Source of the DNA: Roseospira marina
GTDB lineage: Bacteria; Pseudomonadota; Alphaproteobacteria; Rhodospirillales; Rhodospirillaceae
Direction: 5' to 3'
Length of the DNA stretch: 64,000 bases
Assembly: GCF_014197855.1 (NCBI RefSeq)
Contig: NZ_JACIGJ010000001.1
Coordinates: 186,001 to 250,000, forward strand
The number at the start of each line of letters is the position of its first letter. Within the stretch, counting starts at the first letter, position 1. Under the pieces are notes generated by a model. The model worked only from the letters and a program-made list of their open reading frames with translations. It was not told where the DNA came from and did not search any database. The position numbers were made by a program, and so were the translations under genes. Below are positions 1 through 64,000 of this stretch, piece by piece.

Positions 1-1561
1 ACCGGGGGCCGCCGACCGGTCCGAAGACTCCCTCGCGCATGACCTCCGAGAATCCGAGAATGGCGTTGAGCGGTGTGCGCAGCTCGTGGCTCATCGACGC
101 GAGGAACTCGGACTTGGCCTTGCTGGCCAGCTCCGCGCGCTGCACGGCCGCCTGAAGCGCTCGCTCCGACGCGATACGCTCGGTGATGTCGTTGAGCGTG
201 ATGATCGTGGCGTCGGGGGACAGCGGCGCCTCGCGGTACTCGACGGCGCGTGGTGCGCCCTCGCGGGCCTGGAGGTGCCAGTAGGGGAGGGTGCGCCGGA
301 CCGTCTCGCTCATGTCGGGGCTGTCCAGTTCCGGGGCGGGTGAGACCAGTCCGGCCAACGGCGTTCCGATCACGGCGTCCGGGGCGTGGCCGGTCGCGGA
401 CTGAAAGGCCGGGTTTGCGGCGAGGACACGGCGCTTCCGATCCACGATCAACATGGCTTCCGCGGAGTGCGCGAACACCGCCTCGGTCAGGGACACCAGG
501 GCGAGACGGTTCTCCAGGCGCAGCCGCTGCACCGTCTCGCGCATCAGCAGGTGTCCGGCAACCACGACGCCGACCGCTGTCACCGCACCCCAGAACAGCA
601 GCACCACGTTTTCGCGCAGCCAGTTCAGCAGGTGTTCGAGGTTGGACAGATGCGCGACGACTGCGACTGGAAAGTGCGACGACAGCGCGACGATCTGCTG
701 GCCGCCGGTCACGGAAACCGTGCCCAACTCGGCTCCGGAGGAGACGACGGTCGGCACCGTCGTTCGGAATGCATCCGGCGGCGGGGTGTGCGACGTTCCG
801 ACCGTCAGAATGGGCGTACCATCCAGGGTGGTCAGCGCCACCTGCCGGACCGGTCCATTGACGGCGTGGTGCAGGATGCGTTTTACGCTGCCGGGGTTCA
901 TGGCGACGACGACCAGAAACTGGGGCGAGGCCCAAAGGCTCATGGGAACTGTCGCGCGGGCGCTCGGGTCCGCCGATACGCCGACGACGGGCAGGAAACG
1001 GCCCTGGGTCAGGGTGCCGATCGCGATTCCTCGAAACAGGGCGGATGTGCCCGCCGGGTCCGTGGGTGGGCTAGGGATCCCCAAGGCTCCGCGATCCAGC
1101 CGCCGCCCGACATCGCGCCCCGATGTATCCATTAGGATTTCGCTGTCCCGGTTTACGACCAGAACCTGGCGAATGGATGGGACAAAGCGAATGCTGCGTG
1201 TAACGACCCCTTGAATATCCGGCCAGTCATGGACGATGGGGCCGGGCGCGCCGTCCTCACCGTCCTGGGCGACGGTGCTGGCAACGGTCAGCAACAGAGA
1301 CTCCGCCGATTCCAGTGTGCGCGTGATGCCGTATTCCACCAACCCGCTGGTGACTCGGGCTTCCTCGACCTCCTGCCCGCGCGCCATCAGGGCCACGCCG
1401 AAAACGCCCAGCACGAACAGGAGCAGCACGCCGCTGGCCAGTCCCGCCGTTCCCCACGCCACGGCATTCGGTGCGAGCAGGCGGGGCAGGCTGAACAGGG
1501 TGTAGGCGTGCGCCGGAGGCGCGTCCGCACGTCGAGATCGAGGCGTGCGCCATAGATCCAT
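1..1561 (-). CDS. Sensor histidine kinase with periplasmic sensor and PAS domains (3' end beyond the window)
   Basis: Membrane-bound two-component sensor kinase of which about 520 N-terminal residues are visible. A first membrane segment lies near residues 37-56. It is followed by a periplasmic region of about 250 residues and a second membrane segment near 314-336 (around [19 protein letters not shown]). A PAS domain follows, ending in [12 protein letters not shown], then the phosphoacceptor H-box [14 protein letters not shown] with its His codon at 86-88 (about residue 492). The ATPase domain lies off the left edge. The ATG at 1561 is 10 bp after the stop of the solute-binding protein gene, so the two are probably co-transcribed and the binding protein may present the ligand to this sensor (inference). 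No response regulator is visible. Confidence 0.9.
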
Positions 1562-1570
1562 TGTCTGCCC

Positions 1571-2428
1571 CTAGTCGGCCAGGATCGGCAAGAGACCATG
1601 GCGGGTTGCCGCCGCTCGCAGCCGTCCGTCGGCCTTGACCGTCCGCACGAAGGCGTTGATGCGAGCCAGCCACGCGGGGTCACCCAGGGGCACGGCGTAG
1701 GCGTAGTCCGTCGGAGCCACCGGCTCGCTCGGTTTCAGCAGGCGCGCCCAGTCCGTCAGATCGACCATGCGGCGACCGTAGGGATAGTCCGTCATGAAGA
1801 CATCGGCCCGACCGCTGATGACCGCCTCCTCGCGTTCGCGGAACTGATCCACCACCATGAGCTCCGCCTGTTTCAAGCGCGAGCGCATTTCGGGCTCCAT
1901 GTAGGTGCCCTTCTGGACCACGACGACATGCCCCGGCGCGTCGATGTCGGCCCACTGGTCGAACCCTTCTGTATGGCGGTCCACGACGGCGTAGATTCCG
2001 CTGGTCAGGTAGGGCTCCGAAAATGCCATGGACTGCGCGCGGTCTTCGCGCACGCCCACACCATGCATGGCGATATCGCACAGGTCGGAGGTCATGGCTG
2101 CGACGAGCTCGGCGAATGAGCCGTCCACGAACGCCACGGTCACCCCAAGGTCATCCGCCAGGGCATGCGCCATGTCGATGTCGATGCCTTCCAGGGTGCC
2201 GGACCGGGGGTTGCGGTAGGAGATGGAGTAATACCCGGGCCAGATGCAGACTCGGACGGTTCCGCGGGCCTGTATGGCCGCCAGATGATCGACCCGATCC
2301 TCAGCCTGTTCGGCGGCGCCCCCCGTCCCGGCCAGCAGGACCGGGAGGCACACCAAAAACCCGAAAAAGGCGAAACAACGGAGCGGGCCGAGGCTTGTCC
2401 GTTTACAAAACGCCCCTGGAAACATCAT
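1571..2428 (-). CDS. Periplasmic amino-acid-type solute-binding protein (SBP family 3)
   Basis: Extracytoplasmic binding protein of 285 residues. It has a basic N-terminus and a hydrophobic signal segment (FAFFGFLVCLPVLLAGTGGA) followed by the family-3 fold: GTVRVCIWPGYYSISYRN, GIDIDMAHALADDLGVTV, DLCDIAMHGVGVREDRAQ, SEPYLTSGIYAVVDR and VFMTDYPYGRRMVDL. These binding proteins normally serve ABC importers of amino acids, but no permease or ATPase gene is adjacent. Its partner is the histidine kinase 10 bp downstream, which favours a sensory role. I chose the ATG at 2428, which follows purine-rich sequence. A TTG at 2464 would add 12 residues before the signal peptide. Confidence 0.85.
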   Translation of the reverse strand: MMFPGAFCKRTSLGPLRCFAFFGFLVCLPVLLAGTGGAAEQAEDRVDHLAAIQARGTVRVCIWPGYYSISYRNPRSGTLEGIDIDMAHALADDLGVTVAFVDGSFAELVAAMTSDLCDIAMHGVGVREDRAQSMAFSEPYLTSGIYAVVDRHTEGFDQWADIDAPGHVVVVQKGTYMEPEMRSRLKQAELMVVDQFREREEAVISGRADVFMTDYPYGRRMVDLTDWARLLKPSEPVAPTDYAYAVPLGDPAWLARINAFVRTVKADGRLRAAATRHGLLPILAD

Positions 2429-2837
2429 GACCCTGTCCTGCCTCAGCGTGTGCGCACCAAGCAAAAACGGGTATCAAGACGTCCGTGCCCGCGTATCAGA
2501 TTTTGGTTTGGAAAGGAGGCGATCCGTTTCTATTCGGCGGACGCTGATCTGGCCCCGTGACGACTTGTCATCTCCCCCCAAGGAGACGCTGAGTAGCGTA
2601 TCGGTGAACCCGGAGCGAGTCGAGCGGAAGTTGGTGAGGGACGGGGCAGGGGGCGCCGCTGCCGCTGCGGTCCCGCGGACGCCGCCGGTCTTCTGAGGAA
2701 CGGCCAAAATCTAATTTTTTGTAAATCAAGGCGTTAGGAAGGAACGCGCGTGTGCGATTCGTTCTCGGACACAGATCATCCGCCGCCTTGGTGCGGTCCG
2801 CTGTGTGTCGATACCCAGAAAAAACGAGTCGGAGGGG
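2429..2837. other. Intergenic region, no gene recognised
   Basis: About 400 bp between the solute-binding protein gene and the small ribbon-helix-helix gene, both on the minus strand. Short open frames here have no recognisable domain. There is an AT-rich patch near 2707-2730 (a run of T and A after ctaatt), and an imperfect inverted repeat near 2768-2811 (acacag / ctgtgt) lies just downstream of the small gene. The region probably holds the promoter of the binding-protein/kinase pair, but I cannot place its -10 and -35 elements. Confidence 0.4.
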
Positions 2838-3050
2838 TTAACTGTTGGCGACGCGCAAGCAGGGGCGCTCATCGTCGTTCCGTAGAATGGAATCAACGGT
2901 CTCGTGATACAATTCCCAAGTTTCGCAGAAGTCGGTGACGGCTTGGCGGACACAATCCGCGAACTCGCGATCCGAACGCTTGGCGATGGTACGGACACGC
3001 GCAAGGAGTTCAGGCGGAACCATGGTCGTCAGGGTGGAGTCCTCAGTCAT
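2838..3050 (-). CDS. Small ribbon-helix-helix (CopG/Arc-like) putative DNA-binding protein
   Basis: Seventy-residue acidic protein. Residues 6-40 (TLTTMVPPELLARVRTIAK followed by SDREFADCVRQAVTDF) fit the beta-helix-helix pattern of ribbon-helix-helix repressors: a short strand, VPPELLARV as helix 1 and DREFADCVRQAVTDFCE as helix 2. Such proteins are usually antitoxins or small autoregulators. No toxin gene (ParE, RelE or PIN type) lies on either side, so the cellular partner is unknown. The flanks are AT-rich compared with the rest of the window. The assignment is from pattern only. Confidence 0.5.
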   Translation of the reverse strand: MTEDSTLTTMVPPELLARVRTIAKRSDREFADCVRQAVTDFCETWELYHETVDSILRNDDERPCLRVANS

Positions 3051-3270
3051 GACCGGACGTCCCTTCTTGCGTTTACGTCATCTGGAGGTCATACGACACA
3101 CTCAAACACGCGCGGCGTCGCTTTTAAACACGCGTTGCATAAGTCTTATGCCACAAGAAAGGCATGTTCGTCGATGATTGTATAGGGTTGTTTGAGCTTA
3201 TGTGTAACGGTGATAATTACCTAGAGTGGGTTCTTGGCGTATTCGTGCGCGATATAAGAGATGAAATGGC

Positions 3271-5463
3271 ATGGCACGCAGGGTGAGTGGAACCGGGGGG
3301 GATTGCGCCACGGGGACCCGGCGTCGCCGATCGGGTGGGTCCCGTACCTCTCCTTCGACTCAGGACACGACAAAGCGGACGTCGGCGGGGAAGGCCCCGA
3401 GCAAGGCCCCGAGCAAGGCTAAGAGCACGGCCCCGGGCAAGGCCAAGAGTAAGGCGAAGACAAGCCGGAACGCGGCGGGTCCGCCGAAACAGGCTGGACC
3501 CCGACCGTCGACAAAAAAGCCGGCGCAAAAGGCGGCACCGAAACGAAAAACCGCCGGAACGACGTCCAAAGCCGCGACGCCGAAGACGCCCGGCGCGACG
3601 CGGGCGGCCCGTAAGGCAACCGCCCGTCGGCCGCGGCGGTCGGCGCCCCGGCGGCGGACGGCGGCTCGGGGGCGGTTTCGGGCCTGGCCGGTGGTCCAAT
3701 GGGGCCTTGTGGCCAGCATCTGGAGCGTTGTGGCGCTCGGCTGCGTCATTCTGTTCTACGCCTACGACCTGCCCGACATTGGGGACGCGACGGCGCGCGT
3801 GCGCCCGGCCGGAATCACGGTGGAGGCGGCGGACGGGACGCCGCTGGCCGTGGCCGGCGAGGTCTACGGCGATCCGGTGAGCGTGGAGACCGCGCCGCCG
3901 ATCCTGGTGAAGGCCGTGCTGGCCACGGAGGATCGGCGCTTTCGCGACCATTGGGGCGTGGACCCTCTCGGCGTCGCCCGCGCGATGGTCGTTAACGTGA
4001 GGGCCGGCCATGTGGTGCAGGGCGGCAGCACCATCACCCAGCAGGTCGCCAAGACCCTGTTTCTGACCAACGACCGTACGCTGCGCCGCAAGGTGCAGGA
4101 GGTTCTGCTCGCACTGTGGCTCGAAGCGACCTTCAGCAAGGATCAGATCCTCGGCCTGTACCTGAACCGCGTGTACCTGGGGGCGGGCGTATGGGGCATG
4201 GACGCGGCCGCGCGGCGCTACTTCCGCCGTCCGTTGCGTGAGATCACCCCCTATCAGGCGGCGGTGTTGGCCGGCCTGATGAAGGCCCCGTCGCGCTACA
4301 ATCCGGCGGCCAACCCGGATCAGGCGCACGCGCGCGCCCTGGAGGTGCTGGGCAACCTGGTCGAGACGGGGGTGCTGACCCAGGCGGAGGCGGCGCGACT
4401 CGCGGCGGAGGGCCGGCCGTCCCTGGCCTTGGCGCGGGGCGCGGGCAGCGGGGCGCGCTACTTCACCGACTGGGTGCTGGACAACGTGCGGGGGTACGTC
4501 GGCGTGTTCGACCGGGATCTGCGGGTGCGGACCACCCTGGAACCGGCGGCCCAGGCGGCGGCGGAGGCGGCGCTGGCGGGGGTTCTGAACGACCCGGACA
4601 CGCGGGCGCGCGGCGCCACGCAGGGCGCGGTCGTGGTGCTGGATCCGCAGGGCGCGGTGCTGGCGATGGTGGGCGGAAAATCCTGGCGGGACAGTCCGTT
4701 CAACCGCGCCGTTCAGGCGCGCCGGCAACCGGGATCCGCCTTCAAGCCGATGGTCTGGCTGGCCGGGCTGGAGGCCGGCCTGACCCCGGACACCCGGATC
4801 GAGGACGCGCCGGTGTCCGTGGGCGGGTGGTCGCCGCGCAACGCTAACGGGCGCTATCGCGGACCTGTCACCATGGCCGATGCGCTGGCGGCGTCCATCA
4901 ACACCGTGGCGGTGCGGATCGCCATGCAGGCGGGCCGCGACCGGGTGGCGCGCGTGGCTCGGCGCCTCGGCCTGACGGCGGTGGACGGCGCAGATGCGTC
5001 GATGGTGCTGGGCACCAGCGAGGTGTCGCCCCTCGATCTCACGGCGGCCTACGCGCCGTTCGTGAACGGCGGGTATGCGGCCATCCCCCACGGTGTGGCG
5101 CGGGTGGATGCGCGCGACGGCACGGCGGTGTACGCCCGGCGTCGGCAGGGCGACCCGCCGCGCGTGGTGGCGCCGGACCATGTGGAGGCCATGCGCGCGA
5201 TGCTGCGGGGGGTGGTGGCCTATGGCACCGGACGGTCGGCGCAGCCGGCGGCCGCGCGGGGTCTGACGGCCTACGGCAAGACCGGCACGACGCAGGACTA
5301 TCGTGATGCCTGGTTTGTTGGGTTTGTGCGGGACGGCGTCGGTCGAGCCGCCGTGGCCGGGGTCTGGATCGGCGACGATGACGGCCGGCCCATGAACCAC
5401 CTCGGGGGCGGCGGCCCGGCGGCCGCCGTGTTCCGGTCCCTGTTCGAACGCTGGCGGCCGTGA
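3271..5463 (+). CDS. Class A penicillin-binding protein 1A-type (transglycosylase/transpeptidase)
   Basis: Bifunctional peptidoglycan polymerase of 730 residues. An unusually long cytoplasmic tail (residues 1-145) is rich in Lys, Ala, Pro and Arg and contains repeats such as KAPSKAPSKAK. One membrane segment follows (WGLVASIWSVVALGCVILFYAYDL). The GT51 glycosyltransferase domain shows ATEDRRFRDHWGVD with the catalytic Glu, GGSTITQQVAKTLFL and LGLYLNRVYLGAGVWG. The transpeptidase domain shows the SxxK motif in GSAFKPMVW, SxN in SINTVAVRIA and KTG in YGKTGTTQDYRDAWFVGF. All catalytic motifs are intact. The gene is monocistronic or leads into the J-domain gene 96 bp later. Confidence 0.92.
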   Translation: MARRVSGTGGDCATGTRRRRSGGSRTSPSTQDTTKRTSAGKAPSKAPSKAKSTAPGKAKSKAKTSRNAAGPPKQAGPRPSTKKPAQKAAPKRKTAGTTSKAATPKTPGATRAARKATARRPRRSAPRRRTAARGRFRAWPVVQWGLVASIWSVVALGCVILFYAYDLPDIGDATARVRPAGITVEAADGTPLAVAGEVYGDPVSVETAPPILVKAVLATEDRRFRDHWGVDPLGVARAMVVNVRAGHVVQGGSTITQQVAKTLFLTNDRTLRRKVQEVLLALWLEATFSKDQILGLYLNRVYLGAGVWGMDAAARRYFRRPLREITPYQAAVLAGLMKAPSRYNPAANPDQAHARALEVLGNLVETGVLTQAEAARLAAEGRPSLALARGAGSGARYFTDWVLDNVRGYVGVFDRDLRVRTTLEPAAQAAAEAALAGVLNDPDTRARGATQGAVVVLDPQGAVLAMVGGKSWRDSPFNRAVQARRQPGSAFKPMVWLAGLEAGLTPDTRIEDAPVSVGGWSPRNANGRYRGPVTMADALAASINTVAVRIAMQAGRDRVARVARRLGLTAVDGADASMVLGTSEVSPLDLTAAYAPFVNGGYAAIPHGVARVDARDGTAVYARRRQGDPPRVVAPDHVEAMRAMLRGVVAYGTGRSAQPAAARGLTAYGKTGTTQDYRDAWFVGFVRDGVGRAAVAGVWIGDDDGRPMNHLGGGGPAAAVFRSLFERWRP

Positions 5464-5559
5464 GCGCGCGCCTCCGCCGTCGGGCGACGGGATCGCGTCG
5501 GCGGTCCGCGCGCGGCGCCGCTTGTCACCGGGCCGGGCGATCCCCATAGTAGGCCGATC

Positions 5560-6213
5560 ATGGTCGCTCACGGACGGAAATCGGGTGCTCAGGGCGCCAC
5601 CGCCCGACGCCGCCGGCCGGACCGCCTGACGGACCTGGACGATCTCCTGGGGTTCGCCGACGGACGCGCCGCGACGTCGTCTCAGCCGCTGTGCGAGTTT
5701 CCCGGGTGTTCAGAGCCGGGGGAACATCGCGCACCGAAGGACCGCAGCCTCGGCAGCTACTATAGATTTTGCCTCGAGCATGTTCGCGCCTATAATAAGG
5801 CGTGGAACTACTATGCGGGTATGGACGCGGACGAGATCGAACGCCACGTTCGGACCTCGACCATCTGGGACCGCCCGACATGGCGCATGGGCTCGGTCAG
5901 CCAGGGCGGCCCGCATCGCCTGGATCCGGAGTCGTTTCACGACCCGATGGGGATTTTCGCGGCGGCGCGCGAGGCCGAGCATCGGCATGCGCAGGAAGCG
6001 GCCAGCCCGTTCGGCCGCGACAGCAAGGAAAATCGCGCCTTGCGGGAGCTGGAGCTGGCGTGGCCGATCACCCGAACCGAGTTGCGGGCACGCTACAAGG
6101 TGTTGGTCAAGCGCCATCACCCGGATGCGAACAACGGCGCCAAGGACGCCGAGGAGCGATTCAAACGGGTCAGCGAGGCCTACCACGTGCTCCTAGCGGT
6201 GGTGTCCGACTAG
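5560..6213 (+). CDS. J-domain (DnaJ-like) protein upstream of cobS
   Basis: Protein of 217 residues with a C-terminal J domain (about 158-215): RALRELELAWPITRTELRARY, then the diagnostic HPD in KRHHPDAN, then EERFKRVSEAYHVLL. The N-terminal part has a Cys-containing stretch (CEFPGCSEPGEHRAPKDR) followed by YRFCLEHVRAYNKAWNYY, a pattern I associate with the DnaJ-like protein that commonly precedes cobS in alphaproteobacteria. It probably acts as a co-chaperone recruiting DnaK. Its link to cobalt chelatase is known only by gene neighbourhood. The ATG at 5560 gives the full domain layout. Confidence 0.85.
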   Translation: MVAHGRKSGAQGATARRRRPDRLTDLDDLLGFADGRAATSSQPLCEFPGCSEPGEHRAPKDRSLGSYYRFCLEHVRAYNKAWNYYAGMDADEIERHVRTSTIWDRPTWRMGSVSQGGPHRLDPESFHDPMGIFAAAREAEHRHAQEAASPFGRDSKENRALRELELAWPITRTELRARYKVLVKRHHPDANNGAKDAEERFKRVSEAYHVLLAVVSD

Positions 6214-6268
6214 GCGGAAAGCGGTTTCCACCGCGCCGGCTCATGGATTACTCTCCGCCAACTTTTTT
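6213..6268 (+). terminator. Hairpin region with T-run between the J-domain gene and cobS
   Basis: GGCGGA at 6213-6218 pairs with TCCGCC at 6254-6259, followed within three bases by six T residues. A perfect inner hairpin (GCGGT/ACCGC, 6221-6234) sits in between. It could be a partial terminator or attenuator that lowers cobS expression relative to the J-domain gene. The long, branched loop makes a classical terminator uncertain. Confidence 0.4.
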
Positions 6269-6293
6269 GATCTCCGTGACATGAGGACATTCG

Positions 6294-7280
6294 ATGGATA
6301 TCCAGGCCGAACCTCTCCTGGACAAGCCGGATACGACGGTTTCGGTGCGCGATGCGTTCGGCATCGATTCGGATATGACGGTGCCTGCGTTCGAGCGCCG
6401 GACCGAGCATGTGCCAGATTTCGATTCCAACTATCGTTTTGACCGGGACACCACGCTGGCGATTTTGGCCGGCTTCGCGCACAACCGTCGCGTGATGATC
6501 CAGGGCTACCACGGCACCGGCAAGTCCACCCACATCGAGCAGGTGGCTGCGCGCCTGAACTGGCCGTGCATCCGGGTGAACCTCGACAGCCACGTCAGCC
6601 GCATCGATCTGGTCGGCAAGGACGCCATCGTGTTGCGCGACGGCTTGCAGGTGACCGAGTTCCGCGAGGGGATTCTGCCGTGGGCGCTGCAACACGCCTG
6701 CGCCCTGGTGTTCGACGAGTACGATGCCGGCCGTCCCGACGTGATGTTCGTGATCCAGCGCGTGCTGGAGGTGGAGGGCCGCCTGACCCTTCTGGACCAG
6801 AACAAGGTGATCCGGCCGCACCCGTCGTTCCGCCTGTTCGCCACCGCCAACACGGTGGGCCTGGGCGACACGACGGGCCTGTATCACGGTACCCAGCAGA
6901 TCAATCAGGGCCAGATGGACCGGTGGAACATCGTCGCCACCCTGAACTATCTGGATCATGACGCCGAGGTGGAGATTTCCGCTGCCAAGCGGCCGGAGTA
7001 CGACACGCCCGAGGGGCGCAAGGTGCTCAGCCAGATGGTGGCCGTGGCCGATCTGACCCGCAACGGCTTCATCAACGGCGACATCTCGACCGTCATGAGC
7101 CCCCGGACGGTTCTGACCTGGGCGGAGAACGCCACCATCTTCGGCGATCTGGCCTTTGCGTTCCGCGTCACCTTCCTGAACAAGTGCGACGAGACCGAAC
7201 GCCCGTTGATCGCCGAGTATTATCAGCGGTGTTTCGGTGCCGAACTGCGGGAAAGCGCGGCCAACCTGACCGTGACCTGA
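6294..7280 (+). CDS. cobS: Aerobic cobaltochelatase subunit CobS
   Basis: AAA+ ATPase subunit of the CobNST chelatase, which inserts cobalt into hydrogenobyrinic acid a,c-diamide in aerobic cobalamin synthesis. It has 328 residues, the usual length. Walker A is GYHGTGKST (71-79), Walker B is ALVFDEYD and the sensor-1 region is [18 protein letters not shown]. The N-terminal [15 protein letters not shown] and [11 protein letters not shown] are typical of CobS. CobS works with CobT, normally encoded immediately downstream. Here the next gene is on the opposite strand and is urease-like, so cobT must lie elsewhere or be missing. Confidence 0.95.
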
Positions 7281-7281
7281 G

Positions 7282-7334
7282 GATCGGACGGGGCGCGGTG
7301 CGGCGTCCGTCCCGCGCCCCCCGAACGCCCGATC
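7282..7334. terminator. Long inverted repeat between convergent cobS and ureC-like gene
   Basis: An outer stem GATCGG/CCGATC (7282-7287, 7329-7334) and an inner stem GGGGCGCGG/CCGCGCCCC (7290-7298, 7312-7320) form a strong GC hairpin straddling the gap between two convergent genes. It overlaps the end of the ureC-like gene. There is no T-run, so it may be a factor-dependent or bidirectional transcript end. Confidence 0.45.
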
Positions 7335-8946
7335 AGAACAGGAAATACCGCTGGGTCAGCGGCCGCTCCGCCACCGGCGGGACCGTTAGGGGTGCGCCAT
7401 CAAGGCGGACCGTGCCCGTGGCGCGATCGACCTCCAGCGTCGGCCTAGCCGTGTTCAGGATCATGTCGGCCTTCGTGACCGAGCGACAGCCGGAGACCGG
7501 CACCAGGGTCTTGCGCAGGCCCAGCGTTCCCCCCAGCACCGTGGCAATGGCCTCATGCGAGACGAAGGTCACGCTGCTTTGGGTCAGCGCCCGCCCGAAG
7601 GCGCCGAAGCTCCGTCGCAGGACGGCCGGATCCCGGTCGGATGCCCTGGGCTGTGCGTCGCCGGGCCCGGCCAGGACAACGCTTCCGCCCTTGAGGACCA
7701 GGGCAGGTTTCGCGCCGAAGAACGCCGGGTCCCACAGCACCAGATCGGCAAGCCGCCCGGCGGCGATGGCGCCGACATGTTCCGCGACACCATGCGCCAG
7801 GGCCGGATTGATGGTGTACTTCGCCAGCGTGCGACGGACCCGGATGTTGTCGTTGTCGCCCCTCTCCTCCGGTAGGCGGCCGCGCAGCGCCTTCATGGCG
7901 TGGGTATTTTGCCACGCGCGGGCGATCAATCCGCCGTCCTCGACCGGCGCCTGGGCGCCCGACCCCAGGATCGATAGTGCGCCCATGTCATGAAGGATCG
8001 TCGCCGCGCCAAAGGCTCCGGTGGCGGCGCTTCCCGGCAGAACCGTTGCCGATTGGCAAAAGGCCAGGCCGTCCAGGGCCAGACCGTCGGACGCGGCGGG
8101 GCCGCCGCGCAGGGATGGGTCCGACACCACGGCATGCACGGTCTGGTCGCCAAACGCCTCCAGGCTGGTCTCAGCGAATCCGCTCTCGTTGAGGCGGTCG
8201 AGGTGGCAGACGACCTGCACATTCAGGCGCTCGGCCACGGACAAACAGCACGCGATGGCGCTCGGCGTGGCACCCCAGGCCTCATGCAGGGTCAGGCCGA
8301 TGGCGCCGGCGGAAATCTGCTCCTCCAGGGCCCCGGGCCGGCTCGCGCTGCCTTTGCCATAGAAGCCGAGGTTCACGGGCAGGCCATCCGCCGCCTGGAG
8401 CATGCGCCACAGATGCCAGGGGCCGGGCGTGCTGGCGCCCGCGCGGGAGCCGGCGGTCGGTCCCGTGCCGCCGCCCAGCATCGTCGTGATGCCGGAGGCC
8501 AAAGCGTCGTCGATCTGGCGCGGGTCGAGCCACGTCACCAGCGCATCGACCCCGCCCGGCGTGACGAGGCGGCCGGCCGCATCGACGATCTCAGTCCCCG
8601 GGCCGATGACGATGTCGATATCCGGCTGGGTGTCCGGATTGCCGGCGGCGCCGATAGCCTCGATACGGCCGTCCTTGATTCCGATATCCGCCTTTTCGAT
8701 GCGCTCGGCATCCAGGATCAGGGCGTTTGCGATCACCGTGTCGACGGCCGCCTGTCCGCGCCATGTCTGGGATTGCCCCATGCCGTCGCGAACCACACCG
8801 CCGGCGCCGACGGTCACTTCCTCGCCGGGGGTGGTCCGGTCGCGCTCGACCTCAATGACGAGGTCGGTGTCGGCCAGCCGGACGCGGTCCCCCACCGTGG
8901 GGCCGTACTGCGCGGCATAGGCGCCGCGATCCATCACGTGGGCCAT
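7333..8946 (-). CDS. Urease alpha-subunit homologue lacking the nickel active site (probable pseudo-enzyme)
   Basis: Clearly homologous to UreC along its full length: YGPTVGDRVRLADTDL at the start, VRDGMGQ, ADIGIKDGRIEAIG, GITTMLGGGTGPTAG, GDNDNIRVRR, AKYTINPALAHG, DPAFFGAKP and the C-terminal QRYFLF. The active site is gone. The two His of the HIHW motif are Leu136 and Thr138, the carbamylated Lys of GLKIHEDWG is Thr219, the HAPD His is lost and the SSDSQ Asp is replaced (GSGAQ). About 40 residues that carry the catalytic flap and CHHLD are deleted. Only His221 and His248 remain of the catalytic set. The length is 537 instead of about 567 residues. The frame is open with no stops, so this is not ordinary decay. 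It cannot be a normal urease. Homology is certain, function unknown. Confidence 0.85.
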   Translation of the reverse strand: MAHVMDRGAYAAQYGPTVGDRVRLADTDLVIEVERDRTTPGEEVTVGAGGVVRDGMGQSQTWRGQAAVDTVIANALILDAERIEKADIGIKDGRIEAIGAAGNPDTQPDIDIVIGPGTEIVDAAGRLVTPGGVDALVTWLDPRQIDDALASGITTMLGGGTGPTAGSRAGASTPGPWHLWRMLQAADGLPVNLGFYGKGSASRPGALEEQISAGAIGLTLHEAWGATPSAIACCLSVAERLNVQVVCHLDRLNESGFAETSLEAFGDQTVHAVVSDPSLRGGPAASDGLALDGLAFCQSATVLPGSAATGAFGAATILHDMGALSILGSGAQAPVEDGGLIARAWQNTHAMKALRGRLPEERGDNDNIRVRRTLAKYTINPALAHGVAEHVGAIAAGRLADLVLWDPAFFGAKPALVLKGGSVVLAGPGDAQPRASDRDPAVLRRSFGAFGRALTQSSVTFVSHEAIATVLGGTLGLRKTLVPVSGCRSVTKADMILNTARPTLEVDRATGTVRLDGAPLTVPPVAERPLTQRYFLF

Positions 8947-8950
8947 GCGT

Positions 8951-9577
8951 TCAGTCCTCCACCGCGCCGTCGACCAGTCCCCGGAACCCCGTCACCACAT
9001 GCCGGCCGCCGTAGGCCACCAGCGCTACGGTCCGCGATTCGCCGGGATCGAACCGTACCCGCGCGCCGGCCGGGACATCCAGGCGGTATCCGCGCGCGGC
9101 GTCGCGGTCGAAGGACAGCGCCGGATTGGTTTCGGCGAAGTGATAGTGACTGCCGACCTCGATCGGACGGTCGCCCGTGTTCTTGACGGTCAGCGTGCGG
9201 GTGGGCCGGTCCGCGTTCAGGGTCACGGGGTCGCGGGCGGGGATCACCTGACCGGTCCGGACCCGCGCGTCACTGGTGCGAATCGGATTCCGAATCGTGA
9301 CCACCTTGACGCCATCGGGAAACAGGGCGTCGATCTGAAGGGTCTCGATCATCTCGGGGACACCGTCCATGACTTGATCGCGGGTCAGGACCGACGCCGC
9401 AGTGGCGGCTGCCTCGGCGATCGAGCGGCCGTCGCGGGCGGCCTCCGTGACGGCATCCGAGATCAGCGCGACGGCCTCCGGGTGATTCAGAAGCACGCCT
9501 CGGTCCAGGCGCCGCCGCGCGACCAGCGCGGCCATCGCCACCATCAGCTTGTCGGTTTCGCGTGGCGTGAGTTTCAT
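8951..9577 (-). CDS. Fused urease gamma/beta-subunit homologue (UreA-UreB fusion)
   Basis: One 208-residue chain joins the two small urease subunits. Residues 1-100 match UreA ([67 protein letters not shown]). From about residue 110 it matches UreB ([63 protein letters not shown]). The structural motifs are well kept. The ATG at 9577 follows a strong AGGAGGGG site, which rejects upstream starts. It ends 4 bp before the ureC-like gene, so the two form an operon. No ureD, ureE, ureF or ureG maturation genes are near, consistent with a partner that no longer binds nickel. Confidence 0.88.
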
Positions 9578-9942
9578 CGGCAACCCCTCCTTCACCCCAT
9601 GGCCTCCCTCCGCGGCACCCGCGCCGGGGAGGTGATCCCCGACGTTCCGCAGACGGCCGGACACCGGACCGACGAAATCCCACACCGCGCGCCGCTGTCC
9701 GCGCATCGGGGGGATCGTCCGGAGATCGTGTCGCAACGGAACGCGATGAGAGTGGATTGGGGGCGCGCCGACAGCGCCCGGCGGACAGAACGGTCCCGCG
9801 CGGCCGCCGGGGTCTGGTCAGCCTTCAGCCATGCCCGTCCGCGACGGTCATGGACCCGGCACGCGAGCCATCCGCAAACGATAATCTGTTTTGCAGGTGC
9901 GAGCTACTAGGGAGCACCGCAAAACGTCGGCGTTGGTCCGTA
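9578..9942. promoter_or_regulatory. Intergenic region between cheZ and the urease-like operon
   Basis: Both flanking genes are on the minus strand, so this should hold the promoter of the urease-like pair and the 3' end of cheZ. An inverted repeat, TTTTGCAGGTGC (9889-9900) with GCACCGCAAAA (9914-9924), lies 18 bp past the cheZ stop and could form a stable hairpin ending the cheZ transcript. There is no flanking T-run. I cannot assign -10 or -35 boxes with confidence. Confidence 0.4.
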
Positions 9943-10728
9943 TTATCCGAACAGGGCGTCGATTTCGTCCTGAGATATGCCTTTATTGCCGGTTTGCGGG
10001 CCGTTCAGCAGGTCGCGGTCCCGTTGGGCGGCGGTCTTCTCGGCTTCCGCAACCGCGAGATCCTGCGTGGCCGTCAGGAATCCGTCGCGGCCCCAGATTT
10101 CCATCATCCGGTCAATGCGGTCTTCTATGTATTTCATCGCGTTCACAACTTTTGTGATGCGCTGCCCGGTGAGGTCCTGGAAATTGCAGTGCTCGAAAAT
10201 GCCCATCAGGCGTTCCTGGATGTCATCAGCCAGGCCGCGAACATACCCGTCTTCGTTATTCGATTGAATCTCGGCGACCATGGCGGACACCGTTTCCGTG
10301 ATGTCCAGGATGCCGTTGGTGGCGCCCTCGGTGGCCCCGACGATGGCGTCAAGCTCCTGCTCCATGTCCGTCAGGCGGTCACCCTCCGGGCGCTGGTCGC
10401 GGAGCCGCGCGATCTCGACCTTGGTATCCTCGATGCTTCGGGCAAGGGCGACGATCTCCATGCGGAGGATCTGCGCTTCCTCTATCCGGGCCCGCACCGG
10501 GTCTGGCAGTTCCTTCGGATCGGGTTCGGGCGGCGGCGGCGGCTCCGGGATCTGCTGCGCTTCAATCCGCGCGTCCAAGGCGTCCAGGCGATGCCCGAGC
10601 CGGTCGATGGCCTTAAGGATGGTGGCCGTGTCCCGATCACCGTGGACGTCCGGTCCGCCAAGCGGGCCGGCGTGGGGGGACGGAGCACGGAACCGCTCGA
10701 CGGAGAAAGGGCGGCGGGAGGTGGCCAT
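9943..10728 (-). CDS. cheZ: CheZ-family chemotaxis phosphatase
   Basis: Protein of 261 residues. A low-complexity N-terminus with a proline run (EPPPPPEPD) leads into a long helical region. It contains the CheZ signature EHCNFQDLTGQRITKV, in which Asp185 and Gln189 correspond to the Asp and catalytic Gln that promote CheY-P dephosphorylation. The last ten residues (SQDEIDALFG) resemble the CheY-binding peptide at the N-terminus of FliM and should dock CheY. CheZ ends the chemotaxis signal by removing phosphate from CheY. No other chemotaxis gene is nearby. The start is uncertain and could lie further in. Confidence 0.88.
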   Translation of the reverse strand: MATSRRPFSVERFRAPSPHAGPLGGPDVHGDRDTATILKAIDRLGHRLDALDARIEAQQIPEPPPPPEPDPKELPDPVRARIEEAQILRMEIVALARSIEDTKVEIARLRDQRPEGDRLTDMEQELDAIVGATEGATNGILDITETVSAMVAEIQSNNEDGYVRGLADDIQERLMGIFEHCNFQDLTGQRITKVVNAMKYIEDRIDRMMEIWGRDGFLTATQDLAVAEAEKTAAQRDRDLLNGPQTGNKGISQDEIDALFG

Positions 10729-11142
10729 GGGAAAACCCCGCGTTCAACGTGAAGACCGGACGAACGCATTCTACGTGGCCCTGCGCGTCGCGGATCTCTG
10801 ATCGTTTTGCGGGTTCATGGCAACCGAGAGGGTGGGGCGCCACCGAGTCCAGGGCTTTGGGCCCTTGGGGCGGTTAGACGGAATCTTAGGGCCGCTGTGG
10901 CGTGGGGACCGCTGCGGGGTGGAGAAGGGGGTGACGGACAGGCTTCGACCACCTACTTATGGCCCATGATTGACGTCAGGGATACCCGGGTTGCTCCCTG
11001 TGTGGCCGACTCCGGCACCGCGCCCGAGGGCGCGGCATGACGCCCGGCGAAACCCGTGGTACCGTCGCGCCCGTCCGCCCCGCTGTTGAGCGACGGTCCG
11101 GACGCTGATCCGCTCTACCGGCAAAGGATGAACGAGCCCGCC
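10729..11142. promoter_or_regulatory. Divergent intergenic region between cheZ and gpmI
   Basis: About 400 bp separate the cheZ start (minus) from the gpmI start (plus), so promoters for both are expected here. Short open frames inside have no recognisable protein features. I see no tRNA or known RNA motif and no convincing promoter hexamers. A GC-rich imperfect palindrome lies near 10848-10870 (ccagggc ... gggcccttgg). Confidence 0.35.
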
Positions 11143-12729
11143 ATGACCGAGACCACGCACCGTCCTCGTCCCGTCGTTCTGTGCATCCTGGACGGCTGGG
11201 GCCATCGCGACGAGACCGAAGACAACGCGCTCGCGCTCGCCGACATCCCCACCTGGGACCGACTGCTGCGGGACAATCCGCACGCCCTGATCGAGACCAG
11301 CGGCGATGACGTCGGCTTGCCGCGCGGTCAGATGGGCAACTCCGAGGTCGGGCACATGAACCTCGGCGCGGGTCGGGTGGTCGTGCAGGACCTGCCGCGC
11401 ATCGACAGCGCGGTGGAAGACGGCTCGATACAGACCAACCCCGCCCTGACCGGCCTGATCGACCGCCTGAAGGCGAGCGGCGGCACCTGCCATCTGATGG
11501 GGCTGATGTCGCCCGGCGGGGTCCATTCCCACCAGGATCACATGGCCGCCCTGGCCAAGGCAGTGGGCGAGGCCGGCGTGCCGGTGGTGGTCCATGCGCT
11601 GATGGATGGGCGCGATACGCCGCCGTCGTCCGGTAAGGGCTATCTTGAGACATTCCTGGCGGACGTCGCCGATGTGCCCGGGTGCCGGGTCGGCGTCGTC
11701 TCCGGGCGCTATTACGGCATGGACCGGGACAAGCGGTGGGACCGTGTGGAACTGGCCTACAACGCGATGGTCGACGGCGATGGCGTGGCCGAGGCGACGG
11801 ATCCGGTGTCCGGGATGCAGGCCGCCTATGACGCGGGGCAGACCGACGAGTTCGTCAAGCCCATGGTGATCGACGGCTACGAGGGCATGCGCGACGGCGA
11901 CGGCGTGCTGATGGCCAACTTTCGGGCCGACCGCGCCCGCGAGATCCTCGCGGCGCTGCTGGATCCGGCGTTCGACGGCTTCGCGCGCCGCCGGGTCGTG
12001 TCATTTGCGGGGGCCGCCGGGCTTGCCGAGTATTCCAAGGCGCACAACGCCTGGATGGAGACCCTGTTCCCACCGGAGGCCCTCACGGGCATTTTCGGCG
12101 AGGTGGTCGCCAACGCCGGCCTGACCCAGCTTCGCATTGCCGAGACGGAGAAGTACGCGCACGTCACCTTCTTTTTCAACGGCGGCGAGGAGACGCAGTT
12201 CCCCGGCGAGGAGCGTATTCTGGTGCCCAGCCCGAAGGTCGCCACCTACGACCTTCAGCCGGAGATGAGCGCGCCGGAAGTTACGGATCGTCTGGTCGAG
12301 GCCATCGGGTCGGGTAAGTTCGACACTGTGATCGTGAACTTCGCCAACGGCGACATGGTCGGGCACAGTGGCATCCTGGAGGCCGCCATGAAGGCGGCGG
12401 TGGCCGTGGATGGTTGCCTTGCCCGTTTGGAAGAGGCCGTGCGGGCAGCCGGGGGCGTGATGCTCGTGACCGCCGATCACGGCAACCTCGAAATGATGCG
12501 TGATCCGCAGACCGGCCAGCCGTACACGGCGCATACGGTCGGCAAGGTCGACGCGATCCTGGTCAATGGGCCGGAAGGCGCCACGCTGCACGATGGGCGC
12601 TTGGCCGATGTTTCGCCGACGCTGCTCCATCTCATGGGGTTGCCGCAGCCGTCGGAGATGACGGGGCAATCCCTCGTCGACGTGCAGGAGGCGCGGCATG
12701 GCGCACGCGCGGGAGCCTTGGCCGACTAG
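11143..12729 (+). CDS. gpmI: 2,3-bisphosphoglycerate-independent phosphoglycerate mutase
   Basis: Cytosolic glycolytic enzyme interconverting 3- and 2-phosphoglycerate using two Mn ions. It has 528 residues. Metal and catalytic motifs are intact: ILDGWGHRD with the metal Asp17, GQMGNSEVGHMNLGAGR with Ser67 as the phosphorylated nucleophile, HALMDGRDTPPSSG, ANFRADRAREI, NFANGDMVGHSG and VTADHGNLE. An alternative in-frame ATG at 11128 would add five residues; neither start has a well-spaced ribosome site. The 3' end overlaps the envC-like gene by 32 bp, the first link of a gpmI-envC-ctpA operon. Confidence 0.95.
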   Translation: MTETTHRPRPVVLCILDGWGHRDETEDNALALADIPTWDRLLRDNPHALIETSGDDVGLPRGQMGNSEVGHMNLGAGRVVVQDLPRIDSAVEDGSIQTNPALTGLIDRLKASGGTCHLMGLMSPGGVHSHQDHMAALAKAVGEAGVPVVVHALMDGRDTPPSSGKGYLETFLADVADVPGCRVGVVSGRYYGMDRDKRWDRVELAYNAMVDGDGVAEATDPVSGMQAAYDAGQTDEFVKPMVIDGYEGMRDGDGVLMANFRADRAREILAALLDPAFDGFARRRVVSFAGAAGLAEYSKAHNAWMETLFPPEALTGIFGEVVANAGLTQLRIAETEKYAHVTFFFNGGEETQFPGEERILVPSPKVATYDLQPEMSAPEVTDRLVEAIGSGKFDTVIVNFANGDMVGHSGILEAAMKAAVAVDGCLARLEEAVRAAGGVMLVTADHGNLEMMRDPQTGQPYTAHTVGKVDAILVNGPEGATLHDGRLADVSPTLLHLMGLPQPSEMTGQSLVDVQEARHGARAGALAD

Positions 12730-14170
12730 ACGGACCCGCCGGGTGCGTGCTACGGGCCTTGCCACCATTGTCGTCCTCGGTCTCGGGGGCCTCGGGAGCG
12801 TCGGTCCAAGTTGGGCCACCGCGCCCGACCCCGCGCGCGCCTTGCAGTCCGTCGAGGAACGCCTGGAGAGCGAGCGGGAGGCCCGGGAAGCGCTCCGGGC
12901 CAAGCGCGAGGCCCTGGCCGCCGAGCTGCGCAGCGTGCGCGATCAGGTGATTGAAAGCGCGGCCGCGATCCAAGAGGCGGAGACGCGGCTGTCCACACTG
13001 GAAGAGCGCCTCTCGTCGCTTCGCGACGAGAGAAACGTGGTGGCTGCCGCGCTGTCCATGCGCGATACGCAGATGGCCCACGTTCTGACCGCCATTCAGC
13101 GTCTGGCGTGGCGCCCGACCGAGGCGTTGGTCGTTCAACCCGCGCCCCCGGCCGACACGGTGCGCAGCGCCATCCTGCTGGGCGCCGCCATTCCCCGCAT
13201 CCGAGAAAACGCGCGTGCCCTGGCCCGGGAACTGGAAACCTTGCGTGCCCTGGATACGGCGATCACGGAACAACGCGCCGCCATCGTGGATGAGGGCGCG
13301 TCGCTCCGCTCGGCCCATGCCCGCCTTGAGGATCTGTTCGATCGCAAGGCCGCGTTGCAGCGCCACACGCTGGAGCAGGAGCGCGAGGCTGCCGTGCGTG
13401 TGGAGCGCCTCGGCCGGGAGGCGGCCGACCTACGGGACCTGATCCGGCGCCTGGAAGAAGAACGCAAACGGCGCGAGGCCCTGGCCGCGCTGCGTCGGGC
13501 GGAGGAGGCCCGTCGTGCCGCCGCAGCGGAAGCAGCCCGGCGCGCGGCGGCGGCAGAGGCGGCGCGCGCGGTGGCCGAGGCACAGGCCGCGGCGGAGGCC
13601 GAGGAAGCCGCAAGGGCCGCGGCGGACGCGGTCGCCTCCGCTCCCGCTCTCGCACCGGTTTCCGAAAGTGCCACCCCGACCGTTGACTCCCCGCCGGATG
13701 TGACCGAGGTTGCCATGGTCACGGACCCGGGCCCCTTGACACCGCTGCCCGAGCCGATGACGGTGCGGGCATTCGCCACCGGCAAGGGCGCGATGCCGAT
13801 ACCGGCGCGTGGCTCGATCGTCACGCGGTACGGCCAGCCGGACGCCCTGGGCGGTGCGAGCAAAGGCCTGACTGTGAACACCCGGGCCGGGGCGCAGGTT
13901 GTGGCGCCGTTCGACGGCACGGTGGCCTTTGCCGGACCGTTTCGCGGCTATGGCCTTCTCTTGATTATCGAACATACCGATGGATATCATTCGCTGCTCG
14001 CCGGGATGGACCGGCTCGACGGACACGTCGGACAGGCGGTGCGGGCAGGGGAGCCCATCGGTGTGATGGGAGAGAACAACCCCTCCCTCTATATTGAACT
14101 CCGCCGGGATGGCCGGCCCATCAACCCCCTGCCCTGGTTGGCGGCGGGCACGGACACTGGAAAGGGATGA
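12698..14170 (+). CDS. envC: EnvC-like murein hydrolase activator (coiled coil plus degenerate LytM domain)
   Basis: Periplasmic protein of 490 residues. A basic N-terminus and hydrophobic segment (ATGLATIVVLGLGGLG) precede long coiled coils (about 45-300), including an Ala/Glu/Arg-rich stretch. The C-terminal LytM/M23 domain (about 370-480) has GSIVTRYG, GAQVVAPFDGTVAFAGPFRGYG, LLLIIEHTDGYHSLLAGM and LYIELRRDGRPINPLPWL. The zinc ligands of active M23 peptidases are absent: SKGLTVN where HxxxD is expected, and ELR where HxH is expected. Such degenerate proteins activate amidases at the division site instead of cutting themselves. It overlaps gpmI upstream and ctpA downstream (ATGA). Confidence 0.88.
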   Translation: MAHAREPWPTRRTRRVRATGLATIVVLGLGGLGSVGPSWATAPDPARALQSVEERLESEREAREALRAKREALAAELRSVRDQVIESAAAIQEAETRLSTLEERLSSLRDERNVVAAALSMRDTQMAHVLTAIQRLAWRPTEALVVQPAPPADTVRSAILLGAAIPRIRENARALARELETLRALDTAITEQRAAIVDEGASLRSAHARLEDLFDRKAALQRHTLEQEREAAVRVERLGREAADLRDLIRRLEEERKRREALAALRRAEEARRAAAAEAARRAAAAEAARAVAEAQAAAEAEEAARAAADAVASAPALAPVSESATPTVDSPPDVTEVAMVTDPGPLTPLPEPMTVRAFATGKGAMPIPARGSIVTRYGQPDALGGASKGLTVNTRAGAQVVAPFDGTVAFAGPFRGYGLLLIIEHTDGYHSLLAGMDRLDGHVGQAVRAGEPIGVMGENNPSLYIELRRDGRPINPLPWLAAGTDTGKG

Positions 14171-15492
14171 TGCGCAAAACGCTCCTGATCGTCGCCTCCG
14201 GCGCTATCGCATTGATGGTGCTGGGCACCGTTTCCTTCGCCCCGAACGCCGCGGCGCGGGATGACGAGACCTATCGGCTCATGGAGCTGTTCGCGACCGT
14301 GTTCGAGCGGGTGAAACAGGACTATGTCGAGCCGGTGGATGACCGCGAGCTTATGGAGGCCGCGATCAATGGCATGCTGACCTCGCTGGACCCGCACTCC
14401 GGCTATCTGAACCGCGATCACTTCAAGGACATGCAGGTTCAGACCCGGGGTGAGTTCGGCGGGCTCGGCATTGAGGTCACGATGGAGAACGGCCTCGTCA
14501 AGGTCGTTTCGCCGATTGATGACACGCCCGCCGCGCGCGCCGGCCTGGAGCCGGGGGACCTGATCACGCATCTGGACGGGGAGGCGGTCAGCGGCCTGAC
14601 GCTCAACGAGGCGGTGGACCGTATGCGCGGCCGGGTCGGGACGGACATCGTTCTGACCGTGCGGCGCCAGACCGGTGAGCCGTTCGACGTGACCATCACG
14701 CGCGACATCATCACCATCAAATCGGTGCGCTCCCGGCTGGAGGGCGGTGATATCGGCTATCTCCGCATCACGTCGTTCACGGAGCAAACCGACAGCGGGC
14801 TGCGCGAGGCCATCGACACGCTGACCGACGAGGCGGGTGAGACCCTCAAGGGCTATGTCCTGGATCTGCGTAACAATCCCGGCGGTCTGCTCGATCAGGC
14901 GGTGGCCGTGTCCGACGCCTTCCTCGACAAGGGGGAGATCGTCTCGACCCGCTCACGCGATCTGGACGATACGCAGCGGTTCAACGCGCACAGCGGCGAT
15001 CTGGCGGGTGGCCTGCCGCTCGTTGTGATCGTCAACGGCGGCTCCGCCTCCGCGTCCGAGATCGTGGCCGGCGCGCTTCAGGATCACGGCCGGGCGCTTG
15101 TGGTCGGGACCAAGAGCTTCGGTAAGGGCTCGGTCCAGACCATCGTGCCGCTGAGCGGCGAGGGGGCCATGCGGATCACCACCGCGCGCTACTACACACC
15201 GTCGGGCCGGTCCATCCAGGCCAAGGGGATCGAGCCGGACATCATCGTGCCGCCGGCTCGCCTGGAGGTCATGAACGTTCCCGGGCGTCGCAGTGAGGCC
15301 GACCTGCGCAACGCGCTGGACGTGGATAGTGGGGAAGACGATGCCGTCGCCGAACCGCCGGCCGCCTCGGAGGGCGACGAGGCGGCGGCCGCCGAGGATG
15401 GCGACGAGGCGGTCGAGGACTACCAGCTGGCCCGCGCCATCGACCTGCTGCACGGACTGGCGCTGTACCGGGAACGGGCCGCCCTGCAATAG
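14167..15492 (+). CDS. ctpA: Carboxy-terminal processing protease, S41 family
   Basis: Periplasmic serine protease of 441 residues with an N-terminal signal segment (LLIVASGAIALMVLGTVSF). The PDZ domain is at about 95-180 (GGLGIEVTMENGLVKVVSP, AGLEPGDLITHLDG). The S41 catalytic core has the VLDLRNNPGGLL motif, the nucleophile region GGSASASEIVAG (291-302) and the general-base Lys320 in SFGKGSVQT. The acidic C-terminus is Ala/Glu-rich. CtpA enzymes trim secreted proteins and peptidoglycan hydrolases, which fits its translational coupling (ATGA) to the EnvC-like amidase activator. Confidence 0.93.
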   Translation: MMRKTLLIVASGAIALMVLGTVSFAPNAAARDDETYRLMELFATVFERVKQDYVEPVDDRELMEAAINGMLTSLDPHSGYLNRDHFKDMQVQTRGEFGGLGIEVTMENGLVKVVSPIDDTPAARAGLEPGDLITHLDGEAVSGLTLNEAVDRMRGRVGTDIVLTVRRQTGEPFDVTITRDIITIKSVRSRLEGGDIGYLRITSFTEQTDSGLREAIDTLTDEAGETLKGYVLDLRNNPGGLLDQAVAVSDAFLDKGEIVSTRSRDLDDTQRFNAHSGDLAGGLPLVVIVNGGSASASEIVAGALQDHGRALVVGTKSFGKGSVQTIVPLSGEGAMRITTARYYTPSGRSIQAKGIEPDIIVPPARLEVMNVPGRRSEADLRNALDVDSGEDDAVAEPPAASEGDEAAAAEDGDEAVEDYQLARAIDLLHGLALYRERAALQ

Positions 15493-15620
15493 GGCTCCGC
15501 GCATGGGGGTGCGGCCCGAATCCGGTCGCGCCCCCGGTGCAGGATGTTTCGCGGGCTTCGGCGGGTCTTTAACCGTCACGCTCTTGAAGGAACCCGGACC
15601 GCGACAGTAAGGCTCTCAAG

Positions 15621-15662
15621 ATCCCTCCGCCCCTATCAGGGCGTTCGGGGTGGGATTTTTTC
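15621..15662 (+). terminator. Probable terminator of the gpmI-envC-ctpA operon
   Basis: An outer stem ATCCC/GGGAT and an inner stem CGCCC/GGGCG form a hairpin about 130 bp after the ctpA stop, followed by a run of six T and then CTTT. The outer sequence (GATCCCTCC at 15620) is repeated in inverted orientation at 15708-15716, so this terminator shares sequence with a REP-like element. Confidence 0.65.
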
Positions 15663-15684
15663 TTTATAAAACAAAGTACAGTCT

Positions 15685-15716
15685 CATCCCGACCGAGCGA
15701 AGCGAGTGGAGGGATC
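15685..15716. repeat. REP-like dispersed hairpin unit
   Basis: An element of about 32 bp beginning ATCCCGACCGAGCG and ending GTGGAGGGAT. Its ends ATCCC and GGGAT pair. It resembles the short palindromic intergenic units of the type ATCCC...GAGCGAAGCGAG...GGAGGGAT that I recall being scattered in many GC-rich genomes. A second, inverted copy of its GGAGGGATC end is in the ctpA terminator at 15620. Whether it is multicopy in this genome cannot be judged from one window. Confidence 0.5.
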
Positions 15717-15800
15717 TCGCAAGGGACCCAACCCACGGCACGGCGAATTTCAAAAGCGTGCCGGTACAACGGCCCCGAAGCGATAAAAACGGCGACATAA

Positions 15801-15838
15801 AAAAACCCGGGTCGGCCTTTTGGGGCGCCCGGGTTTTT
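15801..15838. terminator. Bidirectional rho-independent terminator
   Basis: A perfect 11-bp inverted repeat, AAAAACCCGGG (15801-15811) and CCCGGGTTTTT (15828-15838), with a 16-base loop. The flanking A and T tracts make it work on both strands. It lies 27 bp past the EVE gene stop on the minus strand and also backs up termination after ctpA. Confidence 0.85.
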
Positions 15839-15864
15839 CTCTGCCGTATGATGGGGGGGCGGGA

Positions 15865-16284
15865 TCAGGGCGGGGTGCTGACCCCACCCATGGCGCACAA
15901 CATGGCCCATGCTTCATCCGGGATCGGCATCACGGACAGACGCGATTGGCGGATCAGGGGCAGGTCGGCCAGACGTGGATCCGCCTTGATGGTCGCCAGG
16001 GTGACCGGCTGGGGGACGGGGCACACGGCCTCCACATCCACCATGCCGAACCGGCCCGAGGCATCCGAGGGATCGGGATAGTATTCCCGGACCACGCGGA
16101 CGATGCCGACAATGCGCTTCTCGTTGACCGAGTGATAAAAAAAGGCGGTGTCGTCCAGGCGCATCGCCTTCATGTTGTTGGACGCCTGATGGTTGCGCAC
16201 GCCGTCCCACGGCTCGACACCGACGCGAACCTGATCGTCCCAGGACCACGCCCCGGGTTCGGATTTCATCAGCCAGTGTGCCAA
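15865..16284 (-). CDS. EVE-domain protein (thymocyte nuclear protein 1-like)
   Basis: Protein of 139 residues made up of one EVE domain, a PUA-like fold that binds modified bases. Recognisable parts are WLMKSEPGAWSWDD at the N-terminus, WDGVRNHQASNNMKAM, DTAFFYHSVNEKRIVGIVRV and LIRQSRLSVMPI. Bacterial single-domain EVE proteins are poorly characterised, and a role in reading modified nucleic acids is suggested from the family. It heads towards its own terminator and follows the two YciI genes and gpsA on the same strand, a gene order I recall from other alphaproteobacteria. Confidence 0.9.
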   Translation of the reverse strand: MAHWLMKSEPGAWSWDDQVRVGVEPWDGVRNHQASNNMKAMRLDDTAFFYHSVNEKRIVGIVRVVREYYPDPSDASGRFGMVDVEAVCPVPQPVTLATIKADPRLADLPLIRQSRLSVMPIPDEAWAMLCAMGGVSTPP

Positions 16285-16309
16285 GGCTGTCCTCTCCTAG
16301 GGGCGCGGG

Positions 16310-16600
16310 TCAGGTCGGCTCGATCGGCAGGGTCCGCCGAAACGGGCAGATGGTGACCGAGGCGAACACGCCGGCCTTGTTGAACGGGTCTCTCTGGGCG
16401 AAGGATACGGCCCCGTCGCGGTCCGGGAAGTCCACGATCAGCAGGCTGCCCACGCTGGCAGTGCGGGCTTCATTCTGAAGCGGTCCCGCCACAACGAGAT
16501 GGTCGGCGTTCGCTTCCAGGTGTGTGTAGTGCGCGTCCCGGTGCGCGGCGCGGAGCGCGGCGCTGTTCGGCGCATCCACACAATTGATCATCCACAACAT
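16310..16600 (-). CDS. YciI-like protein, copy 2
   Basis: Protein of 96 residues with the YciI fold (ferredoxin-like dimer). It begins MLWMINCVDAPNSAALRA. It has the H-x3-H pattern DAHYTHLEAN with a conserved His, a GPLQNE motif, GSLLIVDFPDRDGAVSFAQRDPF and a C-terminal strand ending PFRRTLPIE. Function is not established for this branch; members bind small ligands and some are enzymes. It lies 33 bp after a closely similar gene (16634-16921), which it matches in length and motif order, so it looks like a tandem duplicate. Confidence 0.85.
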   Translation of the reverse strand: MLWMINCVDAPNSAALRAAHRDAHYTHLEANADHLVVAGPLQNEARTASVGSLLIVDFPDRDGAVSFAQRDPFNKAGVFASVTICPFRRTLPIEPT

Positions 16601-16633
16601 GATCCAGGGACCTCCTGCGACCGGGGTGGGCGG

Positions 16634-16921
16634 CTACTCCGCAATGGGGAGGACCTGTTTGAAGGGGCGAATCAGCACGGCCTCGAACAGGCCGGCCTTG
16701 AAATAGGGATCGTCGCGGACGAACGCCTCGACGGCGGCCTTGTCCGGCATGTCCACGATCAAAAGACTCCCCACCATCCCGTCGCCATCGTCGGTCAGCA
16801 AGGGCCCCCCCAGCCGGATGGCGTCGTTGTGCGCCTTCGCATGGGTGAGGTGGTCCTGGCGCGTGGCCAAGCGCAGATCCCGGCTGTTGGGTTTGTCCAG
16901 GCAATAGATGACATACAACAT
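16634..16921 (-). CDS. YciI-like protein, copy 1
   Basis: Protein of 95 residues: MLYVIYCLDKPNSRDLRLA, then the His-containing DHLTHAKAHND, LGGPLLTDDGDG, GSLLIVDMPDKAAVEAFVRD and DPYFKAGLFEAVLIRPFKQV. It shares the layout of copy 2, with the same GSLLIVD block and FKAG/NKAG near the end. The ATG at 16921 was preferred over upstream starts because MLYVIY is the natural first strand of the family. It lies about 110 bp downstream of gpsA on the same strand. Confidence 0.88.
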   Translation of the reverse strand: MLYVIYCLDKPNSRDLRLATRQDHLTHAKAHNDAIRLGGPLLTDDGDGMVGSLLIVDMPDKAAVEAFVRDDPYFKAGLFEAVLIRPFKQVLPIAE

Positions 16922-17030
16922 GTACGCGAGTCCTCGACGGAATGATTCGACTGGGGAGTCTAGCAGGGGGGCTGGCAGGCGACCACCCCCCCCTGGGACC
17001 GTGGAACGGCCAAGCCCGGTTAGCTCCCGG

Positions 17031-18047
17031 TCAGCTATTGTGATCCGGTTCTGGCCGGAAGGGGCGGGAGAGCAGCCCGACAATCGCCCGGTCGAGGTCG
17101 GCGTCCTGATTGAGTACCGCGTCGACGGCTGCGCTGATCGGCAGATCGACACCAAGCCGGATGCCCATTTCGGCGACCGCGCGGGCGGTGTGCACCCCCT
17201 CCGCCACGGACCGGCGTTCCCCCAGAACCTCGGCGAGCGTGCGGCCCTCGCCCAGAGCGACCCCCAGCGAGTAGTTGCGGGACTGCATCGACGTCGCGGT
17301 CAGCAGCAGGTCGCCCAGCCCGGACAGGCCCATCAGTGTGTCCGGCCGGCCGCCCAGAGCGCCGGCAAGGCGCGACAGCTCCGCGAGGCCTCGTGTCACC
17401 AGGGCGGCGCGGGCGTTATCGCCCAGCCCCCGTCCCTCGACGATGCCGCAGGCGATGGCGAGCACGTTCTTGACGGCGCCGCCGACCTGGACGCCGGTAA
17501 CGTCGTCGCTCCAATAGGGGCGGAAGGTCGGCGTGCCCAACGCATGGACCAGGGCCTCGCCGAGGGCGCGGTCGGCACAGGCCAGGGTCAGCGCCGTGGG
17601 GCAGCCCCGCCCGACCTCGCTGGCGAACGTCGGGCCCGACAGCACGGCGAGTGGGGCCATCGGCAAGGCGTCGGCGACCACATCGCCCATCATGGCGCCG
17701 GTGGCGGTCTCCAGGCCCTTGGCGCAGATCACAACCGGGACACCGGGGCGCCAGTGGGGCGCGAGCGCCGTGCAGGTGGCACGCACCGCTTGCGCCGGTG
17801 TGACCAGAAGGACGGCGTCCGCCCTCGCCACGACGGCGGTCGCGTCGGTGGTGGCGTCGATGCCCTCCGGGAGGTCCACACCGGGCAGAAAATCGGGGTT
17901 GGCGTTGTTGGCGCGAATGGCCGCGACGACCTCGGGCTCGCGCGCCCATAAAGAGACCGGTCGCCCCGCCCGTCGGGCGGAACTGGCCAGGGCGGTGCCC
18001 CAGGCGCCGCCGCCCAGGATGCCGATGTGTTCGATGGAATGGCTCAT
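17031..18047 (-). CDS. gpsA: Glycerol-3-phosphate dehydrogenase [NAD(P)+]
   Basis: Cytosolic enzyme reducing dihydroxyacetone phosphate to sn-glycerol 3-phosphate for phospholipid synthesis. It has 338 residues, the usual size. The nucleotide-binding motif GGGAWGTALA is near the N-terminus. VICAKGLE, SGPTFASEVGRG, GGAVKNVLAIACGIVEG with the catalytic Lys region, and LSGLGDLLLTATS are all present. The start at 18047 (MSHSIEHIGILGGG) fits the family; longer versions extend into the upstream intergenic DNA. Confidence 0.95.
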   Translation of the reverse strand: MSHSIEHIGILGGGAWGTALASSARRAGRPVSLWAREPEVVAAIRANNANPDFLPGVDLPEGIDATTDATAVVARADAVLLVTPAQAVRATCTALAPHWRPGVPVVICAKGLETATGAMMGDVVADALPMAPLAVLSGPTFASEVGRGCPTALTLACADRALGEALVHALGTPTFRPYWSDDVTGVQVGGAVKNVLAIACGIVEGRGLGDNARAALVTRGLAELSRLAGALGGRPDTLMGLSGLGDLLLTATSMQSRNYSLGVALGEGRTLAEVLGERRSVAEGVHTARAVAEMGIRLGVDLPISAAVDAVLNQDADLDRAIVGLLSRPFRPEPDHNS

Positions 18048-18300
18048 GTCCGGGTTATGGCGGCGGTGGCGGCCCAGCGCAAGGGGCTGGGCTGGTTTCG
18101 GAGCCCCGAATCCACACTCCGATGGCACGGATGTCCGCTTTCCCTGTTGTATTTTTCATGCGGGTTTGGATAAATACCGCAAGGCTCAAACGGGGCGAAG
18201 TCCGTCCGGTTTCGCGGCCGCTTCCTTACCCACTCTCCCGAGCCCTACGGCTGGCTTAATCCGGCCATGCCGGCGTTTCATCGGTCCTGGAGTCTATTCC
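18048..18300. promoter_or_regulatory. Divergent promoter region of gpsA and pal
   Basis: About 250 bp between divergent starts. The central part around 18140-18190 is less GC-rich (ttgtatttttcatgcgggtttggataaatacc) and is the likely promoter zone for pal. I cannot fix hexamers with confidence. Confidence 0.4.
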
Positions 18301-18786
18301 ATGAAGCTCAAGTTTATCTCGGTTGTGGCCGCCTCCGTGCTGCTCGCCGCCTGTTCGTCCACGCCCGAGAGTGGGTCCGGTCAGGCGGGCGGCGGTGCCG
18401 CTCCGGTCACGGCGCCCAGTGGTCCTGCCGCGGGCAGTCAGCAGGAGTTTGTTCAGGAAGTCGGAGACCGGATCTTCTTCGGTTTTGACTCCTACAACCT
18501 CGACTCCCAGGCTCAGCAGACCCTGCGGCGTCAGGCTGCGTGGCTGCAGCAGTACGGGCAGTACTCGGCGACCATCGAAGGTCACGCTGACGAGCGTGGC
18601 ACTCGCGAGTACAACCTCGCCTTGGGTGAGCGCCGCGCCAATGCGGTCCGGAACTACTTGGTGACCCTGGGCGTGCCGTCGCAGCGCCTGTCCACCGTCT
18701 CCTACGGCAAGGAGCGTCCGACCTGCACCGAAGCGACCGAAAGCTGTTGGTCGCGCAACCGCCGGGGTGTCACCACCCTGCGCTAA
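18301..18786 (+). CDS. pal: Peptidoglycan-associated lipoprotein Pal
   Basis: Outer-membrane lipoprotein of 161 residues that binds peptidoglycan in the Tol-Pal envelope system. The signal peptide ends in the lipobox LLAACSS. The linker is Gly/Ala/Ser-rich. The OmpA domain has IFFGFDSYNLDSQAQQTL, IEGHADERGTREYNLALGERRA, VRNYLVTLGVPSQRL, SYGKERPTCTE and CWSRNRRGVTTL, all characteristic of Pal. The ATG at 18301 starts the signal peptide. The usual tolQRA-tolB genes are not upstream, so the gene stands alone here. Confidence 0.95.
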   Translation: MKLKFISVVAASVLLAACSSTPESGSGQAGGGAAPVTAPSGPAAGSQQEFVQEVGDRIFFGFDSYNLDSQAQQTLRRQAAWLQQYGQYSATIEGHADERGTREYNLALGERRANAVRNYLVTLGVPSQRLSTVSYGKERPTCTEATESCWSRNRRGVTTLR

Positions 18787-18813
18787 GCGCGCGCCGCACC
18801 GGTGGACGCAGTT

Positions 18814-18876
18814 CGGCCACCGCTTCGGGTCGGGACCTTGACGGGTCCCGGTCCGTGCGGTGGCCGTTCCGTTTTT
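18814..18876 (+). terminator. Terminator of pal
   Basis: CGGCCACCGC (18814-18823) pairs with GCGGTGGCCG (18857-18866), with further pairing of GGTCGGGACC-like sequence inside. A five-T run at 18872-18876 follows. It lies between the convergent pal and OmpA-family lipoprotein genes. Confidence 0.8.
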
Positions 18877-18901
18877 GCGTCACGGCCGTGACGTGGCGCC
18901 G

Positions 18902-19585
18902 TCAGGCGGTGTGCGGGATGATCCGTATCTCGACGCGCCGGTTCTGCTGGCGGCCGGCCGCCGTATCGTTGGTGGCGATGGGCTGCGTTTCGCCGTGACC
19001 CTGCCAGTACAGGCGCTCCGGCAGGATGCCCTGGCCCAGCAGGAAGTTGACCACGGATTGCGCGCGTCGCTCCGACAGACCCTGATTGTAGGTTTCACTG
19101 CCAACCGCGTCCGTGTGCCCGTGCACCTGGATGTAGGTTTGCGGATTGTTGCGCAGCGTCGTGGCCACCTCGGTGAGAGTGGGCTGGAACGTCGGCGCGA
19201 TGTCGGACGAATCGAACGCGAAGGTTACATTGGCCGGCATCACAAGCAGCAGGGAATCGCCCTGGCGCTGGACGGAGACGTTCGTGCCGGCGAGGTTCCG
19301 TCGCAGTTCCTCCTCCTGGCTGTCCATGTAGGCCCCGACTGCGCCACCGGCCAGAACGCCCACGCCCGCGCCGATGAGGGCGGAGCGCGCAACGTTGCTG
19401 CCGGCCACCGCGCCGATGGCGGCACCGGCGGCCGCGCCGCCCAGAGCCCCGACCCCCGCGCCCTGGGTGGTGTAGTACCCGTTGTTGTTGGCGGTGCAGC
19501 CGGCGAGAAAAAGGCCGCTCATCGGCACGAGAAAGACGGCGGCACGAAGACGATGGTGCGTGAACCTGGGCGTGAACCGGGGCAT
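18902..19585 (-). CDS. OmpA-family lipoprotein with glycine-zipper segment (YiaD-like)
   Basis: Envelope lipoprotein of 227 residues. The signal peptide ends in the lipobox LFLAGCTA. A glycine-zipper stretch follows (GVGALGGAAAGAAIGAVAGS and GAGVGVLAGGAVGAYMD, about 40-85), then an OmpA domain: VTFAFDSSDIAPTF, IQVHGHTDAVGSETYNQGLSERRA, VVNFLLGQGI, GHGETQPIATN, RQQNRRVEIRI. The domain should bind peptidoglycan. The start at 19585 gives a proper signal peptide. It is convergent with pal, so two OmpA-type lipoproteins face each other. Confidence 0.9.
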   Translation of the reverse strand: MPRFTPRFTHHRLRAAVFLVPMSGLFLAGCTANNNGYYTTQGAGVGALGGAAAGAAIGAVAGSNVARSALIGAGVGVLAGGAVGAYMDSQEEELRRNLAGTNVSVQRQGDSLLLVMPANVTFAFDSSDIAPTFQPTLTEVATTLRNNPQTYIQVHGHTDAVGSETYNQGLSERRAQSVVNFLLGQGILPERLYWQGHGETQPIATNDTAAGRQQNRRVEIRIIPHTA

Positions 19586-19732
19586 GACGCGGGCTCCGTT
19601 GGTGGGTCCGAGGGATTGAAACACGTCTGATGATGGCCAAAGACGGCATTGTCGGGGCGGGCGTGCGGCGGGGCAAGCCTCCGTACAGCGCCGCGTGCGG
19701 CGACCGCCGGGGAAGCAAGGGGGCAGGGCACG

Positions 19733-21346
19733 ATGACGAGTGGGCGTAGGGCCAAGGGGACGACCGGGGGGACGACCGGGGGGCAGGCAAGGGGGCTCTT
19801 GAAAGCCGGCGTGGCGCTGGTCGCGCTGGCGATGATCGCGCTGGCGCTGGCACGCCTGCTGGCACCGCTGTCCGATCTGACGGTGGAAGACGCCACGGTC
19901 GGGCGGACGCCCGTGACGGTGTTCCGCGCGACGGGGGAGGGGCCGCCGGGACCGGCGGTGGTGGTGGCGCACGGATTCGCCGGCTCGCGCCAGCTCATGC
20001 AGTCCTATGCGATCGCCTTGGCCCGGGCGGGGTACGTGGCCGTGACCTATGACGCGCTCGGCCACGGGCGTCATCCCGATCCGCTGCCCGGAAACCTGAC
20101 AGAGGTGACGGGCGCGACCGTGTATTTGCTGAAGCAACTCGACGCGATTGTCGGGTATGCGCGGGTTTTGTCTCCGGGCCATGATCGGGTCGCGCTGCTG
20201 GGGCATTCCATGGCGTCCGACATCGTCGTGCGGCAGGCGGGGGACGATCACGAGGCCTATGCCGGAGTCGTGGCCGTTTCCATGTTCTCCCCGGTCGTAA
20301 CCGCCGATGTGCCGCCGAACCTGCTGGTCGTCGTGGGCGGCCTTGAACCCCAGGTGCTGAAGGATGAGGCCGCGCGTGTGGTCGGCATGGTCGCGGACGA
20401 CGATCCGCCGCACTGGGGCGTGACCTACGGTGATTTTGAGGCCGGATCGGCGCGGCGCATGGCCATTTCGCCCGGCGTCGAGCACATCGGGGTCCTGTTC
20501 GGGCGCGCGGGCATCACGGAGGCCGTCGCTTGGCTGGATCAGGCGTTCGGGCGGACCGGCGGCGCGGCGCCAGAGCCGCCCGCGCGGGGGCGCTGGGTTC
20601 TTGTGCTCCTGTTGGGCGTGGTGGTGCTGGCGTGGCCGGCGGCCAGCCTGTTGCCGCGCGTGATGCCGTCGGGGGCAGCCGAACCCGGCGCGGGGGTGCC
20701 TTGGCGGCGTTTCTGGCCGGTGGCGATGGTGCCGGCCGTCCTGACACCGTTGATCCTGTGGCCGCTGCCGACGGACTGGCTGCCGGTTCTGGTTGGCGAT
20801 TATTTGCTGCTGCACTTCGGGCTTTATGGGGCCTTGAGCGGGCTGGGTTTGCTGTGGCTGCGGTGGCGCGCGCCCCGGCAAGGCCCGCCCTCGGTCCGCC
20901 CATACTGGGGGCGCTTCGCCGTGGCGACGCTGGCCCTGGGCGCGTTCGCGATGGTCGGGCTAGGAGGGCCGATCGAGCTGTTCGTCGCCAACTTCCTGCC
21001 CACGCCGGAGCACGCGTGGCTGGTACCCGCGATGATGCTGGGCACGGTGCCGTTCTTCCTGATCGACGAGACGCTGACGCGCGGGCCGGGCCGGGCGCGG
21101 GGCGCCTACACCGCCACCAAGCTGCTGTTCCTGCTCTCCTTGGTGCCGGCGATCGCGCTGGACCTGAACAGCCTGTTTTTCCTGATTATTCTGTTCCCGG
21201 TCATCGCGCTGTTCTTCGGCCTGTTCGGTCTGTTCAGCGCCTGGAGCCGGCGCGCCACCGGGCATCCGTGGGTCGCGGGGCTCGTCGCGGCCTTCGTGTT
21301 CGCGTGGTGCGTCGCCGTGACGTTCCCTATCGTCTCGGGCGCGTAG
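19733..21346 (+). CDS. Membrane protein fusing an alpha/beta-hydrolase domain to a multi-helix C-terminus
   Basis: Protein of 537 residues. An N-terminal membrane anchor (about 22-45) is followed by an alpha/beta-hydrolase domain (about 50-290): VVVAHGFAGSRQL, VAVTYDALGHGRH and the nucleophile elbow LLGHSMASDI. From about 285 there are seven or eight membrane helices, for example WVLVLLLGVVVLAWPAASLL, VPAVLTPLILWPL and SLFFLIILFPVIALFFGLFG. The hydrolase probably faces the periplasm; its substrate is unknown. The N-terminus encodes a short repeat (GTTGGTTGG) from a duplicated 12-bp unit. The ATG at 19733 has a purine-rich site. Family membership is seen, function is not. Confidence 0.75.
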   Translation: MTSGRRAKGTTGGTTGGQARGLLKAGVALVALAMIALALARLLAPLSDLTVEDATVGRTPVTVFRATGEGPPGPAVVVAHGFAGSRQLMQSYAIALARAGYVAVTYDALGHGRHPDPLPGNLTEVTGATVYLLKQLDAIVGYARVLSPGHDRVALLGHSMASDIVVRQAGDDHEAYAGVVAVSMFSPVVTADVPPNLLVVVGGLEPQVLKDEAARVVGMVADDDPPHWGVTYGDFEAGSARRMAISPGVEHIGVLFGRAGITEAVAWLDQAFGRTGGAAPEPPARGRWVLVLLLGVVVLAWPAASLLPRVMPSGAAEPGAGVPWRRFWPVAMVPAVLTPLILWPLPTDWLPVLVGDYLLLHFGLYGALSGLGLLWLRWRAPRQGPPSVRPYWGRFAVATLALGAFAMVGLGGPIELFVANFLPTPEHAWLVPAMMLGTVPFFLIDETLTRGPGRARGAYTATKLLFLLSLVPAIALDLNSLFFLIILFPVIALFFGLFGLFSAWSRRATGHPWVAGLVAAFVFAWCVAVTFPIVSGA

Positions 21347-21352
21347 GGCGAT

Positions 21353-22240
21353 CTATCCGCCCACGGGACGGCCGGCTGCGGGCTTGCGCGGATCAACCTT
21401 GCGCCACAGACGGGGCAGGCCGTGGATGTCTTCGCCTGGGAACAGGTAGGGGCGGAACTCCAGCACGAAACCGAGCTGGCTGAGGGTCCTCTCCAGGTCG
21501 TGATTGAAGGCCGCGTCCGCGTCGTCGCGGATGTACAGGCCGCCGCCGGTGGCCAGGCAGCGGTGAAACAGCGGCAGCATGTGGCGGATCAGCCGCCGCG
21601 ACAGGTGCGGCAGCACATCCACGCACATGATCATGTCGAAAAAGCCGGGCGGCAGCAGATCGAAGCGCCAGGTTGGCAGATGATAGATGCCGGCCTGCTC
21701 GCGCACGGCGAAATCCCGCGGCTCCGCGACATAATCCAGAAAGGGCAACACGTTGGCGCGGAGGAAATACTCGGCCTGGGCGACATAGGTGGACTCGTCC
21801 GACTCCATGGCGCAATACACCAGTCCCGGGACTTCCTGGCACCAGATGTTCACCTGGCGGCCGACCCCGGGATGGAAGTCCAGCACGCGGCGGGTCTGCC
21901 ACCGGGGCGGACGCGGGTAGAGATCCTGGAAGCGGTAATCCTCCGCGTTCCGGATATCCACCGCCAGAGGCCCAGCGGGCAGGGCGGGTAGCCGATCCTC
22001 GCGCCCCAGGCTTTCCAGAACCAGACGGGTCACGGCAAAGCTCTGCGCCGCCCGGGCGGCGTCGGCGCTGGCGTAAAGGGGCGCCGGGGTGCGGTTCGGA
22101 TCCAACAGCCACGCCGCAAGGTCGACGGGCGCCGCCTCGTCGTCGCCCTCGTCGTGGGAGGGCGCGATCCAAGGCGCGATCCCCGGGGGTAACGCCCGCA
22201 GATCGGTCTTGCGGCGCTGGCGAAACAGGTCAGGGGTCAT
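21353..22240 (-). CDS. Methyltransferase-like protein of unknown substrate
   Basis: Protein of 295 residues. The central and C-terminal parts read like a class I SAM-dependent methyltransferase: RRVLDFHPGVGRQVNIW resembles motif I, VYCAMESDES motif II, FDMIMCVDVLPHLSRR motif IV, and FHRCLATGGGLYIRD the post-motif strand. The glycine pattern of motif I is weaker than usual. The N-terminal 100 residues have no recognised fold. It may belong to the putative sugar O-methyltransferase group, but this is a guess. It converges with the hydrolase gene, ending 7 bp from it. Confidence 0.55.
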   Translation of the reverse strand: MTPDLFRQRRKTDLRALPPGIAPWIAPSHDEGDDEAAPVDLAAWLLDPNRTPAPLYASADAARAAQSFAVTRLVLESLGREDRLPALPAGPLAVDIRNAEDYRFQDLYPRPPRWQTRRVLDFHPGVGRQVNIWCQEVPGLVYCAMESDESTYVAQAEYFLRANVLPFLDYVAEPRDFAVREQAGIYHLPTWRFDLLPPGFFDMIMCVDVLPHLSRRLIRHMLPLFHRCLATGGGLYIRDDADAAFNHDLERTLSQLGFVLEFRPYLFPGEDIHGLPRLWRKVDPRKPAAGRPVGG

Positions 22241-22374
22241 GTCGGGTCTCGTGGAGGGGGGACGAAGGAAGAAGGGGTGGGCGGCAGCGCGTCGTTCGGA
22301 CTATCCCATTCGCCGGGGCCGTGCAAACGCGGGGCAGACGCAGGGCAAACGCAGGTTCGGGGGGATCACGAACC

Positions 22375-23124
22375 CTACCAACTGGGGCACTTCGCTTGCT
22401 CGCGGGCATAGCTTTCGTCCGAGTCGAGCATGGCGTTCCGCTCCGTTCGCTCCCGATCCAGGTCCGCCAACAGGTCGGCCAGTCCCTGTTCGATCATGGT
22501 GGCGTGCACGGTGCGGGCCGCCTCGCGGGAGGACGCCAGACGCGGGTTGACGTCCAACACCAGGCGGCGCAGGGCTGTCTCGATCCGTGCGGCAAACTCC
22601 TTATGGGTGAAATAGTAGATGCCGACGTGCTTCTTTTCGTGGGCGTAGGTCACGTCGTAGGCACAGGAGTTCTTGGGGAACTCGCGCGCGACGTACACCA
22701 CGGTGTCGATCTGGTTCAGGTGCGCTTCGACACTGCGCAGATAGACGCAATAGCCGCCATTGGCGTGGCGATACATCTGCGTACGGGTGTTGAACCGGAA
22801 CTCCGAGCGCGTCGCCGTCAGGCCCACGGCGGTGCCGAGGCCACCGTGCGGGGGAGTCGCTGTGCCATGGCTTTTCAGAAACATCTGGTTGATGGTGTGG
22901 CGCCCGCGCGTATGGTCGAGCCGCGCGGCATCGAACCGGGCATGGAACCGAACCTCGACCGGTTGCGGATGCCCGGGGCAGGTCGGCGCGGCGGCGGCCG
23001 TCGCCGTGCCCAGCAGGGGGGTGGAGCCTCCCCCGGGCAGAAACAACAGCGCGGTCAGTCCCACCGCGCCCAGAAGACTCCGCGCGGGCCATGCCGTCAT
23101 AACGTTCATGCATCGTCGTCTCAC
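22375..23124 (-). CDS. Secreted protein with HEXXH motif, putative metallopeptidase
   Basis: Protein of 249 residues with an N-terminal signal segment (AWPARSLLGAVGLTALLFLP). Residues 162-166 read HEKKH in the context VTYAHEKKHVGIYYFTHKEF, which fits the HEXXH zinc-binding motif of metallopeptidases. Six other Cys occur in the mature part, suggesting disulfides. It may belong to the DUF922-like secreted protease group, but I am not sure of the family. The GTG at 23124 has a GGGGGG ribosome site; ATG starts at 23109 and 23100 are possible. It is divergent from xthA with a 93-bp gap. Confidence 0.55.
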   Translation of the reverse strand: MRRRCMNVMTAWPARSLLGAVGLTALLFLPGGGSTPLLGTATAAAAPTCPGHPQPVEVRFHARFDAARLDHTRGRHTINQMFLKSHGTATPPHGGLGTAVGLTATRSEFRFNTRTQMYRHANGGYCVYLRSVEAHLNQIDTVVYVAREFPKNSCAYDVTYAHEKKHVGIYYFTHKEFAARIETALRRLVLDVNPRLASSREAARTVHATMIEQGLADLLADLDRERTERNAMLDSDESYAREQAKCPSW

Positions 23125-23217
23125 GCGCGCCCCCCTTGCGGGACTGGTCTTGGGTTCCGAAGATGGGGCGTGTCACCGCCCGTTCCGTTTGTCCGTTTCG
23201 CAGCGTCCAGGATCCCC

Positions 23218-24030
23218 ATGCCGACCATTGCCACGTGGAATGTCAATTCAATCAAAGCCCGGCTGCCGGCCGTCCTCTCCTGGCTGGAGCAGGCGCGGCC
23301 GGATGTCGCCCTCTTGCAGGAGATCAAAACCGTCGATGATGGCTTTCCCGTGGAGCCGATCGAGGATCTTGGCTACCAATGCGCCGTTCACGGCCAGAAA
23401 ACCTACAACGGGGTTGCCATCCTGTCCCGGATTGGTCTGGAGGATGTGAGCCGCGGGCTTCCGTCTCCCGACGGTGAGGCGGAAGGGCCCGACGGGATGC
23501 CGGATGAGCAGGCCCGCTATATCGAGGCCGTTGTGGGCGGGACCGCGCCTCTGCGGGTCGCGTCGATCTATCTTCCGAACGGCAACCCGAGCGACTCGCC
23601 GAAGTTCACGTACAAAGTCGCGTGGATGGACCGCTTGCGGGCGCACGCGGCACGGCTGGTGCGCTTGGATGAGGCGGTGATCCTGGCCGGAGATTACAAC
23701 GTGTGCCCCACGGATGGCGACGTTTACGATCCGGCGGGCTGGGCCGACGATGCTCTGTGTCGGCCGGAGAGCCGGGAGCGGTTTCGCGGCCTGCTTCACC
23801 TCGGGTACACGGACGCAATTGCGGTCCGCCATCCCCGGCCCGGGGTGTACACGTTCTGGGACTATCAGGGCGGCGCCTGGCAGAAGGACAACGGGTTGCG
23901 CATCGACCATCTGCTGCTGTCGCCGCTGGCGGCGGACCGTCTGGACGATGCGGGCGTGGATCGCGGCCCCCGGGGGCAGCCGAAAGCGTCCGACCACACC
24001 CCGGCATGGGTGCGTCTGCGGGACGCCTGA
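23218..24030 (+). CDS. xthA: Exodeoxyribonuclease III
   Basis: AP endonuclease and 3'-5' exonuclease of base-excision repair, 270 residues. Catalytic motifs are intact: ATWNVNSIKARL with the Asn, LLQEIKTVDD with the metal Glu, VASIYLPNG, VILAGDYNVCPTD with the Asp/Asn pair, TFWDYQGGAWQKDNGLRIDH and the final KASDHTPAWV with the catalytic Asp-His. The ATG at 23218 begins MPTIATWNVNSI, the natural start; the long upstream extension in this frame is not coding. Confidence 0.96.
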   Translation: MPTIATWNVNSIKARLPAVLSWLEQARPDVALLQEIKTVDDGFPVEPIEDLGYQCAVHGQKTYNGVAILSRIGLEDVSRGLPSPDGEAEGPDGMPDEQARYIEAVVGGTAPLRVASIYLPNGNPSDSPKFTYKVAWMDRLRAHAARLVRLDEAVILAGDYNVCPTDGDVYDPAGWADDALCRPESRERFRGLLHLGYTDAIAVRHPRPGVYTFWDYQGGAWQKDNGLRIDHLLLSPLAADRLDDAGVDRGPRGQPKASDHTPAWVRLRDA

Positions 24031-24419
24031 GCCGCCGTGCGGGGCATTCGGCAGCGTGATCGCGCCCGCCGCGCTCCGTGCAGGGCTCTGACTTTGACGT
24101 ATGCGCTTGGCGCATAAGGGGCATGCAACACCATCAATTTAAAAGGCCCCGGGTGGCCCCATTTGGACGGCAAGGGCGAAGCGTCAGACTTGGTGTTTCG
24201 TCCAGACGAGGGATCAAGCTCCCCCCCGGCTGTCCCTCGTGCTCCTCGTTGGAGCGAAAGGCGCCCGGCCCCTCCCCCCTGGCCGGGCGCCTTTACCGTT
24301 CTGGACGGCGGCGGTGCGGCTGTGGAAGGCCCACGCCGCCGTCGCAGGTTGTCGGCCTGCTGGAGGCGTGGCACGCTAGCCGTCGGAATCGTTTCGTTCT
24401 TAGGCGCGTGAGGGGCCGC
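24031..24419 (+). other. Intergenic region, possible small RNA or leader before a terminator
   Basis: About 390 bp between xthA and a small membrane-protein gene. It holds a TTGACG hexamer near 24093, a palindromic TGCGCTTGGCGCA near 24102 and GGCCCCGGGTGGCCCC near 24147. A strong terminator lies at 24257-24294, more than 220 bp after the xthA stop. The arrangement could be a long 3' UTR of xthA or an independent small RNA of roughly 150 nt. I recognise no known RNA family. Confidence 0.3.
24257..24294 (+). terminator. Strong rho-independent terminator
   Basis: A perfect 14-bp inverted repeat, AAAGGCGCCCGGCC (24257-24270) and GGCCGGGCGCCTTT (24281-24294), with a 10-base pyrimidine loop. It ends transcription from xthA or from a short RNA between xthA and this point. 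Confidence 0.8.
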
Positions 24420-24668
24420 ATGGCGCTTCCCAACCACGAACGCAACGCCATCTTGTTTGTGCTGCGGCATGTCGTTTACGGCGCGGCGGCGGCTCTGACG
24501 TTTGGGGGCTGCCTTCTGATCTGGGATGTGGGCGGCATCGGAACGCTGACCCTGGCCTCCGACGACTGGTTGCTGAGCATGGTGCTGCTGTTCGGGGGGC
24601 TGTTTGTGACCTTCGGCAGTCTGGCCATCGGCGTTGGGGTCATGAGTCTCGGCGAGGACTCGTTTTAG
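24420..24668 (+). CDS. Small two-helix membrane protein, hypothetical
   Basis: Eighty-two residues with two predicted membrane segments (about 13-34, VLRHVVYGAAAALTFGGCLLIW, and about 48-74, LLSMVLLFGGLFVTFGSLAIGVG) separated by a short polar loop. It begins MALPNHERNAILF. I do not recognise the family. It lies between a terminator and the aco promoter region, so it is probably its own transcription unit. Confidence 0.55.
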   Translation: MALPNHERNAILFVLRHVVYGAAAALTFGGCLLIWDVGGIGTLTLASDDWLLSMVLLFGGLFVTFGSLAIGVGVMSLGEDSF

Positions 24669-25000
24669 GCCCCCCAGGCCTCCTGGACGGAATGAGGTGC
24701 GCACGCGGCCACCGAAGCCTTGGGCGCTATCGGGTGGACGTCCGCCATAACACGCACTCGACTTTACAACTAAAGAAGGGTGCATCTGGGCTTGGCACGT
24801 TTCGCGGTGACGGGTGCCGAGCCTGTATGGTACGCCTAACAAGGGACGCTCTACACGACTTTGGCGTTTCTCAGTGGCTGCGCGCATTATGATCGCGCTT
24901 CCATAGCCGCGCGTACAACCAATGAATATAATTGCGTCAAAAGAAAAGGTTCGACAGAAAAGCCAAACGAGTTTATCTGTTATAACAAATTACACAGTGC
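24669..25000 (+). promoter_or_regulatory. Promoter/operator region of the aco-type operon
   Basis: 330 bp with a marked drop in GC near 24900-25000. A perfect 10-bp palindrome, TGTTATAACA, lies at 24978-24987, 14 bp before the start codon. It overlaps a possible -10 (TATCTG, 24974-24979), 18 bp from a possible -35 (TTCGAC, 24950-24955). Further upstream is an imperfect inverted repeat, GCTTGGCAC (24790-24798) with GTGCCGAGC (24814-24822). The palindrome is of the size bound by GntR/FCD repressors such as the one encoded at 30226, but that pairing is inference. The CTTGGCACG at 24791 is a poor sigma-54 match because the -12 GC is missing. Confidence 0.5.
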
Positions 25001-26023
25001 ATGAGTGACCCGATGCCGTCGAACCGACCCTCAGCGGACGAACATCTGGATATGCATCGCCGCATGGTGATAACGCGATGCGTTGAGGAGCGATTGGGGG
25101 TTCTGCACAAACAGGGCAAGACGCGGGGGCCGATCCACCGGTGCGACGGGCAGGAGGCGGTCGGGGTCGGCGCGACCATGGCTCTGGAGGCCCGGGACGT
25201 CGTCACCACCACGCATCGCGGCCATGCCGTCTACATCGGCAAAGGGCTCGATCCGCGTCGCGTGATCGCGGAGATTTTCGGCCGCGTCACGGGGTATGGC
25301 GGTGGGCGCGCCGGACACATGCTGGTCGGATCGGTCGAGCATGGCATGATCGGCGGTAACGCCATCGTTGGCGGCTCCATTCCGGCGGCGACCGGCATGG
25401 CGCTGTCCTTCCAGATCCGGCGCGAGGATCGGGTGGCGCTGGCCGTGTTCGGTGACGGGGCGGCGCAAACCGGCATCTGCCACGAATCGATGAACATCGC
25501 GGCCTTGTGGCGCCTTCCCGTGATCTTCCTGCTGGAAAACAACGACTATGGCCTGACCGTGCACCGCTCCGAGCAGTCTTCGGTCGCGGACTACACGGTG
25601 CGCGCGGCCGGCTACGGGATGCCCGGCGAGGCCGTGGACGGCAACGATGTGCTCGCGGTGTACGGCGCGGTGGCGGCGGCGGCCCAGCGCGCCCGCCGTG
25701 GGGACGGCCCGACCCTGATCGAGGCTCGCACCTACCGCGTCGAGGGGTTCTCGACCTCCGACATGGGTGGCTATCAGGACCCGAAGGAGGTGGCTCTCTG
25801 GAAAGCCCGCGATCCCATCGTGGTGTCGCGGACGCAGCTTGCGGAGAGCATCGATCCCGCCCGTGTGGAGCGTCTGGAGACGGCGGCGGAGGAGGAGACG
25901 GCCGCCGCGTTCGAGGCGGCCCTAGCCGATCCGTTACCGGAGTTTGAGCCGCATGGGCCAAGCGCGCCCTACGCGACCGCGCCGGTTCATGCGGACGCCG
26001 CGGATTTCGGGGAGGGCCGGTGA
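25001..26023 (+). CDS. acoA: Acetoin dehydrogenase-type E1 alpha subunit (TPP-dependent)
   Basis: Alpha subunit of a 2-oxo acid/acetoin dehydrogenase E1, 340 residues. It shows HRCDGQEAVGVGATMALE, VVTTTHRGHAVYIGKG, GYGGGRAGHMLVG and the TPP-binding motif FGDGAAQTGICHESMNIAAL ending in LLENNDYG. The short length and the HRCDGQEA region fit the acetoin/pyruvate-like branch. With the beta subunit it cleaves acetoin (or a related hydroxyketone) to acetaldehyde and passes the acetyl group to lipoyl-E2. It is first in a tight operon; the E1 beta start codon follows its stop by one base. Confidence 0.85.
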   Translation: MSDPMPSNRPSADEHLDMHRRMVITRCVEERLGVLHKQGKTRGPIHRCDGQEAVGVGATMALEARDVVTTTHRGHAVYIGKGLDPRRVIAEIFGRVTGYGGGRAGHMLVGSVEHGMIGGNAIVGGSIPAATGMALSFQIRREDRVALAVFGDGAAQTGICHESMNIAALWRLPVIFLLENNDYGLTVHRSEQSSVADYTVRAAGYGMPGEAVDGNDVLAVYGAVAAAAQRARRGDGPTLIEARTYRVEGFSTSDMGGYQDPKEVALWKARDPIVVSRTQLAESIDPARVERLETAAEEETAAAFEAALADPLPEFEPHGPSAPYATAPVHADAADFGEGR

Positions 26024-26024
26024 C

Positions 26025-26996
26025 ATGGCGATGATGCGCTACGCCGAGGCCCTCAACACGGCCCTGCGGGAGGCCATGGCCGCCGACGAGACCGTGTTCG
26101 TGTTCGGCGAGGACATCGCCACTTACGGCGGGGTCTTCAAGGTGACCCAGGGTCTGCGGGAGGCCTTCGGCGACCGGGTGCGGGATACCCCGATTAGCGA
26201 GCAGACTCTGGCGGCCATGGCGGTGTCGGCGTCGATGACCGGTACGCGCCCGGTGCTGGAGATCATGTACGCCGACTTCATGCCGCTGACCCTGGATGCG
26301 CTGGTCAATCAGGCCTCAATCTACAACTACATCTGGAACGAACAGGTCACGATGCCCTTCGTTCTGCGCACGCAGGGCGGGGGCGGCGTCGGCACGGCCG
26401 CGCAGCACGCCAAGTCGCTCGACGCCTTCGTGGCGCATATCCCGGGCCTGAAGGTGGTGGCGCCGGTCACGCCGGCCGATGCACGCGGCTTGTTGCTGGC
26501 TGCCATCCGCGACCCACACCCCGTGATCATCCTGGAGCATAAGCTGCTCTACAACACGCGCGGCGATGTGCCGGACCAGGCCGAGCCGGTGGAGATCGGC
26601 CGGGCGCGCGTGGTCCGTCCGGGCGCGGATATTTCGCTGTTCGCGACCTCCCGGATGGTGCTGGAGGCGGAGAAGGCGGCCGACGTTCTGGCCGGCGAGG
26701 GCGTGTCGGCGGAGGTCATCGATTTGCGCAGCCTGCGGCCGCTCGACCTGGACGCCATCGCCCGCTCGATCGCTAAGACCAACCACGCGGTGGTCGTGAA
26801 CGAGGGATGGGGCTTCTGCGGCTTCGCTGCCGAACTGTCGGCGACCATTATGGATTATGCGTTCGACGATCTGGATGCGCCGGTGCAGCGGGTCGCGGCG
26901 CTCGACATGCCCATTCCCTATGCGCAGCCCCTGGAAGAGCGGGTGATTCCGGACGTGGCCCGGATTGTGGCGGCGGCGCGGCGGGCGCTGGACTGA
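26025..26996 (+). CDS. acoB: Acetoin dehydrogenase-type E1 beta subunit
   Basis: E1 beta subunit of 323 residues: YAEALNTALREAMAADETVF, VFGEDIATYGGVFKVTQGL, TPISEQTLAAMAVSASMTG, MYADFMPLTLDALVNQAS, RTQGGGGVGTAAQHAKS and VVVNEGWGFCGFAAEL, all canonical. It forms the heterotetramer with the alpha subunit and completes the TPP site. The ATG at 26025 is one base after the alpha-subunit stop, which makes translational coupling likely. It leads to the E2 gene after 26 bp containing a GGGGGAGAG ribosome site. Confidence 0.9.
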   Translation: MAMMRYAEALNTALREAMAADETVFVFGEDIATYGGVFKVTQGLREAFGDRVRDTPISEQTLAAMAVSASMTGTRPVLEIMYADFMPLTLDALVNQASIYNYIWNEQVTMPFVLRTQGGGGVGTAAQHAKSLDAFVAHIPGLKVVAPVTPADARGLLLAAIRDPHPVIILEHKLLYNTRGDVPDQAEPVEIGRARVVRPGADISLFATSRMVLEAEKAADVLAGEGVSAEVIDLRSLRPLDLDAIARSIAKTNHAVVVNEGWGFCGFAAELSATIMDYAFDDLDAPVQRVAALDMPIPYAQPLEERVIPDVARIVAAARRALD

Positions 26997-27022
26997 AAAC
27001 ACCTCGGACAGGGGGAGAGACG

Positions 27023-28402
27023 ATGGCCACGGACATCCGGATTGGGGCGGCGGCGGGCGAGTACATGGAATCGGTCGTGGTGGTCGAATGGCGCGTGCAG
27101 CCGGGCGATGCCGTCCGGCAGGGCGACGTTGTCGCTGTGGTCGAGACCGCGAAGGCCGCGACGGAGGTGGAGGCCCCCTGTGATGGCGTCGTGGACCGGT
27201 TGTTCGCGCAGCCGGGAGACGAGGTGGATGTCAAGGCCGCGCTGGGCCGGATCGGATCCGGGGAGGCGATGGACGGGGAGGCGATGGACGGGGGCGAGTC
27301 CGATCGAGGTCCAGATTCGTCGGTCCGGGCGATCGACCCGGCGGGGGACGGAACGCCGGCCGGGGACCCGCCGCCTTCCCGGCCTTGGGCGACCGACCGG
27401 ATCATCGCCAGCCCAGTGGCACGGCGCATCGCCGGCAATGTGGGGGTGGACCTCGCGCGGATCACGGGGACGGGACGCGGCGGGCGCATCAAGCGGCGCG
27501 ATGTCGAGGCCGCCATACGTGCGGTGGAAGGCGCGTCCCCGCGGGCAGACCGTTTCGTCGGGATGGATGAGGGCCGGCCGCTGGCCGTGTACAGGAGCGG
27601 TCCAGACGTTGGGGCGCCGGTGGTCCTTCTGCATGGCTTCGGCGCGGACGCGATGATGTGGCATGCCATCGAGCAGACCCTGGCCGCGCGTCACCCCGTT
27701 GTTCGCCTGGACCTGCCGTGCCATGGGCGCTCCCCGCGCATTCGGATCCAGGGGTTTCGGGATCTGGTCCGGCATATCAGCGACGCTTTGCGGTCGGCCG
27801 TTCCGGGTCCGGTTCATCTGGTGGGGCATTCGCTGGGCGGTGCCATCGGCCTCGCACTGGCCGAGGCCTGCCCGGAGCGGGTGCGCTCGCTGACCCTGAT
27901 TGCGCCGGCCGGCCTGGGTCCGGATATCGACGGAACCGTACTCGACGGGCTGTGCCATGCCAGCCGCGTCGAAAGCCTGGCGCCCTGGTTGCGGCGCATG
28001 GTGGTCGAGCCCAGCCTGATCACCGACGCCTATGTGCGCGCCGCGATGGCGTCGCGGGCGGACCCGGCCCTGCGCGCGGCTCAGACGGCGCTGGCCGATG
28101 CCCTCTTTCCCGACGGAACACAGTCGTTCACTGTGGTGCGCGCGCTGCGGTCGGTCGTGGCGCCGACTCGTATTCTGTGGGGCCGGGCCGACGACGTCAT
28201 CCCCTGGCATCATGGGTTGGCGGCGTCGGGCGATGCCGCGCTGCACCTGATTCCGGCGGTGGGACATCTGCCGCCGCTTGAAGCTCCGGACCTCGTGACC
28301 CGTCTGATCGAGGCCCAGATCACGCTGACGGAGGGAGTCTCGATGTCCACGATGACGACCGATTCAACGCACGGGCCGCAGTGGGAGGCGACCGTTGGGT
28401 AA
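27023..28402 (+). CDS. acoC: AcoC-type E2: lipoyl domain, E3-binding domain and alpha/beta-hydrolase
   Basis: Acyltransferase of the AcoC kind, 459 residues. The lipoyl domain (1-78) carries Lys44 in VVETAKAATEVEAP; the usual Asp before Lys is Ala. A linker contains a duplicated 15-bp unit (GEAMDGEAMDG). The peripheral subunit-binding domain (about 127-166) has ASPVARRIAGNVGVDLARI, GTGRGGRIKRRDV. The C-terminal half is an alpha/beta-hydrolase (about 188-435) with VVLLHGFGADAMMW and GHSLGGA (Ser270) in place of the usual E2 catalytic domain, as in the AcoC proteins of acetoin dehydrogenases. No E3 gene is nearby, so E3 must come from elsewhere. Confidence 0.9.
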   Translation: MATDIRIGAAAGEYMESVVVVEWRVQPGDAVRQGDVVAVVETAKAATEVEAPCDGVVDRLFAQPGDEVDVKAALGRIGSGEAMDGEAMDGGESDRGPDSSVRAIDPAGDGTPAGDPPPSRPWATDRIIASPVARRIAGNVGVDLARITGTGRGGRIKRRDVEAAIRAVEGASPRADRFVGMDEGRPLAVYRSGPDVGAPVVLLHGFGADAMMWHAIEQTLAARHPVVRLDLPCHGRSPRIRIQGFRDLVRHISDALRSAVPGPVHLVGHSLGGAIGLALAEACPERVRSLTLIAPAGLGPDIDGTVLDGLCHASRVESLAPWLRRMVVEPSLITDAYVRAAMASRADPALRAAQTALADALFPDGTQSFTVVRALRSVVAPTRILWGRADDVIPWHHGLAASGDAALHLIPAVGHLPPLEAPDLVTRLIEAQITLTEGVSMSTMTTDSTHGPQWEATVG

Positions 28403-29153
28403 CCTAGCAGGCCAGCGCGTCCTGGTGACGGGTGCGCGTCAGGGGCTTGGGTTTGCGGTGGCCCGCCGATTTGCGGCGGACGGCGCGCGCCTCTGCCTGT
28501 TCGGTCGCCGTGGCATGGAGGAGGCGCGAGAGGCCCTCGGCGTGCCGGATGCCTTGGCCGAAACGGGCGATGTTCGCGAGCCGGCCGATCTGGACCGGGC
28601 GGTGGCCCGCATGCGCGAGGCGTTCGGTGGTGTGGACGGCGTTGTGGCCGCCGCCGGCATCACGCATGTCGCGCCCATGGAGCGCCTGACCCCGGCGCAA
28701 TTCCGCGAGGTGATGGACATCAACGTGACCGGCGCGTGGCTGACCGTGCGGTCCGCTCTGCCGGCGATGCCGGAGGGCGGCGGCGGCTGGGCCGTTCTGC
28801 TCGGCTCGGTCTATGGCGAAGGGGGGGCCCCCGACCGAACGGCCTATTGCGCCTCAAAGGGTGCGGTTCATAACCTGACTCGCGCCCTCGCCATGGAGCT
28901 TGGGCCGCGCGGAATCCGGGTCAACACCGTGGCGCCGACGGGGGTCCGTACGCCCATGGTCGAGGAGCTGATCACCCGCGGCCTCTATAACCTCGCCGGG
29001 GCCGAGGGGCGGGCGGCGCTGGGCCGGCTTGCGACGCCGGAGGAGATTGCGGCCGCCTGCGCGTTTCTGGCGGGGGCCGAGGCCGCCATGATCTCCGGCG
29101 TCATCCTGCCCGTGGATGGTGGCTGGACGGCGAATGGCTATGTTCTGACGTGA
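28395..29153 (+). CDS. SDR-family oxidoreductase in the aco operon
   Basis: Classical short-chain dehydrogenase, 252 residues. The cofactor motif is TGARQGLG (12-19). The catalytic set is Ser138, Tyr151 and Lys155 (YCASK), and the C-terminal GVILPVDGGW is intact. Its place after acoABC suggests a diacetyl/acetoin or butanediol-type redox step, or conversion of the true substrate to a hydroxyketone (inference). Translation starts at a TTG overlapping the acoC stop by 8 bp, supported by a GGGAGG site 7 bp before it. Confidence 0.8.
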   Translation: MGNLAGQRVLVTGARQGLGFAVARRFAADGARLCLFGRRGMEEAREALGVPDALAETGDVREPADLDRAVARMREAFGGVDGVVAAAGITHVAPMERLTPAQFREVMDINVTGAWLTVRSALPAMPEGGGGWAVLLGSVYGEGGAPDRTAYCASKGAVHNLTRALAMELGPRGIRVNTVAPTGVRTPMVEELITRGLYNLAGAEGRAALGRLATPEEIAAACAFLAGAEAAMISGVILPVDGGWTANGYVLT

Positions 29154-29161
29154 GGGTCCGC

Positions 29162-30085
29162 ATGAAGGCCGTTGAAACCCTCCTGTTTCAGTGCGACGGG
29201 ACGGAACACCCGATCGCCCTGACCGACGCACACGCACCGCGCACGCTGGCGGCTCTGAAGGCCTGGATGCCGGCGGAGGTCACCATTCATTGCGCGAAGA
29301 TCGCGGGGTGCCACATTTATTGGCCGACGCCGATCCTTGAATGCCTTGAAGAGGGGGCCGATATCCATACGCTTCCTCCGGGGGCGTTTCTGTACTATCC
29401 GGATCGGCAGTATCTGGAGATTACGTACGACGCGCTTCAGGCGGAGACGGCCGCGGTCAATTTTTTGGGTGTTTTCCAGGGTGACTTGGGCTGGCTGCGG
29501 CATTTCGCGGACGGCCAGCGCCGCAGTCATGGTCAGCGCGTGTTCACGGCGCGCCTCAGCCTGGCCGGCGCGGACGGGGCCGGGGATAGGCATGATACGG
29601 GGGCGGTCGAGGGTGCGCCGCGATCCGGAAGTCCGGCGCGCGTCCGTTTGGCGGAGGGTCGACGCGCGGCGTGGGCGCACCAGCCGCGCGAAGTGCATGA
29701 CTTTGTCCTGCGCGACGGGCTGAACATTCCCTTCGGCCCCTTGATCACGGCCGAGGGGGAGTTTCGGCGGACTCAGGAGTTGATGTGGCGGCTGTGGGCC
29801 AATGTATCCGGGTACGACAACCGGACACGCGCGACGATCGCCTGCGAAACGCTGGAGCTGACCCTGGCGCGGGTCGTTGGCTACTGCCATCTGACACAGG
29901 CGGGGGCCATCCTGGAAGCCGGGCGGGATGCCCTGCGCGAAGACGATGCCGACGTGACCGCCATTCTCGGCGATCTGACGGTGTACTGTGGACGCATGTC
30001 GGCTTGGCTGGATGCCCACGTCCCATGGTGGGAGGCCAACGAAGTCATGCGCCGAAACCAGGGACGCCCTTTGGCAGGACCCTGA
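29162..30085 (+). CDS. Cyclophilin-like (DUF3830/cucumopine synthase-related) protein
   Basis: Protein of 307 residues in two parts. Residues 1-125 read as a cyclophilin-like DUF3830 domain: APRTLAALKAWMP, VTIHCAKIAGCHIYWPTP and LPPGAFLYYPDRQYLEITYD. After a variable linker, residues 185-300 are a helical bundle (TQELMWRLWANVSGYDNRTR, CETLELTLARVVGYCH, YCGRMSAWLDAHVPWWEAN). That combination resembles the architecture I recall for cucumopine synthase relatives, which join an amino acid and a keto acid to make opines. This is a weak inference; the enzymatic role here is unknown. The ATG at 29162 with GAGGGT upstream is preferred to a GTG at 29150. Confidence 0.55.
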   Translation: MKAVETLLFQCDGTEHPIALTDAHAPRTLAALKAWMPAEVTIHCAKIAGCHIYWPTPILECLEEGADIHTLPPGAFLYYPDRQYLEITYDALQAETAAVNFLGVFQGDLGWLRHFADGQRRSHGQRVFTARLSLAGADGAGDRHDTGAVEGAPRSGSPARVRLAEGRRAAWAHQPREVHDFVLRDGLNIPFGPLITAEGEFRRTQELMWRLWANVSGYDNRTRATIACETLELTLARVVGYCHLTQAGAILEAGRDALREDDADVTAILGDLTVYCGRMSAWLDAHVPWWEANEVMRRNQGRPLAGP

Positions 30086-30225
30086 CCCGGTTCCCTCAAC
30101 GCATGTGGTGTGGCACACTTCCGCTTCGGTTGAATCCTGGCGCCGATGCAAATGGAGCCGACGCCCAACATCGCGATATAAGGCGTAGGGTAGAACACTC
30201 TTCAACCTCTGGGAGGATACGGGTC

Positions 30226-30945
30226 TTGGATAATGCCCTGAAACAGCTCGGTCCGATGGAGAGGACCGGCACGCTGGCCGAGCGGGCACGGGAACAGTTG
30301 CGGGCCACGATCATGGCCGGTGGGTTCGAACCGGGGGCCAAGTTGACTATACGCTCCGTCGCGCGGTCGCTTGACATCAGCCTCACTCCGGCGCGGGAAG
30401 CGCTGTACAGCCTGGTCTCTGAGGGCGCTCTCGATATGGGGATGAACGGCACGGTGTTCGTGCCCGTCCTGACCGAGGAGCGCGTTCGGGAACTCCTGAC
30501 CATCCGGCTGGCACTGGAAGGCACCGCCGCGCGCGAGGCCGCGCCCCGTATGACGCTGGGGCAGATCGCGGCGGCCCGGGCGGCCAACGATCAGTTGCTT
30601 GAAGCCAACCAGGAGCGCGACTACCGCAGGGTCATGCAATTGAACTGGCAGTTCCATTTCGAGATCTACCGGGCCACCGGCATGCCGATGTTGACCCGCC
30701 TGATCGAGACCTGCTGGCTCAAGACCGGCTCCTATCTCAACCTGCTGTATCCGGCTTATGGGCAGACGGATCGGGGGATTCACATCCATGGTGAGATGAT
30801 CGAAGCCGTCGAGGTGCGGGACGCGGATCGCCTGTCACATGTGTTGCAGGAGGATATCACGGCGTCTGGAGAGGCGCTGATCGAGGTCATCCGCAATCTG
30901 CAAAAGGACGCCGACATGGCCGTCGCGCCGATGCCCCGGTCATAA
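30226..30945 (+). CDS. GntR-family (FCD/FadR type) transcriptional regulator
   Basis: DNA-binding regulator of 239 residues. The winged HTH is at about 15-80 (LAERAREQLRATIMAGGFEP, KLTIRSVARSLDISLTPARE, ALYSLVSEGALDM). The FCD effector domain follows (LLTIRLALEGTAAREAAP, NWQFHFEIYRATGMPMLTRL, HIHGEMIEAVEVRD), with His residues that normally bind a metal and a carboxylate ligand. It sits between the aco/DUF3830 genes and the TRAP transporter and probably represses both until a substrate is present. Start: TTG at 30226 with GGGAGG 9 bp upstream; an ATG at 30256 is possible. Confidence 0.85.
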   Translation: MDNALKQLGPMERTGTLAERAREQLRATIMAGGFEPGAKLTIRSVARSLDISLTPAREALYSLVSEGALDMGMNGTVFVPVLTEERVRELLTIRLALEGTAAREAAPRMTLGQIAAARAANDQLLEANQERDYRRVMQLNWQFHFEIYRATGMPMLTRLIETCWLKTGSYLNLLYPAYGQTDRGIHIHGEMIEAVEVRDADRLSHVLQEDITASGEALIEVIRNLQKDADMAVAPMPRS

Positions 30946-31092
30946 AAGGGGCCGACCGGATGAGAGCAAATCCCGCGCGATGTGGAACCGAACGCGGCGA
31001 CGATTTGCTTCAATATCAAAGGCATAGAGCCTTTTTCCGGATCCCGATGCTCGGCAAAATGCTTTCGAACTGGGAACATGGAAGGGTGCACG

Positions 31093-32181
31093 ATGAGGGG
31101 TTGGTTTAAGACGACGGTGGTCGCGACGACCGTCCTGGCGGGGACGCTTGGCACGGGCCTGTCGGCGGGCACGGCGAATGCCGCCGAGTACGAGTTGAGG
31201 ATGGCGATCATCGCGTCGGAAAACAGCGTCTATTACGAGGACATGGCCAAGCCGTTCGTCGACCTCGTGGCGCAGCTCACCGACGGTCGGGTGGAGATCG
31301 AGATCCTGCCGGCGGGCACGGTCGGCAGCGTGCTGAAACTGCATGACGCCGTCTCCGACGGCTTGATCGACATGGCCCAGACGACCCCCGTGTTCCTGGG
31401 GACGTCGGACCTTGTCAACGCCATGGTTGCCTCGTTTCCGACCGGCCTGGGCGTGGACAGCTACCTGCCGTGGCTCTATCAGGGCGGCGGCCTGGAGCTG
31501 TGGCAGGAGCATCGGCGGGAGAAGATGGGCATGCACGCGCTGGTCAGCGCCCTCGGCCCGTCCGAGTTCTTTGCCCATGCCAACAGGCCGATTCGCACCG
31601 CCGCTGATCTCGATGGCACGAAGTTCCGCACGCTGGGGAACTGGGCGGCCATCCTGGAGGAAAACTACAACGTGTCACCGACTGTGGTGGCCGGGTCTGA
31701 AATCTACGGCATGCTGGAAAAGGGCGGCATTGATCTGGCGGAGTATTCGATCCCGTCGGAAAACCAGAAGATCGGCTTCCATGAGGTCGCCAAGTACATC
31801 ATCTATCCGGGTATTCAGGCCCCCACGTGGGCGTTCGAGACGGTGATGCTCAACGAGACCTGGGAGAGCCTGCCGAAGGATATTCAGGAGAAGATGGCTT
31901 TGGCCGCCGAGCTGAACACCCATCGCAGTCTTCAGACCATGATCGTGCGCGATCTGAAGACGATGGAGGAGTTGCAGGCGGGCGGGAACGAGTTCATCCG
32001 GCTGGATGACGCCTTCATGGCGGACGCGCAGGAGAAATCCCGTGCTTGGGCGATGAAGTTGGCCGAAGAGGCCGAGGCCAAGGGCGACGACCTGCCGATG
32101 CGTCTGGTAACCTCCGTGTTCGAATTCCAGGACAACTGGCGCCGCAATGGCAAGTACCTGGTGATGGATACGCGCGAGTAG
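31093..32181 (+). CDS. dctP: TRAP transporter substrate-binding protein (DctP type)
   Basis: Periplasmic binding protein of 362 residues. The signal peptide ends near GTANAAEYEL. It has the DctP fold: FVDLVAQLTDGRVEIEILPA, GTVGSVLKLHDAVSDGLIDM, the conserved Arg in TKFRTLGNWAAIL that usually bridges the ligand carboxylate, and AEYSIPSENQKIGFHEVAKY. It delivers its ligand to the DctQ/DctM permease encoded next. The ligand is unknown; the neighbours suggest an organic or amino acid derivative. The gene is followed by a hairpin terminator before the permease genes. Confidence 0.92.
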   Translation: MRGWFKTTVVATTVLAGTLGTGLSAGTANAAEYELRMAIIASENSVYYEDMAKPFVDLVAQLTDGRVEIEILPAGTVGSVLKLHDAVSDGLIDMAQTTPVFLGTSDLVNAMVASFPTGLGVDSYLPWLYQGGGLELWQEHRREKMGMHALVSALGPSEFFAHANRPIRTAADLDGTKFRTLGNWAAILEENYNVSPTVVAGSEIYGMLEKGGIDLAEYSIPSENQKIGFHEVAKYIIYPGIQAPTWAFETVMLNETWESLPKDIQEKMALAAELNTHRSLQTMIVRDLKTMEELQAGGNEFIRLDDAFMADAQEKSRAWAMKLAEEAEAKGDDLPMRLVTSVFEFQDNWRRNGKYLVMDTRE

Positions 32182-32198
32182 GTTTCCCCTCGTATTAA

Positions 32199-32243
32199 CG
32201 CCGCGCGGGACTCGTGACGATGTCCGCGCGGCGCCGTGTTTTT
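32199..32243 (+). terminator. Intercistronic hairpin with T-run between dctP and dctQ
   Basis: CGCCGCGCGGGAC (32199-32211) pairs with GTCCGCGCGGCG (32222-32233), with one bulged G. A five-T run follows within six bases. It is probably a leaky terminator or mRNA stabiliser so that the binding protein is made in excess over the membrane subunits. Confidence 0.7.
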
Positions 32244-32275
32244 GGTCCCGCCATCCGTGCCGGGAGGCTGTTGTC

Positions 32276-32809
32276 GTGTCCCGAATCTGGTCTGTTCTGC
32301 GCCTGATGGATCGCGTCGGGTCGGTGACCGCCGCCGTGGCCATCGGGCTTCTGGCTGTCATGATCGCCTGTACTCTGTACGAGATCGTGTCCCGTCACTT
32401 TTTCAACGCGCCCACGATCTGGTCGAACGATGTCAGCACGATGTTGAACGGCAGTGTGTTCCTGTTGGGTGCGGCCTATACGCTGCGGCGCGACGGCCAT
32501 GTGCGGATCGATTTCCTTATCGGCGCCGTGCCGGCGCGGCTGCGGCATCTGATCCAGGCGGTCTTCTTCCTCGTCCTGTTCCTCCCCGCTCTCGGGTACG
32601 GCACCTATTTCGCCGTCACCAAGGCGTGGCGCGCGTGGGAGCGGGGTACGCTGGAAACGGCAAGCGCCTGGGAGCCCTTGATCTGGCCCTTTCTGACCGG
32701 CATCGCCATCGGCCTGGTGGGATTGCTGATCCAGGTCGTGGCGGAATCGGTGCGCCACCTGCTGGCCGTGGGGGGCCATTCGGACCCCGCGCCTTCATCC
32801 GACGGCTGA
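32276..32809 (+). CDS. dctQ: TRAP transporter small permease (DctQ type)
   Basis: Membrane protein of 177 residues with four predicted helices: VTAAVAIGLLAVMIACTLYEI, an EIVSRHFFN motif followed by DVSTMLNGSVFLLGAAYTL, LRHLIQAVFFLVLFLPALGY and LIWPFLTGIAIGLVGLLIQVV. These fit the DctQ family. It forms the transporter with DctM. It starts at GTG 32276, with GGGAGG 8 bp upstream, after the hairpin that follows dctP. Confidence 0.88.
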   Translation: MSRIWSVLRLMDRVGSVTAAVAIGLLAVMIACTLYEIVSRHFFNAPTIWSNDVSTMLNGSVFLLGAAYTLRRDGHVRIDFLIGAVPARLRHLIQAVFFLVLFLPALGYGTYFAVTKAWRAWERGTLETASAWEPLIWPFLTGIAIGLVGLLIQVVAESVRHLLAVGGHSDPAPSSDG

Positions 32810-32824
32810 CGGAGGCCACCCCCC

Positions 32825-34150
32825 GTGGAGAACGAGACCCTCGCCATCCTGATGTTTCCGAGCGTCATTGTGCTGCTGCTTCTGGGCGCGCCGGTGTCGT
32901 TCGCCCTCATCGCGGTCGGCTTCGCCTTCGGGTGGACGCTGTATGACTTCCGGGTCGGCATCCAGCTTTTCAACATCATCCAGACGTCGGGGTCGCAGTT
33001 CCTGCTGACGGCCGTGCCGCCCTTCATTCTGATGGGCTGCGTCCTGGAACGCGCCGGCATTGCGGAGCGCCTGTTCCGTGTCCTGCAAATCTGGGTGGGA
33101 CGGTTCCCGAACGGGCTTGCCCTGACGACGATGGTGATGGCGACCATGATCGCGGCCACCACCGGAATCGTCGGCGCGGTCGAGGTCATGATCGGCCTGA
33201 TGGCCGTACCCGCCATGCAGCGCATGGGCTATCGCAACGATCTCATCGCCGGCACGGTTTGCGCGGGCGGGTCGCTGGGCACGATGATCCCGCCGTCACT
33301 GGTTTTGATTGTGTACGCATCCGTTGCGAATCAGTCCGTCGGCAAGCTGTTTGCCGCCGCCATTCTGCCCGGTGTCGTGATGGTCGGGCTGTTCCTGCTG
33401 TACATCGCGGTGCGGGGCATCCTGGCGCCGCCGTCCGTGCCGTACCGCGACACCGAAGGGCAGGGGATGTCGTTCGGGCGAAAAGTGCGGCTGACGGTGA
33501 TCGGCCTGTTGCCGCCGACCCTGCTGATCGTGGCGGTGCTGGGGACGATTCTGGCCGGCATTGCAACGCCGACCGAGGCGGCCGCCGTCGGTGCGCTGGG
33601 GGCGCTTCTGCTGGCGGCGGTGCACCGGACGCTGGATGGACCCATGCTGCGCGATGCCTTTCTGACGACCCTGCGTCTGACCAGCATGATCCTGATGATC
33701 GTGGTGGGCGGGTCAATGTTCAGTTCGATCTTCCGCAGCCTCGGCGGCAATGACGTGGTGCGCGGCGTGATCGAGGTGATCCAGGTGGATTCCTTCGGTC
33801 TAGTGCTGCTTTTGCTGGGGATCGTGTTCGTGGCCGGGTTCATCCTGGAATGGGTCTCGGTGCTGCTGATCTGCCTGCCGATCTTCGTGCCGCTGCTGGA
33901 TCTGTATGGCGTCGATCCGATCTGGTTCGCGATGCTGACGTTCGTGATGCTGCAAACGTCCTACCTGACGCCGCCGATGGCGCCTTCGATCTTCTACTTC
34001 AAGGGCATCGCGCCTTCCGACATGAGCACGCGTCAGATGTACCAGGGCGTTCTGCCGTTCATCCTGTGCCAGATCCTGGTGATGATCCTTCTGCTGGCCG
34101 TACCGTCGCTGGCGACGTGGCTGCCCACAGTGCTGGTGACGGGATTCTGA
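32825..34150 (+). CDS. dctM: TRAP transporter large permease (DctM type)
   Basis: Membrane protein of 441 residues with about 12 helices. It shows family motifs such as GAPVSFALIAVGFAFGW, AVPPFILMGCVLERAGIAERLF, VGAVEVMIGLMAVPAMQRMGY, GGSLGTMIPPSLVLIVY, ATPTEAAAVGALGALLLA and LTPPMAPSIFYFKGIAP. This is the sodium-coupled ion transporter part of the TRAP system. It starts at GTG 32825 with GGAGG 10 bp upstream, 15 bp after dctQ. Confidence 0.93.
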   Translation: MENETLAILMFPSVIVLLLLGAPVSFALIAVGFAFGWTLYDFRVGIQLFNIIQTSGSQFLLTAVPPFILMGCVLERAGIAERLFRVLQIWVGRFPNGLALTTMVMATMIAATTGIVGAVEVMIGLMAVPAMQRMGYRNDLIAGTVCAGGSLGTMIPPSLVLIVYASVANQSVGKLFAAAILPGVVMVGLFLLYIAVRGILAPPSVPYRDTEGQGMSFGRKVRLTVIGLLPPTLLIVAVLGTILAGIATPTEAAAVGALGALLLAAVHRTLDGPMLRDAFLTTLRLTSMILMIVVGGSMFSSIFRSLGGNDVVRGVIEVIQVDSFGLVLLLLGIVFVAGFILEWVSVLLICLPIFVPLLDLYGVDPIWFAMLTFVMLQTSYLTPPMAPSIFYFKGIAPSDMSTRQMYQGVLPFILCQILVMILLLAVPSLATWLPTVLVTGF

Positions 34151-34279
34151 GGCAGAGTTACTTGTCGGTCCGTGGCGAGTCGCCCGTCGCGCCGGGTGTG
34201 CCCCGGTTCGGCGAGTCGCGCCTGTGTGGCGCTGCCAGGAAGACGAGACGGCCGGAATACGAGAAGAAGGACCGGAACC

Positions 34280-34789
34280 ATGACGACGGATTTGCCGAAT
34301 GTCGAGCGGCGGCGCATCCAAGGCGAGGTCATCAAGCCGATCTACGACGAACTCGTGGCTGAGATCGGGCCGGAGCGTGCCCGCGCGCTGCTGGCGCGGG
34401 CGATCACCCGCTCGGCCGAGGCGGAGGCACAGCGTGCCGCGCAGGCCACCCCACCGGGCGCTGACCCAATGGGGGCGTTCACCGCGATCTTCGATCGGAC
34501 CTACCGGGATCGCGGCATCGAAAGCGGCCTGGAGGCGACGGTGCGCGATGAGGGGCCGGACCGCCTGGATTTCGATGTCACCCGGTGCCGGTTTGTGGAG
34601 ATGTACGCGGAACTGGGACTTGGGGCGGTCGCGGACGTGCTGTCGTGCAACCGAGACGGTACGTTTGCGCAGGCGTACGACGGGCGACTCGCTCTGGATC
34701 GGGCGCAGACCATCGCGGGCGGTGCGTCCTGTTGCACATTCCGCTACCGGTTGCGGTCCTCGTCAGGGGACGGCACGACGGAGCGGTAG
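34280..34789 (+). CDS. L-2-amino-thiazoline-4-carboxylic acid hydrolase-family protein
   Basis: Protein of 169 residues with the look of the ATC-hydrolase family (L-2-amino-thiazoline-4-carboxylate to S/N-carbamoyl cysteine). Features are a helical N-terminus (RIQGEVIKPIYDELVAEIG), DRLDFDVTRCRFVEMYAELG, then CNRDGTFAQAYD and RAQTIAGGASCCTFRYRL near the end. Members occur in many catabolic clusters and most have no proven substrate. It follows the TRAP genes by 130 bp and probably acts on the imported compound. Its 3' end overlaps the convergent DUF2189 gene by 46 bp. Confidence 0.75.
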   Translation: MTTDLPNVERRRIQGEVIKPIYDELVAEIGPERARALLARAITRSAEAEAQRAAQATPPGADPMGAFTAIFDRTYRDRGIESGLEATVRDEGPDRLDFDVTRCRFVEMYAELGLGAVADVLSCNRDGTFAQAYDGRLALDRAQTIAGGASCCTFRYRLRSSSGDGTTER

Positions 34790-35565
34790 GCGTGCCACGT
34801 GGCATGGCCGATCAGGGGCAGCGTGATCGTCAGGCCGACCAGAAGGGTCGCCAGCCCCGCCTCCGTGAACACCACGATCAGACCGGCCCACAAGGCCATC
34901 GGCTTGGCGTTGCGCAGCACGGCAATGATGCTGGTGAATACGGCCCCCACCGCATCGATGGGCCGATCCATCATCATGGGCATGGATACCGCCGCCGCCA
35001 TGAAGGCGACACCGGCGAACACCGCGCCCACGCCCGACCCCACGGCCAGGAACACCAGCCCTTCCGGCGACAGGGTCTGGTTCAGCATGCTGCCCCAGGA
35101 CATGTTGACGTAGGGAAAGAAGATCGCGAACACGAGCGCCGCGAATCGCAGCCAGATCATCATGAAGAACAGCAGCGCGATGCCGAAGGACAGCATGTGC
35201 ACGGGATTCGCGCGCCACGCCGTCAGGGCGCGCCACAGGGTCGGGCGCTCGCCCCATTCCAGGCGGCGGCTGATGTCGTAGAAGCCCATCGCCAGCGCGG
35301 GCGCGACCAGCAGGAACCCGGCGATGGTGGAGGTGATGAGGTAGTCGAGCCCGGTTAGGGCGAGGCCGGCGCTGATGGCGAACCCCAGGCCGGTGAACAT
35401 GGCGCCCAACCCCAGGCTGACCGGCCACGCGGCCATCAGGTCACGCCAGCCGGCTTGGAGCCAGAGCCAGGGGTCGTCCATGGTCAGGACGTTGACACGC
35501 TCCGCCAGCGGGGTCGGCGGCGCGGCCGAGCCGGTAGCGGGTATCGATTCGGTGTCCGGAGCCAT
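34744..35565 (-). CDS. DUF2189-type integral membrane protein
   Basis: Protein of 273 residues with a soluble N-terminus (about 1-40, ending LTMDDPWLWLQAGWRDL) and six to seven predicted helices (SLGLGAMFTGLGFAISAGLAL, TIAGFLLVAPALAMGFYD, ALLFFMMIWLRFAALVFAIF, FLAVGSGVGAVFAGVAFMAA, MALWAGLIVVFTEAGLATLL). The order and the WLQAGWRDL / MGFYDISRRLEWGE region fit DUF2189, a family of unknown function. The ATG at 35565 has a GGGAGGG-type site. It lies downstream of another membrane protein gene on the same strand. Confidence 0.8.
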   Translation of the reverse strand: MAPDTESIPATGSAAPPTPLAERVNVLTMDDPWLWLQAGWRDLMAAWPVSLGLGAMFTGLGFAISAGLALTGLDYLITSTIAGFLLVAPALAMGFYDISRRLEWGERPTLWRALTAWRANPVHMLSFGIALLFFMMIWLRFAALVFAIFFPYVNMSWGSMLNQTLSPEGLVFLAVGSGVGAVFAGVAFMAAAVSMPMMMDRPIDAVGAVFTSIIAVLRNAKPMALWAGLIVVFTEAGLATLLVGLTITLPLIGHATWHAYRSVVPSPDEDRNR

Positions 35566-35702
35566 TGTGCGTCCCTCCCCGTCGTCCGGACCGGCGCGTT
35601 GGAACGTCGGCGCGCGGTCCGGTGCTTTTGTTCCTATCATGGAACAGAGGGCGGGGGACGCAAAGCCCTGTCGCACGGTGGGCGTGCCGGAGCCGGGCGG
35701 CC

Positions 35703-36332
35703 TCAGGCGAAGCGGATCACCGTCGCCAAGTCTGGACGCAGGACCATCAGCAGGCCGAGAACCGCGACCCCGATGCCGGCGAACACGACCCAGACGCCGG
35801 TTTGCGTCCGGCGGGAGATGGGGCTGAAGCCCTTGGACCGCACCCACCCGACGACGCCCGCAGCGATCGGGACCAGGAATGGAAACCCGACCAACGCGAA
35901 CGGCACCACGGTCAGGATCCACAGCAGCAGAAGGCCGAGATTGCCGAGCCGGAGGCGAACCTTCGGCACACCGTCGATGATGTCCGTCAGGAACGAGGCA
36001 AATAGGCCGACGATGACGGCGGCAATGCCGAACACGACGACCCCGGCGATGCGCAGTTCGGGAACACCGCCCCCCCGTGGCATGCCGAACGTGCCCGTGT
36101 ACAGCTCCAGCGCGCGCGCCTGAATCGGAGTCTCTTGCGTGAGCAGAAGGGCGGCGACCAGCGCGCCCAGCGTCCAGCCGAGCACCGTCAGAAGCACCGG
36201 GGCCGGGCGCGGCCCCGCCAGATAGCGTTCGTCGTCCGTCGGTTCGTGCAGCGCCACCGGTCCCTCCCGTCCCTTAAGCTGGCCATCCCAGAAATCGAGG
36301 GGATATTCGTTCGGGCCGGGGGGAGAAGGCAA
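35703..36332 (-). CDS. Integral membrane protein, hypothetical
   Basis: Protein of 209 residues. The soluble N-terminus (about 1-42, MPSPPGPNEYPLDFWDGQ) is followed by four or five membrane segments (VLLTVLGWTLGALVAALLL, LRIAGVVVFGIAAVIVGLFA, LGLLLLWILTVVPFALVGFP, GVWVVFAGIGVAVLGLLMVL). No catalytic motif or known family is recognised. It reads in the same direction as the DUF2189 gene 137 bp away and diverges from the transhydrogenase genes. Confidence 0.7.
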   Translation of the reverse strand: MPSPPGPNEYPLDFWDGQLKGREGPVALHEPTDDERYLAGPRPAPVLLTVLGWTLGALVAALLLTQETPIQARALELYTGTFGMPRGGGVPELRIAGVVVFGIAAVIVGLFASFLTDIIDGVPKVRLRLGNLGLLLLWILTVVPFALVGFPFLVPIAAGVVGWVRSKGFSPISRRTQTGVWVVFAGIGVAVLGLLMVLRPDLATVIRFA

Positions 36333-36643
36333 GAGCCGTGACGCTCGGATCGGTGGCTAACGTGGGTCCGATCGGATGGATGAGCTTTCCGTATAGCGGA
36401 ACGATTGACCGGGTGCAAAGTGGGAAACGGTGGCTATGTGATACGCGATGGGCTACGGTCCGGGGACTTCGGGACGGGTTCTCCTTCCCGTCGGGGTGGT
36501 TTGCATGTCCGAGAGGGGGCGCCCATCCGCAGTGCCGCGGCATGTTGCCGAGCCCCGACCCGGTTCCAATATTCCGGCGGTGGCGTGCGCCGGCCGGGCG
36601 TGCGCCATATTGCCATTCGTTGATCGATCGAGGGTTCCAATCC
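36333..36643 (+). promoter_or_regulatory. Promoter region of the transhydrogenase operon
   Basis: About 310 bp upstream of pntAA and divergent from the hypothetical membrane-protein gene. It holds a perfect small hairpin, TTCCG-TATAG-CGGAA, around 36390, and a TTGACC hexamer near 36406 that could be a -35 box. No matching -10 is convincing. No gene was found in it. Confidence 0.35.
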
Positions 36644-37798
36644 ATGAAACTCGCCGTACCAAAGGAACGCCGGAGCGACGAGGCTCGCGTGGCGATCTCA
36701 CCCGAGGTCGCCAAGAAGCTGGTCGGTCTTGGCGTCGAGGTCGTGGTGGAGACGGGCGCCGGCCTCGGCGCGGACGTCACCGACGACATGCTTAAGGATG
36801 TGGGCGTCACCATCGCCCCCGATGCCAAAACGGCCCTGGGCGATGCCGACCTCGTTTGGAAGATCCAGCGGCCGATGACGGCCGACGAGGGCACGGACGA
36901 GATCGCTCTGATGAAACGCGGCGCGACCCTGATGTGTCATCTCAACGCCTTGACGCAGAAATCGATGGTCGACGCCCTGACGTCGGCCGGCGTGTCGGCG
37001 TTCGCCATGGAACTGATGCCGCGCATCAGCCGCGCGCAGTCCATGGACATCCTGTCGTCGCAGGCCAACCTGGGCGGCTACAAGGCGGTGATCGAGGCGG
37101 CCAACGCCTTCTCCCGCGCCTTCCCGATGATGATGACGGCGGCCGGAACGGTTCCGCCGGCGCGGGTGCTGGTGTTCGGCGCGGGCGTTGCCGGCCTTCA
37201 GGCCGTCGCGACCGCGAAGCGTATGGGTGCCGCCGTGCAGGCGACCGACGTGCGGCCGGCGACGCGCGAACAGGTGGAAAGCCTGGGCGGCAAGTTCGTC
37301 ACTGTCGATGCCGAGATGGAAAAGCAGGCGGAGACGTCCGGCGGCTACGCCAAAGAAATGCCGCCGGAATACTTTGAAAAACAGAAGCAGGTCATATCCG
37401 AGGTTCTGAAGAAGACGGATATCGTCATCACGACCGCCCTGATCCCCGGCCGTCCGGCTCCCAAGCTGGTGACCGCCGAACAGGTCCGGTCGATGAAGAA
37501 GGGCTCGGTGATCGTCGACATGGCCGTCGAGGCCGGCGGCAACTGCGAACTGTCCGAGGCCGGCAAGATGGTCGAGGTCGATGGCGTCAAGATCATCGGC
37601 TACCCCAACCTGCCGACGCGGGTCGCCGCCGACGCCAGCCCGCTGTTCGCGAAGAACCTGCTGAACTTCTTCACGCCCATGTTCGACAAGGAGGCCAAGG
37701 CCCTGAAGTTGAACTGGGAGGACGAAACCATCAAGGGCACCTGCGTCTGCCATGACGGCAAGGTGGTCCATCCGGCCCTCGTCGGCGGTTCGAACTAG
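36644..37798 (+). CDS. pntAA: NAD(P) transhydrogenase alpha subunit part 1 (NAD-binding domain I)
   Basis: Soluble NAD(H)-binding subunit of the proton-translocating transhydrogenase, 384 residues. It shows VPKERRSDEARVAISPEV, ISRAQSMDILSSQANLGGYK, the dinucleotide-binding VFGAGVAGLQAVATAKRMG, the RPATREQVESLGG loop and VVDMAVEAGGNCEL. In this split form domain I is a separate chain. The enzyme uses proton-motive force to reduce NADP with NADH. It is first in a tight operon with pntAB 12 bp downstream. ATG at 36644. Confidence 0.95.
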   Translation: MKLAVPKERRSDEARVAISPEVAKKLVGLGVEVVVETGAGLGADVTDDMLKDVGVTIAPDAKTALGDADLVWKIQRPMTADEGTDEIALMKRGATLMCHLNALTQKSMVDALTSAGVSAFAMELMPRISRAQSMDILSSQANLGGYKAVIEAANAFSRAFPMMMTAAGTVPPARVLVFGAGVAGLQAVATAKRMGAAVQATDVRPATREQVESLGGKFVTVDAEMEKQAETSGGYAKEMPPEYFEKQKQVISEVLKKTDIVITTALIPGRPAPKLVTAEQVRSMKKGSVIVDMAVEAGGNCELSEAGKMVEVDGVKIIGYPNLPTRVAADASPLFAKNLLNFFTPMFDKEAKALKLNWEDETIKGTCVCHDGKVVHPALVGGSN

Positions 37799-37810
37799 GA
37801 GGGGGACCCA

Positions 37811-38242
37811 ATGGCAACGCAAACCACCGATACCATCGCGTCGCAGGCCGGCGCCCTGGCCGAACAGGCCGGGCAGCTGGCGCAGAGTGCGCAGGCCCTG
37901 GCCGAACAGGCCGCAAGCTCGGCCATGGGGACCGCTGCGGCGGCCGGGGCCGGTCATGGCGGCGAATTCTGGTGGCTCTTCACCGTGTTCGTCCTGGCCT
38001 GCTTCATCGGCTTCTACGTGGTCTGGAGCGTCACCCCGGCGCTGCACTCCCCGCTGATGGGTGTGACCAACGCGATTTCGTCCGTCATCATCGTCGGCGC
38101 CCTGATCGCCGCCGGACCGGCCGAGTTCACCGGCGCGAGTTGGCTGGGCCTGGGTGCCGTGCTTCTGGCGTCGATCAACATCTTCGGCGGCTTTATCGTC
38201 ACCGAACGCATGCTCGCCATGTTCAAGAAGAAAAAGAGCTAG
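37811..38242 (+). CDS. pntAB: NAD(P) transhydrogenase alpha subunit part 2 (membrane domain)
   Basis: Membrane subunit of 143 residues. An Ala/Gln-rich N-terminal stretch (about 1-50, with repeats such as [20 protein letters not shown]) precedes three or four helices ([58 protein letters not shown]). It forms the proton channel with the membrane part of PntB. The [20 protein letters not shown] segment is diagnostic. A GGAGGG site precedes the ATG. Confidence 0.93.
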
Positions 38243-38254
38243 GGAGGGCGAGTC

Positions 38255-39646
38255 ATGGGATTCGGAATGACAATGCTGGCGTATTTGATCGCCGCCGTCT
38301 GCTTCATCCTGGCGCTTCGGGGGCTGTCGTCTCCGACCAGCGCGCGGCAGGGCAACCTGTTCGGCATGGTCGGTATGACTATCGCCGTGCTGACCACGCT
38401 GATCTCGCCCCACGTCGTCAATTACTTCCCGATGGCGATCGCGGTGGCCATCGGCGGTGGCATCGGCGCCGTGGTGGCGCGCAAGGTGAAGATGACTGCG
38501 CTGCCGCAGCTTGTGGCCGCTTTTCACTCGCTGGTCGGCATGGCGGCCGTGCTGGTGGCCTGGGCCGCGCTGCTGACGCCGGAGAACTACGAGATCGGCT
38601 CGGTCGGGACCATCCCGGTCAACAGCCTGATCGAGATGTCGTTGGGTCTGGCCATCGGTGCCATCACCTTCTCGGGCTCGTGCATCGCGTTCGCGAAGCT
38701 TCAGGGCCTGGTCTCCGGCTCGCCGGTGATCTTCAAGGGTCAGCATCCGCTCAACGCGGGCCTCGGCATCGCGCTGCTGGTGTTGATCGTGATCTTCTGC
38801 GTCACCGAGAGCCACACCGTCTTCCTGCTGCTGACAGTCCTGGCCTTCGCGCTCGGCTTCCTGCTCATCATCCCCATCGGCGGCGCCGACATGCCGGTGG
38901 TGATCTCGATGCTGAACAGCTACTCGGGCTGGGCGGCGGCCGGCATCGGCTTCACCCTGGGCAACCCGCTGCTGATCGTGGCCGGTGCGCTGGTGGGCTC
39001 CTCCGGTGCGATCCTGTCCTACATCATGTGTAAGGGCATGAACCGCTCGATCTTCAACGTGATCCTGGGTGGCTTCGGCGGCGACAGCGCGGCCGCGGCG
39101 GCCGGTGGCAGCGGCGACAAGGCCGTGAAGCCGGGCAGCGCCGACGACGCCAGCTTCATCATGTCCAACGCCTCCAAGGTCATCATCGTGCCGGGGTACG
39201 GCATGGCCGTCGCCCAGGCGCAGCACGCCCTGCGTGAAATGGCGGACAAGCTGAAGGCCGAGGGCATCGAGGTGAAGTACGCCATCCACCCGGTGGCGGG
39301 CCGTATGCCGGGGCACATGAACGTGCTGCTGGCCGAGGCCAACGTGCCCTATGACGAGGTGTTCGAGCTGGAGGACATCAACAGCGAGTTCTCCACCGCC
39401 GACGTCGCCTATGTCATCGGTGCGAACGACGTCACCAACCCGTCGGCCAAGACGGACCCGTCGAGCCCGATCTACGGTATGCCGATCCTGGACGTGGAAA
39501 ACGCCAAGACCGTGCTGTTCGTGAAGCGCTCCATGGCGTCCGGGTACGCCGGCGTCGACAACCCGTTGTTCTTCAAGGACAACACCATGATGCTCTTCGG
39601 GGACGCGAAAAAGATGACCGAAGAGATCGTGCAGGCGCTGGAATAG
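38255..39646 (+). CDS. pntB: NAD(P) transhydrogenase beta subunit
   Basis: Beta subunit of 463 residues. The N-terminal two-thirds has about nine helices (domain II), including TFSGSCIAFAKLQG, GADMPVVISMLNSYSGWAAA and ALVGSSGAILSYIMCKGMNRS. A Gly/Ala linker (about 270-295) leads to the NADP-binding domain III: IIVPGYGMAVAQAQHALREM, IHPVAGRMPGHMNVLLAEA, VIGANDVTNPSA and FVKRSMASGYAGVDNPLF. All signature motifs are intact. It is followed by a strong hairpin shared with convergent trxA. Confidence 0.96.
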   Translation: MGFGMTMLAYLIAAVCFILALRGLSSPTSARQGNLFGMVGMTIAVLTTLISPHVVNYFPMAIAVAIGGGIGAVVARKVKMTALPQLVAAFHSLVGMAAVLVAWAALLTPENYEIGSVGTIPVNSLIEMSLGLAIGAITFSGSCIAFAKLQGLVSGSPVIFKGQHPLNAGLGIALLVLIVIFCVTESHTVFLLLTVLAFALGFLLIIPIGGADMPVVISMLNSYSGWAAAGIGFTLGNPLLIVAGALVGSSGAILSYIMCKGMNRSIFNVILGGFGGDSAAAAAGGSGDKAVKPGSADDASFIMSNASKVIIVPGYGMAVAQAQHALREMADKLKAEGIEVKYAIHPVAGRMPGHMNVLLAEANVPYDEVFELEDINSEFSTADVAYVIGANDVTNPSAKTDPSSPIYGMPILDVENAKTVLFVKRSMASGYAGVDNPLFFKDNTMMLFGDAKKMTEEIVQALE

Positions 39647-39725
39647 GGCGGCGCGGTCGCACCGGATCCGTGTGGGTGGGCCTATCGGTCCCGCCCACAC
39701 GGTCCGCGCGTCGGACCACGAAAAA

Positions 39726-39755
39726 GGGGGCGGCTTCCGTGCGGAGGCCGCCCCC
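39726..39755 (-). terminator. Terminator between pntB and trxA
   Basis: GGGGGCGGC (39726-39734) pairs with GCCGCCCCC (39747-39755), with extra pairing CTTCCG/CGGAG inside. The T-run is on the minus strand (AAAAA at 39721-39725), so it chiefly ends trxA transcription and may also block read-through from pntB. Confidence 0.8.
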
Positions 39756-39785
39756 GTTCCGTCTGCGATCCGGTGAGGTCCGGGA

Positions 39786-40100
39786 TCACACGACCGATTC
39801 AACCCACTCCAGGAGCTTGCTCTTGGGCAGGGCGCCGATCTTGGTGGCGGCCACCTGACCGTCCTTGAAAACCATCAGCGTCGGAATGCCCCGCACGCCG
39901 TATTTGTTCGGCGTGTTTGGATTCTCGTCGATGTTGATCTTGGCGACGGTGACCTTGTCGCTCATGGTCTGATCCAGCTCTTCCAGCGCGGGAGCGATCT
40001 GGCGGCAGGGACCGCACCATTCGGCCCAGAAGTCCACCAGCACGGGGGACGTGGACTTCAGGACATCTTCCTCGAACGAGGAATCGGACACATGTTTCAT
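39786..40100 (-). CDS. trxA: Thioredoxin
   Basis: Cytosolic disulfide reductase of 104 residues. The active site FWAEWCGPCRQIAP has the redox Cys pair C29 and C32. KINIDENPNTPNKYGVRGIPTLMVFKDGQ contains the conserved cis-Pro loop. It keeps protein thiols reduced with electrons from thioredoxin reductase. Monocistronic with its own terminator. Confidence 0.97.
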   Translation of the reverse strand: MKHVSDSSFEEDVLKSTSPVLVDFWAEWCGPCRQIAPALEELDQTMSDKVTVAKINIDENPNTPNKYGVRGIPTLMVFKDGQVAATKIGALPKSKLLEWVESVV

Positions 40101-40319
40101 GGGGAAGCCGTCCTTTATACATGTCGGCCCGGAACAGGCCGGGGTAAGCCACCGGCGGTCCGGTCATCGTGGGCCAAATCTAGGTCCGGGATGTGAAGGG
40201 CGTCAAGAAAAGGCGTTGCGCACACACCCGACGTGAGCGGCCCTAGTCAGGGCCGGGCCGGGATCTGTAAGCTCCGGGATACGTTCCCACCAACACAGGG
40301 CGAAGGCCCGGGGGCCGCC

Positions 40320-41006
40320 ATGCGCAAACGAATTCTTGTCTTCGGAGACTCCAATGCCTGGGGTTTCGTCCCGGCGGTCGAACGCCGGCCGCTGGAGCGG
40401 TATCCCGAGGGCGTTCCGTGGGTTGACGCTTTGTCGGCACGCCTGGGCAACGGCGTGGCGGTGCAGGTCGATGCCGTGCCAGCTCGGACGACCGACCAGG
40501 ACGATGCCGTCTCGGCCGAGATCTTCACGCCGTTGCGGGCCCATGACTTCAACGGCCTCACCCATCTGCCGGCGGCGCTGGTCAAGGCCACGCCGGCCGA
40601 TCTGGTGATCCTGGCCCTGGGCACCAACGACCTGAAGGCGCGCTTCGATCGCTCGGCCGAGGCTATCGCCCGGTCGGTGATCGGTCTGGCGGATATGGTG
40701 CGAACCGGGGGCGCGGCAAGCGCCTATCCGTCGCCCGCCGTGTTGATCCTGGCGCCGGCGCCCATCGGGTCGTTGGCGCCCTGGACGGCGGAGAGTTTCA
40801 GTGGACGCGAGGGTGTCGGGCAGGCGCTTGGGCCCGCCGTTGCGGCGGCGGCCGAGGTGGCCGGCGTGCCGGTGGTGGAGGCGGGCGTGGTGATCGGCCG
40901 GACCCATGGCTGCGACGGGATTCACTTCACCGAGGCGGACCATGCCGCACTGGCCCAAGCGCTCGGCGTGCGGGTCGAGGCTCTGCTGCGCGGCACGCGG
41001 TCATAG
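40320..41006 (+). CDS. SGNH/GDSL-family hydrolase
   Basis: Esterase-type protein of 228 residues. Block I is VFGDSNAWGF with Ser11. A Gly/Asn block (ALGTNDLKARF) gives the oxyanion-hole residues, and block V DGIHFTEADH carries the Asp-His of the triad. No signal peptide is evident, so it is probably cytoplasmic; it may act on acyl or arylesters. It is flanked by trxA (divergent) and thrC with no clear functional link. The start at 40320 puts the GDS block at the usual distance from the N-terminus. Confidence 0.88.
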   Translation: MRKRILVFGDSNAWGFVPAVERRPLERYPEGVPWVDALSARLGNGVAVQVDAVPARTTDQDDAVSAEIFTPLRAHDFNGLTHLPAALVKATPADLVILALGTNDLKARFDRSAEAIARSVIGLADMVRTGGAASAYPSPAVLILAPAPIGSLAPWTAESFSGREGVGQALGPAVAAAAEVAGVPVVEAGVVIGRTHGCDGIHFTEADHAALAQALGVRVEALLRGTRS

Positions 41007-41091
41007 GACGGACGGTGTTGCCGGCCCGTCCGGCAAGGCTTAGGGTCCCGGATAGACTTCGCCCGCACACAATCAGGGGAGATGGGTCGTC

Positions 41092-42489
41092 GTGCGCTAT
41101 GTGAGCACCCGGGGGGCTGCCCCCGTTCTTGGGTTCGACGAGGTGGTTCTGGCCGGTTTGGCGGCCGACGGGGGCTTGTATGTGCCGGAGGAATGGCCCT
41201 CTCTGAGCGAGCGGGAGTGGCGCAGCTTGCGCGGTCTGTCCCATGCGGAGCTGGCCCTGCGGGTCATGCTGCCGTTCGTCGGCGCAGCGCTGACCGAGGA
41301 GGAACTGGCCGATCTGGTGGATGCGGCCTACGCGCGCTTCGACCATCCGGCCGTGGCCCCGTTGCGCCAGATCGGCCCGCACGACTGGATGATGGAGCTG
41401 TTCCACGGGCCGACGCTGGCGTTCAAGGACCACGCCATGCAGGTCCTGGGGCCGCTGTTCGATCTGCTGCTGACGCGCGCTGGGCGGCGGGTGACCATCG
41501 TGGGGGCCACGTCGGGCGACACCGGTTCCGCCGCCATCGAGGCCTGCCGGGATCGCGACGCCATCGACGTGTTCATCCTGCATCCGAAGGACCGCGTGTC
41601 CGAGGTGCAACGCCGCCAGATGACGACGGTTCAGTCCGCCAACGTGCACAACATTGCGGTCAACGGCACCTTTGACGACTGTCAGGCGCTGCTGAAGTCG
41701 CTGTTCGCCGACGCGACGTTTCGCGACGAGGTCGGCCTGTCGGCGGTCAACTCGATCAACTGGGCGCGTATCATGGCCCAGGTGGTCTATTACGCCTGGG
41801 CCGGCGTGGCGCTGGGCGCGCCGGACCGGTCGCTGGGCTTCAGCGTGCCGACGGGCAATTTCGGCAACGTCTTCGCTGGCTACGTGGCGCGCCAAATGGG
41901 GCTGCCGATCGACCGGCTGGTCGTGGGATCCAACCGCAACGACATTCTGAGCCGGTTCCTGGAAACCGGGACCATGCAACAGGAAACGGTCATTCCGACC
42001 CTGAGCCCAAGCATGGATATCCAGGTCTCCAGCAACTTCGAACGGCTGCTGTTCGAAATGCACGGCCGCGATTCCATCGAAGTGCGCGCTGCCATGGAGA
42101 GCTTTCGCCAGAGCGGGTCGTACAGCGTGCCGGACGATCTGCACCAGGAACTGCTGGGTCTGTTCCGGGGCCATCGCCTGACCGACGAGGAGACGTCGGA
42201 GGCCATGCGCATTATTCTGGAGACGACGGGCGAGCTGGTCGACCCGCATACGGCTATCGGCATCGTCGCGGGGCAGGTGGCCGGCCGGCGGGACGAGGGT
42301 GGGGTGACGGTTTCGCTGGCCACCGCGCATCCGGCCAAGTTCCCGGACGCCGTGGAGAAGGCCACCGGCATTCGGCCGCCGCTGCCGTCACGTCTGGCGG
42401 ATCTGTACCAGCGTTCCGAGCGCCTGGTGGAGGCGCCGAACGACACCCGCGTTCTGCAACAGATCGTGCGGGACGGCATCCGCCGCTGA
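41092..42489 (+). CDS. thrC: Threonine synthase
   Basis: PLP enzyme converting O-phosphohomoserine to threonine, 465 residues. Typical motifs are YVSTRGAAPVLGFDEVVLAG, ADGGLYVPEEWP, HGPTLAFKDHAMQVLGPLF with the PLP Lys, GATSGDTGSAAIEACR, NSINWARIMAQVVYYAW, PTGNFGNVFAGYVA and DPHTAIG. It starts at GTG 41092 with GGGGAG upstream. It stands alone, without homoserine dehydrogenase or kinase genes nearby. Confidence 0.96.
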   Translation: MRYVSTRGAAPVLGFDEVVLAGLAADGGLYVPEEWPSLSEREWRSLRGLSHAELALRVMLPFVGAALTEEELADLVDAAYARFDHPAVAPLRQIGPHDWMMELFHGPTLAFKDHAMQVLGPLFDLLLTRAGRRVTIVGATSGDTGSAAIEACRDRDAIDVFILHPKDRVSEVQRRQMTTVQSANVHNIAVNGTFDDCQALLKSLFADATFRDEVGLSAVNSINWARIMAQVVYYAWAGVALGAPDRSLGFSVPTGNFGNVFAGYVARQMGLPIDRLVVGSNRNDILSRFLETGTMQQETVIPTLSPSMDIQVSSNFERLLFEMHGRDSIEVRAAMESFRQSGSYSVPDDLHQELLGLFRGHRLTDEETSEAMRIILETTGELVDPHTAIGIVAGQVAGRRDEGGVTVSLATAHPAKFPDAVEKATGIRPPLPSRLADLYQRSERLVEAPNDTRVLQQIVRDGIRR

Positions 42490-42538
42490 GCTCGCCCAGG
42501 GGCCGGTCCGGTGCGGGGCGGCCCTGTGTTTCCGGGCC

Positions 42539-45145
42539 TCAGGCTTGGGCGTGCTGGCGATCTGTTTGGCAGGTCTGGAGGAACAGCGTGAAGTCGGCCG
42601 CCGCCAAGGGGCGGCTGACGAAATAGCCCTGAAACAGGCCGCAGTCGCTCGCCAACAGGAAATCGAGCTGTTCCTGAGATTCGACGCCCTCCGCCACCAC
42701 GTTGAACCCGAGGTTCCGGGCCAACGTAACGATGGTGGTGACGATGGCGGCGTCCTTCGTGTCGTGGCTGACGTCCCGCACAAAGGTCTGATCGATCTTC
42801 AACGTATCGATCGGGAACGTCTTCAGGTAGTTCAGCGACGAGTACCCGGTGCCGAAGTCGTCGATCGATAGGGTTACCCCCAGCGCCTTGAGCGCGTTCA
42901 GGGTGGCGACCGCCCGCTCGACGTCGCCGGTCATGACGCTTTCAGTGATCTCCAGGTCGAGGCAGCCGGCGGGCACGCCGGTGCGGTCCAGAACCTCGCG
43001 CACACTTTCCAACAACGACGAATCCGTGAACTGCCGCATGGAGACGTTGACGGAGATACTGGGCGGGGCGATGCCCTGGGCCCGCCAGCGCATGTACTGC
43101 TCGCAGGCCGTCGCGAGGGTCCAGCGTCCGATGGGAATGATGAGGCCCGAGTCCTCGGCCAGCGGCACGAACTCACCCGGACCCACGAGGCCGCGCCGGG
43201 GATGGCGCCAGCGGATCAGCGCCTCGACGCCCACCACATGGTGTCGGCTGCCCGCGACTTTCGGCTGGTAGTGCAGCTCCAGCTCGTTGCGGTTCAACGC
43301 ATGGCGCAGGTCGTTCTCCAGGTTCATCATTTCGATGGACCGTTGCGCCATGTCCTCGGAGTACGCCACGAAGCGGCGATCACCCATATGCTTGGCGTGG
43401 TACATCGCGATGTCGGCGTTGCGCAGCAGCTCCTCGACGGTGTCCGCCTGGTCCGGGAAATAGGTAACGCCGATCGACGGCAGGCAGAACAGCTCGGCGT
43501 CGAGGATGAGGAAGGCCTCGGACAGCACCTCGATGATCTTTTCGGCGACCTGATCGCCGATATCGCCGCTTGCGACGTCGGTCAGCGCGACGATGAACTC
43601 GTCGCCGGCCAAGCGCCCCACGGTGTCCGACATGCGCACGACCTGCCGAAGGCGCCGCGCTACGAGCTTGAGGATTTCGTCCCCCGCCGCGTGGCCGTAC
43701 AGGTCGTTGATGTTCTTGAACCGGTCCAGGTCGAGGAACAGCACGCAGACCCGCGTGCCGTCGCGCCGTGCCTTCAGGATGGCCTGCTCCAGCCGGTCCA
43801 TGATGAGGTACCGGTTCGGCAGGTGGGTCAACATGTCGTAGTTGGCCTGGAAGCGGATATGCTCCTCATCGCGCTTGCGTTTTGTGATGTCCGTGCAGGC
43901 CGACACGTAATGCGTGAGGTCGCCCTTGCGGTCCCGCACGGCCGAAACGGACATCTCCATGGGGAAGGGGGGGGCGTTGCGCCGCTGGCCCCAAACCTCA
44001 CCGACCCAGTGCCCGCTGCGTTCCACCTCCTCAAGAATGGCCGCCTCGAAATCGGGTTCATGCAACTCGGGCGTGGTCAGGCGGGCCGGGCGACTGAGAA
44101 GGTCGGCGGCGTCATACCCCGTCATGCGCTGGTAGGCCTCGTTGGCACCCCAGATCAGGCAATCCCGGTCGATAATGACGATGCCTTCGTGCACGCTGTT
44201 GACGACCTTGGCCATCAAATGCAGGTCGGCGTCGGCCTGTTTGCGCTCCGTGATGTTGGCCATCGTGCCTTCATAGGCCACGATCTCGCCGTTCTGGTCG
44301 CGGACGCAGCGGGCGTTTTCGGTCACCCAGATGACCGACCCGTCCTTGCGAAGGACCTGGGCTTCGAAGTGCTCGACGACGCCGTCCGTAACGATCATGT
44401 CGGTGAAGCGGTGCCGGACGTCGGGGTCCAGATAGGTCTGCTGCCCGATGTCATCGCGGGCGGCGATGAGATCCTCCGGGCGCTCGAAGCCCAGGATCCG
44501 CGCCATGGCCGGGTTCACGGTGATGTACTGCCCCGTCGGCGTGGTCTGATAGATGCCCTCAAGCGCATGTTCGAACAGGCCGCGATACCGGGCCTCGCTG
44601 TCGCGCAGGGCCTGCGCCATTTCGGTTTCGCGCGTTGCGTTGTTGAGCGCAACGAGGACCATTGGCGTTTCGGTGTCTTCGGGGCGGATGGGGGTTAGAC
44701 GGACCATTTGCATGGTGACACTGACCGCCGTGTCGCGGTCGAGCCGGCGCAGCCGAAAGACGGAAGGCAGGCGCTCGGGCGCCTCATTCTCGCGGTCGGT
44801 CGGGTCGGGGCTGGTCTCCGGGACTGTCACGGCCGTCTGCAAGGCCTGAACGAGGGCCGCGCGGTCGTCCTCCAGGAACAGGGCGTCAAGGTGGCGTCCG
44901 ACCAGATGGTCAGGTTTGCGGCGCGCGAGGCGGGCGAAGCCCCGATTGACACATAGAACCACCCCATCGCGGATGACGGCCAAGCCTGCGTCCATATGGT
45001 CCACAATGTCCCGGCAGGTCAGCCATGTCGGTAAACCAATGGGACAGGGCGCGGCCCCCGTTGTCTCGCCGATACACCGACAGTGCGTCATGGAACGGGA
45101 CGAGCCGCCATCCGCAACGATGCCGGGTCTCTCCGTGAGCGTCAC
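42539..45145 (-). CDS. PAS-GGDEF-EAL protein (cyclic-di-GMP turnover)
   Basis: Signalling protein of 868 residues without membrane segments. Three PAS-like domains (about 50-170, 185-300, 310-425) are followed by GGDEF (about 430-600) and EAL (about 610-865). The GGDEF signature reads AGDEF (513-517), with an inhibitory RxxD site (504-507) five residues before it. The EAL domain looks catalytically complete: VEALIRWRHP, SVNVSMRQF, LEITES, IDDFGTGYSSL, KIDQTFVRD, EGVES and QGYFVSRPL. It probably degrades c-di-GMP under PAS control; cyclase activity is possible but less sure. It starts at GTG 45145 after GGGGAGGG. Confidence 0.92.
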   Translation of the reverse strand: MTLTERPGIVADGGSSRSMTHCRCIGETTGAAPCPIGLPTWLTCRDIVDHMDAGLAVIRDGVVLCVNRGFARLARRKPDHLVGRHLDALFLEDDRAALVQALQTAVTVPETSPDPTDRENEAPERLPSVFRLRRLDRDTAVSVTMQMVRLTPIRPEDTETPMVLVALNNATRETEMAQALRDSEARYRGLFEHALEGIYQTTPTGQYITVNPAMARILGFERPEDLIAARDDIGQQTYLDPDVRHRFTDMIVTDGVVEHFEAQVLRKDGSVIWVTENARCVRDQNGEIVAYEGTMANITERKQADADLHLMAKVVNSVHEGIVIIDRDCLIWGANEAYQRMTGYDAADLLSRPARLTTPELHEPDFEAAILEEVERSGHWVGEVWGQRRNAPPFPMEMSVSAVRDRKGDLTHYVSACTDITKRKRDEEHIRFQANYDMLTHLPNRYLIMDRLEQAILKARRDGTRVCVLFLDLDRFKNINDLYGHAAGDEILKLVARRLRQVVRMSDTVGRLAGDEFIVALTDVASGDIGDQVAEKIIEVLSEAFLILDAELFCLPSIGVTYFPDQADTVEELLRNADIAMYHAKHMGDRRFVAYSEDMAQRSIEMMNLENDLRHALNRNELELHYQPKVAGSRHHVVGVEALIRWRHPRRGLVGPGEFVPLAEDSGLIIPIGRWTLATACEQYMRWRAQGIAPPSISVNVSMRQFTDSSLLESVREVLDRTGVPAGCLDLEITESVMTGDVERAVATLNALKALGVTLSIDDFGTGYSSLNYLKTFPIDTLKIDQTFVRDVSHDTKDAAIVTTIVTLARNLGFNVVAEGVESQEQLDFLLASDCGLFQGYFVSRPLAAADFTLFLQTCQTDRQHAQA

Positions 45146-45599
45146 AACAGCCCTCCCCTGTCGTTTCGCCGCAGTGCGCGCGTGTCAGCCGCCGCGACAC
45201 CACGTCCAGTCTCAAGCCCCTTGCATATCACCTGCATTTTTGTCGATTGAAGTGAAAAATTCAATTTAATCCTTTGCACTGGACGCTCCGCCCGCGAAGC
45301 GGGACACAATGATACCGGCCGACTTTTGATACTTCGTAAAAAACAGGTCTGATATTTGGCCCCAATCCACAGTCATACTAATTTTTAGGGCTATCATGTA
45401 TTAAAAATGCCGGAAAAGTAGTGTGCGCGACACTGCCATGAGTGTGGGGCGTGGTCCTGAGAGGCGCGGAGCATTCCCGTGAACCAAAAGCCCGAGGCTC
45501 CCGAAAACGGAAACGCGGAGCCTCCGATTGGAGAGCCCCGCGTTCCGGTCGGATGCTGGGTCGTCGGCGTTCCCCCGTCCGTTATCCGGGGGGCTGGCG
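45146..45599. promoter_or_regulatory. AT-richer intergenic region between the GGDEF-EAL and prpE genes
   Basis: About 450 bp, noticeably AT-rich at 45230-45440 against a GC-rich background. It should carry the promoter of the GGDEF-EAL gene (minus strand) and the terminator of prpE. I found no gene; the short open frame at 45479-45682 overlaps the terminator and lacks coding character. Confidence 0.4.
45504..45547 (-). terminator. Terminator of prpE
   Basis: CGGAAACGCGG (45508-45518) pairs with CCGCGTTCCG (45538-45547) with one bulge, and a small CTCC/GGAG stem lies in the loop. On the minus strand the stem is followed by TTTT. It begins about 50 bp after the prpE stop. Confidence 0.65.
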
Positions 45600-47495
45600 T
45601 TAGCGGGCCAGGCCGATCTCCTTCAGCGCATCCTCGATCTCCGGCAGGATATCTGGATCGTCGATGGTCGCCGGCATCTTGAAGTCCTCGTGATCGGCGA
45701 TCTTCTGCATGGTGCCGCGCAGAATCTTGCCCGAGCGCGTCTTGGGCAGGCGGCCGACGATCAGAGCCTTCTTGAAGGCGGCGACCGGACCGATGGTCTC
45801 GCGCACCATCTTGACGGCCTCAGCGACGATCGTGTCGGCGTCCCGCGTCACGCCGGCCTTCAGGACCATGAAGCCGAGCGGCATTTGGCCCTTCATGTCG
45901 TCGTGCACGCCGATGACCGCGCACTCCGCGACATCGGGGTGATTGGCGAGAACCTCTTCCATGGCGCCGGTCGACAGGCGATGTCCGGCGACGTTGATGA
46001 TGTCGTCGGTCCGGGTCATGACGTAGACGTAGCCTTCCTCGTCCACGAAGCCGGCGTCCCCGGTCTTATAGTAGCCCGGGTACTCGTCCATGTAGGCCTG
46101 ACGGAACCGGTCGTCGGCGTTCCACAGGGTGGTCAGGGTGCCGGGGGGCAGGGGCAGCTTGCACACCAGGGCGCCGATCTGGCCGGGGGCGACGGGTTCC
46201 TTGTCCTCGCCGAGGACCTGGACGTTCCAGCCGGGGACCGCCTTGGTGGGCGAGCCGAGCTTGACCGGGAACTCCTGGAGTCCCATGCAGTTGGCCGCGA
46301 TGGCCCAGCCGGTTTCCGTCTGCCACCAGTGATCGATGACCGGCACCTTGAGCTGGTTCTGCGCCCAGGTGATGGTGTTGGGATCCGCGCGTTCGCCGGC
46401 CAGATAGAGCGTCCGGAAGTGGCTGAGGTCGTACTTCTTCAGGAACTCGCCGGTCGGGTCTTCCTTCTTGATGGCGCGGAAGGCCGTCGGCGCCGTGAAC
46501 AGCATCGGAATCTTGTATTCGCTGATGACGCGCCAGAACGTGCCGGCATCCGGCGTGCCAACGGGCTTGCCCTCGAACACGACGGTGGTGCAGCCGTGCA
46601 GCAGCGGGCCGTAGCAGATGTAGGAGTGGCCCACGACCCAGCCCACGTCGGAGGCGGCCCAATACACCTCGCCGGGCTCGACGTTGTAGATGGCCTTCAT
46701 GGTCCACTTCAGCGCCACGGCATGGCCGCCATTGTCACGCACGACGCCCTTCGGCTGCCCGGTGGTGCCGGACGTATACAGGATGTAGAGTGGATCGGTC
46801 GCCAGGACGGGCACGCAGTCGTGCGGCCGCGCGGTCGACACCGCTTCTTGCCAGTCCACGTCTCGGCCCGGAATCAACTCGGCAATCGCCTGCTCCCGCT
46901 GAAGAATAACGCAGCGGTCGGGCTTGTGCGCCGCGAGCCGGATCGCCTCATCCAGCAGCGGCTTGTAGGCGATCACGCGGTTCGGCTCCAGACCGCAGGA
47001 CGCGGCGACCACGACCTTCGGCTTGGCGTCGTTGATGCGCGTGGCCAACTCGTTGGCGGCGAACCCGCCGAACACCACCGAATGCACGGCGCCCAGGCGG
47101 GCGCAGGCCAGCATGGCGACCAGGGCCTCCGCCACCATCGGCATATAAATGATGACGCGGTCGCCCTTGGTCACACCCTGATCGGCGAGCACGCCCGCGA
47201 ACGACGCGGTGAGCTGCTTCAGTTCGGCGTAGGTGATGGTGCGCTTGGTGCCCGTGATCGGGCTGTCGTGGATGATGGCGGCCCGCTCGCCATGGCCCGC
47301 CTCGACATGACGGTCGACGGCGTTATAGCAGGTGTTCAACTCACCGCCCACGAACCAGCGGTAGAACGGGGGGGTGGAGTCGTCGAGGACCTTGTCCCAC
47401 CGCTTGACCCAATGGATGTCTTCGGCAGCCTTGCCCCAGAAGGCTGCCGGGTCCTCGAGGGACAAGCTGTGGGCTTCTTGATACGGGTCAGCCAT
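45600..47495 (-). CDS. prpE: Propionyl-CoA synthetase (acetyl-CoA synthetase family)
   Basis: AMP-forming acyl-CoA synthetase of 631 residues. The P-loop is YILYTSGTTGQPKGVVRDNG. GHAVALKWTMKAIYNVEPGE and WAASDVGWVVGHSYICYGPLLHG point to PrpE rather than Acs. The adenylate region is DHWWQTETGWAI, YYKTGDAGFVDEEGY has the hinge Asp, and the acetylation-regulated Lys lies in TRSGKILRGTM. It activates propionate (or acetate) to the CoA ester. Monocistronic with its own terminator. Confidence 0.9.
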   Translation of the reverse strand: MADPYQEAHSLSLEDPAAFWGKAAEDIHWVKRWDKVLDDSTPPFYRWFVGGELNTCYNAVDRHVEAGHGERAAIIHDSPITGTKRTITYAELKQLTASFAGVLADQGVTKGDRVIIYMPMVAEALVAMLACARLGAVHSVVFGGFAANELATRINDAKPKVVVAASCGLEPNRVIAYKPLLDEAIRLAAHKPDRCVILQREQAIAELIPGRDVDWQEAVSTARPHDCVPVLATDPLYILYTSGTTGQPKGVVRDNGGHAVALKWTMKAIYNVEPGEVYWAASDVGWVVGHSYICYGPLLHGCTTVVFEGKPVGTPDAGTFWRVISEYKIPMLFTAPTAFRAIKKEDPTGEFLKKYDLSHFRTLYLAGERADPNTITWAQNQLKVPVIDHWWQTETGWAIAANCMGLQEFPVKLGSPTKAVPGWNVQVLGEDKEPVAPGQIGALVCKLPLPPGTLTTLWNADDRFRQAYMDEYPGYYKTGDAGFVDEEGYVYVMTRTDDIINVAGHRLSTGAMEEVLANHPDVAECAVIGVHDDMKGQMPLGFMVLKAGVTRDADTIVAEAVKMVRETIGPVAAFKKALIVGRLPKTRSGKILRGTMQKIADHEDFKMPATIDDPDILPEIEDALKEIGLAR

Positions 47496-47695
47496 GGCGC
47501 GCGCTCCGCTGGGTGTGTCCAGGTAGATCGGGTGGCCCGTCCGGCGAAAACCCCGGGGCAGGCCGCTTCAATCGGTCGCCCGGATGGCATCGCCAGCCGG
47601 GAGGGACAGCAAAATTGCGCACCATGACGGTAAAAGCAACAATGAATGCGCGGGCCCTCGCGTTCGCGACAGACCCGTTCGACGGCGGAGGCGAT

Positions 47696-49432
47696 TCAGG
47701 ACACGTCTGGGTTCGCCGCCAGGGAGCGCGCGTCCAGGTCGTACACATCGCGGCGGAACTGTATCGTTCCATCCTCCGCGACCCACGCGGTCAGGTAGAT
47801 GATCGACACGGGAACCGCATGCGCGAGCCGCAGGGTCCGGGTTTCGCCGCTTTGGATGCGGGCCGCCAGAGTCTCCCGCGTCCAGGTGTCCGGTTCATTC
47901 AAAATGAAGACGGCCAGATCCAGCGGATCGCGCACCCGCACGCATCCGCTGCTGAAGGTGCGCAGGGACCGCCCGAACAGCCCGTGGCTGGGCGTGCTGT
48001 GCAGGTAGACATCATGCTGGTTCGGAAACAGGAATTTGATACGACCGAGTGCGTTGCCGCCGCCGGGAGCTTGCCGCAGACGCATCGCCCGGATGTTGAC
48101 GTTCGGCGCGTCCCAATCAACCGTCAGGGGGTCAATCTCGGCGGCCGCGCTGGTCCAGCCGTCGAAGAGCTGGAATCCATTCGCGGCCAGATATCCCGGG
48201 TCATCGCGCAGCTTGGGCAGGATATCCTTCTCGGCGATGCTCGTGGGTACCGTCCAGGTTGGGTTGAGCACAAGCTGGTTGATCGCGCTGCTTAACCGTG
48301 GGGTCGGGCGGTCCCGCATGCCGACGATGACGTCGGTCTGAAAGACCGTGACGCCGTTGTCCCGGCCGTCCAGGGTGGCGCCGGCGATATTGACCTCGAC
48401 CGAACGCCCATCCGGGGCCGGCGGCATATCGCGCAGCCGACGGAGGTTCAGCGCCATCTGTTGAACGCGCCGTTCGACTGGCATGGCCAGGGCGGTGCGG
48501 GTGCGCGGGCCGATCGTGCCGTCGACCGCCAGCCCGTGCCGCGCCTGAAACCGCCGCACGGCCACTTCAAGGCTCGGATCGAGAGTTGATGCATCCGCCG
48601 TCAGCATCGGCGGAACGGGCGGCGGTAGATCGTTGGTGGCCCGCAACCGGGCGCGGATGGCGCGGATCTCGGGATCCTGGCCGCCCGGTTCGATCTTGGG
48701 GCCGTCCGGACTCACGGCCGGCCATCCCCCGGCGTCGACCAGGGCTTGATACTGAAGCAGACCGCGCCGGAGACGGGCGAAGCGATCGTTTTCCGCCACG
48801 ATATGGAACAGGCGTCCGGGCGCGGCGTCGGTCACGTCCTCCACCGCGATTTCGGCCATGGCCCCGGTTACGCCACCGAGCAGGGGCGATGCCCAGGGCG
48901 GACGACGCGCAGTGGCTCTGTCTATATAGTCCGCGAGCGCACCGGATAGAGCGATGTCGTGTTCGACAATGGCGTCGGGCGACAGCGGTCCGTCGTGTGG
49001 CGGTGTGGGCGCGGGGGGGACGGTCAGGCCGTAAATCTCATCGGCCCAGGCGGTGCTCAAGACCTCGCGCACCACGTGTCCCCGCGCCGTAGGGCCGGAC
49101 GCATCGGTCCAGGCCGGGGCAAAGGCCCGCGCCTGATAGAACGCCGCAGCATAGGCGGCGCTTGGGCTTTCGAATCCCGAAGGCGCGGACAGGTGGCGTT
49201 GCAGCGTGTCGGCCAGGGCCTCAGTCCGGGCCGGACTCGTGGGGCTAGGCGCGAGACCGGACTGGAGGCTCGCCAGCAGGATCGGTCCCAGGTCGTCCGG
49301 CCCATTAGACGGGGGGGCGGTCACACAGCCGGCCAGGAGGGCCGAAGCCAGCGCGGCCGACCCGGCGGCCACGGCACCGGCTCGCCAACGCGATGCAGCG
49401 CCGAAGAATCTCGTATATGTTGTGCGGTTCAT
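47696..49432 (-). CDS. L,D-transpeptidase, YcbB-like, lipoprotein
   Basis: Peptidoglycan cross-linking enzyme of 578 residues. A lipobox (SALLAGCVT) indicates a lipoprotein. A long N-terminal domain precedes a peptidoglycan-binding domain (LEVAVRRFQARHGLAVDGTI, then GPRTRTAL). The YkuD catalytic domain follows (VIVGMRDRPTPRLSSAINQL, NPTWTVPTSIAEKDILPKL, YLHSTPSHGLFGRS, and the nucleophile Cys in TFSSGCVRVRDP). It makes 3-3 cross-links. The ATG at 49432 gives a proper lipoprotein signal. The mepA gene lies upstream on the same strand. Confidence 0.92.
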   Translation of the reverse strand: MNRTTYTRFFGAASRWRAGAVAAGSAALASALLAGCVTAPPSNGPDDLGPILLASLQSGLAPSPTSPARTEALADTLQRHLSAPSGFESPSAAYAAAFYQARAFAPAWTDASGPTARGHVVREVLSTAWADEIYGLTVPPAPTPPHDGPLSPDAIVEHDIALSGALADYIDRATARRPPWASPLLGGVTGAMAEIAVEDVTDAAPGRLFHIVAENDRFARLRRGLLQYQALVDAGGWPAVSPDGPKIEPGGQDPEIRAIRARLRATNDLPPPVPPMLTADASTLDPSLEVAVRRFQARHGLAVDGTIGPRTRTALAMPVERRVQQMALNLRRLRDMPPAPDGRSVEVNIAGATLDGRDNGVTVFQTDVIVGMRDRPTPRLSSAINQLVLNPTWTVPTSIAEKDILPKLRDDPGYLAANGFQLFDGWTSAAAEIDPLTVDWDAPNVNIRAMRLRQAPGGGNALGRIKFLFPNQHDVYLHSTPSHGLFGRSLRTFSSGCVRVRDPLDLAVFILNEPDTWTRETLAARIQSGETRTLRLAHAVPVSIIYLTAWVAEDGTIQFRRDVYDLDARSLAANPDVS

Positions 49433-49551
49433 CCACCCACCGACCGACTGGCGCGGACTCAAACGCCGCGCATGTAACCCGAAAGCAACACCGGATCCCG
49501 TGCCCATCCGGCCGGAGAATCCGTGTGTCACTATAGATATGTGCCCCTGGG

Positions 49552-50466
49552 TTATCGAGCCGACAACACGGCGGAACAATCGGGCGGCACGGATTGCGGC
49601 GGTCGTGCAACAGGGGGCCGGGCGGGCGGTGGCGTGGTGTCGGCCTGCGCGGCTTGACGGGCTGCGATCTGCTCCGCCCACCAAGCAAACGTCGGCGGGT
49701 CGCACCCCGTGCCGGGCGGCACGGGGTCCTGTTCCCGGCACGACGGGCTGTCGGTCGGACAGGACAGCCGAAGATGCATGTGGGAATCGTGGCCGTACCA
49801 CGGGCGAACTTTCCGTAGCCACGCCGCGTCTTCGGGCTCGTCCGCCGGAAAGGCGTCGCACAGGGTGGCTTTGATCGCCGGGTTGACGAAAATCCGGGCC
49901 ACGCGCGGGTCCTGCGCGGCGGCCCGGACCAGGGCGCTGTGCGTTGCGGTCCAGCGGGTTGGGTCTGCGGTTCCCGCGCCGGGTCGCACCATCGAGACCG
50001 GCGTAGGGTCGTCCCGGTCCTCGGGCGACAGGCGCTGGCCGGGCGGCAGCAGGCGCAGCCAGATATCAGCGTCCAGCCCGATCTCGTGGCTAGCGTGGCC
50101 GAAGCTCATCGGGCCGCCGCGGGGCTGCGACAGATCGCCGACGAGCAGGGTGCCCCAGCCGTTTGCGTCCGCCCAAGCGGCCAAGTCCCGCACCACGGCG
50201 ATCAGGTGGGGATGCCCGAAATAGCGCAGCCGCTGGGGGCGCAACACCGTGTAGCCCGCTCCATGCAGCGGCAAGGCGACCGCCCCGGAGAGACAGCCCT
50301 CGGTGTAGGTCCCGATCGCCCGCGCCGGGCCAGGGGCCGGGGTGGTCTGACGCGACCAGTCGTCCTGCTGGGCGCGCGCGCTGGTCAGGCCACCAAGCCA
50401 TAGAAAGGCGACTCCCAGAAGGACGACGCCAAGAGCCATTGCACGCCGGATCGTGCTCCACCGCAT
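49552..50466 (-). CDS. mepA: Penicillin-insensitive murein endopeptidase
   Basis: Periplasmic LAS-family metalloendopeptidase of 304 residues that cuts peptidoglycan cross-links. The signal peptide is ALGVVLLGVAFLWLGGLTSARA. Zinc-site motifs are FGHASHEIGLDADIWLR and WYGHDSHMHLRLSCP. CLSGAVALPLHGAGYTVLRP and LVGDLSQPRGGPM also fit MepA, and the Cys residues probably form disulfides. The Pro-rich C-terminus is an extension. The pairing with the L,D-transpeptidase 120 bp downstream suggests a wall-remodelling unit. Confidence 0.92.
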   Translation of the reverse strand: MRWSTIRRAMALGVVLLGVAFLWLGGLTSARAQQDDWSRQTTPAPGPARAIGTYTEGCLSGAVALPLHGAGYTVLRPQRLRYFGHPHLIAVVRDLAAWADANGWGTLLVGDLSQPRGGPMSFGHASHEIGLDADIWLRLLPPGQRLSPEDRDDPTPVSMVRPGAGTADPTRWTATHSALVRAAAQDPRVARIFVNPAIKATLCDAFPADEPEDAAWLRKVRPWYGHDSHMHLRLSCPTDSPSCREQDPVPPGTGCDPPTFAWWAEQIAARQAAQADTTPPPARPPVARPPQSVPPDCSAVLSAR

Positions 50467-50598
50467 GGTTTCCTCCGCCCATACAACGGACCGGCGTTTC
50501 GCGCGCGCGGCCACCGCTCAGCTTACCAGGAATTTAGTTGCACGCACCGGGCTTGACCCTATCTCCCCAGCGCAGAATCTCCACCGGGAGGACGATCC

Positions 50599-51558
50599 AT
50601 GTCGTTCATGCGTGTCGCATTTCTCTTGGCCGCCATGACCGGCCTATTCCTGACCGTCGGTTATATGATCGGTGGCGCCGGAGGCATGGTCCTGGCGTTT
50701 CTGGTCGCGTTGGGCATGAACGGGTTCGCCTACTGGAACTCGGACAAGGTCGTGCTGTCGATGCACGGCGCAAAGCAGGTCTCCGAGCGGGAGGCACCCG
50801 AGTTCGTCGGGTTGGTCCGGGACCTGGCGCGGCGGGCCGACCTGCCGATGCCGAAGGTCTACATCATCAACACCGCGCAACCGAACGCATTTGCGACCGG
50901 GCGCAACCCGCAAAATGCCGCTGTTGCCGCGACCACTGGCCTGCTGAACATGATGAGCCGCGAGGAGGTCGCGGGCGTCATGGCGCACGAACTGGGGCAT
51001 GTGAAGCACCGGGATACCCTGACGATGACCATCACGGCCACCATCGCCGGGGCGATCGGCATGCTGGCGAACTTCGCCTTTTTCTTCGGCGGCAACCGGG
51101 ACAATCCGCTCGGGATCGTGGGTGCGTTGCTGGTGGCGATCCTGGCGCCGATCGCGGCCATGATCGTGCAGATGGCGATCTCCCGACACAACGAGTACAA
51201 CGCGGACGCCGAGGGCGCGCGCATCGCTGGTAATCCCGAGTGGCTGGCCAGTGCCCTGGAAAAGCTGGAGCGTGGATCCCGCTCTATCGACAACCACGCG
51301 GCGGAGCGCAACCCGGCGACCGCGCACCTGTTCATCGTCAACCCGCTGCACGCCCACAAGCACGACAGCCTGTTCAGCACCCACCCGTCCACCGCGAACC
51401 GCGTGCGCGCCCTGCGGTCCATGGCCGCGCACGGCGGCACCGGGTCGGTCTCGGCGCCGACGGCGGCCGGGGGCAGCGGCATGAGCGCGTCGGCGGCGGC
51501 CTCCCGTATCCCGAGCACGGGCGGCGCCTCCCGTCGGCGGCGCGGCCCCTGGGGGTAA
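50599..51558 (+). CDS. htpX: Membrane zinc metalloprotease HtpX
   Basis: Inner-membrane quality-control protease of 319 residues. Two N-terminal helices ([39 protein letters not shown]) precede [19 protein letters not shown], the zinc motif [12 protein letters not shown] (His130, Glu131, His134) and [14 protein letters not shown] with the third ligand Glu. Two further helices lie between. The C-terminal tail (about 280-319) is Ser/Ala/Gly-rich and basic, longer than in E. coli. It precedes rsmB by about 70 bp. Confidence 0.95.
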
Positions 51559-51630
51559 TGTGGCGTTTGATTGGAAGGTGGGTCCTGAGCCCATCTTGAC
51601 CCGGACGGTGGGCGGGCGTACTGACCGCCC

Positions 51631-52926
51631 ATGACCGTCGTCCGCTCCCGTCTCGCCGCTCTGGCCGTGCTGCGCCAGGTCCTCGATAAGCAACGCCCCC
51701 TCGACGAGGTGCTGGGCGGAGCGGTCGGGGACCTGGAGCCGCGCGACCGCGCCTTCGTGCATTCCCTCGTCGCCGCGACTCTCCGTCACCTGGGGTGTCT
51801 GGACGCGCTCCTGGATCGCTGCCTTGATCGGCCGCTGCCGGCGAAGGCCCGTCCCGTGCGCCATGTACTCCGGTTGGGCGCGGCGCAGCTTCTGGTGTTG
51901 GAGATGCCGGCCCATGCCGCCGTGACCACCGCCGTCGACCTGTGCGTGGCGGCGAAGCAGGCGGGGCACAAGGCTCTCGTCAACGCCATCCTGCGCCGGC
52001 TGGACCGGGAGGGGCGGGCGTGGTGGCAATCCCTCGATGCGCCCCGCCGCAACACGCCGGATTGGCTCTGGTCGGCCTGGTCCACGGGATACGGCGAGGC
52101 CAAGGCCCGCGCCATCGCTACCGCTCACCTTCATCCCGCGCCGCTCGACCTGACCTTGCGCGACCCGTCCGAGGCGGCGCCCTGGGCGGAGCGCCTTGGC
52201 GCGACGGTGCTGCCCACGGGTAGCCTGCGCCTGCCGGCTGATCATGCGTCGGTGCCCGAGTTGCCGGGCTTTGCCGAGGGGGCGTGGTGGGTGCAGGACG
52301 CTGCCGCCGCGCTGCCCGCCACGCTGCTGAGGGTACAGCCCGGCCAGCGCGTCGCGGACCTGTGCGCGGCGCCCGGCGGCAAGACTCTGCAACTGGCCGC
52401 GATGGGCGCCGATGTGGTGGCGCTTGACCGCTCCGAGGGACGCCTGGGCCGGGTGCGGGACAACCTCTCCCGCGCCGGCCTGAGCGCCACCGTGGTGGCG
52501 GCCGATGCGCGGACTTGGACACCGGAGGGCGGCCCGTTCGACGCCGTGCTGCTGGACGCGCCATGCTCCGCCACCGGCACGCTGCGCCGTCATCCCGATG
52601 CGCTGTGGCTGAAGACCCCCGGCGCCGTGACGGGGCTCGCCGAAACCCAGGCGGTGTTGCTGGACGCGGCGCGGGATCTCGTCCGACCCGGCGGGACGTT
52701 GCTGTACTGCGTATGCTCGTTGCAGCCGGAGGAGGGGGCCGCCGTGGTGGAGGTGGCTTTGACCCGCCATTCGGATCTGGCGCGCGATCCCATCGCACCG
52801 GAGGAGGTCGGTGGCCTGCCCGACCTTATCACCCCGGCGGGCGACCTGCGCACGCTGCCCTGTCACCTTGGCGAAGCCGGGGGCATGGACGGGTTCTATG
52901 CCGCCCGGCTGACGCGCTCGGCCTGA
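51631..52926 (+). CDS. rsmB: 16S rRNA (cytosine-967-C5)-methyltransferase RsmB
   Basis: Ribosomal RNA methyltransferase of 431 residues. The N-terminal NusB-like domain (about 1-135) has VLRQVLDKQRPLDEVLGG and DRAFVHSLVAATLRHLGCLD. The SAM-binding domain has VADLCAAPGGKTLQLAAMG (motif I) and DAVLLDAPCSATGTLRRHPD (motif IV), and the catalytic Cys lies in LLYCVCSLQPEEG (motif VI). ATG at 51631. Confidence 0.94.
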   Translation: MTVVRSRLAALAVLRQVLDKQRPLDEVLGGAVGDLEPRDRAFVHSLVAATLRHLGCLDALLDRCLDRPLPAKARPVRHVLRLGAAQLLVLEMPAHAAVTTAVDLCVAAKQAGHKALVNAILRRLDREGRAWWQSLDAPRRNTPDWLWSAWSTGYGEAKARAIATAHLHPAPLDLTLRDPSEAAPWAERLGATVLPTGSLRLPADHASVPELPGFAEGAWWVQDAAAALPATLLRVQPGQRVADLCAAPGGKTLQLAAMGADVVALDRSEGRLGRVRDNLSRAGLSATVVAADARTWTPEGGPFDAVLLDAPCSATGTLRRHPDALWLKTPGAVTGLAETQAVLLDAARDLVRPGGTLLYCVCSLQPEEGAAVVEVALTRHSDLARDPIAPEEVGGLPDLITPAGDLRTLPCHLGEAGGMDGFYAARLTRSA

Positions 52927-52946
52927 GTGTCCGGCTGGACCCGGCC

Positions 52947-53750
52947 CTACAGCAACCGCTGGCCTCCGTCCACGAACACCTCGTTTCCGGTCACGTAGCT
53001 GAAATCGGCGTCGCACAGGCGGAACACCACGCCCGCGACGTCCGCCACCGACCCCATGCGGTCCAGCGGAATGCGGGGGATCAGGGCCTCGTACTCCTCG
53101 CTGATCATCTCCGTGGCGATTTCACCCGGCGCGACCGCGTTGACGCGCACGCCAAGCTGGGCGAACTCCGCCGCCATTTCGCGCGTCAGGCCCGACAGGC
53201 CGGCCTTCGACGTCGAATAGGCCGAGCCCGCGAACGGGTGCACGAAATGCCCCGCGATGGAGGTGATGTTGATGACCGTCCCCTTGCCGCGCGACAGCTT
53301 GACGCTCATGGCGCGGGCCAGCCGCAGCGGGGCAAAGAAATTCAGCTCGAACACCTCGTGCCAGCCGTCGATAGAGCCATTCAGGATACCCAGCCGCTCC
53401 TTGTAGGGGGTCTTGGGCGAGACACCGGCGTTGTTGATGAGGGCGTGCAACGGCTCGTCCCCCAGGGCCTCGTTCGCCTGCCGGGCGAAGTTGTCCAGGC
53501 TGTCCGGCTGCGCCAGATCGGCGACGAAGTGGTGCGTCCACAGGGGATCCCGGCGGCAGTGCGCGGGCACGTCGCGGCGAGCGCAGGTAATGACTCGCCA
53601 CCCTTCCTCCATGAAGCGCGCGGCGATGGCGTGACCGATGCCCTGGCTGGCTCCCGTGATCAGGACGGAGCGCCCCGCGTGTTTCGGCGTATCCCCTTTC
53701 AGGGCGGTGTGATCCACGGGGCAGGCGAGGGGGTCATTGGCGTCGGTCAT
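52947..53750 (-). CDS. SDR-family oxidoreductase
   Basis: Short-chain dehydrogenase of 267 residues with a 25-residue leader before the Rossmann fold. It has TGASQGIGHAIAARF, NNAGVSPKTPY, the catalytic Ser in INITSIAG, YSTSK (Tyr-x3-Lys), VNAVAPGEIATEM and the C-terminal GNEVFVDGGQRLL. The substrate is unknown. It is convergent with rsmB (20 bp) and divergent from the HMCES-like gene (61 bp between start codons). The 3-oxoacyl reductase-like sequence does not by itself define a pathway. Confidence 0.88.
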   Translation of the reverse strand: MTDANDPLACPVDHTALKGDTPKHAGRSVLITGASQGIGHAIAARFMEEGWRVITCARRDVPAHCRRDPLWTHHFVADLAQPDSLDNFARQANEALGDEPLHALINNAGVSPKTPYKERLGILNGSIDGWHEVFELNFFAPLRLARAMSVKLSRGKGTVINITSIAGHFVHPFAGSAYSTSKAGLSGLTREMAAEFAQLGVRVNAVAPGEIATEMISEEYEALIPRIPLDRMGSVADVAGVVFRLCDADFSYVTGNEVFVDGGQRLL

Positions 53751-53811
53751 CGGTGGTGATCCTTGCGGGAGGTCCTTGCGGTCCGAAAACGGTGGCTTCA
53801 TCCTACTCGGC

Positions 53812-54465
53812 ATGTGCTCTCGTTTCGAACTCAATGTGGTGCCCGCCGATCTTGAGGCACGCTTTGGCCTGACCGCACCGCCCGATGAGGACGCCGCGAC
53901 CCGGGCCGTGCTGGATGGTTTGCCGCGCGCGGAGGTTCGGCCGACCGATCGGGTCCCCGTGATCGGACCCCGGCGGGTGCCGATCGCCTTGCCGTGGGGC
54001 TTTGCGGTGGAGTGGGATACGAAACCGCTTATCAATGCGCGTGCCGAGTCTCTCACCGAAAAGCCGACGTTCCGGCCGTTCGTCGGGAACCGCTGCCTTG
54101 TGCCGATGACGGCGTTTTTCGAATGGTCGGGAGCGACAGGCCGGGGGCGCAAGCAACGCCACCGTAGCGCACGGACGGACGCCCCGGTGTGGGCGATGGC
54201 CGGGTTGGTGAACGACGCCGGCCGGTTCGCGGTCATCACACGGGCGGCCACGGCGGCGATGGCGGACCTGCATCACCGCATGCCCGCGTTTCTGACCGGG
54301 CCGGAGGCGGAAGCGGCCTGGCTGGATCCGACGGTGCCGTTCGACGACGTGCGGGGGTGCCTGCTGGCGTGGGACGATGCGCTTGAGATCACCCAGCCAG
54401 CCGACGCGGCACACGGACCGAACCGCCCCGCCGCGTCGCCGGACCTGTTCACGAACGGGCCTTGA
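53812..54465 (+). CDS. SOS response-associated peptidase (YedK/HMCES family)
   Basis: Protein of 217 residues with the SRAP fold that shields abasic sites in single-stranded DNA by a covalent link. Catalytic Cys2 follows the initiator Met (MCSRFELN), INARAESL has the conserved Asn-Arg, CLVPMTAFFEW carries the Glu, and HHRMPAFL carries the His. All active-site residues appear intact. The start must be the ATG at 53812, because Cys2 has to become N-terminal. It is divergent from the SDR gene. Confidence 0.94.
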   Translation: MCSRFELNVVPADLEARFGLTAPPDEDAATRAVLDGLPRAEVRPTDRVPVIGPRRVPIALPWGFAVEWDTKPLINARAESLTEKPTFRPFVGNRCLVPMTAFFEWSGATGRGRKQRHRSARTDAPVWAMAGLVNDAGRFAVITRAATAAMADLHHRMPAFLTGPEAEAAWLDPTVPFDDVRGCLLAWDDALEITQPADAAHGPNRPAASPDLFTNGP

Positions 54466-54528
54466 TCTCGCGCGCGGCGGTCGGATCTGTTAGGCACGTT
54501 CTTCCATCATGCCTTGGAGATCCGCCCC

Positions 54529-55965
54529 ATGCCCCATGACGCCCAGGTCACCGCCTTGTTCTTCGACCGCGCCGGTCTGGATCGCGCGCGCGTCGGCGCG
54601 TTGGTCGACGACGCGCTGGCCGGTTGCGACGACGGCGCGCTGTTCCTGGAATACCGCCAGTCCGAGGGCTTTTCGCTGGACGACGGCCGGATCCGCAGTG
54701 CCAGCTTCGACACCGCGCAGGGCTTCGGTCTGCACGCCGAGCAGGGCGAGACCGTCGGCTTCGCCCATGCGACCCTGCTGGACGATCAGGCCATCGCCCG
54801 CGCGGCGGACACGGTGAAGGCGGTGCGCACCGGTTCCGGTGGCACGCTGGCGCTGCCGCCGCAGCGCACCAACCGGCACCTGTACACCGACGCGAACCCG
54901 ATCGAGGGGCTCGGCATGGATCGGAAGGTGTCGATCCTGTCGGCCATCGACGCCTACGCCCGCGCCAAGGATCCGCGCGTGGCCCAGGTCATGGCGAGCC
55001 TCTCCGCCTCATGGCAGGCCGTCTACATCCTGCGGCCGGGCGGCGAGGCCGTGGCCGACATCCGCCCCCTCGTGCGTATGAACGTGGCGGTGGTCACGAA
55101 GCAGGGCGAGCGCATGGAAAGCGGCAGTTACGGCTGCGGCGGGCGCATGGGCTACGAGTCGTTCGTCACCGAAGAGCGCTGGCAGGCGGCCGTTGACGAG
55201 GCGCTGCGGCAGGCCCTGGTCAATCTGGAGAGCATCGACGCGCCGGCCGGTGAAATGCCGGTGGTGCTCGGGTCCGGTTGGCCGGGCGTGATGCTACACG
55301 AGGCCGTGGGCCATGGCCTGGAGGGCGACTTCAACCGCAAGAAGACGTCCGCCTTTAGCGGGCGGCTCGGCGATCGGGTGGCGGCGCCTGGTGTCACGGT
55401 GGTGGACGACGGCACGCTGGCGGACCGGCGCGGCTCCCTGTCGGTGGACGACGAGGGCACGCCGACCTCCCGCACCGTGCTGATCGAGGACGGTATCCTG
55501 AAGGGCTACATGCAGGATCGCATGAACGCCCGCCTGATGGGCGTGGCGCCCACCGGTAACGGCCGGCGAGAGTCGCACGCGCACCCCGTTCTGCCGCGCA
55601 TGACCAACACCACGATGGAGGCTGGCGACAAGGATCCGGCGGAGATCATCCAGTCCGTCAAGAAAGGGCTGTATGCCGTGAATTTCGGCGGCGGACAGGT
55701 CGATATCACCTCCGGCAAGTTCGTCTTCTCCGCCTCCGAGGCCTACCTGATTGAGGACGGCAAGATCGGGCCGGCGGTCAAGGGGGCCACCCTGATCGGG
55801 CACGGGCCGGAGGCGATGACCCGGGTGTCGATGATCGGCAACGACCTTGCGTTGGATCCCGGTATCGGGACCTGCGGCAAGGAAGGGCAGGGCGTGCCGG
55901 TGGGCGTTGGCCAGCCGACCATGCTGATCGACCGCCTGACGGTCGGCGGTACCAGCGCGGCCTAG
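54529..55965 (+). CDS. tldD: Metalloprotease TldD
   Basis: TldD subunit of the TldD/TldE protease, which degrades unfolded peptides and matures some modified peptides. It has 478 residues. The metal motif HEAVGHGLEGD (HExxxH) is in PGVMLHEAVGHGLEGDFN. YGCGGRMGYE, DDEGTPTSRT, NARLMGVAPTGNGRR, LPRMTNTTMEAGDKDP and the C-terminal CGKEGQGVPVGVGQPTML are all standard. The ATG at 54529 has GGAGA 9 bp upstream; a TTG at 54514 is less likely. No tldE is adjacent. Confidence 0.94.
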   Translation: MPHDAQVTALFFDRAGLDRARVGALVDDALAGCDDGALFLEYRQSEGFSLDDGRIRSASFDTAQGFGLHAEQGETVGFAHATLLDDQAIARAADTVKAVRTGSGGTLALPPQRTNRHLYTDANPIEGLGMDRKVSILSAIDAYARAKDPRVAQVMASLSASWQAVYILRPGGEAVADIRPLVRMNVAVVTKQGERMESGSYGCGGRMGYESFVTEERWQAAVDEALRQALVNLESIDAPAGEMPVVLGSGWPGVMLHEAVGHGLEGDFNRKKTSAFSGRLGDRVAAPGVTVVDDGTLADRRGSLSVDDEGTPTSRTVLIEDGILKGYMQDRMNARLMGVAPTGNGRRESHAHPVLPRMTNTTMEAGDKDPAEIIQSVKKGLYAVNFGGGQVDITSGKFVFSASEAYLIEDGKIGPAVKGATLIGHGPEAMTRVSMIGNDLALDPGIGTCGKEGQGVPVGVGQPTMLIDRLTVGGTSAA

Positions 55966-55980
55966 GGACGGGCGCGGACG

Positions 55981-56787
55981 ATGACCGAGCGGCCGGCCCT
56001 CAGGGACTCCCGCCTGGAGGTGGCGGATCGGGTCGCGGTCCTGACGATGGACCGCGACGATGTCCGCAATGCCCTGACCGGAACCGGCCTGATCGACGAC
56101 ATTTGCGCCACGGCGGCATGGGTGAACCGGGCCGTCGACGACGTCTCGGTGCTGGTCCTGCGCAGCAGCGGCGCAGCGTTTTCCGCCGGCGGCAACGTCA
56201 AGGACATGGTGGAGCGTGCCGGCGACTTCGCGGGCGATCCGGCCACGGTCGCGGAGCGGTACCGGCGCGGCATCCAGCGCATTCCGCTGGCGCTGGAGGC
56301 GGCCGAAGTCCCCATCCTCGCCGCCGTCGACGGCCCGGCCATCGGGGCCGGCTTTGATCTCGCCTGCATGGCGGACATCCGCGTGGCTTCCACCCGCGCC
56401 CGCTTCGGCGAGACCTTCCTGTCCCTGGGCATCATTCCCGGTGACGGCGGGGCATGGTTCCTGCAACGACTCGTGGGCTACCAGCGCGCGGCGGAACTGA
56501 CGCTGACCGGGCGGGTGTTCGACGCGGAGGAGGCCTTGGCCCTCGGGCTGGTCCTTGAAGTCACGGCGCCGGAGGATCTGATGCCCCGGGTGGAGGCGCT
56601 GGCGGCGCGGATCGCCGCCCAGCCCCCAAAAGCGGCGCGGATGACCAAGCGCCTGCTGAAAAGCGCCCATCGCATGGCGCTGCCCGATTTCCTCGACCTG
56701 TGCGCCTGCTTCCAGGGCCAGTGCCACAACGAGCCGGAACATGCCGCCGCCGTGGGGGCGATGCTGGACCGGATGACGCGGCGCTAG
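55981..56787 (+). CDS. Enoyl-CoA hydratase/isomerase-family protein
   Basis: Crotonase-fold protein of 268 residues: VAVLTMDRDDVRNALTGT, FSAGGNVKDM (oxyanion hole), DGPAIGAGFDLACMADIRVA, FGETFLSLGIIPGDGGAWFL with Glu and Gly at the catalytic positions, and a C-terminal helical part. It probably acts on enoyl-CoA in fatty-acid or amino-acid breakdown. It starts 15 bp after tldD on the same strand and ends 13 bp from the convergent regulator gene. Confidence 0.88.
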   Translation: MTERPALRDSRLEVADRVAVLTMDRDDVRNALTGTGLIDDICATAAWVNRAVDDVSVLVLRSSGAAFSAGGNVKDMVERAGDFAGDPATVAERYRRGIQRIPLALEAAEVPILAAVDGPAIGAGFDLACMADIRVASTRARFGETFLSLGIIPGDGGAWFLQRLVGYQRAAELTLTGRVFDAEEALALGLVLEVTAPEDLMPRVEALAARIAAQPPKAARMTKRLLKSAHRMALPDFLDLCACFQGQCHNEPEHAAAVGAMLDRMTRR

Positions 56788-56800
56788 CGTCGCGGGGCTT

Positions 56801-57952
56801 TCAGGGGGCCGGCGTGGACGGGTCATCGCCGGGGTCGGGCAGTGTCGCTCGCTCCCCGGCGGGATCGAGGTCATTCAGGACATCCAACTCAACGGCCAAC
56901 GGCACGTCGACGACGTCGGCGGGGGCATCGTCCGGGAGCGGCGCCGATGGCGCTGTGCCGCTGGTCGGCGTGGTTCGCAGGGGCTCGGGGGCCAAGCGCC
57001 AGCGGCGCGGCGCCTGCCCGAACTCCTGCCGATAGCACTTCGAAAAGTGGGAAGCGGAGGAAAACCCGCAGGCGACCGCGACTTGAAGCACGGTCATCGA
57101 GGTTTGGGCCAGCAGGGAGCGCGCCCGCTGGAGTCGGAGGCGCAGGTAATAGCGCGACGGTGACGCGCCGAGGTGCTTCTGGAACAACCGTTCGAGTTGG
57201 CGGTGCGATACGCGAATCTGACTGGCGAGAACCTCGACCGGCACCGGGTTTTCGAGGTGCGCTTCCATATGCGCGATGGCGGCCAGGACCTTCGGATCGC
57301 TGACCCCGATCCGCTCGCGCAGGGCAACGCGCTGTGGGTCCTCCGGATGGCGCAGGCCGGTGTGAATCAGGGCGTCCGCGACCCGGACCGCCAGCGCGCG
57401 GCCATGCTCTTCCCGGATGATCGCGATCATCATGTCGAGGGCGGATGTGCCCCCGGCGCAGGTGAAGCGGTCGCGGTCGATCTCGTACAGCGTGGCCGTG
57501 ATGGCGAGATCCGGGAACTGCTCGACGAAGCTCTCGACGTTCTCCCAGTGGATCGTGCAGCGGTAGCCCTTCAGCAGCCCGGCCGCCGCCAGCGCGAGCG
57601 GGCCCGTGCACAGGCCGCCGACGGGGACGCCGCGGCGGGCATGCCTGCGCAGCCAGCGGGTCACCTCCGGCGAGTCGTAGCCTTCCATCCCCAGCCCGGC
57701 GCACACGACCACGGCATCGGCGTCAGGGCGCTCCTCGCCCAGCGTGCTGTCCGGCAGGACGTGAATGCCGTTGCTGGCCACGGCGGCGGTGCCGGTCGTC
57801 GTCAGGATCTCCCAGTCATACAGGGTCTGTCCGGCCAGCCGGTTGGCCGTGCGCAGGGGCTCCACGGCCGAGGTGAACGCCAGCATGGAAAACCGTTGCA
57901 GCAGCAGAAACTGAAGGAGCCTCGGACGGCGCTGGTCCACGGGTTTGAACAT
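56801..57952 (-). CDS. GlxA/GbdR-type AraC-family regulator, copy 1
   Basis: Transcription factor of 383 residues. The N-terminal DJ-1/PfpI-like domain (about 12-190) has LLLQRFSMLAFTSAVEPLR, VVVCAGLGMEGYD and GGLCTGPLALAAAGLL. The C-terminal AraC HTH domain (about 225-325) has IRVSHRQLERLFQKHLGASP, SRYYLRLRLQRAR, and VAVACGFSSASHFSKCYRQE. The acidic, Pro/Ala-rich tail (about 330-383) is unusual. The architecture matches GbdR and CdhR, regulators of glycine-betaine and carnitine breakdown. With soxBDA nearby, it probably responds to betaine, dimethylglycine or sarcosine. Confidence 0.9.
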   Translation of the reverse strand: MFKPVDQRRPRLLQFLLLQRFSMLAFTSAVEPLRTANRLAGQTLYDWEILTTTGTAAVASNGIHVLPDSTLGEERPDADAVVVCAGLGMEGYDSPEVTRWLRRHARRGVPVGGLCTGPLALAAAGLLKGYRCTIHWENVESFVEQFPDLAITATLYEIDRDRFTCAGGTSALDMMIAIIREEHGRALAVRVADALIHTGLRHPEDPQRVALRERIGVSDPKVLAAIAHMEAHLENPVPVEVLASQIRVSHRQLERLFQKHLGASPSRYYLRLRLQRARSLLAQTSMTVLQVAVACGFSSASHFSKCYRQEFGQAPRRWRLAPEPLRTTPTSGTAPSAPLPDDAPADVVDVPLAVELDVLNDLDPAGERATLPDPGDDPSTPAP

Positions 57953-58075
57953 GCACGCCTCCCCGATATGGCGGGGCGCTCCACTCCTGCCCCGCCCACT
58001 GTTTCGTGTGTCATTTGATCCAGGACGAGCGACCCGCGTAAACACTCGATTGGTGCCGGAAACCCCTTTGTTTCG

Positions 58076-59080
58076 TCACGGTACCGAAGCTCCGGGGCGG
58101 GTCGCCGTCCGCAGCGCCTGCGGGGTCGCGCCATAGGCCGCCTTGTGATGGCGGGAGAAGTGGGAGGCGTCGGCAAACCCGCACTCCTGCGCGATGTCCG
58201 TGACGCTGCGGCCTGTGCGGGTGACCAGCCAGTGGCCGTGACGCAACCGGACGGCGCGGGCATAGGCCGACGGCGTGGCGTTCAGCTCCTCGCGGAACAG
58301 CCGTTCCAACTGGCGCCGCGACAGGCCGACCCGGCGGGCCAGATCACTCGCCCGGGGCGGGCTGGCCAGCGCGTGCTCCAGGATGGTGAGCGCCCGGCGC
58401 AGGCGCGGGTCCCGCACGGCCACCGTACCCTCGCCGATCTCCATCGGTTGCGGCGAGTCGGCGGGCCGGGCGCCGTCGCTGACCAGGATGTTGAGGGCTT
58501 TGCGGGCCGCCGCCGCGCCGAGATGGCGGTCGACCAGCCAGGCGGCCAGGTCGACCGCGCCGGTCCCCCCGGCGCAGGTGATGCGCGGGCCGTCCACCAC
58601 GAACAGACGGTCGGCGACCGGCGTGACCTCCGGGAACGCCTGAATGAGGTCCTGATAGTGGTACCAGGAGACACAGCACTGCCGGTCCCGCATCAGCCCA
58701 GCGTCGATCAGCGTGAAGACGGCGGTGCACAGGCCGACCAGGGGCACTTTGGCCGCCGCCGCCTCGCGCAGGTACGCGGTGACCGCCGGATCCTGCACCG
58801 GCCCCTGATGGATGAGGCCACCGACCACCACGATGTAGTCGAACCCGCCCGCCGGCATCAGGCCGCTGTCCGGGGTGATCCGGGTGCCGCAACTGGCCGT
58901 CAGGGAGCGGCCGTCCGGCGTCATCGTGGTCCAGCGGCATTCGATTTGCCGACTGCGGTCGCCCTCGTCCGCCGCCAGCCGCAGCACATCGACGAAGCCC
59001 GCGAACGGCAGCAGCGTGAAGCTGCGCAGAAGGACGAAGCCGACCTTGAGGCGGGCCGTCGATGGCGCGTTTGGCATCAT
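58076..59080 (-). CDS. GlxA/GbdR-type AraC-family regulator, copy 2
   Basis: Second regulator of the same architecture, 334 residues. The DJ-1/PfpI-like domain has GFVLLRSFTLLPFAGFVDVL, IVVVGGLIHQGPV, LVGLCTAVFTLIDAGLM and DGPRITCAGGTGAVDLAAWL. The AraC HTH has VGLSRRQLERLFREELNATP, SAYARAVRLRHGH and IAQECGFADASHFSRHHKAA. It starts at the ATG at 59080, 300 bp from the divergent soxB gene, and so is the likely direct regulator of the sox operon. It differs well from copy 1 in sequence, so the two are not a recent duplication. Confidence 0.9.
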   Translation of the reverse strand: MMPNAPSTARLKVGFVLLRSFTLLPFAGFVDVLRLAADEGDRSRQIECRWTTMTPDGRSLTASCGTRITPDSGLMPAGGFDYIVVVGGLIHQGPVQDPAVTAYLREAAAAKVPLVGLCTAVFTLIDAGLMRDRQCCVSWYHYQDLIQAFPEVTPVADRLFVVDGPRITCAGGTGAVDLAAWLVDRHLGAAAARKALNILVSDGARPADSPQPMEIGEGTVAVRDPRLRRALTILEHALASPPRASDLARRVGLSRRQLERLFREELNATPSAYARAVRLRHGHWLVTRTGRSVTDIAQECGFADASHFSRHHKAAYGATPQALRTATRPGASVP

Positions 59081-59381
59081 GGCGCGGGGCCTCCCGCGTC
59101 GTGTGCGTCTGCGCCATGGTCGTGGGCGTTGCGCGGCATTGGCATCGTCCCCCTGAGCGGACATAGAACCCTGACAGATAAGGGTTATCAGCGGTTCGTT
59201 GCGAGTCAATCACGACCGCGACGGGATGGCGCAAATATACCAGAGCCGTGTCTCCCGCGTTCTAGTCATGTCGCGCCCGTTCACGCTCTCCTAAATGCGA
59301 CACAAGACGCCCGATGCGTGCCGTTCGCGGGCACCGAAGGGCTTCGGGTGTCGATCCGGTCAGCCACGCGGGGAGGGACTC
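59081..59381. promoter_or_regulatory. Divergent regulatory region between the regulator and soxB
   Basis: 300 bp between divergent starts. It contains a perfect inverted repeat, AACCCT-N8-AGGGTT (59167-59186), on the regulator side. A second pair, TGTCGC (59269-59274) and GCGACA (59297-59302), is about 80 bp before the soxB start. Either may be an operator for the GlxA/GbdR-type proteins. No -10 or -35 boxes are firmly assigned. Confidence 0.5.
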
Positions 59382-60635
59382 GTGAGCCGGTATTCGATCT
59401 GGTCGCTGGCGCGCAACGCGCTGTCGCACCACGCCCACTGGCCCCGCCTGTGGCGCAGCCCGGAGCCCAAGGCGGCCTACGATGTCATCATCATCGGCGG
59501 CGGTGGCCATGGGTTGGCGACCGCCTACTATCTCGCCAAAGAGCACGGCATCACCAACGTGGCCGTGCTGGAAAAGGGCTGGCTGGGCGGTGGCAACACC
59601 GGGCGCAACACCACCATCGTGCGCTCGAACTACCTCTGGGACGAAAGTGCTGCGCTGTACGAAACGTCGCTGAAGCTGTGGGAAGGGCTGTCGCGCGACC
59701 TCAACTACAACGTGATGCTGTCCCAGCGGGGGGTGCTGAACCTTGCGCACTCCCTCCAGGACGTTCGCGCCGGGCGGCGCCGTCTGGAGGCGAACCGCCT
59801 CAACGGGGTCGATTCCGTCTGGCTGGACCCGGCCGGCGTGAAAAAGGCCGTGCCGATCATCAACACGTCGCAGACGCTGCGCTACCCGATCATGGGCGCG
59901 ACCCTTCAGCCGCGCGGCGGGGTGGCCCGCCACGACGCGGTCGCCTGGGGTTATGCCCGCGCGGCCGATGCGCGCGGCGTGGATATCATTCAGGGCTGCG
60001 AGGTCACCGGCATTCGCCGCGACGGCGACGGCCGCGTGACGGGCGTGGAGACGACGCGCGGCCCCATCCGTGCGCCGAAGGTGGGGATCGTCACGGCCGG
60101 CCACTCCTCGGTGGTGGCGGCGATGGCGGACGTCCGGCTGCCGATCCAGTCGCATCCCCTTCAGGCGCTGGTGTCGGAGCCGATCAAGCCGATCCTCGAC
60201 AGCGTCGTGATGTCGGGCGCCATCCACGTCTACGTCAGCCAGTCCGACAAGGGCGAACTGGTCATCGGCGCCGGCATCGACAGCTACAACAGCTATGCGC
60301 AGCGCGGCAGCGTCCATGTGCTGGAGCATCAGACGGCGGCGTTGGTGGAGCTTTTTCCGGTCTTTGCCCGCCTGCGCATGATGCGAACCTGGGGCGGCAT
60401 CGTGGACACCTGCCCGGATGCCTCCCCGATCATCAGCACGACGCCGGTGCCGGGTCTGTTCATCAACGGCGGTTGGGGCACGGGTGGGTTCAAGGCCACG
60501 CCGGGGTCCGGCTTCGTGTTCGCCCACACCATTGCGCGGGGCGCGCCGCATCCCGTCGCGGCGCCGTTCGCGCTCGACCGCTTCACCAGCGGTGCCTTGA
60601 TCGATGAGCACGGCGCCGCCGCCGTCGCGCATTAA
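59382..60635 (+). CDS. soxB: Sarcosine oxidase beta subunit
   Basis: Flavoprotein subunit of heterotetrameric sarcosine oxidase, 417 residues, the standard length. The FAD motif is [19 protein letters not shown] (34-52). The region [17 protein letters not shown] contains His184, at the place where FMN is attached covalently in this family. [17 protein letters not shown] and [18 protein letters not shown] are typical C-terminal motifs. It oxidises sarcosine to glycine with formation of methylene-tetrahydrofolate. It starts at GTG 59382 with GGGAGGG upstream; longer in-frame starts are not supported. Confidence 0.96.
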
Positions 60636-60660
60636 ACCGGCCCGGGAGGGATCCGTCGTC

Positions 60661-60975
60661 ATGCTGCTGATCGAATGCCCCTGGTGCGGGCCGCGCGAAG
60701 AAACCGAGTTCCACTACGGTGGTCAGGCCCATGTCGCCCGCCCCGCGGATCCGGCCGCGCTGTCGGATGAGGCCTGGGGGACCTACGTCTTTTTGCGCGA
60801 CAATCCAAAGGGCGAATTCGCGGAGCGCTGGTGTCACGCCGCCGGGTGCCGACGCTGGTTCAACGTGCTGCGTGACACCGTCAGCCACCGGATGTTGGCC
60901 GTCTACCGCATGGGAGAGCCCCGGCCAGCCGTCTCCGGCGAGTCCGGTTTGCCAGAGCGGGAGGCGGGGCGATGA
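60661..60975 (+). CDS. soxD: Sarcosine oxidase delta subunit
   Basis: Small zinc-containing subunit of 104 residues: MLLIECPWCGPREETEFHYG with Cys6 and Cys9, then ERWCHAAGCRRWFNVLRDT with His59 and Cys63, the zinc ligands of this family. A C-terminal tail of about 20 residues follows MLAVYRMGEP. It lies 25 bp after soxB and overlaps soxA by ATGA. Confidence 0.95.
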   Translation: MLLIECPWCGPREETEFHYGGQAHVARPADPAALSDEAWGTYVFLRDNPKGEFAERWCHAAGCRRWFNVLRDTVSHRMLAVYRMGEPRPAVSGESGLPEREAGR

Positions 60976-63900
60976 CCGACCGCACGCAGGACTTCCGGCT
61001 GTCCGAAGGCGGCTTGATCGACCGCAGCCGCCGCATTCGCTTTCGCTTCAACGGCGAATGGATGGATGGGCATCCCGGTGACACGGTCGCCAGTGCCTTG
61101 CTCGCGAACGGGATCCATCTGGTCGGCCGGTCGATGAAATACCACCGGCCGCGCGGTATCCTGGCCGCCGGGGCGGAGGATCCGGGCGCCCTCATCCAGC
61201 GCCGTCTGACGGGCGAGCCCGCGCGCACCGATCCGAACGGACGCGCCACCCAGACCGCGCTGGTGGACGGGCTGGAGGCGGACAGCGTCAACGTCTGGCC
61301 CTCGGTGGAGCGCGACCTGGGTGCCGCGCTGGGCCTGGCCTCCCGCGCTATGGGGGCCGGCTTCTACTACAAAATCATGCATGGCTCGCGCTGGATGTGG
61401 GACCGGGTCTACGAGCCGCTGATCCGCCGCGCGGCCGGTTTCGGCACCTGCCCACCGCTGCCCGATCCCGACCGCTACGACCAGCGCCACGTGCATTGTG
61501 ACGTGCTGGTGGTCGGCGGCGGTCCGGCGGGTCTGGCGGCGGCGCGCACGGCGGCAGTGCCCGGCGCCCGCGTAATTCTGGCGGACGAGGACGAGCGCCT
61601 GGGGGGCAGCCTGCTGGCCCGTCCGCGCGTGGTGGAGGGGCAGCCCGGGCCGGCGTGGGCCGACGCGGTCGAAGCGGACCTGCGCGCCCGTCCCGACGTG
61701 CGCGTGCTGCCGCGCACCACCGTGTTCGGCTATTACGACGGCAATTACCTGATGGCGCTGGAGCGGGTGACGGATCACCTGCCCCTGGACGACGCCCCCG
61801 CTGGCGCGCCGCGTCAGCGCCTGTGGCATATCCGGGCCACGCGCGTCGTGCTGGCGACCGGCGCCCATGAGCGTCCGCTGGTGTTCGGAGACAACGACCG
61901 GCCCGGCATCATGCTGGCCGGGGCGGCGCAGGCCTACCGGCATCGCTGGGGCGTCGTGCCGGGCCGTTCGGTGGTGCTGTTCACCACCAACGACGCCGCC
62001 TATGAGGCCGCGCTCGATCTGCACGCCGCCGGGGCGACCGTTCACGCCATCATCGACGCCCGCGAGGCGCCGGGGCCGGGCTGGCCCGCCGCCGCCCGCG
62101 CCGCCGGGATTCGCATCATGACCGGCTATGTGGTCGCGGGCACGACCGGCACGCGCCACATCACCGGCGCCAGCATTGCGAAACTCGAAGCCGACGGGCG
62201 TGCGGTGCCGCATTGCCTGGAAACGATCCCTTGCGACCTGCTGCTGGTCTCGGGTGGGCTGTCGCCGGTGGTGCATCTGTTCAGCCAGTCCGGCGGCCGG
62301 CTGCGCTATGACGACGACCGGCTGGCGTTCGTGCCGGAACAGGCCACCCAGGCGGTGGCGTCGGCGGGCGCCTGTGCCGGCACGTTCGATCTGGCCGGGA
62401 CGCTGGCGGAGGGCGCGGTGGCCGGCGCGGACGCCGCCCGCCGCGCCGGCTTCGATCCCGGGCCGGAGGCCGCGGCCGCACCGGACTGTGAGCCCGAACC
62501 GCCCATCAGACCGGCGGCGCCCCTGTGGCGGGTCCGCCCGGCCCCCGGCCTGGACCACGCTTGGGGCCTGCCGTTCGTGGATTTCCAGAACGACACCACG
62601 GCGCACGACATCCGGCAGGCCGCGCGCGAGGGGCTGGAAAGCGTCGAGCACGTCAAGCGCTACACCCTCACCGGCTTCGGCACCGACCAGGGCAAGACCG
62701 GCAACATCAACGGCCTGGGCGTGCTGGCGGAGGCGCTGGATCGCCCGATGGGGCAGGCGGGCACCACCACCTTCCGCCCGCCCTATACACCCGTGACCTT
62801 CGGCGCCATGGCCGGGCGCGACCGGGGCGACCATCTGGACCCGGCGCGGCTGACCGCGATCCACGACCGCCATGTGGCCCTGGGCGCCGAGTTCGAGGAC
62901 GTGGGCCAATGGAAGCGGCCCTGGTACTACCCGCGCGCGGGCGAAACCATGGCGCAGGCTGTCGAACGCGAATGCCGGGCGGTGCGCGAGGGCGTGGGAG
63001 TTCTCGACGCCTCCACCCTCGGCAAGATCGACATCCAGGGGCCGGACGCGGCCGAATTCCTCAACCGGGTCTACACCAACGCGTGGTCCAAGCTGGCGGT
63101 CGGGCGGGTGCGCTACGGCGTGATGTGCCGGGAGGACGGCATGGTGTTCGACGACGGCACCACGGCGCGCCTGGACGACACCCGGTATCTGATGACCACC
63201 ACGACCGGCAACGCCGCCGCCGTGCTGGATCACCTGGAGGAATACCTTCAGACCGAATGGCCGGACCTGCGGGTGCGCCTGACCTCGGTGACGGAGCAAT
63301 GGTCCACGGTCGGTCTTGCCGGGCCGCTGGCGGGCGAGCTGCTGGCTCGGTTGGCCTCCGGTCAGGACCTGTCGCCGGAGGCGTTCCCGTTCATGAGCTG
63401 GCGCCCGGCGATCGTCGCCGGCCTGCACGCCCGCGTCTTCCGCATCAGCTTCACCGGCGAGTTGCAGTACGAAATCAACGTGCCCTGGCACCAGGGCGGC
63501 GCCCTGTGGGACGCCATCCTGCGCGTGGGCGTGGACCTGGGGGTGACGCCCTACGGCACCGAGACCATGCACGTTCTGCGCGCCGAGAAGGGCTTCATCA
63601 TCGTCGGGCAGGAGACGGACGGCTGCCAGACGCCGGTTGATCTGGGCATGGACTGGATCGTGTCGAAAACCAAGCCGGACTTCATCGGCAAGCGCTCGCT
63701 CAGCCGGTCCGATACCGCGCGGCCGGACCGGCGGCATCTGGTCGGGCTGCGGTCGAAGGATCCGCGCCGGGTGATCCCGGAGGGCAGCCAGATCGTGGAG
63801 ACGGGCGCCAGCCGCCGGGCCACGCCGGTGCCGATGCTCGGCTTCGTCACCTCCGCCTACTGGAGCCCGACGCTGGACTCCGGCTTCGCGCTGGCCCTGG

Positions 63901-64000
63901 TCAGCGGCGGGCGCGGGCGGATCGGCGACACCGTGGCGGTCGCGCTGCCGTCGGGCGAGGTGCCGGCGGTGATCTGCGATCCCGTGATGGTCGACAAGGA
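60972..64000 (+). CDS. soxA: Sarcosine oxidase alpha subunit (3' end beyond the window)
   Basis: Large subunit, about 1009 residues visible and nearly complete. The N-terminal ferredoxin-like domain (FRFNGEWMDGHPGDTVASAL, SMKYHRPRGILAAGAEDP) precedes the dinucleotide-binding domain (DVLVVGGGPAGLAAARTAA, VLATGAHERPLVF), then the folate-binding aminomethyltransferase (GcvT-like) domain (about 600 onwards: DASTLGKIDIQGPDAAEFLN, FTGELQYEINVPW, GLRSKDPRRVIPEG). It channels the methylene group to tetrahydrofolate. Translation is coupled to soxD by ATGA. soxG should follow outside the window. Confidence 0.95.
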   Translation, partial: MTDRTQDFRLSEGGLIDRSRRIRFRFNGEWMDGHPGDTVASALLANGIHLVGRSMKYHRPRGILAAGAEDPGALIQRRLTGEPARTDPNGRATQTALVDGLEADSVNVWPSVERDLGAALGLASRAMGAGFYYKIMHGSRWMWDRVYEPLIRRAAGFGTCPPLPDPDRYDQRHVHCDVLVVGGGPAGLAAARTAAVPGARVILADEDERLGGSLLARPRVVEGQPGPAWADAVEADLRARPDVRVLPRTTVFGYYDGNYLMALERVTDHLPLDDAPAGAPRQRLWHIRATRVVLATGAHERPLVFGDNDRPGIMLAGAAQAYRHRWGVVPGRSVVLFTTNDAAYEAALDLHAAGATVHAIIDAREAPGPGWPAAARAAGIRIMTGYVVAGTTGTRHITGASIAKLEADGRAVPHCLETIPCDLLLVSGGLSPVVHLFSQSGGRLRYDDDRLAFVPEQATQAVASAGACAGTFDLAGTLAEGAVAGADAARRAGFDPGPEAAAAPDCEPEPPIRPAAPLWRVRPAPGLDHAWGLPFVDFQNDTTAHDIRQAAREGLESVEHVKRYTLTGFGTDQGKTGNINGLGVLAEALDRPMGQAGTTTFRPPYTPVTFGAMAGRDRGDHLDPARLTAIHDRHVALGAEFEDVGQWKRPWYYPRAGETMAQAVERECRAVREGVGVLDASTLGKIDIQGPDAAEFLNRVYTNAWSKLAVGRVRYGVMCREDGMVFDDGTTARLDDTRYLMTTTTGNAAAVLDHLEEYLQTEWPDLRVRLTSVTEQWSTVGLAGPLAGELLARLASGQDLSPEAFPFMSWRPAIVAGLHARVFRISFTGELQYEINVPWHQGGALWDAILRVGVDLGVTPYGTETMHVLRAEKGFIIVGQETDGCQTPVDLGMDWIVSKTKPDFIGKRSLSRSDTARPDRRHLVGLRSKDPRRVIPEGSQIVETGASRRATPVPMLGFVTSAYWSPTLDSGFALALVSGGRGRIGDTVAVALPSGEVPAVICDPVMVDK

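Follow-up and report, generated by a model that had tools for sequence, protein, structure and literature searches.

A urease alpha subunit gene that has lost most of its active site was found in the window, the 64,000-nucleotide stretch of DNA analysed here. The gene, together with four further degenerate UreC genes from other genomes (G143, G300, G018 and G301; the window genome is G000), is designated UreC*. Judged from sequence, UreC* is a real, unusual pseudoenzyme variant, and its function is left to a proposal of binding or scaffolding: we consider it moderately probable that a pseudo-urease, catalytically dead for urea, has been kept in an assembly with UreAB and serves for binding or as a scaffold. 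This proposal draws on the loss of the site, the predicted retention of the fold, the kept partner genes, a dN/dS below 1, the recurrence in other genomes and the failure to find accessory proteins in the genome. The genes of the locus are as follows.

7333..8946, minus strand: UreC*, degenerate alpha subunit of urease, 537 aa in an open frame (ORF, Pfam, NCBIfam, alignment to Klebsiella-type UreC)
8951..9577, minus strand: UreA-UreB fusion of 208 aa that ends 4 bases upstream of UreC* (gamma and beta domains recognised by Pfam)
9943..10728, minus strand: CheZ-like protein, same strand as and upstream of UreAB, with the same order in G143 (Pfam, synteny)
6294..7280, plus strand: cobS, convergent neighbour (Pfam, NCBIfam)

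The 537 uninterrupted codons claimed in an earlier sequence-only reading of this DNA exist, and the UreC* gene runs from ATG to stop on the minus strand (8946 to 7333); the plus strand of the same interval contains stops in the frame shown. The protein matched Pfam Urease_alpha with an E value of 4.8e-46 (above chance) and passed the general urease models PF00449 and NF009686, reaching 643.1 bits for the latter, a looser subfamily with a cut-off of 354. For the NCBIfam equivalog TIGR01792, its 593.8 bits lay below the 680-bit cut-off. The nearest named records are for the most part ureases of Alphaproteobacteria. The open frame had also been taken as a sign of selection. The frame is real, but by itself it is weak evidence in a sequence of 67-70% GC: in a simulation of neutral change at 0.15 hits per site, 12-35% of the runs ended without a stop, and the stop-free frame was dropped as proof of selection. 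Sequencing error or a local oddity was ruled out by the syntenic orthologue in G143 and three more genes with differing losses; an orthologue with losses of its own is a strong argument against sequencing error.

We take the six urease metal ligands to be H134, H136, K217, H246, H272 and D360 (Klebsiella numbering), D221 to be a residue of the catalytic dyad, and H320 to be a catalytic residue on the flap. Alignment to Klebsiella-type UreC revealed the changes H134L, H136T, K217T, H272V and D360G in the window UreC*, by which five of the six ligands are gone and H246 is the sole one left. Among the catalytic positions, H219 remains and D221 is Ala. In comparison with eight functional ureases of the same family, 39 residues are deleted, and C319, H320 and R336 are removed with them. 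The codons concerned were placed by alignment.

8533..8541, minus strand: Leu136-Val137-Thr138, replacing ligands H134 and H136
8278..8292, minus strand: Thr219 (K217 lost) to His221 (H219 kept) to Ala223 (D221 lost)
8203..8205, minus strand: His248, equivalent to H246, the lone surviving metal ligand
8125..8127, minus strand: Val274, replacing ligand H272
8014..8028, minus strand: 39-residue flap deletion, junction approximate, with C319, H320 and R336 missing
7957..7959, minus strand: Gly330, replacing ligand D360

Since the titles of solved urease structures include variants at positions 134, 217, 219, 221, 319 and 320, these are studied active-site positions. Much of the pattern had already been read from the sequence alone: Leu136, Thr138, Thr219, the loss of the SSDSQ Asp and the retention of His221 and His248 agree with the alignment, as does a flap deletion including CHHLD, then put at about 40 residues. 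The losses listed in that reading are real, but H272 to Val and D221 to Ala had been overlooked; the HAPD His is gone as claimed (H280 is Leu here), but is not among the six residues that we take to be metal ligands. The presence of intact ligands elsewhere in the chain was ruled out by the alignments. With ligands and flap missing, urea hydrolysis by the urease mechanism would not be expected. A comparison with 152 further distinct UreC frames found the full set of six ligands in 148; the remaining four frames are pieces of one genome with masked stretches.

Conservation outside the site was assessed over 200 near-invariant columns defined from 148 functional UreC rows, 124 of which are retained in the window UreC*. 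From the N to the C terminus, the retained columns amount to 36/43 (residues 1-130), 10/14, 12/15 (161-215), 20/35, 2/31 (301-345, the flap), 8/15, 19/24 (371-425), 10/15 and 7/8 (481-567). Losses cluster in the active site and the flap. The N-terminal domain, the first barrel half and the C-terminal part have been preserved, as have the partner subunits; the count for residues 1-130 bears out the earlier claim of well-kept motifs far from the site. Active-site columns were kept in 3/12 cases versus 121/188 elsewhere (p 0.011), and without the flap in 3/9 versus 119/159 (p 0.014). The corresponding p values for the other UreC*, with those outside the flap in brackets, were 0.15 (0.033) for G143, 0.12 (0.23) for G300, 0.032 (0.059) for G018 and 0.0096 (0.011) for G301, the contrast being clear in the window, G018 and G301 and unclear in G143 and G300. 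The regional profile of these four genes is similar to that of the window gene, with more of the flap retained in G143 (13/31). The functional rows have 257 columns with an identity of at least 95%: 119 of these are retained by every one of the four complete UreC*, and 34 have been lost from all five genes, with 18 of the losses falling within 300-345. Columns 44, 47 and 49 (Klebsiella numbering), whose identity among true ureases is at least 95%, are also lost in all five UreC* and perhaps mark sites touched by the flap or by accessory proteins; the RDGMGQSQ stretch just after them is invariant.

An AlphaFold2 model of the window UreC* had a mean pLDDT of 81.9 and a pTM of 0.89, confidence being low at 277-288, at 431-438 and in several other short segments. 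Its best PDB match was the urease alpha chain 1a5l_C (TM 0.92 both ways, 50% identity). The model supports, but does not prove, retention of the urease alpha fold, as the input alignment held 31 other ureases and may pull the model towards urease.

The window genome, listed as 98.57% complete, gave one match only to PF00449, namely UreC*. Profile searches of this genome found no second ureC, no UreD and no UreF, and the best score for the UreG model was 28.1 bits, far under the cut-off of 204.2. The sequence-only reading had raised both a second complete urease cluster and a role of UreC* as a regulator of the true urease; neither is borne out in this genome. Because no true urease was found there, regulation of a resident urease is unlikely. 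More generally, binding to UreAB or to accessory proteins could, for example, make UreC* a regulator or decoy of a true urease, and G143, which encodes an intact urease with UreG and UreF besides its UreC*, would suit such a role. This reading is, however, highly improbable in view of the window genome and of G018 (listed as 100% complete), G300 and G301 (both listed as 80%), in which no UreF was found and no UreG over the cut-off; in G018, no other UreC was found either. The missing accessory genes alone would not exclude activity, because a cited paper reports, in its title, a B. subtilis urease that is active although no accessory proteins are known for it.

Relatives were searched in 73 genomes of the family, in 317 genomes of the order and in 385 genomes drawn from the class. 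A UreC match at E 1e-60 or better was obtained in 129 of the 317 genomes of the order. Among the matches listed, whole-model spans were 1,701-1,710 bases save in the UreC* genomes, where they were 1,611 (window), 1,692 (G143), 1,494 (G300) and 1,452 bases (G018); in G301, the contig ends inside the gene. Homologues with the same kind of loss, which the sequence-only reading had proposed to look for, do exist: the five UreC* genes come from five genomes of four genera, all in the family of the window, with a patchy distribution (5/73 genomes of the family, 2/6 of the genus). Apart from partial class-level matches in G385, G393, G423, G601 and G625, no UreC*-like gene was found outside the family among the 317 order genomes or the 385 class genomes. 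Most genes were judged here by match span, ligands being compared in the 152 frames alone, whereby copies with point losses only could escape.

In G143, of the same genus, UreC* lies at the syntenic place in the order CheZ, UreA, UreB, UreC*, and synteny extends past CheZ to Gpm, M23 and CtpA. In the remaining genomes of the genus (G130, G155, G230 and G305), no urease genes were found beside the CheZ gene; G130 and G155 gave no UreC match, and the true UreC of G230 and G305 is located elsewhere. UreA, UreB and UreC* are consecutive in G300 and G301. In G018, UreC* stands isolated, and UreA-UreB are found on another contig between hydantoinase B-like and CheZ-like genes. At the G301 contig end (L138:1-200), a piece of the same gene matches in reverse, beyond which the UreC* tail is unaligned, reflecting either an assembly artefact or a rearrangement. 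The proteins encoded directly upstream of UreA in G300 (L137:6403-7593, 396 aa) and of UreC* in G018 (L136:1-1443, at least 480 aa) had no family match of note.

The residues at positions 134, 136, 217, 246, 272 and 360 read LTTHVG in the window, NHKQHD in G143, HHIH-- in G300, HARHH- in G018 and HNEHHG in G301, so the ligand set is different in each of the five. This diversity bears on the idea of new chemistry, in which the urease barrel would act on a different amide or imide, using a single metal or no metal at all. H219, A167 and W222 are retained in all five UreC*, the Glu at 217 of G301 could bridge metals, the G018 UreA overlaps the end of the hydantoinase B-like gene by ATGA, and a PyrC paralogue without the conserved zinc-binding residues displays activity according to a passage of PMC2770081. 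Against this stand the ligand sets, of which no two agree, and the 19 novel residues common to both UreC* lineages, none of which is His, Asp, Glu or Cys. The "new amidohydrolase-like activity" offered in the sequence-only reading thus gains no support, and we regard such an enzyme as improbable. Of the three roles named there, that of a scaffold is the best left, by elimination and with no partner found; that of a regulator is unsupported here.

No internal stop was present in any of the five UreC* (G301 being cut by the contig end), and across 20 length changes, some shared by descent, every gene remains one frame; random decay with stops, which would have spoken against a retained protein, is not what the homologues display. 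Branch values of dN/dS were 0.36 for the window UreC* (bootstrap 0.26-0.48) and 0.21 for that of G143 (0.14-0.31), well under 1, as calculated by the Nei-Gojobori method on a three-row tree with the true G143 ureC at branch dS of 0.4-0.5, which is not a codon-model test. These branches start at the window/G143 split, and both copies lack H134 and D221. The remaining branch (stem plus true ureC) had a dN/dS of 0.60 (0.39-1.02), a value compatible with an early phase of relaxed constraint.

Pairwise comparison of the window with G143 gave a dN/dS of 0.30 for UreC*, 0.38 for the UreB part and 0.26 for the UreA part; the neighbours had values of 0.26 (CheZ), 0.12 (Gpm) and 0.08 (CtpA). By region, the UreC* value was 0.22 (1-131), 0.17 (132-215), 0.44 (216-300), 0.48 (301-372), 0.29 (373-430), 0.44 (431-480) and 0.28 (481-570). 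The G300/G018 pair of UreC* was at about 0.20 (0.196), and comparison with the true G143 ureC gave 0.43 for the window and 0.39 for the G143 copy. True ureC had a dN/dS of 0.05-0.06 within the genus and 0.21 between genera (G143/G167). Since the 0.30 of UreC* is several times the value of the genus true ureC, though nearer to that of true ureC between genera, its constraint is relaxed in comparison with the genus true urease, yet it is far from neutral.

This relaxation could also mean that UreC* is a slowly decaying pseudogene, one of two redundant copies that is no longer functional and in which no stop has yet arisen in a GC-rich genome. The pairwise 0.30 against 0.05-0.06, the weakness of missing stops as evidence, the patchy distribution and the accessory genes that were not found are in line with it, and the long branch of the window row (1.0 versus 0.22 for the G143 orthologue) would fit late decay. 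However, the upper bounds of the branch dN/dS (0.48 and 0.31), the retention of UreA and UreB, the five genes without internal stops and the in-frame nature of the 20 length changes argue against decay. Truncated ureC genes of G183 and G309 also look different from UreC*, with the N-terminus gone and the remaining ligands intact. We conclude that slow decay is unlikely. Neither internal stops, nor frameshifts, nor a dN/dS near 1, as would characterise a pseudogene, were found in UreC*; what was found is the loss of catalytic residues and purifying selection afterwards, as in a pseudoenzyme. Selection for a non-urease role, as suggested from the sequence alone, is supported by the branch dN/dS, by the retained UreA/UreB and by the recurrence in five genomes of four genera.

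The truncated genes themselves (G183, L141:8244-9374; G309, L143:1710-2663) adjoin UreF, with UreG recognised by eye, and represent a different, ordinary-looking urease decay in the same family.

Genes for UreA and UreB are present in all five UreC* genomes, and in G018 they are retained yet unlinked from UreC*. Scored in four genomes (G300 fell under the length filter), the near-invariant columns kept were 25/33 (window), 33/33 (G143), 29/33 (G301) and 28/33 (G018) for UreA, and 27/29, 27/29, 26/29 and 28/29, in the same order, for UreB. The score of the window UreA, the least conserved of the four, counts against the proposed assembly. In the window, both domains are encoded in a single open frame with a short linker; its start was assigned to the ATG of MKLTPRE, the point from which the sequence resembles UreA, and not to the longer start at 9736 given by the ORF lister. 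Separate genes encode UreA and UreB in G143, as they do in the genus's three true urease clusters. The fusion was rejected as a mark of UreC*, as it is absent from the other four UreC* genomes and occurs with true ureases, being seen in 17 of 163 other loci with both genes, Helicobacter among the 17; several loci can derive from one genome.

No genes besides the Ure genes lie between the CheZ-like gene and cobS in the window; at the corresponding place in G143, cobS was not found and an AIM24-family gene stands there. A CheZ-like neighbour of UreAB occurs in both UreC* lines (window, G143 and G018). In G018 (L164, C62, 6146-8355), the UreA start that overlaps the end of the hydantoinase B-like gene is followed by UreB and then by the CheZ-like gene. 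The adjacency in the genus may be passive, because G130 and G155 have the CheZ-like gene next to that for phosphoglycerate mutase and no urease genes there; the CheZ-like neighbour is a lead only.

The number of origins was approached with several trees. In the first, with same-genus true ureases included and flap columns kept, the five UreC* fell on one side (87/84), and in the second, from which these ureases were absent, four UreC* did so (94/98). In a UreA+UreB tree, the copies of the window and G143 join true ureases of the genus (97/96), and the remaining three group together (94/85). The fuller tree, with same-genus ureases, UreA and UreB included and the flap removed, likewise placed the window and G143 copies beside the genus true ureases and the other three UreC* in a group of their own (99/97). 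A single ancient clade of five UreC* is disfavoured by this fuller tree; one clade was still not rejected by the AU test (p-AU 0.31 for UreA+B, 0.24 for UreC and 0.22 for all three). Two origins over one are thus favoured, not shown. It is possible, if on balance doubtful, that ureases turned non-catalytic at least twice in one alphaproteobacterial family (in the genus of the window and in the ancestor of three other genera), both lines keeping UreA/UreB and losing flap and active site in parallel, to give a conserved pseudo-urease body. If this is true, the CheZ-like neighbour in both lines would hint at a link to motility signalling.

For the preferred reading, a pseudo-urease kept for binding or scaffolding, the UreA+UreB tree suggests that the lineage of the genus came to carry the urease structural genes in two copies. 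The alpha subunit may first have lost the dyad residue D221 and the intact flap, and then the metal ligands stepwise, the rest of UreC* staying, it appears, under purifying selection together with UreA and UreB. UreAB and UreC* would still form the urease-type (alpha-beta-gamma)3 body, and this trimeric body would be a non-catalytic binding or scaffold unit, not an enzyme. If so, surveys of genomes and metagenomes that go by the ureC sequence alone overestimate the capacity for urease activity, as UreC* passes PF00449 and NF009686. The natural series of active-site losses, partial in G143 and nearly complete in the window, would then probe the urease body without catalysis.

Among known systems, UreC* shares fold, domain order and the UreA and UreB partners with Klebsiella aerogenes-type UreC (EC 3.5.1.5), and differs from it in the loss of five of six ligands, of D221 and of the H320 flap, and in that no accessory genes were found. 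The iron urease UreA2B2 of Helicobacter mustelae keeps an active metal site, whereas UreC* does not. It is likewise a second, variant urease lineage and a fold match (3qga). CRMP2/DPYSL2 is a non-catalytic, oligomeric amidohydrolase fold with a binding role; it matched the UreC* model weakly (TMq 0.45-0.49) and, unlike UreC*, is an animal protein of another subfamily with no urease subunits. The second Brucella cluster, ure2, is transcribed and codes for no active urease, as stated in the abstract of PMC2868824; it stands beside the active ure1, whereas no true urease was found in the window genome. Ureolysis-independent moonlighting is described for canatoxin and Proteus urease in passages of PMC8268090, in which, unlike UreC*, the Proteus urease is still an active enzyme. 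Among the matches listed from open PubMed Central text, none described a urease that had lost its active site and been retained along with its partner subunits, and the phrase "pseudo-urease" gave no match in that text, most subscription papers lying outside it. Amidohydrolase-superfamily pseudoenzymes are already known (PyrC', CRMPs), and what would be new here is a urease pseudoenzyme with retained partner subunits. The inactive dihydroorotase PyrC' of Pseudomonas is required for aspartate transcarbamoylase assembly, according to a title cited in PMC2770081; as passages of that paper have it, this member of the same superfamily is a paralogue without metal-binding residues that is kept for complex assembly. 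PyrC' differs from UreC* in that it is not a urease and its partner enzyme is known; it is the closest documented precedent for the proposed scaffold role of UreC*.
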